Source: Terriglobia bacterium
Lineage (GTDB): Bacteria; Acidobacteriota; Terriglobia; Bryobacterales; Bryobacteraceae
Reading direction: 5' to 3'
DNA length: 46,973 nucleotides
Assembly (NCBI GenBank): GCA_020073615.1
Contig: JAIQEX010000040.1
Location: forward strand, 1-46,973
Below are positions 1 to 46,973 of this stretch, piece after piece; position 1 is the first letter of the stretch, and each line of letters starts with the position of its first letter. The notes under the pieces are model-generated. The model saw only the letters and a list, made by a program, of their open reading frames with translations, was not told where the DNA came from and searched no databases. Both the position numbers and the translations under genes were made by a program.

Positions 1-146
1 GCATAAACAATGCCCTCCTTGAGGCGAGTGATGGAACCGAGATGAGCGTCTGGTTCACTCACTACGTTGACAGGAGGGCGCGCCCCACCGCAATCCGGCA
101 ACAGACGCGGTTGGCGGTGTACGACACGATCATCGCGGCACTTTAA
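1..146 (+). CDS. C-terminal end of an unidentified protein (partial at left edge)
   Basis: An open frame enters from the left edge and ends with TAA at 144-146, giving 47 codons that finish in ...AVYDTIIAAL. About three quarters of its third codon positions are G or C, as expected for coding sequence here. The opposite strand is also open across part of this stretch but has lower GC3. I do not recognise the family. It converges on the SIR2-like fragment that ends at 171. The call rests only on frame openness and codon use. Confidence 0.35.
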   Translation, partial: INNALLEASDGTEMSVWFTHYVDRRARPTAIRQQTRLAVYDTIIAAL

Positions 147-170
147 CTCATCACTGATGCGTACAGCCGC

Positions 171-482
171 TCAGAGTAACTGCTGTTTTGGACAATAGTG
201 GTTCTCGATATCGAATTGCCGAAAAGCCTCCTTGCGCAGGATGGCAAGATCGGTGAGGCCAAGGACTTCTTCAAAAGTTGGGAAGTCATCATTAGTAAGG
301 TCTCTGCGTTTGACATCGATATTAAACATCTTCCGGAAGAATTCGGTCAGCTCCCGGTCCATGAGGGAGCGGCTGTTGCGAAAAGCGGGTGACGAAAAAT
401 ACTCCCAGAACAGTTCGCCTTGAAGGGGCGCGCCCTCGGCTTTCGATGCCCCCGCTCCGAGGAAGATTGCCGTATCGACCAT
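171..482 (-). CDS. SIR2-like NAD-binding domain protein, N-terminal fragment (truncated)
   Basis: This 103-residue frame opens with a hydrophobic strand and the Rossmann-type motif FLGAGASKAEGAPL (about residues 7-20), typical of the first nucleotide-binding loop of SIR2-like domains in bacterial defence proteins. Such proteins are normally several hundred residues long, so this is only the N-terminal quarter or less and lacks the catalytic His region. The ATG at 482 has a clear Shine-Dalgarno (AGGGG, 4 nt upstream) and lies 33 bp after the stop of the AlbA_2 gene, so the two form one transcription unit. The stop is TGA at 171-173. Either the gene is a truncated remnant, or the rest was lost by recombination with the unrelated convergent frame to the left. 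The family call is by motif only. Confidence 0.55.
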   Translation of the reverse strand: MVDTAIFLGAGASKAEGAPLQGELFWEYFSSPAFRNSRSLMDRELTEFFRKMFNIDVKRRDLTNDDFPTFEEVLGLTDLAILRKEAFRQFDIENHYCPKQQLL

Positions 483-515
483 TGTGCCCCTAAACGTCTG
501 AAACAGCCCAGCTAC

Positions 516-1865
516 TCAAAGCAGCGGTCGCAGATCTGCGATATTCGCGGCATATCCGAGATCTCGCAAGAACTGATTGGAAAGGATGGCGACAGGCTCA
601 GCATGGCTCCCGCACCGGGCGGCGTAGTTAAGATCGACCGCTGCATACGCCCTGACGCCTTGTTTTTTGGCCTTGGTCAAGACGGTCGAGGAAAGCGGCG
701 TCGCGCGTTTACGCGGACCGTTCTTTTGATAGAACGCCGAGGCATAGGCGGCCTCTAATCCGCTCGCCCTTTCCAGAAGCGGCAGGGACTCGACGCGCAA
801 TTCCGACAGGATTTGCGCTTCACCGGGATAGTTGAGGTAATTCCAGAATTGGTGCGCCACCTCAATCGTGCAGTCGAGGTTGGTCATCATGTCACAGAGG
901 CTCCAGACTTCGGCAGGGGAGCCGTGGTCCTGAACTTTACACCTAACCTGTGTCACAAAATGGAGTTCGCCGCTGGAGTCGATGGCCCATCGAATCTCAT
1001 AGTCGCGCCAGGCTTCGAGATAGGTGATCTGATACCAGTCGCGGAGGCGATACTCGGTGAACGATGCGCCCAGGCTCCGATCACGGTCATCTACGTTGGC
1101 GGCGAGCTCCGGATACGTTGAGCGGACGATTGAGAAGAGTTTCTGCTCAACGGTAAGATCGAGACGGACGGGCAACGATTCCTCTGGCGTGAGACGAATC
1201 AGCAAGAAGGTTTTCGAGCGCACGCGCGTCCCCTGAGCGGCGCCCTGCTGCGCCAGTGTGACGTAGAGGTTCTGAGTGCCGATGGTGGGTTTTGTTGCCG
1301 GTTCGGCGGGCGCTTGCCCAGGAACCCAACGTGTCGCAAGTAGCGCCTGCAATCGCGCAGCATCAGCCGGACGACTCTCATCCTCGTTACGGATATAGAC
1401 GGGCTGCTCTCCTTTCTTCGTGATCAGGTAGAGGCTGTTACCCTTACGGACACGTACGATGCAGAGATGGCGGCCCGAGCCGTCCTGGAAGGCAACATCG
1501 CGGATTTCGTATGGCGGCGTCGGCGAGATATTGGAGGCAATGCTGCTCGCGATACTGGTTTTGAGTTCCTGACGTTGTGCAGCAAGGCCGACAAGCTGGT
1601 CGGCTCGGCCGCCGGTCTCACTCACCCCGACAAGCAAGAGGCCGCCGAATGTGTTGGCAAAGGCCGCTACTGTCCTCAGCGCGGAGTCGCTCCATGTCGC
1701 CTTGAAATCCAGCAGGTAACCTTCCTGTGTCCGGTCCGTCGGAGATGCGGTCGCGCGAGTGAATGCTTCGACCGCGGCATAAAGCTCCGGATCGCTGATT
1801 GTAGCCAGGTCATCTTTATTGAGGTCAACGTCAACCGGCGTCATAGGGACCGATCCATCAGTCAC
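516..1865 (-). CDS. AlbA_2 (Schlafen-type, divergent AAA_4) putative DNA/RNA-binding protein
   Basis: The protein has 449 residues. Residues about 45-170 show the AlbA_2/Schlafen signature: an acidic-basic strand (YLLDFKATWS), then AFANTFGGLLLVGVSE, then a conserved strand ending in VYIRNEDESRPA. Proteins of this class bind nucleic acid or nucleotides and often occur in phage-defence and regulatory operons. The C-terminal 270 residues are unrecognised. The annotated start is GTG at 1865; an ATG at 1844 (MTPVDVDLNK) is an equally plausible start, and neither has a strong Shine-Dalgarno. The gene is followed 33 bp later by a SIR2-like fragment and preceded 155 bp upstream, on the same strand, by mqsA. 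This suggests a small defence-type operon, which is an inference from context. Confidence 0.7.
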   Translation of the reverse strand: MTDGSVPMTPVDVDLNKDDLATISDPELYAAVEAFTRATASPTDRTQEGYLLDFKATWSDSALRTVAAFANTFGGLLLVGVSETGGRADQLVGLAAQRQELKTSIASSIASNISPTPPYEIRDVAFQDGSGRHLCIVRVRKGNSLYLITKKGEQPVYIRNEDESRPADAARLQALLATRWVPGQAPAEPATKPTIGTQNLYVTLAQQGAAQGTRVRSKTFLLIRLTPEESLPVRLDLTVEQKLFSIVRSTYPELAANVDDRDRSLGASFTEYRLRDWYQITYLEAWRDYEIRWAIDSSGELHFVTQVRCKVQDHGSPAEVWSLCDMMTNLDCTIEVAHQFWNYLNYPGEAQILSELRVESLPLLERASGLEAAYASAFYQKNGPRKRATPLSSTVLTKAKKQGVRAYAAVDLNYAARCGSHAEPVAILSNQFLRDLGYAANIADLRPLL

Positions 1866-2020
1866 TCGTTAATGAAGGCCAACATTTTGATGCTAACATG
1901 TCTTCGCCCCCAAGAATGGTTATGGGACGGAAAATGGCGGTTTGGCGATACTCTACAGGTCGAAGCCTATCTTGCGCTTGGGGGGACAGCCGGGCGAGTA
2001 TACAGCAACCGGGTTGGTGG

Positions 2021-2425
2021 CTATCGCCCGGCCCGGACCTCGTTCAGCAGATTGGGGTGCCGGTCGAGCACCATGAGGAGTTTCACCAGCGCGAGAGGGG
2101 GCTTGGTCTTGCCGTTCTCGTAACGCGAAAACGCATTGGCGCCGCCGCCGAAGATCGCAGCCGCCTGCCGCTGGTCGAGCGCGAGCTTCTTGCGGACGCG
2201 CGCGATGAAGCCGGGATCGACGATGGAGGCGTTCACCTGCTTGTTGAACTCCAGCATCGCCGCGCTGACCCGTTTCGATTCCGCAGCGACGAGGACGCTC
2301 TCCCCGCAGGCCGGGCAGAACTCTCCGCGTACGGCCGGAATCGTGGTCGTTTCGCCTTTGTAGGTGTACGAGATATCGCGCGTGTCCCGCACCAGCTTCC
2401 GCTCGCCGCAGGATGAGTATTTCAT
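2021..2425 (-). CDS. mqsA: MqsA-family antitoxin / transcriptional repressor (orphan)
   Basis: The protein has 134 residues and is close to E. coli MqsA (131 residues) along its whole length. The N-terminal zinc domain keeps Cys6, Cys37 and Cys40, but the usual Cys3 is Tyr, so the four-Cys zinc site is incomplete. The C-terminal XRE-type HTH is well preserved (IFGGGANAFSRYENGK, then LDRHPNLLNEVR). MqsA normally neutralises the RNase MqsR and represses its own operon by binding AACCT-N3-AGGTT palindromes; a near match lies at 2606-2622. The start at 2425 follows AAAGGAG by 7 nt. Reading the frame further upstream to 2596 enters the remnant of mqsR, so the long fused frame is not one protein. 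The antitoxin probably persists as a stand-alone repressor. Confidence 0.88.
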   Translation of the reverse strand: MKYSSCGERKLVRDTRDISYTYKGETTTIPAVRGEFCPACGESVLVAAESKRVSAAMLEFNKQVNASIVDPGFIARVRKKLALDQRQAAAIFGGGANAFSRYENGKTKPPLALVKLLMVLDRHPNLLNEVRAGR

Positions 2426-2451
2426 GGCATTGCTCCTTTCTTCATAGTTCC

Positions 2452-2596
2452 TTGAAAGACGCCAATGATCCCCTCGAAACCGAACCCCAAAGCCGCGCCT
2501 CCGGCGAGCAAGCGCCGAAACGGTGGTGCGGACCTTGCCCGCCGCAAGCATAGTCTTGACTACCGCCAGCTTACAGTGCGGCGTCCGTTTCTCCAC
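2452..2596 (-). pseudogene. mqsR: Remnant of mqsR (RelE-fold mRNA interferase toxin)
   Basis: From the GTG at 2596 the sequence reads MEKRTPH then VRTTVSALA, matching the first 30 residues of MqsR. After that the frame is broken by one base. In the neighbouring frame the similarity resumes as LAGGAALGFGFEGIIGVF, matching the next 17 or so residues, and then stops abruptly. MqsR is about 98 residues, so the C-terminal half, which carries most of the RNase active site, is gone. The remnant ends about 27 bp before the mqsA start, so the ribosome-binding site of mqsA survives. The toxin cannot be functional in this state. Confidence 0.85.
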
Positions 2597-2605
2597 GAGA
2601 CTACG

Positions 2606-2622
2606 TTAACCTACTTGGTTAA
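2606..2622. promoter_or_regulatory. Probable MqsA operator palindrome
   Basis: TTAACCTACTTGGTTAA is an inverted repeat with TTAACC and GGTTAA arms and a 5-nt spacer, 10 bp upstream of the mqsR remnant start. It matches the known E. coli MqsA site (AACCT-N3-AGGTT) at all but one arm position. It therefore probably still serves autoregulation by the orphan MqsA, and may also affect the divergent higBA promoter about 40 bp away. Confidence 0.7.
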
Positions 2623-2646
2623 GTTGCAAAGAAAACTCCTGCGTGC

Positions 2647-2666
2647 TATATCCAATCGGATATAAT
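2647..2666 (+). promoter_or_regulatory. higBA promoter -10 box overlapping a perfect palindrome
   Basis: TATATCC-AATC-GGATATA (2647-2664) is a perfect inverted repeat with 7-nt arms. Its right arm overlaps a consensus -10 hexamer TATAAT at 2661-2666. The higB ATG begins at 2673, only 6 nt after the hexamer, so a transcript from this box would have almost no leader. No convincing -35 is seen at the usual 17-nt distance. The layout fits an autoregulated toxin-antitoxin promoter in which the antitoxin covers the -10 region. Confidence 0.6.
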
Positions 2667-2672
2667 TAGACC

Positions 2673-2999
2673 ATGCGGCCAGTGCGTTTCCTCGGCGACT
2701 CGCTCAAGTGCTTGCGCGACTTCCCTGAGGATCCACGGCACGACGCGGGCTACCAACTGGATAAGGTGCAGCGCGGAGAGCAGCCTGACGATTTCAAGCC
2801 TATGGCCATCATCGGCAAGGGAGTCGAAGAGATTCGCGTGACGGATGACAGTGGCGCCTACCGCGTGATCTACGTGGCCCGGCGCGCGGAGGCCGTGTAC
2901 GTGCTGCACGCTTTCCAGAAGAAGACGCAAGCGACTTCGCAGCGTGATATCGACACCGCCAAGAGGCGATTTGCACAATTGTCGAGAGGTGGAAAATGA
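2673..2999 (+). CDS. higB: HigB-like / Gp49-family type II toxin (RelE/ParE superfamily)
   Basis: The protein has 108 residues and follows the phage-Gp49/HigB pattern: an N-terminal FLGDSLKCLRDFPEDPR helix, then AGYQLDKVQRGEQPDDFKPM, a central strand pair (VEEIRVTDDSGAYRVIYVA) and the closing segment VYVLHAFQKKTQ. Members of this RelE/ParE superfamily cleave mRNA on the ribosome. The toxin gene comes first and overlaps the antitoxin gene by 4 bp (ATGA at 2996-2999), which is the usual higBA order. There is no upstream Shine-Dalgarno and the -10 box sits right before the ATG, so leaderless translation is possible. The pair appears intact. The name is by family resemblance. Confidence 0.8.
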   Translation: MRPVRFLGDSLKCLRDFPEDPRHDAGYQLDKVQRGEQPDDFKPMAIIGKGVEEIRVTDDSGAYRVIYVARRAEAVYVLHAFQKKTQATSQRDIDTAKRRFAQLSRGGK

Positions 3000-3277
3000 G
3001 CAAACCCGAGAGCTACGCCAGCGTTTGGGACGCCATCGCGGACACGCCAGGGCAGGCCGCCAACCTGCGGGCGCGGGCCGAACTGATGCAGCAGATCGCG
3101 GCCTTCGTGAAGCGGCAGGACTGGACGCAGGTCGAGGCGGCGAGCCACTGCGGTGTGACGCAGCCACGGATTAACGATCTGCTCCGTGGCCGGGTCTCGC
3201 GCTTCTCGCTGGACGCGCTGGTGAATATCTCCACGGCGTTGGGCTGCCGCGTGCGGGTCGAAATCGAGGCTGCCTGA
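2996..3277 (+). CDS. higA: HigA-like XRE-family antitoxin (HTH_37 type)
   Basis: The protein has 93 residues. A helix-turn-helix spans about residues 30-80, with recognition segment DWTQVEAASHCGVTQPRIND and the following LLRGRVSRFSLDALVNISTA. The short C-terminal strand (GCRVRVEIEA) is typical of antitoxins paired with Gp49-type toxins. It starts inside the last codons of higB through an ATGA overlap, implying translational coupling. It should bind and neutralise the toxin and repress the operon, probably at the palindrome at 2647-2664. Nothing looks damaged. Confidence 0.82.
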   Translation: MSKPESYASVWDAIADTPGQAANLRARAELMQQIAAFVKRQDWTQVEAASHCGVTQPRINDLLRGRVSRFSLDALVNISTALGCRVRVEIEAA

Positions 3278-3391
3278 GGTAGGCCCCCGGTTCCAGCCCT
3301 ATGTTCCGCACCAAGGAACAAATGGCTCCGCATTGAGGACACACCCCCGTTCCCGCCAAATTAGATTTATCCCTTCTGAACTCAGAATCCT

Positions 3392-3413
3392 AGGAGCCGG
3401 CGCTGCGGCTCCT
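3392..3413. terminator. Stem-loop downstream of higA, weak terminator candidate
   Basis: AGGAGCC (3392-3398) and GGCTCCT (3407-3413) form a perfect 7-bp stem with an 8-nt GC-rich loop, followed by GGTGTTTT. A second small inverted repeat GTTTTG...CAAAAC (3417-3433) follows directly. The T run is short, so Rho-independent termination is plausible but not secure. Apart from these repeats, nothing is seen in the 248-bp gap between higA and the TonB receptor gene. Confidence 0.35.
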
Positions 3414-3525
3414 GGTGTTTTGAATACCAAAACAGGAGCCAGCAATCTGAATTCCCTTGCCCCCTTGCCGCGGTAGTGTTACGCTCCCCACGGTTCCAAG
3501 AGGCTTTGGTTTTGGGAGGATATCC

Positions 3526-6500
3526 ATGAAAGTCAGATACTTCTTGTTGGCAGCGCTCCTGAGCGTCGCGGCTGCGATTGCGCAAGTGGGTGGTACCGGC
3601 ACGATTCAAGGAACGGTAACAGACCCCACCGGCGCCGTAGTGCCCGGTGCTTCGGTCACCGCGACGAACGTGGAAACGGGAGTTCAAACCAGCCGCAAGA
3701 CGACCGATGCCGGGTTCTTCGTGCTGACTCCGCTTCAGCCCGGCGAGTACACGGTCACGGTCACGGCGGCGGGATTTCAAACCCTTACCCAGCAGCACCT
3801 GGAGGTCATCGCCCTGGGAACCGTAGGATTGAATCCGAGTCTGCAGTTGGGAACCTCCAGCCAGTCGATCGTGGTGGCCGACGCGCCACCTGTGCTGCAT
3901 ACCGACGACGCGACGCTCGGTTCGTCCATGGAGAACGCGCTCTATGCGGCGCTTCCCCTGCCCATGAACGGAGTCCCGAGGGATCCCACGCAATTCATCG
4001 CCCTGGTGCCCGGCGTCAATAACGCCTCTACGCAAGCCGCCGGCCCCACCACTGCCTCCTTCAACGGCGGCCAGACGAATCACAACGAAGTCTATCTGGA
4101 AGGGATGCCTCTGACCAGCGCCGGAACGCAAGGCGACACGCGCTATCTGGCGTTCGCCGTCTCGGTGGATGCGGTGGAGCAGTTCCAGGTGGAGACCAAT
4201 GGCGCCAAGGCCCAGTACGAGGGGCAAGGCGTCGAGAACTACGTCATGAAATCGGGAACCAACGCATTCCATGGCGCGGCTTTCGAGTACTTCCGCAACA
4301 CGGCCCTGGACGCACGGGGCTTCTTCCCGGCGGCGCGACCCATTGATCACCAGAACGAATACGGCGGGCTCGTCGGCGGCCCCATCAAGAAGAACAAACT
4401 CTTCTTCTTTACGAATTACGATGGGTACAAATACAACTCGGGATTGCTGAACCCCACCCTGCAGTCGATCCCGACTGCCGCCGAGCGGGTCGGTAATTTC
4501 AGCGAACTTCCGGCCACGCAGATCATTTACGATCCGAAGTCGCAGACCTGCACTGGCGGAGTATGTACGCGCTCGCCGTTCACCGGGAACATTATCCCCC
4601 CGACCAGCCTATCGCCGATCGCGCAATCGCTGCAGTCCTATCTTCCCGCTCCCACCAACGGGAACGTCCAGAATAACTTCCTGCCCAACCTGCCCATCCA
4701 GTTGAGCACGTGGAATGCGACCGGCAAGGTGGATGCCAACCTGTCGGACAGGCATCGGCTGTTTGGCTTCTTCGCCGGGGGCCATTACGCGACCAACTTC
4801 ACCGGCAGCCTCACGCAAACCGCAGCGGCGGGGGTGTTGCCCGAGCCTTACACGCAAGGCCGCATCGTCGCGGAAAACGTCAAAATGGCGCAGATACACG
4901 ATACCTACACCATCAAGCCCACCCTTTTGAACCAATTCAGCTATTCCTTCAACCGCATCTGGATTCCCCTGCAGAACCCGACAGTGGACGGGGCCTATCC
5001 GCAGAAGGCAGGGATCAAGGGCTTGCCGCCAAGCGTAGTTCAGTTGACTTTCCCGGACATTAACTTCACCGGCACCAATTCGCCCGGCGGCTGGCAGGGA
5101 ACCAACGCCCACTTCTTCAACGAAGCCGCCAATACATTCACCGCGCAAGACAATTTGATGTGGGTGAAGGGCCGCCACAATATGGTCTTCGGTTTCCAGT
5201 GGCAGTCGTTGCAGGACAATGAGAACTTCGCGCTGACCGCCTCCTTTAACTTCAACAGCGCCCAAACTCAGGGGTACAATGCCGCGGGATCGCTGCTGAC
5301 TGCCACCGGCAATGCCTACGCCAGCTACCTGCTGGGCGCGGTGAATAGCAGCGGCATCAGCCAGAACGCCATAGGCGAGACCGGCGGCCGCTACAAGGAC
5401 TACGCCGCCTACTTCCAGGACGACTGGAAGGTCAGCTCGCGGCTGACCCTGAACTTGGGCCTTCGCTGGGACCTCATGGGCCCCTTCACCGAAGTGAACA
5501 ACCTGATGTCCTTCTTCGACCCGCTCCTGCCCAATACGGCCGCCGGGGGCCATCTGGGCGGACTCAATTTTGTGGGTAGCGGCCCTAACCATTGCAACTG
5601 CGACACGCCGGTCGCAACTCACTACAAGAATCTCGGTCCTCGCCTGGGAGCGGCGTACCGCCTCAACGACAAGACCGTCCTGAGAGCGGGCTTTGCGATC
5701 ATGTACGTGCACGTGGGCGGCGTGGGCGGGCGCAACAACTCGCGCCAGGGACTCAGCCAGCTTGGTTTCAACGCCACTAACAATGCCACCAGCCCGGGCA
5801 ACAACGCTCCGGCGTATTACTGGGATAGCGGTGTTCCTCCCATCGCCCAAGCCCCGCCGTTCATCAACCCCACTTATGGAACCGGTTTCATCACCGCGAA
5901 TCCCACGGGCGTGCAGAACCCGGTCTACGGCAGTCCGGACATAGGCGGCAAGCCACCGTACTACGAGAACTGGAACTTCGGCATTCAGCGCTCTGTTACC
6001 GCGAACATGACGTTGGGCGTCGCTTACTCCGCCAGTATCGGCAAGTTCCTGGCCGGGCCCGGCAACGGTTCGGGCACGCTGCTCAATATTGCGCCCCTGC
6101 AGTATCTGCGGCTGGGATCGCTGCTCACGGCAACGGCCAACGCCGCCAATATTGCCGCGGCGCAAGCCGTTGTCCCGAACATCGCGCTGCCGTTCCCCAA
6201 CTTTGTGGGAACCATCGGCCAGATGCTACGCCCCTACCCGCAATACGGCACCATTACTGCCCCGTGGTTCGACGTCGGCCAGTCCAATTACCAGGGGCTC
6301 CAGGCTACTCTCAATCGCCGGTTCGCCGGGGGCATGACCTTCTCGGCGGGCTACACGTTCAGCAAGGAACTGGACAACCTGCTGGCTACTACCCGGAACC
6401 CCTTCGACTATTCTCTGGAAAAATCGCGGGGCACCATCGACCACAGGCACGTGTTCCAGGGCACCTTCGCGTACCAATTGCCTTTCGGCGCCGGGCGCGG

Positions 6501-7023
6501 CCTGAACCCGGGCAACGCCGTCACGCGCGCGCTGGTCAGCGGCTGGAATCTTGCCGGAGTCGTCACCTTCGCCAGCGGCGCGCCCCTGGCGCTCACCGGC
6601 TCGGCTTGCAACGCCGGGGGCATTCTGGGCACCTGCATTCCCAACTATAACCCCGCGTTCAACGGAAACGTCCGCATCAACGGCACCTACGGGGACGGCA
6701 ACGTTACCGGATCCTCACCCACCCCGTATCTGGACCGGACCGCGTTCGCCGCACCCGCGGCATACACCTGGGGCAACCTGCCCAGGACCGGCGTCTACGG
6801 CCTCAATGCGCCGTACATTTACTCCATCGATATGAGCGTGCGCCGCGAGTTCGCGATTCACGAGAGAATCAGGCTCGCCATCCAGGGCGATGCGTTCAAC
6901 CTGCTCAATGTGGTTTGCTTCGGAGCGCCCGCGCTCAACCCGGACCAGGCCAGCTTCGGCACGCTGACTTCGCAGGCCAACCAGCCGCGCAAACTCCAGT
7001 TGAACGCCCGCATTACCTTCTGA
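3526..7023 (+). CDS. Oar-like TonB-dependent outer-membrane receptor with carboxypeptidase-regulatory domain
   Basis: The protein has 1165 residues. A signal peptide (MKVRYFLLAALLSVAAAIAQ) is followed by a CarboxypepD_reg-like beta-sandwich at about residues 25-105 (TIQGTVTDPTGAVVPGASVT, GFFVLTPLQPGEYTVTVTA), a plug region to about 250, and a long beta-barrel ending in the aromatic terminus RITF. This architecture is the large Oar/SusC-like receptor family common in Acidobacteria, used for TonB-driven uptake of oligosaccharides or peptides. The start at 3526 has GGGAGGA 5 nt upstream; the frame is open further upstream but without support. It lies 73 bp before L-rhamnose isomerase on the same strand, so import of rhamnose-containing glycans is likely, but the substrate is inferred from neighbours only. 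Confidence 0.88.
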   Translation: MKVRYFLLAALLSVAAAIAQVGGTGTIQGTVTDPTGAVVPGASVTATNVETGVQTSRKTTDAGFFVLTPLQPGEYTVTVTAAGFQTLTQQHLEVIALGTVGLNPSLQLGTSSQSIVVADAPPVLHTDDATLGSSMENALYAALPLPMNGVPRDPTQFIALVPGVNNASTQAAGPTTASFNGGQTNHNEVYLEGMPLTSAGTQGDTRYLAFAVSVDAVEQFQVETNGAKAQYEGQGVENYVMKSGTNAFHGAAFEYFRNTALDARGFFPAARPIDHQNEYGGLVGGPIKKNKLFFFTNYDGYKYNSGLLNPTLQSIPTAAERVGNFSELPATQIIYDPKSQTCTGGVCTRSPFTGNIIPPTSLSPIAQSLQSYLPAPTNGNVQNNFLPNLPIQLSTWNATGKVDANLSDRHRLFGFFAGGHYATNFTGSLTQTAAAGVLPEPYTQGRIVAENVKMAQIHDTYTIKPTLLNQFSYSFNRIWIPLQNPTVDGAYPQKAGIKGLPPSVVQLTFPDINFTGTNSPGGWQGTNAHFFNEAANTFTAQDNLMWVKGRHNMVFGFQWQSLQDNENFALTASFNFNSAQTQGYNAAGSLLTATGNAYASYLLGAVNSSGISQNAIGETGGRYKDYAAYFQDDWKVSSRLTLNLGLRWDLMGPFTEVNNLMSFFDPLLPNTAAGGHLGGLNFVGSGPNHCNCDTPVATHYKNLGPRLGAAYRLNDKTVLRAGFAIMYVHVGGVGGRNNSRQGLSQLGFNATNNATSPGNNAPAYYWDSGVPPIAQAPPFINPTYGTGFITANPTGVQNPVYGSPDIGGKPPYYENWNFGIQRSVTANMTLGVAYSASIGKFLAGPGNGSGTLLNIAPLQYLRLGSLLTATANAANIAAAQAVVPNIALPFPNFVGTIGQMLRPYPQYGTITAPWFDVGQSNYQGLQATLNRRFAGGMTFSAGYTFSKELDNLLATTRNPFDYSLEKSRGTIDHRHVFQGTFAYQLPFGAGRGLNPGNAVTRALVSGWNLAGVVTFASGAPLALTGSACNAGGILGTCIPNYNPAFNGNVRINGTYGDGNVTGSSPTPYLDRTAFAAPAAYTWGNLPRTGVYGLNAPYIYSIDMSVRREFAIHERIRLAIQGDAFNLLNVVCFGAPALNPDQASFGTLTSQANQPRKLQLNARITF

Positions 7024-7034
7024 TTCACGCTACC

Positions 7035-7069
7035 GGCCGGGACCGGCGTTATCGCCGCCTGTCCCGGCC
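7035..7069 (+). terminator. Strong GC stem-loop between the TonB receptor gene and rhaI
   Basis: GGCCGGGAC (7035-7043) pairs perfectly with GTCCCGGCC (7061-7069), and an inner CGGCG/CGCCG stem closes on a TTAT loop. No T tract follows, so it may be a Rho-assisted terminator, an attenuator or an mRNA-stabilising hairpin. It would separate expression of the receptor from the two rhamnose enzymes. Confidence 0.45.
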
Positions 7070-7096
7070 CCGAGTATTCGAATCAATGGTACTCAC

Positions 7097-8290
7097 GTGA
7101 TTCCCAATAAACAGACCGACTCAATTGTCAACGCGCTGAACGCGTTTCAAATCGAACTGCCTTCCTGGGGGTTTGCCAACACCGGAACCCGCTTCGGCAA
7201 GTTCCTGCAGCCGGCGGCGGCTCTCACTCTCGATGAGAAGTTCAGCGACGCGGGCCAGGTGCATAAGTGGACTGGAGTGTGCCCGGCCGTCGCGCTCCAC
7301 GTGCTGTGGGACATGCCGGGTGGGGTCAACGATGTCCGCGAAGTGCAGAGGCTGGAAGTGGAGCACGGGCTGCGGGCCGGGTCCATCAATCCGAACACCT
7401 TCGAGAGTCAGATCTACAAATACGGGTCGCTGGGTAATCCCGATCCGGCGGTGCGCCAAGAGGCGCTGGATCACATCCTGCGCAGCGCGGAGATCGCCCG
7501 CCATCTGGGCAGCCGCGACCTTTCGCTGTGGTTCGCCGACGGGTCGAACTACCCCGGTACGCAGAACATTCGCCGGCGGCGGCGCTGGTTTGAAGAGAAT
7601 CTGAAAACGGTACACCAGCAGCTTGCGCCGCAACAGCGGATGCTGGTGGAGTACAAGCCCTTCGAGCCGGCTTTCTATCACACCGACATCGCCGACTGGG
7701 GCATGGCGCTGCTGCTGGCGCAGGCCGCCGGGCCGCAAGCCAAGGTGCTGGTGGACACCGGCCACCACTACCAGGCGCAGAACATCGAACAGATCGTGGC
7801 CTGGCTGCTGGATCTGGATATGCTGGGCGGCTTCCACTTCAATGACCGCCGGTACGCCGACGACGATCTCACGATGGGGTCGATCGACCCCTACCAGGTC
7901 TTCCGCATCTTCCATGAAATCCGCTGTTTCGAATGGGAGGAGGGAAAGCGCGCCGATATCGCCTACATGATCGACCAGAGCCACAACCTGAAGGGCAAGA
8001 TCGAGGCGATGATCCAGACGGCGACGAGCGCGATGGAGCTATACGCCAAGGCGGCCCTGGTGGACCAGGAGAAGCTGGCCGCGCACCAGCGGAAGTGCGA
8101 CCTGGTGGACGCGGAGACCTGTCTCAAGGACGCTTTTGCCACCGACGTGCGGCCGGTGATCCGCGAGTGGGCGCAATCCAGGGGCCTGCCGGCGGATCCC
8201 ATGGAGGCCTTCCGCCAGAGCGGCTATCTGGAGCGCATCACCGCGGAGCGGAGCAAGCGCAACGCCGCGGCGGTGTCGAGTTACGCATGA
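7097..8290 (+). CDS. rhaI: L-rhamnose isomerase, RhaI type
   Basis: The 397-residue protein is a xylose-isomerase-like TIM barrel of the RhaI family (Pseudomonas stutzeri type rather than E. coli RhaA). It interconverts L-rhamnose and L-rhamnulose in the cytoplasm. The metal-binding segments are visible in order: VEYKPFEPAFYHTD (Glu near 185), VLVDTGHHYQ (Asp 220), and GGFHFNDRRYADDD (His 247, Asp 250 and following acids). The only start that keeps the whole fold is GTG at 7097, which lacks a good Shine-Dalgarno; an ATG at 7086 runs into a stop after four codons. The mutarotase gene follows 31 bp downstream. Length and motifs fit the family. Confidence 0.9.
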   Translation: MIPNKQTDSIVNALNAFQIELPSWGFANTGTRFGKFLQPAAALTLDEKFSDAGQVHKWTGVCPAVALHVLWDMPGGVNDVREVQRLEVEHGLRAGSINPNTFESQIYKYGSLGNPDPAVRQEALDHILRSAEIARHLGSRDLSLWFADGSNYPGTQNIRRRRRWFEENLKTVHQQLAPQQRMLVEYKPFEPAFYHTDIADWGMALLLAQAAGPQAKVLVDTGHHYQAQNIEQIVAWLLDLDMLGGFHFNDRRYADDDLTMGSIDPYQVFRIFHEIRCFEWEEGKRADIAYMIDQSHNLKGKIEAMIQTATSAMELYAKAALVDQEKLAAHQRKCDLVDAETCLKDAFATDVRPVIREWAQSRGLPADPMEAFRQSGYLERITAERSKRNAAAVSSYA

Positions 8291-8321
8291 ATCTACGGTC
8301 CGCGCTATGCGGAGTATACAC

Positions 8322-8639
8322 ATGCCTCACTATGCATTCAAACTGCGCATCAAAGCCGGCGCCATCGAGGAATACGACCGCGAACATCAGCGGGTCTGGC
8401 CGGAGTTGCTGGCCAAGCTGAAAGAAGTTGGGATCTCCGAGTACTCCATCTTCCGGCGCGGGCGGGAACTGGTTCTGTCGCTGCGCGCCGACGACTTCGA
8501 CAAGGCCTGGGACGAACTGGACCGCGACCCGGTGAATCAGCGTTGGCAGGCCTACATGAGCCGTCTTTTCGAGCCCGTGCCGGACCAACAGCCAGGGGAA
8601 CGGTTCGCCATGATGAGGGAAGTCTTCTACCTCGAGTAA
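8322..8639 (+). CDS. rhaM: L-rhamnose mutarotase
   Basis: The 105-residue protein matches RhaM/YiiL along its length. It has the opening MPHYAFKLRIKAG, the Tyr-His-Trp pattern EEYDREHQRVWPEL, the central AIYR-like segment GISEYSIFRRG, and the closing MMREVFYLE. It interconverts the alpha and beta anomers of L-rhamnose and feeds RhaI. The ATG at 8322 has GGAG 7 nt upstream, so it is preferred to the ATG at 8307. The gene shares a transcript with rhaI. Its last 13 bp overlap the 3' end of the convergent regulator gene. Kinase and aldolase genes of the pathway are not in this window. Confidence 0.92.
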   Translation: MPHYAFKLRIKAGAIEEYDREHQRVWPELLAKLKEVGISEYSIFRRGRELVLSLRADDFDKAWDELDRDPVNQRWQAYMSRLFEPVPDQQPGERFAMMREVFYLE

Positions 8640-9790
8640 GGGATCGACACGCCGGAGCCGGACACGCCGGAATCGGACAGAAGATCGTCGTTCGGGTAGA
8701 AGTGGTCGACGTTCTCCGGCGTGACGATGTGGTGGGTCGTGAACAGCGCCGGCGGCACGGCCTTGCCGCCCAGAATATCCAGTGCCAGCCGGATCAATCC
8801 ATCGCCATATTTTTCCGGGAAATATGCCACCGACGCCACCAGGCGGGTGTTGGCAGCGCGCAGCTCCGCTCGCGCCTCGCGTTCCGCGTTCTGGCCGACG
8901 ATGGCGCAATGGTTGGCGCGGCCGGCTTCCTGAAACGCGCGCAATGCGCCCAGCGCGCTGGGATCGTTGACCGCGCCCACCAGGATGCGCCGGGCTTTGG
9001 ATTGCCGCAGGTATTCGCGCACGCGCTCCTGGGCGGTGGGGAACTGGCCGTCGCCATCGACAGAGACGGTCCGGCACTGTTCGGCGACGCGGAGCGACTC
9101 GCCGATTCCCACGCCGATTCCGCGCAGCCGCGTCCTGGGGAGAGATCCCGCCCGCTGCAGCTCGATCAACAGGATCTCATCCACTTCGCCGTTCCAGTTC
9201 CGCTTGGCCCACCGGCCGAGATGATGGCCCGCCATCAGCCCGGCCTGGTAGTTATTGGCGCCGAAGTAAGTGGCGCCCGGGTGCGGGATGTCGATGGCGA
9301 TGAACGGGATGTGCGCCTGCAGGTACTTGGCGGCGATGGCCGGCGCAATCGTCTCGTCGGTCTGGAATTCGATGACCAGATCCACCTGTTCGCGGATCAG
9401 GTAATCGGCGCTGCGCAGCGCGATTTTCGGCTGGTAGCGGTTATCCACCACGATCAGCTCGATCTCGGCGCGTTCCGCGGCGCGCATCAACCCCGCACGG
9501 ACTTCGCGGTCGAATGAGGCCTCCTGACCCTGCGCCGCATAGCCCAGGCGATACAGCCGGCGGCGGCGCACTTCGGCGGCCAGCCGATAATGGTTCTCGC
9601 CCACTTTATCCAGAAAGCCGCACTGGTGCAGGGTGTAGAGCAGGCGGAAGCACATGCCCTTGTGGAAACCGGTCCGCTCCACGACGTCGCGCAGGCGCAG
9701 GATGTCGCCGGGAGTCTGGAAGGCCTCCAGAACGCGCGACGCGTGCACCAGCGATTTCACCGTGTAGCGGCTGTGATTGGAAGTCTTCAC
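8627..9790 (-). CDS. Hybrid transcriptional regulator: IclR-like HTH fused to a periplasmic-binding-protein sugar sensor domain
   Basis: The protein has 387 residues. Residues about 5-75 form a winged HTH of the IclR kind (SLVHASRVLEAF, LRLRDVVERTGFHKGMCFRL, LHQCGFLDKVGENHYRLA). Residues about 95-375 resemble Peripla_BP_4/LacI-type sugar-binding domains (ADYLIREQVDLVIEFQTDE, IPFIAIDIPHPGATYFGANN, ILVGAVNDPSALGALRAF, and the C-terminal HHIVTPENVDHFY). LacI regulators carry a LacI HTH and IclR regulators carry a GAF-like effector domain, so this pairing is unusual. The GTG start at 9790 begins VKTSNHSRYTVKS; the frame stays open to 10183 but that extension is not protein-like. The convergent position beside rhaI-rhaM suggests rhamnose or a related sugar as effector, which is an inference. 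Confidence 0.8.
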   Translation of the reverse strand: MKTSNHSRYTVKSLVHASRVLEAFQTPGDILRLRDVVERTGFHKGMCFRLLYTLHQCGFLDKVGENHYRLAAEVRRRRLYRLGYAAQGQEASFDREVRAGLMRAAERAEIELIVVDNRYQPKIALRSADYLIREQVDLVIEFQTDETIAPAIAAKYLQAHIPFIAIDIPHPGATYFGANNYQAGLMAGHHLGRWAKRNWNGEVDEILLIELQRAGSLPRTRLRGIGVGIGESLRVAEQCRTVSVDGDGQFPTAQERVREYLRQSKARRILVGAVNDPSALGALRAFQEAGRANHCAIVGQNAEREARAELRAANTRLVASVAYFPEKYGDGLIRLALDILGGKAVPPALFTTHHIVTPENVDHFYPNDDLLSDSGVSGSGVSIPYSR

Positions 9791-10057
9791 CGGGAGCTCT
9801 CGCCAGCCTGTTGTATCAGTTTTGAAATCCAAAACGCAACCGCCCGATACTGGCCGTTCCATGCGTCCATACGGTCCAGCACCAAATACCAGCGGCCATT
9901 GCCAATGTCTCGGCCTCGGCAATCTTTGTATCCGGCGAAACGGACGCACCTGGGTAGCGAGGCTGTGGAACGAGTGGGGGCGGGCTATACTAATCTTCTG
10001 CACAGCAGCTCTGCTTACGGCTACATCAGCGACGAAGCCCTGCTTTCCCTCGATTCG

Positions 10058-11155
10058 ATGGAGGGCATCCACCAGTTGCCCGAATCGGCCGTGCCGAAAC
10101 TCGCGGCGCCGGCCCTCCCCGCTCCGCCCTGGTGGGCTTACATTCCGGCCGTGTTGCTTACCGGAATCGCGTACGGGCTGCATTACCTTCCCGTCCCTCC
10201 GTTTCGCGTGGTGAGTGGAGCGGGCGTGCGATATCCGGTAAGCTCTGCCATTATCGCTATCGTTGCCGGCGTGCTGGTGCGCAACCTGATTCCACTCCCC
10301 GAGGCCGCCATCGAGAGCGCCAAGGGACTGGCGCGGCGCATCATTCCGTTGACCATCGTGCTCACCGGCGCGGGCCTCAACCTGCGGCGCGTGGTTTCCG
10401 TGGGGCCGCGCGCGCTGCTCATCACGGTGCTCTGCCTGACGGCTGCGATGGCGGTGACGGTTTTCCTCGCGCGGCTATTCGGCCTGTGGCATCGCACCGG
10501 AATGCTGATCGGCGCGGGCACGGCCATTTGCGGCACCAGCGCCATCGTTGCGGTGGCCCCCCTGATCGAGGCTGAAGACCAGGATTTGATGCTTTCCATC
10601 GGCACCGTGAATATCATCGGGCTGGCGCTCATGTTCGTGTTGCCGGCGGCGGGCGGCGCCCTGCATCTGCGCGATGACGCGTTCGGCGTCTGGGCCGGCA
10701 CCACCATCCACGCGGTTCCTCAAGTGGTGGCGGCCGGCTTCGCCTACAGCGCTTCGGCCGGCGCCCTGGCCACGCTGGTGAAGTTGGTGCGCGTCACCCT
10801 GCTGGCGCCGTTCCTGTTCGTGCTCGGCTTCTGGCACGTGCGCCGTCATGGCTCCGCGGTGGCCATCCCCTACGCGCGGCTGGTGCCGACGTTCGTCTAC
10901 GGTTTCCTCGCGCTTGCGCTGTCGAACACGCTGGACCTGTTTCCCATTCTGCAGTTCCGTTTCGGCGCGATTCCACTGGCCGACGTGCTCACCAACCTGG
11001 GCGAGCTGTTGCTCACCCTCTCCATGGCGGCGATGGGTTTGGAAGTCAGCGTCCGGTTCCTGGCGCGGACCGGCGGGCGGGCCGTGCTGACTGGCGCGGC
11101 GGCCAGTATCGTCCTGTGCCTGGTGAGCCTGCTGTTGATTCATGTGCTGTTATAG
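10058..11155 (+). CDS. YeiH-family putative sulfate/anion exporter (UPF0324)
   Basis: The 365-residue inner-membrane protein has about ten hydrophobic segments. Family hallmarks are visible: VLVRNLIPLP, LTIVLTGAGLNL, a GAGTAICGTSAIVAVAPLI motif mid-protein, TTIHAVPQVVAAGF, and the final NLGELLLTLSMAAMGLEV. The function of YeiH proteins is poorly established; some are annotated as sulfate exporters. The ATG at 10058 is the first start consistent with the fold, but no good Shine-Dalgarno precedes it. A possible -10 (TATACT) lies at 9986-9991. The 267-bp region 9791-10057 separates it from the divergent regulator gene and probably holds both promoters. The HugZ-like gene overlaps its 3' end. Confidence 0.85.
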   Translation: MEGIHQLPESAVPKLAAPALPAPPWWAYIPAVLLTGIAYGLHYLPVPPFRVVSGAGVRYPVSSAIIAIVAGVLVRNLIPLPEAAIESAKGLARRIIPLTIVLTGAGLNLRRVVSVGPRALLITVLCLTAAMAVTVFLARLFGLWHRTGMLIGAGTAICGTSAIVAVAPLIEAEDQDLMLSIGTVNIIGLALMFVLPAAGGALHLRDDAFGVWAGTTIHAVPQVVAAGFAYSASAGALATLVKLVRVTLLAPFLFVLGFWHVRRHGSAVAIPYARLVPTFVYGFLALALSNTLDLFPILQFRFGAIPLADVLTNLGELLLTLSMAAMGLEVSVRFLARTGGRAVLTGAAASIVLCLVSLLLIHVLL

Positions 11156-11942
11156 TGGAACGGTGTCCACGCGGCAACATGGCGGGGCCGGACCCGCCGT
11201 TACCGAGGTGCCGGAAACGTCGCTCGCCGAACGGGCGCGGACGCTGGCCGCACTCGGCCGCATCGGCAGCCTGTCGACGCACTCGCGCAAGGTTCCGGGC
11301 TTTCCTTTCGGCTCCATGATGCCCTACGCCGCGGACGAGCGCGGTCGCCCGGCGTTCTTCATCAGCAGCATGGCCATGCACACCCAGAACCTGCGCCAGG
11401 ACGCGCGCGCCAGTCTGCTCATCACCCAGCCGGATGAGGCCGGGGATCCGCTGGGCGCTGCCCGCGTGACGCTGGTAGGTACGGCTGCGGAGGCTCCGGC
11501 AGCCGAGGTCCGCGACCTGTACCTGGCGCGCTATGAGAACGCCCGCTACTGGCAGGAATATAGCGATTTCGCCTGGTACCGGCTGGAGATTGAGGCCGTC
11601 TATTTCATCGGCGGCTTCGGTGTGATGGGCTGGGTTTCGGCCGATGACTACGCCGCCGCACGGCCCGACCCGCTGGTCGAGGCCGCACCGGGAATCCTTC
11701 AGCACATGAATGCCGATCACGCCGCAGCGCTGCGCCTGATCGCCCGCCGCTTCGCGGGCGAGGATGCCGATGAAGCCGCGATGACCGCCATCGACCGCCT
11801 GGGTTTCTACCTGCGGCTGCGCTGCGGCGAGAAAGTTCACGGCCGGCGCGTCGCGTTCCTGCGCGAGGTGAGCGACGCCGCCAGTGCCCGCGCCGTGCTG
11901 ATCGAGATGGCCAAACAGGCGCGATCGAGCGGGGAGGCCTGA
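11142..11942 (+). CDS. HugZ-like FMN-binding protein (pyridoxamine-phosphate-oxidase fold plus DUF2470)
   Basis: The 266-residue protein has a split-barrel flavin-binding domain at about residues 25-165 (LAALGRIGSLSTHSRKVPGF, FFISSMAMHTQNLRQDARAS, LLITQP, ARVTLVGTA) and a DUF2470 domain at about 180-262 (ILQHMNADHAAALRLIARRF, AMTAIDRLGF). Related proteins bind heme or flavin and act in heme use or as redox enzymes; the exact reaction here is unknown. The ATG at 11142 overlaps the yeiH-like gene by 14 bp; a GTG at 11163 is an alternative start and would remove seven unlikely N-terminal residues. The gene is probably co-transcribed with the transporter. It converges on dxs with 4 bp between stops. 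Confidence 0.82.
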   Translation: MCCYSGTVSTRQHGGAGPAVTEVPETSLAERARTLAALGRIGSLSTHSRKVPGFPFGSMMPYAADERGRPAFFISSMAMHTQNLRQDARASLLITQPDEAGDPLGAARVTLVGTAAEAPAAEVRDLYLARYENARYWQEYSDFAWYRLEIEAVYFIGGFGVMGWVSADDYAAARPDPLVEAAPGILQHMNADHAAALRLIARRFAGEDADEAAMTAIDRLGFYLRLRCGEKVHGRRVAFLREVSDAASARAVLIEMAKQARSSGEA

Positions 11943-11946
11943 CGAT

Positions 11947-13845
11947 CTACGGCGCCACGCTCAAGCGGTGCGGCGTGCGCGCCTGCAAGAGCGGCCTGAG
12001 CCTTTCCAACGCAGCTTCCACGCTGACGCCGTACTTTGCGCGCAGGGCCTCGATCTTGCCGTGCTCGATGAACTGGTCGGGCCAGCCGATGCGCACCACC
12101 GGAACGCTCAGCCCCAGGCTGTTCAGCTCCTCCAGGATGGCGCTGCCGAAGCCGCCCCGCAGCACGTGATCCTCCAGGGTCAGGATCACATCCACGCTAC
12201 GCGCGAAAAACTCCAGCATGGCAACGTCGATGGGCTTGGCGAAGCGCGCATTGACGACCGCCGCGGAGTAGCCTTCGCCCTCCAGCTTGCGGGCGATCTC
12301 CTGCGCCATGGGCACCAGCGCGCCCAGCGCGAAAATCGCCACCCGGTCATTCTCGCCGTGCTCCAGAAGCTCGGCTTTTCCGATGGGGATGAGCGCGGGC
12401 ACGTCCTTCACCGGCGTGCCGGGTCCGACGCCGCGCGGATAACGTATGGCGATGGGGCCGTCCCACTGCATGGCCGTGAACAGCATGTCGGCCAGCTCGT
12501 CTTCATCCTTGGGCACCATGTGCACCAGGTTCGGAATGCCGCGCAGATAGCTGATGTCGAACACGCCGTGGTGCGTCGGCCCATCGTCGGCCGAGAGCCC
12601 GCCGCGGTCCATGCAAAACACCACCGGCAGGTTTTGCAGGCAGACGTCGTGCACCACGGGGTCGAAGGCGCGCTGCAGAAACGTGGAGTAAATGGCGCAG
12701 AACGGCTTGAAACCCTTGGCGGCCAGCCCCGCGGCGAACAGCACGGCGTGCTCCTCGGCGATGCCCACGTCGAAGTACTTGTCGGGGTGGTGTGGCTGGA
12801 AACGGTCCAGGCCCGTGCCGTTGGGCATGGCCGCGGTGATGGCCACCACCTTCTCATTGAAATCGGCCAGCTTCACCAGCGTGTCGGCGAACACTTCGGA
12901 ATAGGTTCTGCGGCTGAGCGGCTTGGTCTCGCCGGTCTCGGGATCGTAGGGGCCCAGGCCATGGAATTTCTTCTGCTTCTGCATGGCCGGCTCGAAGCCT
13001 CGGCCCTTCTGGGTGAGCACGTGCAGCAGCACCGGGCGGTCCTGCTTCTTCAGGAACTCGAACGTCTGGATCAACGTCGCCACGTCGTGCCCGCCGATCG
13101 GCCCGTAGTAGCGCAGTCCCAGCTCCTCGAAAATGACGCTGGGCAGCAGGATGCTCTTGGCCGCTTCTTCCGCCCGCCGGGCCACGCGCAGCGCGATCTT
13201 GCCGCCCAGCCGCTCCACGAACCTTCCCGCGCGCTCATGCAGCGAGTCGTACCGCGGGCTGGTGACGATCTTATTCAGGTAACTCGCTATCGCGCCCACG
13301 TTCTTGTCGATGGACCATTCGTTATCGTTCAGCACCACGATCAGCCGCTTAGTATGGTGCGCGATGTTATTCAGTGCCTCGTAAGTGATGCCACAGGTAA
13401 AAGCCGCATCCCCGGCCACGGCGATCACATGTTCCTTGCCACCGAGCTTATCGCGCGCCACCGCCATGCCGAGCGCCGCCGAGAGCGCCGTGCCCGCGTG
13501 TCCCGCGCCGTAACAATCGTGCGCGCTCTCGGTGCGCAGCATGAAGCCGTTCAAACCGCCCGGAGTGCGTATGGTATGAAACCGCTCGCGCCGCCCGGTG
13601 AGTAACTTGTGAACGTAAGCCTGATGACTTACGTCGAAAAGGAGATGGTCCTGCGGCGTGTGAAATACATAGTGCAGGGCGATGGTCAGCTCCACCACTC
13701 CCAGATTGGGCCCCAGGTGGCCGCCATTGATCGAGAGGACGGCGATCAGTTCTTCGCGGATCTCCGCCGCCAGCCGCTCCAGGTCCGCGATAGGGAGCTT
13801 CCGCACGTGCTCGGGCGAATCTATGCCATCCAGTATGCGTGACAT
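11947..13845 (-). CDS. dxs: 1-deoxy-D-xylulose-5-phosphate synthase
   Basis: The 632-residue protein has the length and three-domain order of Dxs, the thiamine-diphosphate enzyme that joins pyruvate and glyceraldehyde 3-phosphate in the first step of the MEP isoprenoid pathway. Visible blocks are INGGHLGPNLGVVELTIALH, SHQAYVHKLLTGRRERFHT, the NDNEWSI cofactor loop, the catalytic GIAEEHAVLFAAGLAAKG, and DRGGLSADDGPTHHG. Several canonical positions differ: GDG of the ThDP motif reads GDA, WDVGHQ reads FDVSHQ, and GHxSTS reads GHAGTA. This marks a divergent subgroup or paralogue. The ATG at 13845 (MSRILDGIDSPEHV) is preferred over the ATG at 13884. No strong Shine-Dalgarno is seen. Confidence 0.9.
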   Translation of the reverse strand: MSRILDGIDSPEHVRKLPIADLERLAAEIREELIAVLSINGGHLGPNLGVVELTIALHYVFHTPQDHLLFDVSHQAYVHKLLTGRRERFHTIRTPGGLNGFMLRTESAHDCYGAGHAGTALSAALGMAVARDKLGGKEHVIAVAGDAAFTCGITYEALNNIAHHTKRLIVVLNDNEWSIDKNVGAIASYLNKIVTSPRYDSLHERAGRFVERLGGKIALRVARRAEEAAKSILLPSVIFEELGLRYYGPIGGHDVATLIQTFEFLKKQDRPVLLHVLTQKGRGFEPAMQKQKKFHGLGPYDPETGETKPLSRRTYSEVFADTLVKLADFNEKVVAITAAMPNGTGLDRFQPHHPDKYFDVGIAEEHAVLFAAGLAAKGFKPFCAIYSTFLQRAFDPVVHDVCLQNLPVVFCMDRGGLSADDGPTHHGVFDISYLRGIPNLVHMVPKDEDELADMLFTAMQWDGPIAIRYPRGVGPGTPVKDVPALIPIGKAELLEHGENDRVAIFALGALVPMAQEIARKLEGEGYSAAVVNARFAKPIDVAMLEFFARSVDVILTLEDHVLRGGFGSAILEELNSLGLSVPVVRIGWPDQFIEHGKIEALRAKYGVSVEAALERLRPLLQARTPHRLSVAP

Positions 13846-13967
13846 ATCATTGTTACGAGGCAATCTGAGCCGAAGATAGCACATCCGGAGCCGCTCGCAT
13901 TTGAAACCGGACTCAGCGCCAGCGTATCATGCAGCACGGAGGTTCGATTTGCCCCGAGGGAAACCGC

Positions 13968-15458
13968 GTGCAGGCCTATGACGCCGGCCGCACGGAGAGC
14001 AGGCGCGGCCCGCTCCTCATGTTGTGCGCCGTAGCCGCGCTCCTCTTCGCCATCCTGCTGGTCTATTCCCGCACCATCGCTTTTGCCTGGGACGAGGGCT
14101 TTCACCTGCTGGCGGCGCAGTTGATCCTGGCCGGGAAGCGCCCCTATCTCGATTTCTGCTACCCGCAGGCGCCGCTGTACGCTTACTGGAACGCCCTATG
14201 GATGGGCCTCTTCGGGGATACCTGGCGCGTGGCGCACGCCGTATCCGCGGTGGTTACGGCCGGCGCCATCCTGCTGGCGGCGGAATTCCTCGTGGCGCGA
14301 TTTCCAGTCGCCGGTTGGCGCCTGGCGTGCGCCGTCGCGGCCGCGCTCGCGGCCGGCTTGAACGCCACCGTGGTGGGGTATGGCGCCATCGGGCAGGCTT
14401 ACGGGCTGTGCTTGTTTCTGCTCGTCGCCGCATTTCGCGTTTCCGTTGCCGCTGTCGAGCGCGCGAGTCCGCTCTGGTCGGCGGCGGCTGGTTTTTTCGC
14501 CGGCGCTGCCGTGGGATCTTCTCTGTTGACCGCCGCCGCCGCGCCCGTGCTCCTGGTCTGGATCCCGCTCCACAACCGCGCGGGCAATCGCGGGGCGAAA
14601 CTCGCCGCATACCTCGCCGGCGCGGCGGTTCCGTTTCTGCCGCTGCTCTGGTTGTTCGCCCGCTCCCCGCACGCCGTATTCTTCAACCTGGTCCTATACC
14701 AGCTCCGCTACCGGCGCGTGAATTGGGAAGACGCCACCGCGCACGACCTCGCCGTGCTCACCTCATGGCTGGTTTCTTCGCAGCCTCTGCTGCTGGCCCT
14801 GCTCGCCGCCCTCGGCCTGCGGTTCATCGCCCGCATGAGCGGCTGGGACCGGGCGAAGCGTGCGGAGTTCTACCTGTGCGCCTGGCTGGCGCTGGCCATC
14901 GGCGCCGAACTGTGCGCCACGCACCCCACCTTCGAGCGCTACTTCATCCTGGTGACGCCTTTCCTCGCCATTCTTGCCGCGGTGGGATTTCACGCGGCCG
15001 CCTCGCGGTTGTACCACCCGGTTCGGCCGATGGTGCCGCTGGCGGCGCTGGCCCTGCTGCTCACCGTCCCGCTTGCCAAATCGGTGTATCAGGAGACCGC
15101 CGCGCTCTCGTGGCGCGACCTGGAGGCAGTAGCCCGCAAGATCGAGGAAGTGACGCCTCCGGGCGGAATCCTGTGGGGCGACGAACATTTCCATTTTCTG
15201 ACCCGGCGCCCGCCGCCCGAAGGCGTGGAATTTTCGTACGCGCAGGTGATCGACATGCCCGCCGCGCAGGCCGCCCCGTTGCACATCGTGAACCTGGATG
15301 AATTGGTCCGCCAGGCCACAGCCGGCGCGTTTGCCACGGTGGCCACCTGCGAAGCCGAACCGGAAATCCAGCAGATGGGCCTCGCGCAACTCTACCTCCA
15401 CCAGGCCAAAATCAAAAGCTGCACGGTGTTCTGGGACCGCGCGCCGGCCCGGCAGTGA
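13968..15458 (+). CDS. GT-C type membrane glycosyltransferase (PMT/ArnT-like, GT39/GT83 clan)
   Basis: The integral membrane protein has about 496 residues and roughly ten to twelve hydrophobic segments. After the first transmembrane helix comes the acidic loop motif IAFAWDEGFHLLAAQ with the Asp-Glu pair expected of GT-C enzymes, then PYLDFCYPQAPLYAYW. A second family feature, ERYFILVTPFLAIL, lies two thirds along, and a periplasmic domain closes the protein. Such enzymes transfer sugars from polyprenyl-phosphate donors to lipids or proteins. GTG at 13968 has GAGGGA at a fitting distance; ATG at 13929 would add 13 residues. It is divergent from dxs and converges on the next gene with 1 bp between the stops. 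Substrate unknown. Confidence 0.75.
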   Translation: MQAYDAGRTESRRGPLLMLCAVAALLFAILLVYSRTIAFAWDEGFHLLAAQLILAGKRPYLDFCYPQAPLYAYWNALWMGLFGDTWRVAHAVSAVVTAGAILLAAEFLVARFPVAGWRLACAVAAALAAGLNATVVGYGAIGQAYGLCLFLLVAAFRVSVAAVERASPLWSAAAGFFAGAAVGSSLLTAAAAPVLLVWIPLHNRAGNRGAKLAAYLAGAAVPFLPLLWLFARSPHAVFFNLVLYQLRYRRVNWEDATAHDLAVLTSWLVSSQPLLLALLAALGLRFIARMSGWDRAKRAEFYLCAWLALAIGAELCATHPTFERYFILVTPFLAILAAVGFHAAASRLYHPVRPMVPLAALALLLTVPLAKSVYQETAALSWRDLEAVARKIEEVTPPGGILWGDEHFHFLTRRPPPEGVEFSYAQVIDMPAAQAAPLHIVNLDELVRQATAGAFATVATCEAEPEIQQMGLAQLYLHQAKIKSCTVFWDRAPARQ

Positions 15459-15459
15459 C

Positions 15460-17796
15460 TCAGCGGTACAGCAGGTACGGTTCCCGCAGTTTGACGAACG
15501 CCTCCACCGCATCCGCGAAGCTCTGTTGGATGGCGCGCGGGTCCTCGCCGGCAGCCAGGCGGCGGATTACGTCGTCACTGCCGATCAGCTTTTTGCTGCC
15601 CGCGAAATCGATCTTCCCCGGATAGAGCTGCTGGAGCGCCGCCGCCACTTCCAGGCCCAGGCGCACGGCATCAAGCTGCTCGCGGTTCACGATCTCGAAG
15701 CGCACGCCCTCTATGCGCACGCCCTTGAAGTTCGATTCCGTGGGCGTGAAGCTGGTGGGGTAAACACGCGCCCCCGGGATCTGCCGCCGGTTGAGATACG
15801 CCGCCAACTCGCGGCCACCAATGAAATCGGCGCCGATCTGCTCGAAGGGCGCTTCCGTGCCGCGTCCCACCGAATAATTCTTCGCGTACTCCAGCAGCGC
15901 CAGGCCCGGATACAGCGCCGCCGCCTTCAGGCTGCGCATGTTGGGCGAAGGGTTGATCCACGGCAGACCGGTAGCATCCCACCAGTCGCCACGGTTCCAG
16001 TCCTCGATGGGGATCACGGTCAGCGCCGCGCCGATCTTGTTCGCCGCGTTGAACAGGCGCGCCAGTTCGCCCATGGTCATGCCGTGGCGCACGGGCATGC
16101 CCGCGAAATAGCCCACAAACGATGTGTTGGCGCCGTCCAGCAACGGTCCCTCCACGCGCGTGCCGGTGATGGGGTTCGGCCGGTCCAGCACGTAAAACGG
16201 AATCCCCGCTTTGGCGGCGGCCTCCATCGCGTAGGCCATGGTGGTTTCGTAGGTGTAGAAGTGCACGCCCACGTCCTGTATGTCGAAGACCAGCGCGTCG
16301 AGGCCGCGCAGCATCTCCGGCGTGGGACGCTGCGACTTGCCGTACAGGCTGTAGATGGGAATGCCGGTGGAGGGGTCGGTGGCGTCCGCAATGCCTTCGC
16401 GATCCTCGGTGCCGGCAATGCCGTGCTCCGGGGAGAGCAGCGCGGCCACGTTTATACCCGCCTGTTTCATCAGGTCCACGTTGCGGCGGCCCTGGCGGTC
16501 GACGCCGGTGTGGTTTGTGATGAGGCCCACCCGCTTGCCCGCGAGCGGCTGGAACTTCCGCTCCACCAGCACGTCGAGCCCGCTGCGCGTCGCCCCGTTG
16601 CGCGCCACCTCGCGGTGCACGCCCGCGCCTGTCAGCGTTTCGTTATACCCGGTGAGCGTGACGCCTTGCACGGAAACGCCCAGCGCCGCCGCGGCGATGG
16701 TGGCCACCTTCCCGCGCAACGGCGTGAGCGCCGGCCGCGCGTTGGGATGGACGCTGTTGGCCAGCAGAATCACGTATGTTTTGGTGGAGGGATCGATCCA
16801 GATCGATGTGCCCGTGAAGCCGGTGTGGCCGTACGAGCCGATGGGGAACAGTTCGCCGCGGTTGCCCGAATATTGCGAATCGATGTCCCACCCCAGCCCG
16901 CGCAGAATGGGCTGGTCGGGCGGGCTCTGCGGCTCGGTGAACTTCGCCACCGTGAGCGGGCTGAAGAGGCGGACGCCATCGAGCACGCCTCCGTTCAGCA
17001 TCATCTGCGCGAACCGCGCCAGGTCGTCGGCGGTCGAGAACAGCCCGGCGTGTCCCGCGATTCCTCCCATGTTGCGCGCCGTCGGGTCGTGCACCACCCC
17101 GCGCAGCGGTGGCCCGATCTTATCCAGGCGCTCGGTGGGCGCGATGCGCGGCAGCAGGGACGCGGCCGGCTGGAACATGGTCTCCTTCATGCCCAGCGGC
17201 AGGAAGATATTCTGCCGCGCGTAATCGGCAAGCGACTGCCCGCTCAGCCGGTGCACCAGTTCGCCCAGCAGGATGAAATTGATGTCGCTATAGACAAAGC
17301 GCGCGCCGGGCGGTCCGGCGGGTTGGTCGGTGGCGGCCAGGCGGATGCCGGTCTGGTAGCCGCTCCACGGGATGACGAGCGGCACATCCGGACGCAGCCC
17401 CGAAAAATGCGTGAACAGGTTGCGTAGCGTGATGGCGCTCTTGCCGCCCTGAAACTCGGGGATATAATCGGTGAGCTTATCGTTCAGCCGGAACTTGCCC
17501 TGCTCGAACAGCTTCATCAAAGAGGACGTAGTGGCGACCACCTTGGTGAGCGACGCGCAATCGAAAATGGTGTCCGCCGTCATGGCCTCCGGCTGCGGGA
17601 CGATCGCGCGCCTGCCGTACGCCTTGCGGTAGACCACCTGTCCCTGGTGCCCGACGAGGAGGACGGCGCCGGGCAACCGGCCTTGCTCGATGGCCTCGTG
17701 GATCGCCTGATCGAGCGCCGGCCCGCCGGGGAAGGTCTGCGCGCAAAGAGCCGTGGCGGCAACCGCGGCGCACCAGAGAAGCTTCATAGTTTCCAT
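15460..17796 (-). CDS. Secreted fusion of a class C-type beta-lactamase domain with a NamZ (DUF1343) exo-beta-N-acetylmuramidase domain
   Basis: The protein has about 778 residues. A signal peptide (MKLLWCAAVAATALCAQ) is followed by a serine beta-lactamase/esterase domain to about residue 370: SLTK nucleophile motif near residue 80, the YSDIN motif, and HTGFTG in place of KTG. The NamZ/DUF1343 domain follows from about 400: VGLITNHTGVDRQG, LLSPEHGIAG, ALVFDIQDVGVHFYTYE, YVLDRPNPITG, RHGMTMGELARLF. NamZ enzymes release terminal N-acetylmuramic acid from peptidoglycan chains, while the first domain probably cleaves a peptide or ester bond, so the fusion fits cell-wall breakdown or recycling in the periplasm. 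The start could also be the ATG at 17787; neither has a good Shine-Dalgarno. Confidence 0.88.
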   Translation of the reverse strand: METMKLLWCAAVAATALCAQTFPGGPALDQAIHEAIEQGRLPGAVLLVGHQGQVVYRKAYGRRAIVPQPEAMTADTIFDCASLTKVVATTSSLMKLFEQGKFRLNDKLTDYIPEFQGGKSAITLRNLFTHFSGLRPDVPLVIPWSGYQTGIRLAATDQPAGPPGARFVYSDINFILLGELVHRLSGQSLADYARQNIFLPLGMKETMFQPAASLLPRIAPTERLDKIGPPLRGVVHDPTARNMGGIAGHAGLFSTADDLARFAQMMLNGGVLDGVRLFSPLTVAKFTEPQSPPDQPILRGLGWDIDSQYSGNRGELFPIGSYGHTGFTGTSIWIDPSTKTYVILLANSVHPNARPALTPLRGKVATIAAAALGVSVQGVTLTGYNETLTGAGVHREVARNGATRSGLDVLVERKFQPLAGKRVGLITNHTGVDRQGRRNVDLMKQAGINVAALLSPEHGIAGTEDREGIADATDPSTGIPIYSLYGKSQRPTPEMLRGLDALVFDIQDVGVHFYTYETTMAYAMEAAAKAGIPFYVLDRPNPITGTRVEGPLLDGANTSFVGYFAGMPVRHGMTMGELARLFNAANKIGAALTVIPIEDWNRGDWWDATGLPWINPSPNMRSLKAAALYPGLALLEYAKNYSVGRGTEAPFEQIGADFIGGRELAAYLNRRQIPGARVYPTSFTPTESNFKGVRIEGVRFEIVNREQLDAVRLGLEVAAALQQLYPGKIDFAGSKKLIGSDDVIRRLAAGEDPRAIQQSFADAVEAFVKLREPYLLYR

Positions 17797-17838
17797 GATA
17801 GCCGGGCGATCCGGTGCGGACGTTGTCCGCGGCGGCAC

Positions 17839-18390
17839 TTACTTCTTGGTCTTGGGCGGAGGCGGGGGCGGCAGTGTGTACTCGCCCTCGACGTGGTCCT
17901 CGGCGCCATCGGCGTTACCGGTGCTCTTATAGGTGCCCTTGCCGGTCAGGCCTTTCAGTTTGCCGGTGCCGCCGGTGTACGACCAGGTGCCTTCCCCGGC
18001 ACTGGCGCCGTCTTTAGCGATGGTGCCGCTGCCGGTGAAGCGAAGGAACGCCTTATCGCCGTTGTCCATGGTGACCACCACGTACCCGCGGTACTGCCCT
18101 TTTTCGCCGCTGAGGTCGCCGGCGACGGTTCCGGTGTAGTCCTTGGATTTCAGACCCGCCATTTCGTAGGGGTTGGCCCAGGTGCAGGAAAATTTGACGA
18201 GCACCAGCGCGTGCCCGGCGCGGTCGCCCACGTCGGCCGATTCCTGCTTGTCGGGCTTGCCGCATTTGCCGTCGCCGGTGATCTTGGTTTGGGCAGTGGC
18301 GATGGCGGCTGTGAGGGTGAGGAAGGTGAACGCGAGCAGCGCAACCTTCCCGCGAATCCCTGGTACGTTTTGTGGGAGTGGAGTCTTCAT
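17839..18390 (-). CDS. Exported protein of unknown function with proline-rich tail
   Basis: The protein has 183 residues. A signal peptide runs to about residue 34 and ends in ATAQ. The mature part is rich in Gly, Thr and Lys and reads like a small all-beta domain (VLVKFSCTWANPYEMAG, GYVVVTMDNGDKAFLRFTGS, GTWSYTGGTGKLKGLTGKG). The C-terminus is LPPPPPPKTKK. Two Cys (in GKCG and FSCTW) may form a disulfide. ATG at 18390 has GAGG 5 nt upstream. It lies 42 bp upstream of the lactamase/NamZ gene on the same strand, so the two may be co-transcribed. I do not recognise a named family. Confidence 0.75.
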   Translation of the reverse strand: MKTPLPQNVPGIRGKVALLAFTFLTLTAAIATAQTKITGDGKCGKPDKQESADVGDRAGHALVLVKFSCTWANPYEMAGLKSKDYTGTVAGDLSGEKGQYRGYVVVTMDNGDKAFLRFTGSGTIAKDGASAGEGTWSYTGGTGKLKGLTGKGTYKSTGNADGAEDHVEGEYTLPPPPPPKTKK

Positions 18391-18595
18391 CTTCGCCTCG
18401 TCAAGACAGTATACAAGGTTCGGACCATTTGCCCCTGGGGTTCGAGGCCACTGTCAAGATTGGCTGCAATCCGTGCAACTGACAGGATCTTGCCCGGCGC
18501 TGAACGCGGCCATCCCACAAGCGGACAGCGCCCGTCCTGCTTGCCCTCTGAAATCAATGCGCCGCCATGGCACGCGCGGTGCGTAGCGTCCCGCC

Positions 18596-21004
18596 ATGGA
18601 ACTCAGGTTCGCCCTCCGCTCGCTCCGCAATAATGCCGGCTTCACCCTTCTGGCGGTGGTCGTTCTCGCTTTGGGAATCGGCGCCAATACGGCCATCTTC
18701 AGCGTGGTGAATGGCGTGCTTCTGCGCCCGCTCGACTACCGCGACCCGGACCGCATCGTCGCCGTGGGCAACGCCTGGCGCGACAGCAAAGTATCGATGG
18801 GGCAATTCTCGGAGCCCGATTTTGACGACCTCCATGCCCAGAATACGGTGTTCGACGGCCTCGCCTGTTACATCGGCGGCAGCGGCGGCGATGCCGTCAT
18901 CGTGGGCAAGTCGGCCGAATTCTCCGCCGTGGTGCGCGTCTCGCCGGATTTCTTCCACGTGATGCGTGTGGACGCCGCGGTGGGCCGCCTGCTCTCGGCC
19001 GAAGAGCAGCGCCAGGGCGGTCCGCTGGCCGCGGTAGTCAGCGATGGATTCTGGAAGCGCCACTTCGGCGGGAACCCTGCTGCCATCGGCGGCACGCTGC
19101 GCGCCTACGACAAGGCGTTTACCATCGTCGGGGTGCTGCCCGCGGGTTTTGGCTTCCCCGGCAAGACCGATGTGTGGGTCTCGCGATCGATCTTCGAAGC
19201 GAATCCGCACCGCTCGGCGCACAATTTCCGCGCCATCGCACGGCTGAAGCCGGGCGTTTCGCTCGAGCAGGCGCAGGCCCAGCTCACCACCATCAGCGCG
19301 CGCCTGGAGGAGCAGTATCCGCGCAGCAACCAGGGCAAGAGCTTCCGCGCGGTGCGCGTGCGCGATCAGATGGTGAGCGGGGTCCGCACCACGCTGTACC
19401 TGCTGCTGGGCGCGGTGGCGCTGGTGCTGCTGATCGCCTGCGCCAACGTGGCCAACCTGCTGCTGGCGCGGGCCACCTCGCGGGCGCGCGAGATGGCGGT
19501 GCGCGCCGCGCTCAGCGCCAGCCGCTGGCGCATCGTCCGGCAGTTGATCGTGGAAAGCGCGCTCATCGCCATTCTGGCGGGCACCGCCGGCCTGGGCGTG
19601 GCCTCCTGGGGTGTGGATGCGCTGATGGCACTGTCGGCCGCAAACCTGCCCCGGTCCGCGGATGTCCACATGAATGCCGCAGTCCTGGGATTCACGCTGC
19701 TGCTCTCGCTCCTCGCCAGCCTGGTTTTCGGACTGGCGCCGGCCGTGCAGGCGGCGCGGGTGGATCTGAACGAGGCCCTCAAGCAGGGCGCCACGCGCGC
19801 CACCGTGGGAGGCGCCGCGGGACGCATGCGCGCCGCGCTGGTGGTGGCGGAGGTGGCGATTTCGGTGGTGCTGCTGGTGGGCGCCGGGCTGTTGCTGCGC
19901 AGCTTTGCGGCGCTGACCCGCGTCGACCTGGGCTTTCGTCCGGAACGTGTGTTGGTGATGCACGCCGACATGTCCGCTTCCACCCTGGAGCAGTCGCAGC
20001 GCGCCACCGCGACTTATGGAGAGTTGGTGCGCCAGGCGGAGACCATTCCCGGCATCCTGGGCGCGGCCGGCATTTTCGGCCTGCCGGGCGGTCCCGGACG
20101 GTCCAACGGCGGTTATGCCGTGGAAGGCGGACCCGGCTACGAGCAACTGGGCATGAGCATGCCGCAGGCGGACTTTTTCGTGAACACGCCCGGTTACTTT
20201 CAGGTGCTGGGAATCCCCTTGCGCGCGGGGCGCGATTTCTCCGAGCGGGATCGATTCGACGCCCCGTTCTCCGCCATCGTCAGCGAATCGCTGGTACGCC
20301 AATCGTTCCCCAACGAGAACCCGCTGGGGAGACGAATCCAGTGCGGCCTGGACAGCCCGAATTTCATGACCATCGTGGGTATCACAGCCGACATCCGCGC
20401 TTCCGACCCAGGCACCCCGCCGCGGCCGGCGATCTACATGCCCTACCTCCAGCACCCCTATTACGGCCGGGCCATGAGCTTCGTGATGAAGACGCAATCC
20501 GACCCGTTGGCCCTGGCCGAGCCGCTGCGCCGCAAGGCGCGCGAAGTGAATCCCGAGATTCCGGTGAAGTTCACCACCATGGAGGCGCGGCTTGCCGAGA
20601 CCGTGGCGCCGCCGCGCTTTCGCGGGATTCTGCTGGGCATTTTCGCGGCGCTGGCGGTGTGCCTGGCCATGGCGGGCGTGTACGGCGTGATGGCTTACAT
20701 GGTGACCCAGCGGGCTGCGGAGATCGGCTTGCGGATGGCGCTGGGCGCCCACGGCGGCAGCATCGTGAAGCTCGTCCTGGCGCGCGGCCTCGCGCTCGCC
20801 GGCGCCGGCCTGGCGCTCGGATTCGCCGGCTCCATTGCCGCCACGCGGTTGTTGCAGACCATGCTCTACGGCGTCGAGGCCACCGATCCGGCAACATACG
20901 CGGTGATGGCCGCCGTGGTGGCAGCCGTCGCCTTATTGGCCTGTGCCCTTCCGGCGTGGCGCGCGGCGCGGGTGGATCCGCTGGTGGCCCTGCGCCAGGA
21001 GTAA
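18596..21004 (+). CDS. ADOP-family ABC transporter permease (MacB/FtsX-like)
   Basis: The 802-residue protein has two MacB_PCD-plus-FtsX units in one chain, as in the Acidobacteria-expanded ADOP permeases. The first helix region reads FALRSLRNNAGFTLLAVVVL then ALGIGANTAIFSVVNGVLLR. A periplasmic domain lies at about residues 45-265, three helices around 270-400 include ACANVANLLLARA, a second periplasmic domain follows, and the final helices end in RAARVDPLVALRQE. Such proteins usually work with a separate ATPase or are of unknown activity; neither an ATPase nor the often-linked PadR regulator is adjacent. The start has no clear Shine-Dalgarno. The 205 bp upstream hold nothing recognisable. 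Confidence 0.9.
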   Translation: MELRFALRSLRNNAGFTLLAVVVLALGIGANTAIFSVVNGVLLRPLDYRDPDRIVAVGNAWRDSKVSMGQFSEPDFDDLHAQNTVFDGLACYIGGSGGDAVIVGKSAEFSAVVRVSPDFFHVMRVDAAVGRLLSAEEQRQGGPLAAVVSDGFWKRHFGGNPAAIGGTLRAYDKAFTIVGVLPAGFGFPGKTDVWVSRSIFEANPHRSAHNFRAIARLKPGVSLEQAQAQLTTISARLEEQYPRSNQGKSFRAVRVRDQMVSGVRTTLYLLLGAVALVLLIACANVANLLLARATSRAREMAVRAALSASRWRIVRQLIVESALIAILAGTAGLGVASWGVDALMALSAANLPRSADVHMNAAVLGFTLLLSLLASLVFGLAPAVQAARVDLNEALKQGATRATVGGAAGRMRAALVVAEVAISVVLLVGAGLLLRSFAALTRVDLGFRPERVLVMHADMSASTLEQSQRATATYGELVRQAETIPGILGAAGIFGLPGGPGRSNGGYAVEGGPGYEQLGMSMPQADFFVNTPGYFQVLGIPLRAGRDFSERDRFDAPFSAIVSESLVRQSFPNENPLGRRIQCGLDSPNFMTIVGITADIRASDPGTPPRPAIYMPYLQHPYYGRAMSFVMKTQSDPLALAEPLRRKAREVNPEIPVKFTTMEARLAETVAPPRFRGILLGIFAALAVCLAMAGVYGVMAYMVTQRAAEIGLRMALGAHGGSIVKLVLARGLALAGAGLALGFAGSIAATRLLQTMLYGVEATDPATYAVMAAVVAAVALLACALPAWRAARVDPLVALRQE

Positions 21005-21005
21005 G

Positions 21006-22193
21006 CTATGCGCGCGCCGCCTTGCGCAGCGCCGCAATCCGCGGCGCCCGGCTCTTGGGACTGTCCAGGCTGAAGGAGCGCGCGTCGCCCAGTTCGTCAC
21101 GCACATACTGCTCGGTCCGCGCCACGGCCTTCTCTAGGTCCTGGTTCTTCGCGATGAACGCGGTCCATGCGACTGACCCCGCCTCCGGATCGAACTCCCA
21201 CAATCCGACCAGACGGCCGCGGTCGAAGATGCCGTGGCTGGGCAGATCCAGCACCCCGCGCCCGCCCTCCTCGGCAAAAAATTTGCGCTTCAGGTCGGCC
21301 GCCTCCGCCAGGCTGGCCAGGTCGCGGCGCAGCAGGCTGATGCCGTCGATGGAGCTTACCAGCGCGTACTGCGGCTGCCGGGGGACCTGGAAGGCCTCGA
21401 ATTTCTCGCGGTCCTTGGGCAGCATCAGCCGGTCGCCTTCGATCGGCACCAGCTTGAGCGGCTCGATCGCCGCCTTGGCCGCCTTCGCACTGAGAGCCGA
21501 GAACCACTGATACTCGGCCAGAGTGCCTGGCCCGGTCCACGCGAAATAGCGGCGCGCGAGCTCGGTCTGCACTTCATCGGCGGAGAGTGTGAATTTGGCC
21601 AGCGGATTGGGCTGCCACAGGGTGTAACGGTAGCGCTGCTGATCGAGACGCCCGTTCACTGGGACGCGGCGGATATCGCCCGTCGTCTGAAGCCTGCCCA
21701 GGGCCAGCGGCAGGGTGGTGATCATGCCTTTCTTTTTCCCCTCGTCGCCCAGGTGCCGCGCGGCACTGCCGGTGGCCGCGCGAATCTCTTCCGGATCGAG
21801 CGGGCCCTTGGCCAGCGCCTCCCGCACCGCGTCACACAGCTTGTCGACTTCCTTATCGGTGACGCCCAGCTTGTACGCGGTCTTCAGGTCGCCCGAGGAG
21901 AAGCTCTCGCCCGCCTTGAGGGCGAGAGCAAACTCGCTGCCCGGCACGACGTACGTGCAGCCGCGCGCCGACGGCAGCTCGTGGATTTCGAGATTCGCCG
22001 CCGCCTGGTCGGCAGCCTCGCGCGCAGTGCCGGCGCGCGCAAACAGCGTGAGGTAGGGCCCCACTCCGCCCACCGACCGCGCCCATCCGGTCTGCTCCAG
22101 GACTGCGGACGGCGCGGCGCCGGATAGCGCGCCATCGAGCCCCTGCCGGTGCCACCACCACGCCCGCAGTTTCTCGCTATGCGGGGGTCTCAT
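21006..22193 (-). CDS. AlkZ/YcaQ-related winged-helix DNA-binding protein (HTH_42 family)
   Basis: The 395-residue protein belongs to the HTH_42 group, which includes the crosslink-repair glycosylase AlkZ and YcaQ. Tandem winged-helix segments are seen at about 60-250 (LGVTDKEVDKLCDAVREAL, ITTLPLALGRLQTTGDI) and a C-terminal beta-barrel part with HGIFDRGRLVGLWEFDPE. Whether it keeps glycosylase activity cannot be told from sequence alone. It starts 17 bp inside the end of the VOC gene with a GAGG site, so translation is coupled. It forms an operon with the AraC-like and VOC genes upstream. Its stop lies 1 bp from the stop of the convergent permease gene. Confidence 0.75.
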   Translation of the reverse strand: MRPPHSEKLRAWWWHRQGLDGALSGAAPSAVLEQTGWARSVGGVGPYLTLFARAGTAREAADQAAANLEIHELPSARGCTYVVPGSEFALALKAGESFSSGDLKTAYKLGVTDKEVDKLCDAVREALAKGPLDPEEIRAATGSAARHLGDEGKKKGMITTLPLALGRLQTTGDIRRVPVNGRLDQQRYRYTLWQPNPLAKFTLSADEVQTELARRYFAWTGPGTLAEYQWFSALSAKAAKAAIEPLKLVPIEGDRLMLPKDREKFEAFQVPRQPQYALVSSIDGISLLRRDLASLAEAADLKRKFFAEEGGRGVLDLPSHGIFDRGRLVGLWEFDPEAGSVAWTAFIAKNQDLEKAVARTEQYVRDELGDARSFSLDSPKSRAPRIAALRKAARA

Positions 22194-22608
22194 AAGCCTC
22201 TTTCGGCTGCGACATGCTGAACCAGTTACCCGAGTTGTCTTTCATGAGCGCCTCGATTCCGTAGAAGCGCTCCGTGGGCGGCTGCTGGAACTCCACCCCT
22301 TTGGCTTTCAGCTCTTCGTAGGTCTGCTGGCAATTCGCGGTTTGAAAGACGCCGGCGCCCAGCACGCCCTTGCGGATCAGCGCGCGCAGCGCGTCCGAGG
22401 TCTCCTGGTCCATCATGGGGCTGGGACCGGTCGGCATGAGGATAATCTGCAAATTGGGCTGGCCCTTCGGGCCGATGGTGAGCCAGCGAAAACCGTTGTC
22501 CATTTTCTGGTCCATGCGGACCTCGAAGCCGAGCTTGTTGATGTAGAAGTCGTAGGCTTCTTCCTGGTCCAGTACATAAATCGTGACGTGCGAGAGACGT
22601 TGAATCAT
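22177..22608 (-). CDS. VOC-family (glyoxalase/bleomycin-resistance fold) protein
   Basis: The 143-residue protein has the two beta-alpha-beta-beta-beta halves of the vicinal-oxygen-chelate fold: RLSHVTIYVLDQEEAYDFYI with LGFEVRMDQKM, then GVFQTANCQQTYEELKAKGV and ALMKDNSGNWFSMSQP. His8 and a late Glu-rich strand could bind metal. The substrate is unknown; family members include glyoxalases, dioxygenases and antibiotic-binding proteins. ATG at 22608 has an excellent GGAGGAA 5 nt upstream. The frame continues upstream to 23049, but that part is the antisense-like shadow of the AraC gene. The last 17 bp overlap the next gene. Confidence 0.88.
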   Translation of the reverse strand: MIQRLSHVTIYVLDQEEAYDFYINKLGFEVRMDQKMDNGFRWLTIGPKGQPNLQIILMPTGPSPMMDQETSDALRALIRKGVLGAGVFQTANCQQTYEELKAKGVEFQQPPTERFYGIEALMKDNSGNWFSMSQPKEAYETPA

Positions 22609-22681
22609 GGGGCTTCCTCCAGAGATCAGTGTGCCACCGGGCGCGACGGGACGCTTCTCGATTCTTGCTTTTTCCTGGGCG

Positions 22682-23143
22682 TTAAATCTGGCGCGCTCCC
22701 CAGTATCCCAAAAAGCATCCCGGCACGAAGCGGTAGACCGCCAGCATGGGCACCGGGAACAGCTTACGCAGGCCCCGCTGGTACTCCGACGGCGAGTACC
22801 CCACCATGCTGCGAAAGCGCGCGCTGAACGAACCCAGGCTCTCGTAGCCCACCGCGAAGCACACCTCGGTGACGGGCAATTGCTCGCGTGCCAGCAGGCG
22901 CTTGGCGCGGTCCATGCGCACCCGCGTGAGAAAGTCGTGCGGCGTCTCCCCGAACGCGCGCGCAAACAGCCGGTGATAATGATACGGCGACAGGTACGCT
23001 TCGCGCGCCGCGTCGGCCAGACGGAGCGGCTGATCGAATCCCGCGGCAAGGTAATCGCGTGAGCGGCACAAGCGCCGGAACAGTTGGTCGTCGACCAGCG
23101 GCCCGAGCCGCTGCGGGGCGGTATAGATCAGCGGATGCGGCAC
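22682..23143 (-). CDS. AraC-family transcriptional regulator, short form
   Basis: The 153-residue protein carries a C-terminal-type AraC DNA-binding domain: first HTH LRLADAAREAYLSPYHYHRL, linker FARAFGETPHDFLTRVRMDR, and second HTH LPVTEVCFAVGYESLGSFSA ending in RFRSMVGYSPSEYQ. It has no large effector domain, only about 35 residues before the HTH. The chosen start is GTG at 23143 (VPHPLIYTAPQR), because a TAG in another frame and non-protein-like sequence precede it; the frame is open to 23359. It heads an operon with the VOC protein (73 bp gap) and AlkZ-like protein, and probably controls them. Confidence 0.8.
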   Translation of the reverse strand: MPHPLIYTAPQRLGPLVDDQLFRRLCRSRDYLAAGFDQPLRLADAAREAYLSPYHYHRLFARAFGETPHDFLTRVRMDRAKRLLAREQLPVTEVCFAVGYESLGSFSARFRSMVGYSPSEYQRGLRKLFPVPMLAVYRFVPGCFLGYWGARQI

Positions 23144-23243
23144 TCCCGCTAGTTTACCGGAACGGCAGCCCGGCGGTAAAACAGGCGCGAAAAAACGGGA
23201 GACGGGCAGACTGGTCTTCAGTGTACGTGACCGTTGGCCGCAC

Positions 23244-23552
23244 ATGCTTAAGAAGAAAGATCCAGCCGCCGTTGCTCTCGGACGCAAAGGCGGCAAGAAG
23301 GGCGGCCCCGCCAGAGCCGCCAAACTCACGCCTGAACAGCGGAGTTTGAGCGCACGCAAAGCGGTTCAAGCACGTTGGGCGAAAGGCCAGGTAGGCAGCG
23401 GCAATAAAACCGTCTTGGACACCTCAAAGAAGGCTCTTCACCTGTGTCTGAAGCGCATCAAGGAGACCAGGAACCAAAGGGAACTGCGTCGCTTGACTGA
23501 AGAGCTTCAACGAATCGTGTTCCATCGACAGTATCGGAATGCCGAAAATTAG
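23244..23552 (+). CDS. Small basic protein with KGG-like N-terminus, unknown function
   Basis: The 102-residue protein is very basic. The N-terminal half reads AVALGRKGGKKGGPARAAKL followed by TPEQRSLSARKAVQARWAKG. This pattern recurs in small bacterial proteins of unknown role and resembles stress-associated KGG repeats. The C-terminal half is helical and charged (LKRIKETRNQRELRRLTEEL) and could be a short coiled coil. Nucleic-acid binding is a guess based on charge. The gene stands alone, divergent from the AraC-like gene. Confidence 0.6.
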   Translation: MLKKKDPAAVALGRKGGKKGGPARAAKLTPEQRSLSARKAVQARWAKGQVGSGNKTVLDTSKKALHLCLKRIKETRNQRELRRLTEELQRIVFHRQYRNAEN

Positions 23553-23735
23553 GAAGCCGCCGCCCTACTTCATGAAACATCTCGTTGACCGCTTCGTGAG
23601 CTGAATTCCAATCCCGACGTACCACCCGGGGAGTGCTACAAGAAGTTTCCGAAATTCACTCTGGCGGGCGAAGGCGAAGTGCCCAAGACATTTCTCACAT
23701 CGGGCATGGTTCCTCATGGCACGGAAGTCAAGTGA
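23539..23735 (+). pseudogene. Degraded short reading frame, unknown
   Basis: An ATG at 23539 opens MPKIRKPPPYFMKHLVDRFVS and hits TGA. Near 23600 a neighbouring frame continues as ELNSNPDVPPGECYKKFPKF, TLAGEGEVPKTFLTSG, MVPHGTEVK and ends at 23735. Both parts have protein-like composition, so one small gene with a single-base shift near 23598 is likely. It overlaps the end of the KGG-like gene and the 3' end of the opposite broken membrane gene. No family recognised. Confidence 0.35.
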
Positions 23736-24146
23736 GGCGTTTCGTCCGTCGTTGTTGCCCGAAATACCGCCTCACGCACCGTCGGCCCAGTGCATAAAGG
23801 AACGCGGAGGAGATGGCCGCGCCCGAGGCGCTTCTCCAGAAGTCCCGGGTGACGAAAAAGCCCGCCACGTTTCCACAGGCATTCACGGCGAACAAAATTA
23901 CGGCGAACCACCAGGCCCACCTCCTTCCGCGCAGCAGGCCCACGCTGGCCGCGCCCTCGCCGCGCCGAGCAGCATCAACAGCACGCCTGCTATCCAGCCC
24001 AGGGCGTGAAACAGCGCCGCTCCCGGACGGTTCAGCTCCCACAACCGGTCGAGCAACGGGTTGGGAAACAGCAGCGACGCTCCCACCACCGCGGCGACGA
24101 CAGCAGCCGCGAACAGGAAGGCCGCCACAATCGGAATCGCTTTCAA
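23728..24146 (-). pseudogene. Frameshifted small membrane protein, unknown
   Basis: The N-terminal part in one frame (24146 down to about 23950) reads KAIPIVAAFLFAAAVVAAVV, then LFPNPLLDRLWELNRPGAAL and HALGWIAGVLLMLLGAA. The C-terminal part continues in the next frame from about 23960 as GAASVGLLRGRRWAWWFAV, ILFAVNACGNVAGFFVTRDF and LYALGRRCVRRYFG, ending at 23728. Joined, they give a protein of about 135 residues with four hydrophobic helices. A one-base shift lies in the GC-rich run around 23950-23962. The only start available is TTG at 24146, which directly abuts the long inverted repeat, so the true start may have been replaced. Confidence 0.6.
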
Positions 24147-24210
24147 TTTCGGTGACAGGCTACGAAACCCCCAAATTCGAGTTTAGGGGTTTCGTAGCCT
24201 GTCACCGAAA
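24147..24210. repeat. Perfect 25-bp inverted repeat (REP-like long hairpin)
   Basis: The 25-nt arm at 24147-24171 (starting TTTCGGTGACAGGCTACGAA and ending in CCCC) is the exact reverse complement of 24186-24210. The 14-nt spacer is itself nearly palindromic (AAATTCGAGTTT). The whole could fold as a long stem. It lies between the broken membrane gene and the BNR gene start. Sequences with GTCACCGAAAT-type ends are reminiscent of REP elements mobilised by RayT-like transposases, but no transposase is present here, so that link is tentative. Confidence 0.75.
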
Positions 24211-24236
24211 TAGGGGATGTCACCGAATTAGGGGAA
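24201..24236. repeat. Two tandem 18-bp direct repeats adjoining the inverted repeat
   Basis: GTCACCGAAATAGGGGAT (24201-24218) is followed at once by GTCACCGAATTAGGGGAA (24219-24236), differing at two positions. The first unit overlaps the right arm of the inverted repeat. The pair ends 13 bp before the start of the BNR gene, so it forms part of that gene's leader. Confidence 0.7.
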
Positions 24237-24249
24237 ATGTGGGAGCATT

Positions 24250-27200
24250 GTGAGCATGCGTCGTTTCGCCATTTCCACGGTCCTGCTTTGTTCGGCCGCG
24301 GCCGCGGCCGGTCCCTATCCGCCGGCCCTGTTCGATCAACTGCGCTGGCGGCTGATCGGGCCGTTTCGCGGCGGACGCGTCATCGCGGTCAGCGGCGTCG
24401 AGGGCGATGCGCGCACCTTCTACTTCGGGTCCGTGGGCGGGGGCGTGTGGAAGACCACCGACGCGGGCACTGTGTGGGAGCCGATCTTCGACCAGCAGCC
24501 CATCGCCTCCATCGGAGCCATCGCGGTGGCGCCCTCCGACGCCAACATTCTCTATGTGGGCTCGGGCGAAGCCGACATGCGCTCCCAGATCGGGTTCGGC
24601 GACGGCGTCTACAAATCGGCCGATGCCGGCAAGACGTGGCGCAACGTCGGCCTCCGCGACACGCGCCAGATCGCCTGCATACGGGTGGACCCCGCCAATC
24701 CGGACACGGTTTACGTGGCGGCGCTCGGTCATGCCTACGGGCCCAACGCGGAGCGCGGCGTCTTCCGCTCGACCGACGGCGGGCGCAACTGGCGCAAAGT
24801 GCTCGATCGCGGCCCGGAGGTAGGCGCGGCGGACCTGGCGTTGGAGCCGGGTAACCCGAAGACGATCTACGCCACGGTGTGGAACGGGCGGCGGCCGCCG
24901 TGGAGCCAGTACGCTCCCCTCGAGGGCCCGGGCAGCGGCATGTTCAAATCGACCGATGGCGGCGACCACTGGGCGCAGATCGGCGGTCACGGACTGCCGG
25001 AAGCCGCCTGGGGACGCGCCGGCGTGGCGGTGGCCGCCGGAGGGCGGCGGGTGTACGCCTTGATCGATGCCGCCGGCGCGGGCGGTCTCTACCGCTCCGA
25101 CGATGCGGGCCAGACCTGGACGCGCGTCAGCGCCGACGCACGGATCGTCAGCCGCGCCTGGTATTTCGGCGGTATCACCGTCAATCCGAAAAATCCCGAC
25201 GAGGTGTACGTGCCCAACGTGGCGCTCTATCGCTCCACCGACGGCGGCAAGACGTTCACCGTGCTCAAGGGCGCTCCCGGCGGCGACGACTATCACATTC
25301 TGTGGATCGACCCCACGGACACGCGGCGCATGCTGCTCGGCTCCGACCAGGGCACCAACGTCAGCGTGGATGGCGGCGCCACGTGGAGTACCTGGTACAA
25401 CCAGCCCACCGCGCAGATGTATCACGCGATCGCGGACAACCAGTTTCCCTACGTGGTCTACGGGTCGCAGCAGGACAGCGGCACCGCGGCCGTGCCCAGC
25501 CGCACCAACCACGGCGGGATCGACGCCCGCGACTGGTTCTCCGTGGGCGGCGGCGAGAGCGGCACCATCGCCATCGACCAGAACGACCCCAACATTCTCT
25601 ACGTGGGCAACACCACGGGCGCCCTGAGCCGCTTCGACCGGCGCACCGGCCAGGCGCAGAACATCACCCCGTGGCCCCTGCGCGGCGGCGGGCCGGGCGG
25701 CAGCATCGCCGCGCAGAAGTATCGCTATCCGTGGACCGCCCCGCTGGTGGCGCCGGCCAACGAGCCGGACACCCTCTACTTCGGTTCGCAATACCTCATG
25801 AAGTCTACCGACGGCGGGTTGAACTGGCGCCAAATCAGCCCCGATCTCACCGGCGATACGCGCCCGGACAAGACCGCCGCGCAGGGTTCAGCCACGCCCG
25901 AGAACGCCCGGGCGCGCGGGTACGGCGTCGTCTACTCCATCGCGCCTTCGCCTCTCAAGGCCGGCACCATCTGGGTGGGCAGCGACACGGGATTGATCCA
26001 CCTCACGCGCGACGGCGGCGCGACATGGTCGAACGTCACGCCCAAGGGCCTCGCGGACTGGAGCAAGATAACGCACCTGGAGGCCTCGCACTTCGACCCG
26101 GCCGAGGCGTACGCCGCCGTGGACCGGCATCGCATGGAGGATTGCAAGCCATATGTCTATCGCACGCGCGACTATGGCAACACGTGGGCGCTGGTCACCG
26201 AAGGCTTGGCGGAGCCCGCGTATCTGAACGCGATCCGCGAGGACCCGGCGCGGCGGGGACTGCTCTACGCGGCCACCGAACTGGGCGTGGCGGTCTCTTT
26301 CGACGATGGCGGCCACTGGCAGCCCCTGCAGCTCAATCTGCCGGTGGTCTCGGTGCGCGACCTGGTGATTCATGGCGACGACCTGGTGGCGGCCACCCAC
26401 GGGCGCGGCTTCTGGATTCTCGACGACATCGCACCGCTGCGCCAAGTCGACGAGCAAACCGCTGCGTCGGAGGCTTTCTTCTATAAGCCGGCCACGGCGA
26501 TTCGCCTCAACCCGGAGCCCTTCTTCGGCACGCCGTTCCCCGTCGAGGAGCCCAAGGCGAAGAACCCGCCGGATGGCGCGATTCTGGATTATTTCCTGCG
26601 CGCGGCCCCGGCCGGCGACGTGACCTTGGAGATACTCGATGAACGGAATCAGACGATCAGCCGCTATTCGAGCGCGGCGCGCGCGGAGACGCCGCGCCGG
26701 CCCGGAGCGGTGGCCGACGTGTGGATCGCCGCGCCGCCGCATCTCACCGCGCGGGCGGGTATGAATCGCTTGGTGTGGGATTTGCGATATGCGGCGCCCG
26801 AAGCCGACGCCGGCACCGAGGCCGGCTTCGGCCGCCCCCCGTTGGGGCCGCAAGTCCTTCCGGGAACCTACCAGGCGCGGCTGACCGTGGCCGGGCGCAG
26901 TTACACGCAACCGCTCGTGGTGGCGCTCGATCCGCGCTCCACGGCCACCGCGGCCGACCTCGGCCAGCAATACGCGCTGAGCCTTCTGGCGTGGCGCGGC
27001 ATCGCCCTCGTCGGGGCGACGCTGCGCGATGTGCGCGCGCTGCGCCGCCAACTCGCCGACCGGCGGCAGGCGGCGGAAAGCGCGTCGAATGCGGCGCTGA
27101 CCGCGAAGATCGCCGCATTGGACGCGGAGGCCGCCAGGATCGCCGGCGGCGGAGGCCGGGGCGGAGGCGGTGGGGCGAGTTTGAGCACGGTCGCCAGCGA

Positions 27201-27414
27201 GTTCAGCTCGGCCCTGGGCGTGGCGCAGAGCGCCGACCGCACCCCGCCGGCCGCCGCCTGGCAGATCGCCGATCAGGCTACTCGCGGTCTCGCCGCGCAA
27301 ATGGCAAGCTGGAACAACGTGAACGGGGCCAAGCTCGCCGAGTTGAACCGCGAGCTGCAGCAGAACCGCATGCCGGCCATCGACCCGGCAAACAGGCGTC
27401 CGAGAGACCAATGA
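24250..27414 (+). CDS. Secreted BNR/VPS10-like beta-propeller protein
   Basis: The 1054-residue protein has a signal peptide (MRRFAISTVLLCSAAAAAG) and a long series of BNR/Asp-box repeats: VWKTTDAGTVWEPI, VYKSADAGKTWRNV, VFRSTDGGRNWRKV, MFKSTDGGDHWAQI, LYRSDDAGQTWTRV, LYRSTDGGKTFTVL, and others to about residue 720. These repeats build sialidase-like propellers. A C-terminal region (about 740-1054) contains a beta domain and a helical tail with a GGGGRGGGGG linker. Acidobacteria carry many such proteins, often annotated as glycosyl hydrolases, but catalytic residues are not evident. GTG at 24250 (GGGAG 4 nt upstream) and ATG at 24256 are both possible starts. Confidence 0.85.
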   Translation: MSMRRFAISTVLLCSAAAAAGPYPPALFDQLRWRLIGPFRGGRVIAVSGVEGDARTFYFGSVGGGVWKTTDAGTVWEPIFDQQPIASIGAIAVAPSDANILYVGSGEADMRSQIGFGDGVYKSADAGKTWRNVGLRDTRQIACIRVDPANPDTVYVAALGHAYGPNAERGVFRSTDGGRNWRKVLDRGPEVGAADLALEPGNPKTIYATVWNGRRPPWSQYAPLEGPGSGMFKSTDGGDHWAQIGGHGLPEAAWGRAGVAVAAGGRRVYALIDAAGAGGLYRSDDAGQTWTRVSADARIVSRAWYFGGITVNPKNPDEVYVPNVALYRSTDGGKTFTVLKGAPGGDDYHILWIDPTDTRRMLLGSDQGTNVSVDGGATWSTWYNQPTAQMYHAIADNQFPYVVYGSQQDSGTAAVPSRTNHGGIDARDWFSVGGGESGTIAIDQNDPNILYVGNTTGALSRFDRRTGQAQNITPWPLRGGGPGGSIAAQKYRYPWTAPLVAPANEPDTLYFGSQYLMKSTDGGLNWRQISPDLTGDTRPDKTAAQGSATPENARARGYGVVYSIAPSPLKAGTIWVGSDTGLIHLTRDGGATWSNVTPKGLADWSKITHLEASHFDPAEAYAAVDRHRMEDCKPYVYRTRDYGNTWALVTEGLAEPAYLNAIREDPARRGLLYAATELGVAVSFDDGGHWQPLQLNLPVVSVRDLVIHGDDLVAATHGRGFWILDDIAPLRQVDEQTAASEAFFYKPATAIRLNPEPFFGTPFPVEEPKAKNPPDGAILDYFLRAAPAGDVTLEILDERNQTISRYSSAARAETPRRPGAVADVWIAAPPHLTARAGMNRLVWDLRYAAPEADAGTEAGFGRPPLGPQVLPGTYQARLTVAGRSYTQPLVVALDPRSTATAADLGQQYALSLLAWRGIALVGATLRDVRALRRQLADRRQAAESASNAALTAKIAALDAEAARIAGGGGRGGGGGASLSTVASEFSSALGVAQSADRTPPAAAWQIADQATRGLAAQMASWNNVNGAKLAELNRELQQNRMPAIDPANRRPRDQ

Positions 27415-27500
27415 ACCCCGGGCGCCGCACTGGTGGCAACGGCGCCATTCCGTCGGGCCTGCGGCCTCGTAAGTAGTGTAAACTGGATGGGACCTCACCT

Positions 27501-28346
27501 ATGCCATCGGTTTCCCCCCGCGAGATTGTCAGTGCCCATAGCCCGGATTCAGACGATGCCTTCATGTTTTACGGGCTGGCGACCAAGAAGGTCCGCTCCC
27601 CCAAGGTCACCTTCCGGCACGTGCTCGAAGATATTGAGACGCTGAACCGGAAGGCCATGGAAGGCCAATATGACCTGAGCGCAATTTCCTACCACGCGTA
27701 CCCCTATGTGGCCGACAAGTATGTGCTCATGGCCAGCGGCTCGAGTATCGGCGACGGCTACGGCCCCATGATCGTCTCCACCCGCCCCATGGAGCCCGAA
27801 GAGCTGAAGGGCAAGCGCATCGCCGTGCCCGGCACGCTGACCACGGCGTATCTCACCTGCAAGCTCTTCCAGCCGGATTTCGAGGCGGTGGTCACGCCCT
27901 TCGACCGTATCACGGACGTGGTCCGCGAGCATGCCGTGGACGCCGGGCTGATCATTCACGAGGCGCAATTGACCTTTGACCACGAGGGTTTCCATCGCGT
28001 CGTCGATCTCGGGCGCTGGTTTAAGACCACCTACGGGCTGCCCCTGCCCCTGGGAGGAAACGTGCTGCTGCGGTCGCTCGATCGCGACATCCAGAGCGAA
28101 TGCATCCGGCTCATGCGCGAGAGTATCCAATACGCGCTCGACAACCGCGACGAGGCGCTGCAGTATGCCTTGCAGTTCGCGCGCGACATGGAGCCGCGCC
28201 TGGCCGAGAAGTTCGTCGGCATGTACGTCAACCACTACACGCTGGATGTGGGCGACATCGTTCCCCGGGCCGCGCAGAAGCTGCTCGACCTGGGCTACGA
28301 AGCCGGGCTGGTGCCGCATCGCGTGACCGTCGAATTTGTCCGCTGA
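27501..28346 (+). CDS. mqnD: MqnD-like 1,4-dihydroxy-6-naphthoate synthase (futalosine menaquinone pathway)
   Basis: The 281-residue protein belongs to the MqnA/MqnD periplasmic-binding-like enzyme family. MqnD features are visible: AHSPDSDDAFMFYGLATKKV at the N-terminus, ETLNRKAMEGQYDLSAISYH, RIAVPGTLTTAYLTCKLF, DAGLIIHEAQLTF with the likely catalytic His, and TYGLPLPLGGNVLLR. The enzyme converts cyclic dehypoxanthinyl futalosine to 1,4-dihydroxy-6-naphthoate in menaquinone synthesis. MqnA is related, but the GLIIHE and PLPLGG motifs favour MqnD. The other mqn genes are not in this window. It lies 86 bp after the BNR gene. Confidence 0.85.
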   Translation: MPSVSPREIVSAHSPDSDDAFMFYGLATKKVRSPKVTFRHVLEDIETLNRKAMEGQYDLSAISYHAYPYVADKYVLMASGSSIGDGYGPMIVSTRPMEPEELKGKRIAVPGTLTTAYLTCKLFQPDFEAVVTPFDRITDVVREHAVDAGLIIHEAQLTFDHEGFHRVVDLGRWFKTTYGLPLPLGGNVLLRSLDRDIQSECIRLMRESIQYALDNRDEALQYALQFARDMEPRLAEKFVGMYVNHYTLDVGDIVPRAAQKLLDLGYEAGLVPHRVTVEFVR

Positions 28347-28384
28347 TCCGGCTTTCTTCTTCCCCCGCGCGTTACAGTAAATAT

Positions 28385-29653
28385 ATGCGCTCTTACCATG
28401 CCGCCCTGGTCCTCCTGTCTGCGGCGGGGTTCCTGGCGGCCCAGGACGTGCGCCCCAAAGACGTCCGCGAGATCGCCAAAGCCGGGGCGTCCGCCCTTCC
28501 CAGGCTCACCGACCTGCTCAAGAATCCCAGTGCCGATGTGCGGCGCGAGGCCGTGCGGCAGATCGGCGAGATCGGCACGGGCCGCAGTCTGGACCCGCTC
28601 ATCCAGGCCACCTCAGACAACGACCCCGAAGCGCAGATCCTGGCCGCCGACGGGCTGGTGAATTTTTATCTCCCCGGCTATATCAAGACCGGCGTCAGTG
28701 CGCCGCTGCGGCGCGTGGGGACGAGCCTGAAGGGCATGTTCACCGATACCAACGACCAGGTGATCGACCCCTACGTCACCGTGCGCCCGGAGGTCGTTTC
28801 CGCGCTCGGCCGCCTGGCCACCGGGGGCGCCAGCATGGAAGCGCGGGCCCACGCGGCGCGCGCCCTGGGTATTCTGCGCGGCCAGGGGGCGGTGGCCGAC
28901 CTGGTGGAGGCGATTCATTCGAAGGACACCGACGTGATCTACGAATCGCTGGTGGCGCTGCAGAAAATCCGCGACCAATCGGCCAGCCCGCGCATCGCCT
29001 TCCGGCTGCACGATCTCGACCAGAAAGTGCAGATCGCCGCCATCGAGACCACCGGCCTGCTGCGCAATCTGGAAGCGGTGCCGGAGCTCATCGACGTGCT
29101 CAACCGCGCGCGCGATATCAAGGTGAAACGCGCGGCGCTGACGGCCATCGCCATGCTGCCCGAGGAGAAAAGCCGCAGCCTCTATGCCCAGTATTTGCAC
29201 GACAAGGACGACAAGATGCGCGCCGCCGCCGCCGAGGGCTTGGCGCGCCTGCGCCGGCCCGAAGACCTGCCCATGCTGGAACAGGCGTGGCAGGACGAAG
29301 GCAAGACCGCGCCGCGGCTCTCCCTCGCCTTCGCCCTGGTGATGCTGGGAAAGATCGGGTTGAGCGAGTTCAGCCCGCTGCAGTTCCTGATCGATAATCT
29401 GAATTCGGCGTCCTACAACGGCGTGGCCTTCGCGTTTCTGACGGAGTTGGCGCGCGACAGCCAGGTTCGCCAGCAGCTCTACGCGCCCATGGCGAGCGGG
29501 ACCAAAGACGAGAAGATCGGCCTGGCGAGAGTGCTGGCCCGCAGCGGCGACAAAACCGATCTTCCAGCCCTCGAAAAGCTCAGCAACGATGCGGACGCAG
29601 AGGTTGCTCAGGAAGGATTGCGCGCCATGCGGAACTTGCAGGCCAGAAACTGA
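28385..29653 (+). CDS. Exported HEAT-repeat protein
   Basis: The 422-residue protein starts with a signal peptide (MRSYHAALVLLSAAGFLAAQ) and then has a run of helical HEAT/PBS-lyase-type repeats: ALPRLTDLLKNPSADVRREA, SLDPLIQATSDNDPEAQILA, AVADLVEAIHSKDTDVIYES, AVPELIDVLNRARDIKVKRA, and DLPALEKLSNDADAEVAQEG. Such repeats form curved scaffolds for protein binding. The chosen ATG at 28385 gives the signal peptide; the frame is open to 28100 but overlaps mqnD. No Shine-Dalgarno is visible. It is 38 bp downstream of mqnD. Confidence 0.85.
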   Translation: MRSYHAALVLLSAAGFLAAQDVRPKDVREIAKAGASALPRLTDLLKNPSADVRREAVRQIGEIGTGRSLDPLIQATSDNDPEAQILAADGLVNFYLPGYIKTGVSAPLRRVGTSLKGMFTDTNDQVIDPYVTVRPEVVSALGRLATGGASMEARAHAARALGILRGQGAVADLVEAIHSKDTDVIYESLVALQKIRDQSASPRIAFRLHDLDQKVQIAAIETTGLLRNLEAVPELIDVLNRARDIKVKRAALTAIAMLPEEKSRSLYAQYLHDKDDKMRAAAAEGLARLRRPEDLPMLEQAWQDEGKTAPRLSLAFALVMLGKIGLSEFSPLQFLIDNLNSASYNGVAFAFLTELARDSQVRQQLYAPMASGTKDEKIGLARVLARSGDKTDLPALEKLSNDADAEVAQEGLRAMRNLQARN

Positions 29654-29674
29654 CGGGGCGGTTGCTCCGGCTGC

Positions 29675-29884
29675 CTATTTCGCCTTCTTCTGCTTCTGCT
29701 GGCCGACACGGACCTTGAAGTGCAGCGTCTTGGACTCCTGGTACGCTTTGTGATCGTGGCGCGCCACGGCGTCCGTCAGGTACTTGTCCACGTCCGCGTC
29801 TTTGGGTAGGACGGCCATCAGGGTGAAACTGTCGTTGCAGGTGGGGCAGAAGGGCCGGAACCGCTTTACATTCGGAATCGCCAT
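29675..29884 (-). CDS. Small hypothetical protein with a CxxC motif
   Basis: The 69-residue protein begins MAIPNVKRFRPFCPTCNDSF and ends in a Lys/Gln-rich tail (VRVGQQKQKKAK). A single CPTC pair could bind half a zinc site or act through a dimer. The frame extends upstream to 30592, but that part is a shadow of the lysozyme-like gene. No Shine-Dalgarno is visible. It follows the lysozyme-like gene by 26 bp on the same strand. Confidence 0.6.
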   Translation of the reverse strand: MAIPNVKRFRPFCPTCNDSFTLMAVLPKDADVDKYLTDAVARHDHKAYQESKTLHFKVRVGQQKQKKAK

Positions 29885-29910
29885 AAGTTTCAGTTTAGCA
29901 TTGCCGAGCC

Positions 29911-30453
29911 CTACGAAGCGGCCTGCAGGAAAAGCGCCGCCGTCTCCTGGTTCCGTGTCTCGCCGATGCCTTGCCGGTGGCACTGCGCGGCGGCCGTGGT
30001 CCAGTCTCCGGCGTTGACCGCCGCCAGGAGCCTGGGAAACTTCTTCAGGCCGCCCAGCCCCAGATTGAAGGCCATATCGAACAGCGCCTCCTGGACCGGT
30101 TCCGGATACGAGCTCCACCGCGGGAGCGCCGCCGCCAATTGTGCCTCGAAAGCCTGAAGATCGGCTTCCAAAACGCCGCTGATGGCGTCGTCGCTCATGC
30201 GGCACTGCGTCAGGCCCGCATAGGCGGAGGCCACCAGCCCTTTTTGGGCGGCAGCCACTTTCTGAAAGTCGGCCTGCGCCTGTTCGGCGGTCGCCGCCAC
30301 ACCATCGATCTCCCAAACCAGCCTGGCCGCGTCCGCAGCCGCCGCCATGGCATGGCCCACACCGACGGTCACCTCCCCGCCGGTGCAGCGATACATGTGG
30401 GAAACGGAGCCCTCGAATTTCCTCAGCCGTGCGGCGGCCGCCGACAGGTCCAT
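29911..30453 (-). CDS. GH24 (phage T4-type) lysozyme-like protein
   Basis: The 180-residue protein matches the lysozyme fold of phage endolysins: LRKFEGSVSHMYRCTGGEVT then VGVGH, and the C-terminal EPVQEALFDMAFNLGLGGLK. The catalytic pattern is E-8aa-C-5aa-T, with Cys where most members have Asp; this D/C variant occurs in known phage lysozymes. There is no signal peptide, so it would be cytoplasmic or need a holin. ATG at 30453 is chosen; an upstream TTG at 30477 adds eight residues. A TATTAT hexamer about 18 nt upstream could be a -10. No phage genes surround it, so it may be a domesticated endolysin. Confidence 0.82.
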   Translation of the reverse strand: MDLSAAAARLRKFEGSVSHMYRCTGGEVTVGVGHAMAAAADAARLVWEIDGVAATAEQAQADFQKVAAAQKGLVASAYAGLTQCRMSDDAISGVLEADLQAFEAQLAAALPRWSSYPEPVQEALFDMAFNLGLGGLKKFPRLLAAVNAGDWTTAAAQCHRQGIGETRNQETAALFLQAAS

Positions 30454-30489
30454 AGCGTCGCAACCAGGATAATACAACCGCGGCGCCGC

Positions 30490-32970
30490 TTACTCCCCCC
30501 GCAGCGCCTCGTTCGGGTCGATCTTCGCCGCCCGCCGTGCCGGAAGGTAACCGGCCGGTAGCGCCGCCGCCGCCAGCGCGATCACCGCGCACGCCAGCAG
30601 CAGGGGGTCGTTTGGCCGCACACCGTATGTGGTGCTCACCAGAACTTTCCCCAACGCCAGCACCAGCCCCAGACCCGCCGCGCCGCCGGCCATCAGCACC
30701 GGCGCCATCTGCCGCAGGACCAGTCTGTGAATCTGTGCCCGGTCCGCTCCCAGCGCCATGCGCAGCCCGATCTCGCTGGTGCGTTGCGCCACGTACCGGC
30801 TGAGTGCCGCGAACAACCCCACCGCCGCCAGGAACAGCGCCAGCAGCCCCAACGCGCCCGCCACCCAGGCCAAAAGCCGGTCTTCCACAATCGATTCGTC
30901 GCGCGCCTCCTGCAGCGTGCGATACTCCTCCACATACTGCCGGCCCAGGCTCTGCACCACCGCGCCCATCGTCCTGGCATCCGGCGCCCGTCCGTTACTG
31001 CCCTGCACGAACAGCACCGGCCATCCGCGCGCCGCCGGCTCCTGCCACAGATTCAGGTACACCACCATGGGCGCCGCCTCCGCTGCGTCCGACATGCTGA
31101 TGCGCATCGCCGGCGCCACTCCGATCACCCGATACCTTCGGACCGTTCCCGGATCTCCGATCGCGATCTGCCTGCCGATCACGCCGCCCCCCAGCGCCTG
31201 CGCCACCGATTCGCTGACAATCGCCTCCGCCTCCGCGCGATCGCGGCCGAAGTCGCCGCCGGCCCGCAGCGTCACCCCGATCGTGTGGAAGTAGCCGCCG
31301 GTCGCTTGAATCGTCTGCGCCCGTGCTTCCCCTCCGCCTCCCTCCATGCTCACCAGCTCGGGTACCGGCCTGTTCCAGTACAGCGCGAAACTGGAAAGGC
31401 TCGCCGCCCGCACGTTGGGCAGCGCGGCCACCCGCTCGAGCAGACTTGCATAGTACGCCTTGGGGTCGGCCACACTCGCTCCCGGAACCGGCGACAGGGT
31501 TGCCTCCGCTACTCCCCCGGTGCGCAGTCCCAGGGGCAGATGCGCCAGCCCGCGAAACGACCGTGCGAACACCCCGCTCGCCATCACCAGCGCCAGTGTG
31601 AATGCCACCTGCACGCCGATCAGCACCTTCTGACTCCGCGCTCCTCCCCCGGCAATCCCCCGCCCTCCGCGCAAATCCAGCGCCTGCCCGCACCGGCGCG
31701 CCTGCCATGCCGGTATCGCGATCCACACCGCGGCAACCGCGGCGGTCGCCATACCGAGCCATTCCCAGGTGTGCAGGCCGGGCGAAAAGTCCATCGAGAG
31801 ACGCCCCAGGAACGCCGCGGCGCGGACCGCGATTCCTTCGTTCATCCACGACGCCAGGAGCAATCCCCCCCATCCGCCGGCCAGCGCCAGCAGCAGGCTT
31901 TCCAACGCCAGCGGCCGCAGCACGCGCCATCCCGTCGCCCCGAGGGCCGCCCGCACCGCCAGCTCGCGCCGGCGCGATAAGGTCCTCGCCAACAGCATCG
32001 CGGTCACGTTCAGACAGCCGATCAGGAGCAGTGCCGCGCAGATCCCCAGCAGGGCGTACAGCGGCGGGCCAAACCGTCGGCGGAAAACCCAGTCGATTCC
32101 CGTGCCCGCCGCCGATACCACCAGGCGATTGGCCAGGTAGTTGTGCCGTTGCTCCTGGTTGTAGTGCGGCGGCGTGCTCTGCTCCAGCAGGGCCGGCGTG
32201 ATAGCCGCCATCCGCGCCGCCACCGCTTCCTGCGAAACCCCGGCCGCCCGCCTCGCGAACACCGTTACCCAATAGTACGCGAATCGCCGCGGCGGCCCCT
32301 CCATCGGGGTGTGGTGCAGCGGCGTGATCAGGTCCGGCTCGAACCCCAGCAGCACCCCCGTGAACCGGTCCGCCGCCACCCCCACCACCGTGTACACCGC
32401 GGATCCCGCCTGGATCTTTTTCCCCAAAACATCCGGCGATCCCCCGAAGGCCCGGCGCCACAGGCTGGCCGTGAGCACCACCACATCCGGGGCATCCGCG
32501 CGATCGTCGCCTTCCTGGAACGGCCGGCCTATCTGTGTCGCCACGCCCAGCGTGCCGAAACACTCCGGCGTCATGGAGAGTATCCCGCTGGTGGCCACCG
32601 TTCCCTGGATGCGGGCCGCGATGCGCGGCGTGAAGAAGCCGCATACCCCGTTGAGCGCCTTCTCCTTCCGCAAGGGAGCCAGCACCGTGGAGGGCAGGGT
32701 AGCCAGCGGACCCTGCGGGCCCACGGCGCTGATCGTGGCCAGTTCTTCCGGCTTTTCCACCGGAATCTTGCGCAGCACCAGCACGTCGATCAGGTTGAAG
32801 ACCGCCAGGTTGCTCCCCATGGCGATGGCCAGAATCGCAACCGCCGTGCCGGCGAACCAGGGCGTCTTCCGCAGCATGCGAATCGCGTACCCCGCGTCCC
32901 GCAACCACCCGCCCCATTGCCGGCGATGCCCCCGGCGGGATGCTTCCCCCCTCGCGACCGGCCGCTCCAT
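30490..32970 (-). CDS. ADOP-family ABC transporter permease (MacB/FtsX-like), second copy
   Basis: The 826-residue protein has the same double MacB_PCD/FtsX layout as the permease at 18596. It shows AIRMLRKTPWFAGTAVAILA with AIAMGSNLAVFNLIDVLVLR, central ICAALLLIGCLNVTAMLLAR with RRRELAVRAALGATGWRVLR, and terminal YVAQRTSEIGLRMALGADRA with RRAAKIDPNEALRGE. About 35 charged residues precede the first helix, longer than in the other copy. ATG at 32970 has GGAGG 7 nt upstream and is preferred to 33006. No ATPase gene is adjacent. Its substrate is unknown. Confidence 0.9.
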   Translation of the reverse strand: MERPVARGEASRRGHRRQWGGWLRDAGYAIRMLRKTPWFAGTAVAILAIAMGSNLAVFNLIDVLVLRKIPVEKPEELATISAVGPQGPLATLPSTVLAPLRKEKALNGVCGFFTPRIAARIQGTVATSGILSMTPECFGTLGVATQIGRPFQEGDDRADAPDVVVLTASLWRRAFGGSPDVLGKKIQAGSAVYTVVGVAADRFTGVLLGFEPDLITPLHHTPMEGPPRRFAYYWVTVFARRAAGVSQEAVAARMAAITPALLEQSTPPHYNQEQRHNYLANRLVVSAAGTGIDWVFRRRFGPPLYALLGICAALLLIGCLNVTAMLLARTLSRRRELAVRAALGATGWRVLRPLALESLLLALAGGWGGLLLASWMNEGIAVRAAAFLGRLSMDFSPGLHTWEWLGMATAAVAAVWIAIPAWQARRCGQALDLRGGRGIAGGGARSQKVLIGVQVAFTLALVMASGVFARSFRGLAHLPLGLRTGGVAEATLSPVPGASVADPKAYYASLLERVAALPNVRAASLSSFALYWNRPVPELVSMEGGGGEARAQTIQATGGYFHTIGVTLRAGGDFGRDRAEAEAIVSESVAQALGGGVIGRQIAIGDPGTVRRYRVIGVAPAMRISMSDAAEAAPMVVYLNLWQEPAARGWPVLFVQGSNGRAPDARTMGAVVQSLGRQYVEEYRTLQEARDESIVEDRLLAWVAGALGLLALFLAAVGLFAALSRYVAQRTSEIGLRMALGADRAQIHRLVLRQMAPVLMAGGAAGLGLVLALGKVLVSTTYGVRPNDPLLLACAVIALAAAALPAGYLPARRAAKIDPNEALRGE

Positions 32971-33083
32971 GCGTGATCCTCCCGGCGGACTTGGACGATT
33001 GGCCAACAGTATAGGTTCGGGCCGCTTTTCGTGTCAACCCGCGGGAAACTACGTTCGTCTCGTGGTACGATCACGGAGACTTT

Positions 33084-33971
33084 ATGGCCTTTGCCGTTCG
33101 GGTTGGCTGCCTGCTCCTGTCTTCTATGGCCGCGGTCTCCGCACAAACCAAGCCGTTGACCGCGGCCGACGTGGTGAAGCTTCCTTCGCAGGCGGCCCTA
33201 GCCAAAATCGCCTATGGCAGTGCGCCCCAGCAGTTCGCCGAGCTCAGGCTGCCCGCCGGCACGGGACCGTTCCCGGTGGCCGTGGTCATTCACGGCGGCT
33301 GCTATGGCGATTATGCCGCCGCCGATTACATGGCTCACCTTGCTTCGGCGCTGGTCAAGGAAGGTTGGGCCACCTGGAATCTCGAGTACCGCCGCGAGCA
33401 CGAGGAAGGCGGCGGCTGGCCGGGCACCTTCCTCGATGTGGGCAACGGCGCCGACGCCCTGCGCCAGGCCGCCGCCCGCTATCCCCTGGACCTCAAGCGC
33501 ACCGTGGCTATGGGGCATTCCGCCGGTGGACAGCTCGCGCTCTGGCTGGCCGCGCGCCGCCGCCTTCCGCGCTCGAGCGAACTGTATGCCGAACATCCGT
33601 TGCCATTGAAGGGTGTCCTGTCGCTCGCGGGCATCGTCGACATGCGCGCTTTTGCGGAGTATGGCCGCGGGCCTTGCGGGGAGCGCCACATCCGCGTCAT
33701 GGGCGGCACGCCCGCCCAACAGCCGGCCCGCTATGCCCAGGTCTCTCCCGCCGAACTTCTGCCCCTGGGCGTCCCGCAAGTCCTGGTGTGGGGCGCCGAA
33801 GACCGCATCGTGCCGGAGTCCCTCTTTCTCGATTATGAACGCCGCGCCCGCGCCGCCGGCGACGCGGTGGAAGTCATCGTTTTGCCGCAAGCCGGACACC
33901 ACGACTTGAACTCGGCCGAAGCGCCCGGCTGGCCCAGGATCGCCGCCGCCCTCCGGCGCCTGATCGCCTGA
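33084..33971 (+). CDS. Exported alpha/beta hydrolase (esterase, BD-FAE/kynurenine-formamidase-like)
   Basis: The 295-residue protein has a signal peptide ending in VSAQ (about residue 21). The fold motifs are an oxyanion loop PVAVVIHGGCYGDYAAADYM, the nucleophile elbow VAMGHSAGGQLALW (Ser), a late acid region VLVWGAEDRIVPESLF, and the His segment VLPQAGHHDLNS. These form a Ser-Asp-His triad. The substrate is unknown. ATG at 33084 has GGAG upstream. Its stop overlaps the start of the aminotransferase gene (TGATG), so the two are co-translated. Confidence 0.87.
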   Translation: MAFAVRVGCLLLSSMAAVSAQTKPLTAADVVKLPSQAALAKIAYGSAPQQFAELRLPAGTGPFPVAVVIHGGCYGDYAAADYMAHLASALVKEGWATWNLEYRREHEEGGGWPGTFLDVGNGADALRQAAARYPLDLKRTVAMGHSAGGQLALWLAARRRLPRSSELYAEHPLPLKGVLSLAGIVDMRAFAEYGRGPCGERHIRVMGGTPAQQPARYAQVSPAELLPLGVPQVLVWGAEDRIVPESLFLDYERRARAAGDAVEVIVLPQAGHHDLNSAEAPGWPRIAAALRRLIA

Positions 33972-35137
33972 TGTTCTCGGCCCGCTTCCACTGGGATTTT
34001 CGCCCCAACCGCATCACCCAGGCGCTCGCCGAAAAGCGCCGCGCCGGAGCGCGTATCCTGGATCTCACCGAATCGAACCCCACCCGCGCCTCGCTCACGT
34101 ACCCGCCCGAGATCCTGCGCGCGTTCGACGATCGGCGCCTGCTCGCCTACGATCCCGTGCCCGCGGGCGCAGCCGAGGCGCGCGAAGCCGTCGCCCGCTA
34201 CTACGCCGCCCGCGGCCGCACCGTGGGAACCGCCAGCATCCTCCTCACCGCCGGCACCAGCGAAGCCTATGCCTGGCTCTTCAAGCTGCTGGCGGACGCG
34301 GGCGACCACGTCCTGGTTCCGCGGCCCTCCTATCCGCTCTTCGAATTCCTGGCCAATATGGAATCCATCGCGGTGCGCTCCTACCCTCTGGCGTATCACG
34401 GCGGCTGGGCTATCGATGTGGACGCCTTCGCCGCCGCGCTTTCCGCGCGCACCCGCGCCGTCGTGTTGGTCAATCCCAACAACCCCACCGGCTCCTACGT
34501 CAAGCGCGCCGAGCTCGATGCCGTGTCGCAACTGTGCGCCGCGCGCGGCATCGCGCTCATCTCCGACGAGGTCTTCTCCGACTACGCTCTGGGCCCCGAT
34601 CCGGAGCGCGTCGCCACGCTGATGGACGCCGGCCCGTGCCTGACGTTTTCCATGAGCGGCCTCTCCAAGGCTGCCGGACTGCCGCAGATGAAGCTGGGCT
34701 GGATCGTCGCCGGCGGCCCGGAAGCGCTGCGCCGGGAAGCCATGGAGAAGCTGGAGTGGATCGCCGATACCTATCTGTCGGTGGGCACCCCCGTGCAGTG
34801 TGCCGCGGCCCGCCTGCTGGCCGCGGGAGACTCCGTGCAGCGCGAGATCCGCGAGCGCACCGCCGCCCACCTGGCCCTCGCGCGCGAAACCCTGGCCGGA
34901 TCGGCCGCCAACCCCCTCACCGTCGAGGGCGGCTGGTACCTCACCGTGCAGGTGCCCCGCATCCGCAGCGAAGAGGATTGGGTTCTCGATCTTCTCGCTC
35001 GCGAGAACGTGTTGGTTCAGCCCGGCTTCTTCTACGACTTCGACTGCGAAGCGTTCCTCATCGTCAGCCTGCTCACCGCCCCGGAAATGTTCCGCGAGGG
35101 AATGGCGCGATTGCGGCGTTTCGTCGACGCGCCGTAG
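33971..35137 (+). CDS. PLP-dependent class I/II aminotransferase
   Basis: The 388-residue protein is a fold-type I aminotransferase: DLTESNPTRASLTYPPE at the substrate end, LLTAGTSEAYAWLFKLL, VVLVNPNNPTGSYVKRAEL, ALISDEVFSDYAL, and the PLP lysine in MSGLSKAAGLPQMKLGW. The exact amino-acid substrate cannot be told. It begins inside the stop codon of the hydrolase gene, implying translational coupling and perhaps a shared pathway. It is convergent with fliS; the 19 bp between the stops include a GGCCGGCCGG run. Confidence 0.88.
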   Translation: MFSARFHWDFRPNRITQALAEKRRAGARILDLTESNPTRASLTYPPEILRAFDDRRLLAYDPVPAGAAEAREAVARYYAARGRTVGTASILLTAGTSEAYAWLFKLLADAGDHVLVPRPSYPLFEFLANMESIAVRSYPLAYHGGWAIDVDAFAAALSARTRAVVLVNPNNPTGSYVKRAELDAVSQLCAARGIALISDEVFSDYALGPDPERVATLMDAGPCLTFSMSGLSKAAGLPQMKLGWIVAGGPEALRREAMEKLEWIADTYLSVGTPVQCAAARLLAAGDSVQREIRERTAAHLALARETLAGSAANPLTVEGGWYLTVQVPRIRSEEDWVLDLLARENVLVQPGFFYDFDCEAFLIVSLLTAPEMFREGMARLRRFVDAP

Positions 35138-35156
35138 CGGCCGGCCGGTCAAAGGG

Positions 35157-35891
35157 CTAAAGACTCCAGGCGTGGGACGCGTAAGCCGGCTCGACCTCAG
35201 ACGGAAGCGGCTGCGCCCAGGGGTTTTGCGACGCGTAAGGCGGCGCGGGTTCTGGCGGAAGCTGCTGTGCCCAGGGACTTTGCGACGCGTAAGCCGGCGC
35301 CGGTTCGGGCGCAAGCTGCGGTTGCGCCCAGGGACTTTGCGACGCGTAAGGCGGCGCCGGTTCGGGCGCAAGCTGCGGCTGTGCCCATGGACTCGGCGGC
35401 GCGTAAGCAGGCGTGGGTTCAGCCGGAAGATGTTGCGTCCATGGACTTTGTGGCGCGTAGCCCGGCGCGGGTTCGGGCGCAAGCGGCTGCCTCCATGCAC
35501 TTTCCGCCGGGCTGTCCGGCGCGGTCTGCTGATGCAATCCGTCCCACCCTTCCGAGATCGTGGAAAGCAGTCCCAGCACCTCGGCCATCGGCCCATCGGC
35601 CTGCTGACAATTGGCTTCAATCAGCCTGCGCTGCATGTAGTCGTAGAGCTGGGCCAGGCGACGGCTGATCTCGGCGCCACGCGCGTGATCGAGCGAGGAG
35701 GTTAACTCCGTCAGAATCATCTGGGCCTTCGTAATCGCACGCGACCGCGCGGCAATCTCGCCCTCGGCAAGGTGGCGGCGCGCCTCCCGCACCGCGCTCA
35801 TGCAGCCTTGATAGAGCAGACGCACCAGTTCGATCGGTTCCGCCGTCAGAATCTGGCTCTCCAGGTAACTACTGCTCGCGTCGTTCCACAT
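35157..35891 (-). CDS. fliS: FliS flagellin export chaperone with a C-terminal proline-rich repeat tail
   Basis: The 244-residue protein has a standard FliS helical bundle at residues 1-120: MWNDASSSYLESQILTAEPI, ELVRLLYQGCMSAVREARRH, AITKAQMILTELTSSLDHAR, LAQLYDYMQRRLIEANCQQA. FliS binds the flagellin C-terminus in the cytoplasm before export. Typical FliS proteins are about 120-140 residues; here about 110 further residues form six copies of a Trp/Pro-rich repeat (133-241). ATG at 35891 follows flaG by 62 bp on the same strand. The fliD gene often found between flaG and fliS is absent. Confidence 0.88.
   Translation of the reverse strand: MWNDASSSYLESQILTAEPIELVRLLYQGCMSAVREARRHLAEGEIAARSRAITKAQMILTELTSSLDHARGAEISRRLAQLYDYMQRRLIEANCQQADGPMAEVLGLLSTISEGWDGLHQQTAPDSPAESAWRQPLAPEPAPGYAPQSPWTQHLPAEPTPAYAPPSPWAQPQLAPEPAPPYASQSPWAQPQLAPEPAPAYASQSPWAQQLPPEPAPPYASQNPWAQPLPSEVEPAYASHAWSL
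35169..35495 (-). repeat. Tandem repeats encoding the FliS tail (about 51-57 bp units)
   Basis: About six units encode variants of W-x-Q-x-L-x-P-E-P-x-P-x-Y-A-x-x-S-P (17-19 residues). The two central 57-bp units, at about 35276-35332 and 35333-35389, are almost identical in DNA, which points to recent expansion by slippage or unequal recombination. The reading frame is kept in all copies. Copy number may differ between strains. Confidence 0.8.
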
Positions 35892-35953
35892 TTCCGCTCT
35901 CCCAAATGAAACTCATCGTCGCCGACGCGGTTTTCTATACCGAAAACCCCTAA

Positions 35954-36232
35954 CTAAGATCGCTTGAGATCTTCGGCTAAGCGCAGGAGGTACTCCGCCG
36001 GCACCTGGGAAACGACATCCTTGGTCTTCCGGTTGACCACGCGGACTACCATGCGCTGGCTTTGCGCGTCTTTCTGAAACACCAGCTCGTTCTCCGGTCC
36101 GAACATTTCCGTGCCGTTCAATGCTTTGACAGCTTGAATGACCGGCCGGTTCTCCGCGGCCGTCTCGGCGGGAATCACGCTTGCCACCGCGGGGAGCGCC
36201 TGCGGATTGCGGTTCACAGCATTGATGTCCAT
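35954..36232 (-). CDS. flaG: FlaG-family flagellar protein
   Basis: The 92-residue protein has a low-complexity N-terminus (MDINAVNRNPQALPAVASVI) and the FlaG core: NELVFQKDAQSQRMVVRVVN, RKTKDVVSQVPAEYLLRLAE. FlaG proteins affect flagellar filament length in some bacteria; their mechanism is unclear. ATG at 36232 has AAGGAAGG 5 nt upstream and is preferred over the ATG at 36292. It heads a two-gene unit with fliS. Flagellin, fliD and other flagellar genes are not in this window. Confidence 0.82.
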   Translation of the reverse strand: MDINAVNRNPQALPAVASVIPAETAAENRPVIQAVKALNGTEMFGPENELVFQKDAQSQRMVVRVVNRKTKDVVSQVPAEYLLRLAEDLKRS

Positions 36233-36319
36233 AATGCCTTCCTTTGCGGAAGCCGGCGGTCCGAGCCATACGCCCGTAACCGCCTCCCGCATACCTCTTA
36301 TCGGCCGGCGTGCGGAAAT

Positions 36320-36640
36320 TTACAGTACGGTGCTATTGCAACAGTACCGGGGGAAGTCCGGTAACGCGGTGCGGAGCGGCGGGTCCGGCCTTCCGGACTG
36401 CAACACACAGGACTCGCCCCACGAGCGCGCTTCGAGCCGTACCTGTCCTCCGCTTCTCCGAATGCGGTAGATGGCCTCCGGTCCGTAATGCATGCGTAGA
36501 GGCTCCAAACCCCAATCCGATTCGGCGAGCATATGGATGGCGCCATCGCGGCCGACCAGGATAGCCAGTTCGCAATCGTCCGGGCCGCCCGCATGGGCCG
36601 CCTGAAAGATCTCTTCCGCCTGTTTCAAAAATGCGCTCAC
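36320..36640 (-). CDS. Hypothetical protein
   Basis: From GTG at 36640 the protein has 106 residues: VSAFLKQAEEIFQAAHAGGP, CELAILVGRDGAIHMLAESD, WGLEPLRMHYGPEAIYRIRR, and a Pro-rich end. The segment LVGRDGAIHML and the following strands look like a small mixed alpha/beta domain. The frame is open to 36766, but the upstream part is not protein-like. No Shine-Dalgarno. It is 88 bp upstream of flaG on the same strand. Function unknown. Confidence 0.55.
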   Translation of the reverse strand: MSAFLKQAEEIFQAAHAGGPDDCELAILVGRDGAIHMLAESDWGLEPLRMHYGPEAIYRIRRSGGQVRLEARSWGESCVLQSGRPDPPLRTALPDFPRYCCNSTVL

Positions 36641-36747
36641 AGTATTCTTATCGCGCGCAACGGCGGAACCGTGAGCGGGGCCTACCCGGCGGGAAGACTG
36701 AAGAATTGGCGGCTCTGGACGAAAAGGAAATTGGGAAGGGCGCGACC

Positions 36748-36936
36748 ATGGCCAAAACCGTTCCAATCATCGGGATTGAACCCAGCGAGCTCCCCTGGAT
36801 CCGGATGCTGGTCGCTCTTCTCCGCCATCCCGATCCGAGCGTGGCGGACCTGTCCCGGCATGCCCTCGTCTACCTCACCGACGGCGCCGGACGGAGCGCT
36901 ATCGCTCCCGCCGGCGCGATCGACCACCTGGGATAG
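36748..36936 (+). CDS. Small hypothetical protein
   Basis: The 62-residue protein is MAKTVPIIGIEPSELPWIRM then LVALLRHPDPSVADLSRHAL and a short Gly/Ala-rich end. The middle looks like one amphipathic helical pair. GGAAGG lies about 9 nt before the ATG. It is divergent from the 36320-36640 gene. No family recognised; kept because of its composition and ribosome-binding site. Confidence 0.45.
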   Translation: MAKTVPIIGIEPSELPWIRMLVALLRHPDPSVADLSRHALVYLTDGAGRSAIAPAGAIDHLG

Positions 36937-37079
36937 GGGTGGCGCGTTGGCACGGAGCGTCTTTGGCCTCCGGACACGGCCTCCGTACCTGCGAGACGCA
37001 ACGTGCGCGCCCTGTGGCGTAACGGGGGCCGCCGTGGCGGCCCATCCGCCACCAAGCAAAGGGTTCGCAGTTCACTTCA

Positions 37080-37652
37080 ACAACCAGGAAGGCCGCGCTG
37101 AGGGCGATCTCGAAACTACCCGCAACCGGCTGGGCCAGGCCGAAGCCGCGCAGGCGCTGGGCGGCGGCGAACCCGATAAGCAGGCGCGCCGTCGCTTGCT
37201 CGGCATGCGCGATGACATCGAGGTTCTCCAGGCCCGCATCGCCGCCCTCGGCGCGTCAGGCATTGGCGGTGGCCTGGCGCGACTGGCAGAACACGCAGGC
37301 CGCCACGTTCACCGATGCGGTCTACACTCCCGCCGCGGCCGCGTTCCTCGACGCGCTCCGGCTCGACGCCGCCGTCGCCACCGAGCTCGGCAGCCACCGC
37401 TTGCATGCCATCACCCGCGGCGTCTACCTGCCCGCCGCCAGCGATCCGATCCGCGGCATGGCGAACCCCAAGCGCATAAACTGGCGCGAACATCCCGCCG
37501 CCGCGCTCTACAACCGGCTGGTCGCGTTCCGCATGGAAGTGACCAGGCACATGGACGGTTTCATCGAACCGGAGGCGAACGATGACGCTGCATGCTCGCC
37601 TGCTGGCGTCGCTCGATCCGGTGCGGGGCCGCAGGCTTCTCGACCGGATTGA
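37080..37652 (+). pseudogene. Frameshifted gene of unknown function
   Basis: One frame to about 37250 reads LETTRNRLGQAEAAQALGGG then ARRRLLGMRDDIEVLQARIA, a charged helical, coiled-coil-like region. The next frame then continues to 37652 as ALAVAWRDWQNTQAATFTDA, VYTPAAAAFLDALRLDAAVA, TELGSHRLHAITRGVYLPAA and INWREHPAAALYNRLVAFRM. The parts join with a one-base shift near 37250. No start with a ribosome-binding site is evident. I do not recognise the family. Confidence 0.5.
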
Positions 37653-37861
37653 AAACGGCTTGTCGCGGGGATGTCCGCTCAGTTATGCCGCGTGGCCGTC
37701 AGCGGTGGCGGCTGCTAAAGTATCGGCGGCAAGAACATGTTGCTATCAATGTGCGACTATTACTTGCGACGACCCGAGTTACGGCTGCGTGTATTGCATG
37801 GGGCGTGCAGCGATCTTGCTGGGTTTGAAAACACAGACTGTCAATTCCAGGAGGAACGGTA
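37653..37861. other. Stretch with no supported gene; leader of the next broken gene
   Basis: An ATG at 37582 opens a frame (MTLHARLLASLDPVRGRRLL and onward) that runs through this stretch without stops and merges by chance into the body frame of the next gene. Its first 45 residues look protein-like and could be another remnant, but the later part (with CCYQCATITCDDPSYGC) is not recognisable. A strong AGGAGG at 37849-37854 serves the next start at 37862. Nothing else is seen. Confidence 0.4.
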
Positions 37862-38719
37862 ATGATACGGCTATTGAGAATCTTAGTGCTGCTTACACCG
37901 GTTTGCTACTGCACGCGCAATCTATGTCTACCCGCAGTATTCCGATACAGTGGACCAGAGTGGAAATTCAATCGCCGGGAGACAGCCTGGACGTCGTCTT
38001 GCCAAGTGGCGCCGGAAGCTGGATCGTTGGCGCGAAAGTCACCGAGGGGGCGAAAGACCACGTGGAAATTGCAGACGTTGATTTCATCGCCGGCGGGCCC
38101 ATCCCGAGGATGAACGGTGTCCGTGCGCATGCCGGGACAAAGTGGTGGTTTCTGGGGCTACCGTCTCGATAACCGGGGGCGCCAGCGAGCAGGAGCTCCT
38201 GGTTTTTGTGGAGCTGGCGCATCCGCGAACGTTGCATATATTGAGCGCCCGCGCGAACCCAACGTCTCTCCTGGTGGAAACCTCGGTCGTCGTCTCCAAT
38301 GGAACCGTCACGACGGGTGGGCTTCACGGGGGTTTCGAGCTGATTCCGCTCGCGGCGATGAACCGTTTGGGCGCCACCACGTCGCGGCCTGTGATTTCGC
38401 GAGGCGGTGTCAATACCGTCCTGGACATGTCGTATCTGCGCTCTCATTTGACGCGCTATGTCGATTCGCGCCAGTGGGGCCGGGCATCGGCCCGGTGACG
38501 TTTCTGGTGCGCGTCGATATCGGGGCCGATGGCTCGGTAAAAGGAATTGGTTTCCCCAAGGACGCTGTGCCCCCAGCAGTCTCCGCCAGAATCGAATCGG
38601 CAATCAATCAATGGACCTTCCGCCCCTTTGTCGAGGCTGGCCAACCCGTAGCAATCGCCGCCCATGTACTCATCGCCATCACCCCGGCCGGCGACGTCGG
38701 TTCCGCGGTGGCTCAATGA
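37862..38719 (+). pseudogene. Exported protein with TonB-C-like C-terminus, broken by three frameshifts
   Basis: ATG at 37862, 7 nt after AGGAGG, opens a signal peptide (MIRLLRILVLLTPV). The rest is spread over three frames. From about 37900: LLLHAQSMSTRSIPIQWTRV, SPGDSLDVVLPSGAGSWIVG, HVEIADVDFIAGGPIPRMNG. From about 38142: VVSGATVSITGGASEQELLV, FVELAHPRTLHILSARANPT, GGLHGGFELIPLAAMN. From about 38475 to the TGA at 38719: FLVRVDIGADGSVKGIGFPK, IESAINQWTFRPFVEAGQPV. The last part resembles the C-terminal domain of energy-transducing TonB-like proteins. Each shift is a single base. Rejoined, the protein would have about 285 residues. It is either a pseudogene or an indel-rich stretch of assembly. 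Confidence 0.7.
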
Positions 38720-38950
38720 TACTCCAGAAGTTCCATCCCATCCTCGATGTGGTCACAAACGCGCTATTTTAGCGGCGCGATTTCGCATGTTTGGACGGGC
38801 GTTATCGGCGAAAGCCAGCAATCCGCGGTTGTGCAGGCCGTGTTGAAGTAGGCCGTTCATCCCGCGTCCGTACGGCAGCAATTTCCGCCGGGCGCAGCGG
38901 GCCCCATCGCCAACATGAATCGGCCGGGCCGCGGTGCGAGAATAGCAGTC

Positions 38951-40126
38951 ATGCCGCGCGTTGCCAGCTCCGTAGAAAACGTCCCGCGCTCGCGCATCCG
39001 CGAGCTGGGGGAAATCGCCATGGGTATGGACGGCGTACTGCGGCTGTACTTCGGCGAATCGAACCTGCCCACCCCGGATTACATCAAGCAGGCCGCCGCG
39101 CGCGCCCTCGAGGACGGCTACACCTTTTATACGGAAAACGCCGGGCTGCCCACCTTGCGGCGGGCCATCGCGGAGAATTACCGGCGGCTGCAAGCGGTGG
39201 AGCTGGATCCGGCGGGCGAAATCGTGGTCACCGCGTCCGGTGTGCAGGCGCTCAACGTGGCCATCCGGTGCGTGCTCGATCCCGGCGACGAGGCTCTGGT
39301 GCTCACGCCCGCGTGGCCCAACGGATCTTCCAGCGTGATGATGGCCAACGCCGGCGTGCGGCAGATCCCGCACCCGCTGTGCGGCGCGCGCTATCAAACG
39401 GATTTCGCCGCCCTCGCAGCCGCCGTGACGCCGCGCACGCGCCTGCTGCTGTACACCTCGCCTTCCAACCCGCTGGGGTGGGTTGCGACTGACGCCGAGC
39501 AGCAGGGCCTGCTCGATTTCGCACGGCGTCATGGGCTGTGGCTGCTGGCCGATGAGGTTTACGACCGGCTGTATTATGCCGGGGCCCGCCTCGGCGAACC
39601 GGTGCCCTCCATTCTGCGCAAGGCCACGCGCGACGACGCCGTGATGGTGGTGCATTCCTTTTCCAAGAGCTATTGCATGACCGGCTGGCGCGTAGGCTGG
39701 CTCATCGCGCGCCGCGACCTGGCGGCCAAGGCGACCGAGTTGAACGAGTTCATCATCTCGCACGCGCCCAGTTTCGCTCAGAAGGCCGGGGAAACGGCGC
39801 TGGCCGAGGGCGAGGAGGAGTTGGTGCGCATGCTCGGGCGTCTCAAGGAGAACCGCGATCTCTGCCTCGCGGCGCTGGGCAACGTGGCCGGAGTCACGCT
39901 GCCGAAACCCGACGGCGCGTTCTACGTTTTCCCGCGCATCGACGGCCTCGAAGATTCCTTCGCGTTCTGCAAGCGGCTGCTCGAGGAGACGCGCGTGGGC
40001 CTGGCGCCCGGCGTGGCCTTCGGAGCGGGCGGCGAAGGTTCGATCCGCATCTGTTATGCGGCCGAGCGCTCGATTCTGGAACCCGCCATGGAACGGCTGG
40101 TGAAGTTCCTGCGCGCGGGGGCGTGA
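38951..40126 (+). CDS. PLP-dependent class I aminotransferase (AspC-like)
   Basis: The 391-residue protein has all major fold-type I elements: LRLYFGESNLPTPDYIKQAA, YTFYTENAGLPTLRRAIAEN, VVTASGVQALNVAIRCVLDP, LLLYTSPSNPLGWVATD, LLADEVYDRLYY, the PLP Lys in VVHSFSKSYCMTGWRVGW, and the terminal Arg in GSIRICYA. It resembles aspartate/aromatic aminotransferases; the substrate is uncertain. ATG at 38951 (MPRVASSVENVPRS) is preferred over 38915. Of the 231 bp upstream, nothing else is recognised. mscL follows 33 bp later. Confidence 0.9.
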   Translation: MPRVASSVENVPRSRIRELGEIAMGMDGVLRLYFGESNLPTPDYIKQAAARALEDGYTFYTENAGLPTLRRAIAENYRRLQAVELDPAGEIVVTASGVQALNVAIRCVLDPGDEALVLTPAWPNGSSSVMMANAGVRQIPHPLCGARYQTDFAALAAAVTPRTRLLLYTSPSNPLGWVATDAEQQGLLDFARRHGLWLLADEVYDRLYYAGARLGEPVPSILRKATRDDAVMVVHSFSKSYCMTGWRVGWLIARRDLAAKATELNEFIISHAPSFAQKAGETALAEGEEELVRMLGRLKENRDLCLAALGNVAGVTLPKPDGAFYVFPRIDGLEDSFAFCKRLLEETRVGLAPGVAFGAGGEGSIRICYAAERSILEPAMERLVKFLRAGA

Positions 40127-40159
40127 TATACTCGCAACCTCATCGGAAAGGACAACCCC

Positions 40160-40579
40160 ATGCTGAAAGGCTTCCGGCAATTCCTCATGCGCGGAAACGT
40201 GATCGATCTGGCCGTAGCGGTGGTGATCGGCGGCGCGTTTGGCGCGGTCGTCAAAGCGCTGGTGGAAGACCTGTTGACGCCGTTGATTGCGGCCATCGCG
40301 GGGAAGAAGGACTTTTCCGCCTTGGCCTTTGAAGTGAACGGAAGCAAGTTCCCGATCGGCGATTTCATCAACGCCGTGATCGCGTTCCTGATGATCGGCG
40401 CGGCCGTGTACTTTTTTGTGGTGGTGCCGGTGAATGCGTTCATGGCCCGCATGCGGCGCGGGGAGACGCCACCCGACCCCACCACGAAGAAATGCCCCGA
40501 GTGCCTGAGCGAGATTCCCATCGCCGCCCGCCGTTGCGCGTTCTGCACCAGCACACTGCCCGCGGGCCCGCCGCGTTGA
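40160..40579 (+). CDS. mscL: Large-conductance mechanosensitive channel with zinc-ribbon tail
   Basis: The 139-residue protein has the MscL N-terminal helix and first pore helix (FLMRGNVIDLAVAVVIGGAF then GAVVKALVEDLLTPLI), a short periplasmic loop, and the second helix (NAVIAFLMIGAAVYFFVVVP). MscL opens under membrane tension to release solutes during osmotic downshock. The usual C-terminal helical bundle is replaced by a two-CxxC zinc ribbon, CPECLSEIPIAARRCAFC. AAAGGA lies upstream of the ATG. Confidence 0.94.
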   Translation: MLKGFRQFLMRGNVIDLAVAVVIGGAFGAVVKALVEDLLTPLIAAIAGKKDFSALAFEVNGSKFPIGDFINAVIAFLMIGAAVYFFVVVPVNAFMARMRRGETPPDPTTKKCPECLSEIPIAARRCAFCTSTLPAGPPR

Positions 40580-40635
40580 GCCCCGGAGGAACATATCGCG
40601 GCGCCGTGGTGTCTAAGCCGGTGGGGTAAGGCCGG

Positions 40636-41403
40636 ATGCTGGACGTTCGCGGGCTCACGAAGAAATATCGCAATCAGGCGGTGGTGGACCACGTCACGTT
40701 CACCGTCCCTCCGGGCGAAGTGACCGGTTATCTCGGCCCCAACGGGTCGGGCAAATCCACCACCGTGAAAATGCTGGCCGGACTGCTGCCCGCCACCTCC
40801 GGCCAGATCCTCTGGAACGGCAACGACATTCGTCAGGACCTGATCGGGTTCAAGCGCACGCTCGGTTACGTGCCCGAGGAGGCTTATGTCTATCCCCACC
40901 TGACGGGACTCGAGTATCTCGAGCTGGTGGCGCGCCTGCGGCAGTTGCCCGAGCGGCTGGTGGCGCGCAAGGCCAACGAGTTGCTCCGCCTGCTGTGGCT
41001 CCAGGAGTACCGCCACGCGCCCATTTCCTCCTACTCCAAGGGTATGAAGCAGCGCGTGCTCCTGGCCGGCGCCCTGCTGCACAACCCCGACCTGTTGATC
41101 CTCGACGAGCCGCTTTCCGGCCTCGACGTCACTTCGGCCCTGCTGCTGCACGAACTGATTGCCGAGCTGGCGCGCCAGGGCAAAACCATCCTCTATATTT
41201 CGCACGTGCTCGAAGTGACGGAAAAGGTCTGCGCGCGCGTGATCATGCTGTACCAGGGCAAGATCGTCGCCAACGACGAGGTGAGCCGCCTGCGCGACCT
41301 GATGCAACTGCCGTCGCTCGAGCAGATTTTCCGGCAGCTCGCCCGGCAGGAGGACGTGGGGACGGCCGCGGCGGAGATCGCGGCGGTCATCGGGGAGGCC
41401 TGA
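40636..41403 (+). CDS. ABC transporter ATP-binding protein
   Basis: The 255-residue ATPase has Walker A GPNGSGKST (about 34-42), Q-loop region YVPEEAYVYPHLTG, signature SYSKGMKQRV, Walker B LLILDEPLSGLD, and the H-loop LYISHVLEV. The domain matches ABC-2 type exporters (drug, lipid or Na+ export). It energises the permease that begins inside its stop codon (TGATG). The unusual signature (SYSKG) is common in this exporter group. Confidence 0.92.
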   Translation: MLDVRGLTKKYRNQAVVDHVTFTVPPGEVTGYLGPNGSGKSTTVKMLAGLLPATSGQILWNGNDIRQDLIGFKRTLGYVPEEAYVYPHLTGLEYLELVARLRQLPERLVARKANELLRLLWLQEYRHAPISSYSKGMKQRVLLAGALLHNPDLLILDEPLSGLDVTSALLLHELIAELARQGKTILYISHVLEVTEKVCARVIMLYQGKIVANDEVSRLRDLMQLPSLEQIFRQLARQEDVGTAAAEIAAVIGEA

Positions 41404-43100
41404 TGGCGTCTCTGGCGCTGCTGGTGCGGCACTTCTTCGGGCGGCTGTTCGACAACGAGATCGTCTCGCAGACCGGCGACATGCGCACCAACGTGGTGCA
41501 GGTGCTCGGCTTTCTGGCGGTGCCCGGCATGTTCGTCTCGTTTTACATGCTGCCGCAGCGCGTGCGTTTCGACCAGCCGTTCCTCCGCGGCTGGCTGCTC
41601 ATCGGGGACGACTACTTCTTTGTCCTGTACTCCATGGTGGTGATGGGCTTCGTGATGGTGTTCGAGTGGGACGCGCTGTTTCCGGACCGCAAGGACTACC
41701 TCATCCTCACGCCGCTGCCCCTGCGCGGAGGTGCCATCTTTACCGGCAAGCTGGTTTCCCTCATCGTCTTCCTGGGCGTGTTCCTCATCGACACCAATCT
41801 GTTTTGCACGCTTCTCGCACCGCTGATCGCGGGCGGCCAGGGCACGCCCGCCACGGTGGTCTGGCGGATTGCGGCGGCGCATGCCATGGCGGTCGCCGCC
41901 GGCGGAGCGTTTGTGGCGCTGGCGGTGGCCGGGGTGCAGGGAGTGCTCATCAACGTTCTGACCGGCCGCGCCTTCCGCCGTGTTTCGCCGTGGGTACAGA
42001 TGATCCTGATGGGGCTGCTCATCACCGTGCTGTTTCTGACGCCGCTGGTCTGCGCAAGCATACGGCCGCTGGTGGAGCAGCGGAGCCCGCTGCTGCGCTG
42101 GTTTCCGCCTTTCTGGTTCCTGGCCTGGTATCTGGATATGATGCCCGGCCATCCTGCCGGGCCGGTGTTCCGCGAGTTGGCGCCGCTGGCCCGCGAGGCG
42201 CTGGCCATGGCCGCGGCGGCGTTCGCCGTCACCTACCTGGCGGGCTACCGGCGCCACGCGCGGCGCGTGATGGAGAGCCTGGAGAGCGGGTTCGAAGGCC
42301 CCGGCCGCCTGCGCACGCACTTCGACCGGCTGGTGAACCGGTGGCTCCTGCCGCATCCGCTCGAACGGGCTACCTTCCACTTCATCTCCAACACCATCCT
42401 GCGCACGGCCAAACACCGGCTGTTCCTGGCCACCTACGCCGGAATCGCGTGCGCCCTGGCGCTTCCCGCCGTGGTCTCGATCGGAGCCAGGCCCGGCGCG
42501 CCGCTGGTGTCGGCTACCGCCGGCGGTCTGCTGGCCATTCCGCTGACGCTTTCCTTCTTCGCCGTCTCGGGACTGCGCGCGGCATTCAACTTCCCGGCCG
42601 AGCTGCGCGCCAACTGGATCTTCCAGGTGTGCGAAAGCGCCGAGCGCGTCCCCCACATCCGCGCCGCGCGGAAGTGGATCGCGGTGATGGGCATCGTGCC
42701 TCTGTTCGCGCTGCTGGCGCCGTTCGAGCTCGCCTTCCGCGGCTGGCGCCTGGCGCTGATTCACCTGAGCTTCGCCCTGCTGCTGGCGCTGCTGCTGCTC
42801 AATCTGCTGCTGGTGTGGTTTCGCAAGATCCCGTTCACCTGCTCGTATTTTCCGGGCAAGACCAGCATGGCGGTGATGGCGGCCCTGTACCTGGCCGGAT
42901 TCACCACGTATAGCTGGACCATGGCGGACGTGGAGGCGAAGTTGCTTTCCCGCCCCGCGGAGCTGGTCCTGTTCTACGCCCTGGGCGGGCTGGCGTTGTA
43001 CGGCCTGGCGTGGCTGGAAAGGCGCGAGCTGGGCGTGGACGACGCGCTGATCTACGAAGACGAGCCCGACCCCATCGTGCGCCAGTTGGAGCTGGGGTAG
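41403..43100 (+). CDS. ABC transporter permease
   Basis: The 565-residue membrane protein has about twelve hydrophobic segments, more than the six of a single ABC-2 permease. Landmarks are FDNEIVSQTGDMRTNVVQVL, VVMGFVMVFEWDALFPDRKD, LTPLPLRGGAIFTGKLVSLI, and a conserved acidic C-terminus (DALIYEDEPDPIVRQLELG). It starts at ATG 41403, overlapping the ATPase stop by 1 bp, so the two form an exporter. The last 319 bp of this gene are duplicated at 46534-46854. The substrate is unknown. Confidence 0.88.
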   Translation: MASLALLVRHFFGRLFDNEIVSQTGDMRTNVVQVLGFLAVPGMFVSFYMLPQRVRFDQPFLRGWLLIGDDYFFVLYSMVVMGFVMVFEWDALFPDRKDYLILTPLPLRGGAIFTGKLVSLIVFLGVFLIDTNLFCTLLAPLIAGGQGTPATVVWRIAAAHAMAVAAGGAFVALAVAGVQGVLINVLTGRAFRRVSPWVQMILMGLLITVLFLTPLVCASIRPLVEQRSPLLRWFPPFWFLAWYLDMMPGHPAGPVFRELAPLAREALAMAAAAFAVTYLAGYRRHARRVMESLESGFEGPGRLRTHFDRLVNRWLLPHPLERATFHFISNTILRTAKHRLFLATYAGIACALALPAVVSIGARPGAPLVSATAGGLLAIPLTLSFFAVSGLRAAFNFPAELRANWIFQVCESAERVPHIRAARKWIAVMGIVPLFALLAPFELAFRGWRLALIHLSFALLLALLLLNLLLVWFRKIPFTCSYFPGKTSMAVMAALYLAGFTTYSWTMADVEAKLLSRPAELVLFYALGGLALYGLAWLERRELGVDDALIYEDEPDPIVRQLELG

Positions 43101-43337
43101 GGCGGGAAGAGGCCGCAATTGCGGTTGGCGCTTGCCTACTCACTCACTGCCAGCACGAGTTCGCAAAATCACACTTAATCGCACTTAATCAACTTATTTT
43201 ACATTTGTTGTCGACATGGCTATTGTTTTGGCTCAACAACTGAGTCGCAGTTCTTACTGCGCAGATTATTTCCGGTGTGCCGCAGCTAATGTTACCGCCC
43301 GCCGGGAAAGGGTAGGCCCTCATTAGGAGAGACTGCA
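43101..43337 (+). promoter_or_regulatory. AT-richer leader region upstream of the secreted-protein gene
   Basis: This 237-bp gap is less GC-rich than its surroundings. It holds a 12-bp palindrome CCGCAATTGCGG (43113-43124) just after the permease stop, possibly a terminator. It also has a short direct repeat CACTTAATC twice, near 43172 and 43182, and AGGAGAG before the ATG at 43338. The right-hand duplicate lacks about 172 bp of it. No riboswitch consensus was recognised. Confidence 0.4.
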
Positions 43338-45642
43338 ATGCACACAAAGCGAAACGAAGTCCGTAGTGTGTCCAGGCGAGCGCTGCTACTTCTGTTACTG
43401 TTGTTGTCGCTCATTCCCGCGACTCTTGGAACCGCGTCGGATCCGAATATGCGGCAGGTTTTTAGCCCCTACTGGAGCATTGCTGGGGGCTATGAATCGG
43501 TGGTTCAATTGCACAATAATCTGGTCGGGCAGGCGCTTTCGGTTCGGCCGGTGCTGCTCTCGCCGGATGGTGTCCGCCTGGAACTGGATGAGATCAAGAT
43601 CGGCCCAAACGCCAACGCCTCCCTTGACATTCGGGACGCACTGGCGAAGAACCATAGCGCTATGCAGTCCGGTAGCGCCGTGTTTGAGTATTCGCACCCG
43701 AGCGGCAGCGCTCTCCTCGCGGAAACGGCGGTAACCCAGCCCGATGAAACGATGGCGTATACTATCGCTGCGACCGAACTTGGGGCGTCCACCGCCGGTC
43801 AACACGCCGTGTTTTGGCTGCCGAGCGCGCAGGCCGGGGCTTACATAGCCGTTCAAAATACGTCGGCGGCCACGTTGCACATTTCCGCCGCTTTTGAAAG
43901 CACCGGGCCGCCGGCGCCATTCATTTCACTCACCCTGAGCCCGAATGCGTCGCAGGTAATTGAGATGCCCCTCGCAAATCTATGGAAAGGGCACGGAAAT
44001 CGCTCCGACGTTTTCGGTGCTGTCGTCCTGGCACACGATGGGCCCGATAGCTCTCTGAACGCCTCGGGCTAGATTGAGGACAAGCATACCGGCTACTCGA
44101 CCATGATGACCTTTTACGATCCTGGGCGGCACAAAGGCACCAGCCTGTTCGGCACCCAGGTGTACGTCGGCCAGCAGGACGATTTACTGGCCAGCGGGAA
44201 GCCGCTCACCATAGCCTCATCTGGTCGTGTTGAACACCTCGAATTCGCCGCTCCAGCCGCATGGTGAGTTCATTTTCGAAAACAACGGACAGATGGTGCA
44301 CGTGCCGCTGGACATTGGCGCCCTGCCGCCGGGCCGGGCCGCCGAAGTCGATCTTTCCGCACTCCGGCAGCAGGGGCTGGTTCCAGGCAACGTTTCGATG
44401 GGTTCGCTCGTCATCAACTATGACGGTCAGGAGGCTGCGCTGATGGGTCGGGTGTTCGGCATTGCGGACGATCCGACTTTTGGCTTCTACACTGCCTTGG
44501 AAACCAGTGCGGTCCCGAAGCTCAGCGAGGCTTACTGGACGGTTGCCGGAGACGCAAACTCATTCCTGACCGTAGCGAATTTCGGGAATCAACCAGACCA
44601 GGTCAGTATCGTCGTGACATACGACGGTGGGACGCTGGTGTTGCCGGCTGTTGCGCTCCAGCCGTACCAGTCCACGACCGTTAACGCTCGTTCTTTAGCG
44701 GGCGATCTGCCCCAGCATGTGACGTCCGGCGGATTCCGAATAGCCGGCAGTTCAACGCGTACGAGCAGGCTGGTGGCCAAGGAACACGTCGTCAGCGAGG
44801 CGGCGCGAACCTCTCAACCTTTTTATAACTTGATTGTGTACGTGCAAGCATTCAGCGTTTCGAATCAGTATAACCAAACCGTGACGGATCTGAACCTCCT
44901 TCCGGGCGACACCCAGACCATCTACGGAATGGAGGCGTGGAGCGACGGCACCATCGCGGACGATTTTAACGACCCCACTTCCGGCAACAATTCCGTGGTT
45001 ACCCTTACTGCGGATTGTTGCCCGCTTCGTCCGGACCAGACGGTAACCGCGCAGGGTGGCGGGGACACGACCATCACGTGGACAACTGAGGCATTGACGT
45101 CCGACCCTCAGGGAGATTGGCGAACCTGGACGGCATATGCTTCGGCCAACGTTCAGGTGCCAACTAGCCTGAGCGTAATATCTCAGGGCACTACCACTCC
45201 GCCCCCAGCGTGCTATGTGGGCGGTATCCTATTGCCATATTCCTTTTGGGGCTACATACGTTATCAGGTTTTGGATCAGAGAACACCGCCGCAGCCTATC
45301 CGCTCGAGCAGAATGTATGTTCAGGAGCTTATCCAAAACACATATTTTAACGGAATCGGACCGGGTTCATCTGGCTGGTGGGTTTGGTTCGACAGCCCCA
45401 GCTATCAGGGCTCGTCTCGAAATACGGATGCGAATGGCACATTTCTCGACGTGCCATATGGGGCGTGCGGCAGTTCTTCGGCGACCTGGACCGAAGAGCA
45501 GTTGTTCCGGATTGTCTTTAATCCTCAGGCGAGCGGCACAGCATACGTCGTACGAGACCACCAGATGAACGGCAGTATGTCTGGCCCAGGTGTCGGTAGA
45601 TTAACCAACAGCTTCGCCGACATAAACATCCACAACCCATAG
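43338..45642 (+). pseudogene. Large secreted protein of unknown function, broken by a nonsense codon and a frameshift
   Basis: From ATG 43338, or GTG 43374 (VSRRALLLLLLLLSLIPATL), a signal peptide leads into an all-beta protein. The frame stops at TAG 44070-44072, but the same frame then continues in sense (YSTMMTFYDPGRHKGTSLFG, TQVYVGQQDDLLASGKPLT). Near 44217-44225 it shifts, and from 44227 another frame runs to 45642 (FIFENNGQMVHVPLDIGALP, RAAEVDLSALRQQGLVPGNV). Two similar blocks, PYWSIAGGYESVVQLHNN and AYWTVAGDANSFLTVANF, show an internal domain duplication. The intact protein would have about 765 residues. A second copy begins at 46919, so this one may be free to decay. Confidence 0.75.
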
Positions 45643-45757
45643 CTGGGAGTGTCTAATGATTGAGTGGCTTTCCTCCCTTGGAAATCGGGTTCGACATTTT
45701 CGCAGCGTCCCGCTTCGGGTGCGGTAGGATTCTTGACAAGCGAAAGCCGTCACTGAA

Positions 45758-45982
45758 ATGGATTGGTGTTGCGCAAAATTCGAGGAGCATTTTGTAAACC
45801 CAGACAAAAGCGGGTTTAGTGTTACCTTCTATTATCACGAGCCGCCTCGTAATCCTGGTCTCAAGCTGTTTTTGTTAACACATCGTTACGAGGCTGAGGG
45901 CTCGGAACAATGGCGGACCGCAGCCGTTCAGATTTGTTTCTGCCCTTGGTGCGGATCTGATTTAGCTTCCTATCCGCGCTAG
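45758..45982 (+). CDS. Small cysteine-rich hypothetical protein
   Basis: The 74-residue protein begins MDWCCAKFEEHFVNPDKSGF and ends AAVQICFCPWCGSDLASYPR. The CFCPWCG end and the paired Cys at the start suggest a small zinc-binding fold seen in short bacterial proteins of unknown function. The Shine-Dalgarno is weak. It lies between the two copies of the duplicated segment and differs in base composition from the flanking genes (lower GC). Confidence 0.65.
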   Translation: MDWCCAKFEEHFVNPDKSGFSVTFYYHEPPRNPGLKLFLLTHRYEAEGSEQWRTAAVQICFCPWCGSDLASYPR

Positions 45983-46047
45983 TTAGTCGAGTCCACAGGT
46001 GTTGGTACCAGCACTATGAGCAACGGAGTCGACGCAACGGTGACAAG

Positions 46048-46476
46048 ATGAAGGTGACATTCGCAGTCATAACTCTGCTGATTGCCAGTACGGTCGCGGC
46101 GACGGCCGTCATAGCCCAGTCGGCTAACTGTGTTCGGTGCAGCGATGCGGAAACGCTAGTGACCACCGTGATGGCCGCCCCAACTGTTTTCGACCTTTCG
46201 TTTCACGAACACCGAGGCCGAATACTGGGCGACAGGGTGGCAATCGCAATCGCCAACCAGCTCCGCTTGAGCGACCTTCGCGACCCGGAAAAAGCGAAGC
46301 GCGTTCTGCTACTCCTCCGGTACGCGTTCTCAGAACCCGAATTCATCCAGACCAAGGAGGACAAAAAGCCAGGGGTAACTCTGATGCTTCTGGACCTCCT
46401 GGCCGAAGAGGCGCCCGACGCAGGCGCGCGGCAGACAGCGCGGGAGTTGGCAAGCAAGGTGAGGGCGTCGCGGTGA
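46048..46476 (+). CDS. Exported hypothetical protein
   Basis: The 142-residue protein has a signal peptide ending in VIAQ (about residue 24). The mature part is mostly helical: SFHEHRGRILGDRVAIAIAN, DPEKAKRVLLLLRYAFSEPE, TLMLLDLLAEEAPDAGARQT. Two Cys (CVRC) sit near the new N-terminus. The repeated helical pairs are reminiscent of HEAT-like proteins, but this is not certain. It is followed by the duplicated permease fragment. Confidence 0.68.
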   Translation: MKVTFAVITLLIASTVAATAVIAQSANCVRCSDAETLVTTVMAAPTVFDLSFHEHRGRILGDRVAIAIANQLRLSDLRDPEKAKRVLLLLRYAFSEPEFIQTKEDKKPGVTLMLLDLLAEEAPDAGARQTARELASKVRASR

Positions 46477-46533
46477 GCCCTCGGCCGCGCTGAACGGCGA
46501 CTCTCACGGCCCCGATTGTTATCCGGCGTGGTC

Positions 46534-46854
46534 CGCTGGCGCTGCTGCTGCTCAACCTGCTGCTGGTGTGGTTTCGCAAAATCCCGTTCACCTGCTCGTA
46601 TTTTTCCGGGCAAAACCAGCATGGCGGCGATGGCGGCCCTGTACCTGGCCGGCTTCACCACGTACAACTGGACCATGGCGGACGTGGAAGCGAAGTTGCT
46701 TTCCCGGCCCGCCGAGCTGGCCCTGTTCTACGCCTTGGGCGGGCTGGCGTTGTACGGCCTGGCGTGGCTCGAACGGCGCGAGCTGGGTGTGGACGACGCG
46801 TTGATCTACGAAGACGAGCCGGACCCCATCGTGCGCCGCCTGGAGCTGGGGTAG
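46534..46854 (+). pseudogene. Duplicated 3' fragment of the ABC permease gene
   Basis: This stretch copies the last 319 bp of the permease gene (42782-43100) with few differences. A single extra T in the run after the CTCGTA (near 46600) shifts the frame relative to the intact gene. The end then reads LYLAGFTTYNWTMADVEAKL and DALIYEDEPDPIVRRLELG. There is no promoter or start for it, so it is a remnant of duplication rather than a gene. Confidence 0.88.
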
Positions 46855-46918
46855 GGCGAACGGGAGCCACAATAGCGGCCGGCGCTGCTTTATTCACGCG
46901 TACTGCCAGAACGAGTAT

Positions 46919-46973
46919 GCACAAAGCGAAACGAAGTCCGTAGTGTGTCCAGGCGAGCGCTGCTACTTCTGTT
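46919..46973 (+). CDS. Start of a second copy of the secreted-protein gene (partial)
   Basis: The sequence is nearly identical to 43338-43395 but lacks two bases (AC) just after the ATG. From that ATG the frame ends after eight codons (MHKAKRSP, then TAG). A GTG a few codons later (VSRRALLLL) restores the signal-peptide frame and may be the true start in both copies. The rest lies outside the window, so whether this copy is intact is unknown. Confidence 0.55.

Follow-up and report, generated by a model that had tools for sequence, protein, structure and literature searches.

The window analysed here, 46,973 nucleotides in length, is contig C211 of the 6.96-Mb genome (252 contigs) of a Terriglobia soil bacterium. 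The features at its left end are the following.

1-200, reverse strand: end of an IS4-type insertion sequence (IS) that interrupts the SIR2 gene, with its terminal repeat CACTATTGTCCAAAACAG at 200-183, recognised from further copies in the genome.
171-200, reverse strand: IS-encoded tail HYCPKQQLL and stop codon, which closes the truncated SIR2 frame and lies inside the repeated IS end.
201-482, reverse strand: SIR2-like gene, native codons 1-94, beginning MVDTAIFLGAGASKAEGAPL, assigned from a SIR2 profile, tblastn and the matching gene start in locus L040.
483-515, reverse strand: 33-bp gap between the AlbA_2 and SIR2 genes, with a purine-rich AGGGG ahead of the SIR2 ATG.
516-1865, reverse strand: Schlafen-like AlbA_2 protein, 449 codons from a GTG start at 1865, assigned from PF04326 and homologues.
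1617-1724, reverse strand: AlbA_2 stretch that includes the acidic residues E48, D53 and E83 and runs from the first of them to the last, placed by alignment with SLFN13.
2021 to about 2425 (frame 2021-2596), reverse strand: neighbouring MqsA antitoxin (PF15731, E 4.1e-59).
2501-2584, reverse strand: probable MqsR toxin remnant, in frame before mqsA (PF15723 positions 1-28, E 0.092, below the cut-off).
2673-2999, forward strand: neighbouring Gp49 toxin (PF05973, E 5.6e-26).
2996-3277, forward strand: neighbouring HTH_37 antitoxin (PF13744, E 4.9e-26).

The sequence-only reading had placed an AlbA_2 gene here and, 33 bp on along the same strand, a short SIR2-like frame, and PF04326 and a SIR2 profile both agree with that description. 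Pfam SLFN_AlbA_2 (PF04326) matches residues 48-167 of the 449-codon protein with E 6.3e-16 and 59.4 bits (cut-off 25.3), and the match spans positions 1-117 of the 118 in the profile, which places the protein in the family. A single AlbA_2 stretch is present, and no other Pfam domain was found at E values up to 1. As judged from these matches, the protein is an N-terminal AlbA_2 nuclease-type domain joined to a conserved C-terminal region with no assigned fold; a structure model built from an input of three sequences had a mean pLDDT of 41, too poor for use. The starts of homologues make ATG at 1844, giving 442 residues, a more likely initiation codon than the GTG at 1865. The sequence TTTAGGGGCACA precedes the ATG of the short SIR2 frame (171-482, reverse strand). 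The G+C content of the pair is 0.53-0.58, compared with 0.65 for window positions 3457-46973. When the neighbouring toxin-antitoxin genes are included (window 1-3277) the range is 0.53-0.61 against the same 0.65 for the rest of the contig (3457-46973), a difference of the kind expected for acquired DNA.

The short frame had been read as the N-terminal GAGxS segment of a SIR2-like domain, and this identification holds. Against a SIR2 profile of seven homologues, built with the window excluded and with two of the seven originally found using the fragment, it scores 36.1 bits, and the best of 2000 shuffled sequences scores 7.8. In the Curtobacterium member of this profile the annotated start falls after the GAGxS motif. 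A tblastn search of plasmids aligned the fragment with a Vibrio 'SIR2 family protein' (31% over 98% of the fragment, E 1e-4), and a search of the phylum aligned its residues 2-87 with a 390-codon frame in genome G008 (32%, E 3.9e-4). In both of these full-length homologues PF13289 (SIR2_2) matches towards the C-terminus, and the SIR2 relatives are stand-alone SIR2_2-type proteins of about 360-400 residues. On this evidence, the short frame is truly the N-terminal part of a SIR2 protein. The window fragment lacks the C-terminal SIR2_2 part, where the catalytic region lies, and alone it had no match in Pfam or PADLOC and no meaningful match in NCBIfam or the PDB. When the profile of SIR2 homologues was compared with the PDB it matched SIR2-like proteins, the best being 8w9l (381 aa, E 5e-11), together with KomC, a named NADase, and, weakly, ThsA. 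Defence-type SIR2-like proteins and KomC rank above deacetylases in this comparison, and the matches lie mostly in the part that is missing from the window fragment.

The reason for the missing part is an insertion. Window positions 1-200 were found at five further places in the same genome: on contigs C187, C25 and C249 at 100%, on C194 at 100% over 173 bases up to the contig edge, and on C113 at 98%. Contig C236 bears a weaker, partial copy. The copy of the IS on C25 is complete (L042:5643-7249), has imperfect terminal repeats and encodes a 409-aa DDE_Tnp_1/DUF4372 transposase. Because window 1-200 is a repeated IS end, only 482-201 is native SIR2 sequence; we infer that the native part ends at 201 after 94 codons and that the last nine residues of the frame are encoded by the IS. 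Furthermore, since the contig starts inside the IS, what had been described as a loss of the SIR2 C-terminus is an interruption combined with an assembly edge. The gene is indeed damaged, but not by simple loss of its C-terminus.

The lost C-terminal half of SIR2 was not found in the assembly. A full-length SIR2 homologue searched against the genome matched only the window fragment and no C-terminal half, and the two PF13289 matches in the genome, which fall on other contigs within frames 869 and 977 codons long, do not represent the lost half. A genome search for right ends of the IS gave three matches, on C25 and C241 plus a 75% match on C236; the flank on C241 reads permease-like by eye, and the right ends of most IS copies are missing from the assembly. 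Two more AlbA_2 genes and two genes for large SIR2_2 proteins lie elsewhere in the same genome (G000; contigs C102, C160, C159 and C172), no two of them on the same contig. With SIR2 cut by the IS after codon 94, the pair in the window cannot work as such. The AlbA_2 frame is open, and its product may still be active alone.

Two toxin-antitoxin loci had been proposed beside the pair. The one at 2673-3277, which we take to be of HigBA type, is intact, but the other consists of MqsA plus an apparent toxin remnant, so that at the mqsA locus the antitoxin was probably kept and the toxin lost. In PADLOC neither gene of the pair had a match, and the toxin-antitoxin neighbours alone had weak ones.

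The AlbA_2 domain of the window resembles that of the Schlafen RNases. Residues E48, D53 and E83 align with rat SLFN13 E205, E210 and D248 (5yd0_A; a numbering offset of 13 is inferred), and SLFN13 activity is described as depending on these three residues (PMC5862951). The triad positions are acidic in seven of seven family members, always with D at 53 and with E at 83, or D in L039. A 12-sequence AlbA_2 profile compared with the PDB matched SLFN14 (E 1.3e-12), 2kyy (2.7e-12), a bacterial RecG-related protein, and SLFN13 (5yd0, 3.1e-11), and also CbCash, SLFN11 and SLFN5. The acidic positions are not specific to this family, being kept by most other AlbA_2 domains compared, and SLFN5 is reported to bind tRNA without cutting it (PMC11221667). 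Thus the acidic site does not of itself prove RNase activity, and the identity of the protein as a Schlafen-type RNase is plausible from its alignments. Compared with the Schlafen RNases SLFN11/13/14, the same E, E, D site is aligned in SLFN14 and SLFN13, whereas position 53 of the window family is D where those RNases have E, and position 83 is E or D where they have D. The C-terminal region of the window protein is unrelated to theirs, and it has one AlbA_2 stretch, in contrast to SLFN13, which is described as pseudo-dimeric. PMC12839542 catalogues Schlafen RNases of another architecture beside BREX and states, citing a preprint, that the Schlafens of bacteria have an anti-phage action.

Six relatives align with the AlbA_2 protein over its whole length or most of it: L039 (62%), L040 (67%), L041 (in two pieces), L068 (49%), L069 (37%) and L070 (35%). 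Loci L071 and L072 hold distant AlbA_2 relatives. Among the relatives found, L040 is the closest to the 449-residue protein; it comes from a Terriglobia MAG, and 12 bp past its AlbA_2 stop codon lie an ATG and 23 SIR2 codons, in the same order and on the same strand as in the window. The two gene starts, MVNTAIFLGAGASKAEGDPLQGQ in L040 and MVDTAIFLGAGASKAEGAPLQGE in the window, are identical at 20 of 23 residues, and tblastn recovers the L040 start with E 8e-10 in the downstream set and E 1.3e-8 in eight whole relative loci. The remnant is missed in an ORF list with an 80-aa floor; it was a six-frame profile scan that brought it out, and with it the reading that the SIR2 neighbour is unique to the window was ruled out. 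Similarly, the idea that homologues of the AlbA_2 protein never adjoin SIR2-like genes, which would have told against the pair, is refuted by this locus.

In L040 the SIR2 frame runs into an inverted repeat with 26-nt arms (L040:7414-7501), exactly where the frame is lost, and a 97-residue frame follows the remnant. This palindrome is dispersed, with 22 matches in genome G738 at about 12 places, counting itself. The breaks in the window and in L040 therefore fall at different codons and beside different elements; SIR2 is broken in both lineages and AlbA_2 is open in both. Among the 23 shared SIR2 codons, 15 of the 18 nucleotide differences are in third positions, and pS is 0.84 and pN 0.07 for this short sample; for AlbA_2 in the same two genomes the values are 0.71 and 0.22. 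The third-position bias indicates that each lineage probably had a working SIR2 gene before its own break occurred, and over these 23 codons selection probably acted on the gene in both during most of their separate history. Its loss by different events in the two lineages, with the partner retained, suggests that the SIR2 half is costly. AlbA_2-SIR2 looks, from this comparison, like a real, rare two-gene unit that has died at least twice.

We give about even chances to the reading that the window holds the remains of a rare Acidobacteriota AlbA_2-SIR2 operon that was most likely an abortive-infection module. In such a module the Schlafen-like protein would sense infection or cut tRNA or other RNA, the SIR2 protein would deplete NAD on activation by cleaving it, the two proteins would act together, and phage defence would be the outcome. 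A defence role is plausible from the protein families and from some of the neighbourhoods. This reading is strongest in having a second copy with a different break and in the third-position pattern; it is weakest in that no intact AlbA_2-SIR2 pair was found in the genomes and loci searched and that five relatives lack SIR2.

The extent of the pairing bears directly on the best-surviving alternative, namely that the AlbA_2 protein is a stand-alone Schlafen-like effector, behind which a separate SIR2 gene came to lie in one branch and was then lost. We consider this a real possibility, clearly less probable than the operon. SIR2 stands behind AlbA_2 in two of the seven family members (the window and L040), and profile scans of both strands of the fetched loci, made with frames of at least 60 residues and repeated with frames of at least 20, found none in L039, L041, L068-L070, L071 or L072. 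A tblastn search of the whole relative loci outside L040 gave a best E of 0.93, and of 0.92 in the downstream DNA only; the downstream DNA examined amounted to 840 bp in L040, 687 bp in L071 and 2936 bp in L072. Thus the two-gene system proposed earlier does recur, in L040, but it is not general, as five of the six relatives have no SIR2 in the fetched loci.

Approached from the other side, the SIR2 relatives have no adjoining AlbA_2. Seven SIR2 loci (G008, Vibrio, three Rhizobium plasmids, Cohnella and Curtobacterium) had no AlbA_2 match with a profile that, as a control, recovers all eight relatives; six of the seven plasmid SIR2 records were looked at, and H9, an apparent near copy of H8, was left out. 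In a 396-genome sample of the phylum, AlbA_2 lay within 10 kb of SIR2_2 at none of the 153 places examined, the nearest being 11.4 kb away. These places comprise 150 among the matches listed and three in the window's own genome, out of 289 (summed matches), and the count used all 136 SIR2_2 (PF13289) places, a profile that is blind to the window fragment itself. As a claim about a general system, then, the earlier proposal fails. Further copies were absent from same-genus genomes (one other genome, and two others of the genus of L040). Viral contigs held no relative of the AlbA_2 protein, of the SIR2 fragment or its conserved start, or of a 492-residue protein encoded in L039; phage records held no relative of SIR2 or AlbA_2; and plasmids held none of the window AlbA_2 protein, the L039 protein or the IS.

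The genes downstream of AlbA_2 also vary between members, as the stand-alone reading would have it. In L039 the next gene encodes the 492-residue protein (L039:7477-8955), which has no family match; a deoxyribosyltransferase/TIR-type fold, considered for it by eye, has no library support and is not claimed. An HNH-like frame follows in L070 (by eye, with no Pfam match) and a methyltransferase fragment in L069; L041 has an M15 peptidase in this place, and L068 a frame that looks glycosyltransferase-like by eye. Against the stand-alone reading, two members at 67% identity share gene order and close spacing with SIR2 as well as the third-position bias in its start.

The wider surroundings of the relatives are mixed. 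Defence or mobile genes lie near three of the six (L039, L069 and L070), and L040, L041 and L068 are in ordinary chromosomal settings as judged by eye. The L070 member lies beside Hachiman hamA/hamB (L070:8822-12624; HamA E 2.4e-87), which is just upstream; the L039 member has in its vicinity an integrase, a gene resembling bilC and a weak bilD-like match; and an integrase is also found near the L069 member. In the L070 island, a repeated similar fragment flanks part of the island on both sides, by eye. A distant AlbA_2 gene on the Paenibacillus polymyxa plasmid pAP1 (L092) has a SLATT gene and a nucleotidyltransferase in its vicinity, a setting reminiscent of CBASS-type systems.

An arrangement akin to a toxin-antitoxin pair, with SIR2 as an NADase toxin and AlbA_2 as its regulator or antidote, would explain why one partner outlives the other: SIR2 is broken in both lineages and AlbA_2 open in both, and the neighbouring mqsR is likewise remnant-like beside an intact mqsA. 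However, five members persist with no detected SIR2, which is unexpected of a pure antidote, and the kept acidic site suggests an enzyme, so that we regard this arrangement as quite improbable. We hold it very unlikely that AlbA_2 acts as a regulator that binds DNA or RNA, with SIR2 as its deacetylase, in the style of archaeal Alba and Sir2 and with no role in defence. Such an analogy with archaeal Alba and Sir2 has been proposed for SAMD9 (PMC5445408), and the AlbA_2 profile does match the RecG-related 2kyy; nevertheless, all seven members retain the nuclease-type acidic positions, and the SIR2 profile places defence-type SIR2-like proteins and KomC above deacetylases. Finally, chance adjacency or an assembly artefact, which the position of the fragment at a contig edge might suggest, is hardly credible given an L040 pair that lies in a separate MAG and breaks at another codon, and a fragment score far above that of shuffled sequences.

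We return to the favoured reading, a rare AlbA_2-SIR2 operon, and to how it compares with known systems. Two-gene SIR2 defence modules are known, SIR2-HerA and similar systems among them, and, as in these, the SIR2 relatives found here are stand-alone proteins of similar length. Unlike in SIR2-HerA and Argonaute-SIR2, the partner in the window is AlbA_2 and not HerA or Argonaute/APAZ, and no HerA, Argonaute or TIR gene was present among the genes named by the Pfam and PADLOC scans. Fusions of SIR2_1 and Schlafen (orthogroup og_40), with APAZ, have been described in Argonaute operons (PMC6299218). The og_40 proteins combine SIR2 and Schlafen as here, but as a fusion, whereas the window genes are separate. 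In the excerpts of open-licence PMC papers that were consulted, no description of a two-gene AlbA_2-SIR2 operon was found; that is, the combination of SIR2 and Schlafen defence parts as an operon was not found described there.

The nearest parallel in domain order is the SAMD9 family, which in the account of PMC5445408 carries AlbA_2, then a SIR2-like domain, then a STAND-like NTPase in one chain. That 2017 study considered AlbA_2 and SIR2 in one cytoplasmic protein to have no precedent, and SAMD9L is reported to need its Schlafen-like site for HIV-1 restriction (PMC11221667). SAMD9 and SAMD9L, found in animals and some bacteria, share the order AlbA_2 then SIR2-like with the window, but each is one large protein with a STAND-like NTPase, TPR and OB-fold, in contrast to the two small genes here. 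Of the full SAMD9 architecture, only the AlbA_2-then-SIR2 order is matched. By analogy, one could picture the pair as a split, minimal bacterial counterpart of the SAMD9/SAMD9L core: a double-effector suicide module, tRNA cutter plus NAD burner, whose cost would lead to repeated loss of SIR2 and leave the Schlafen-like half behind. We offer this picture as speculative and rather unlikely. The antiviral proteins SAMD9 and SAMD9L of animals are built around AlbA_2 followed by SIR2, and with a bacterial version in two genes one could take the parts separately and test how an RNase-type and a SIR2 domain act jointly.
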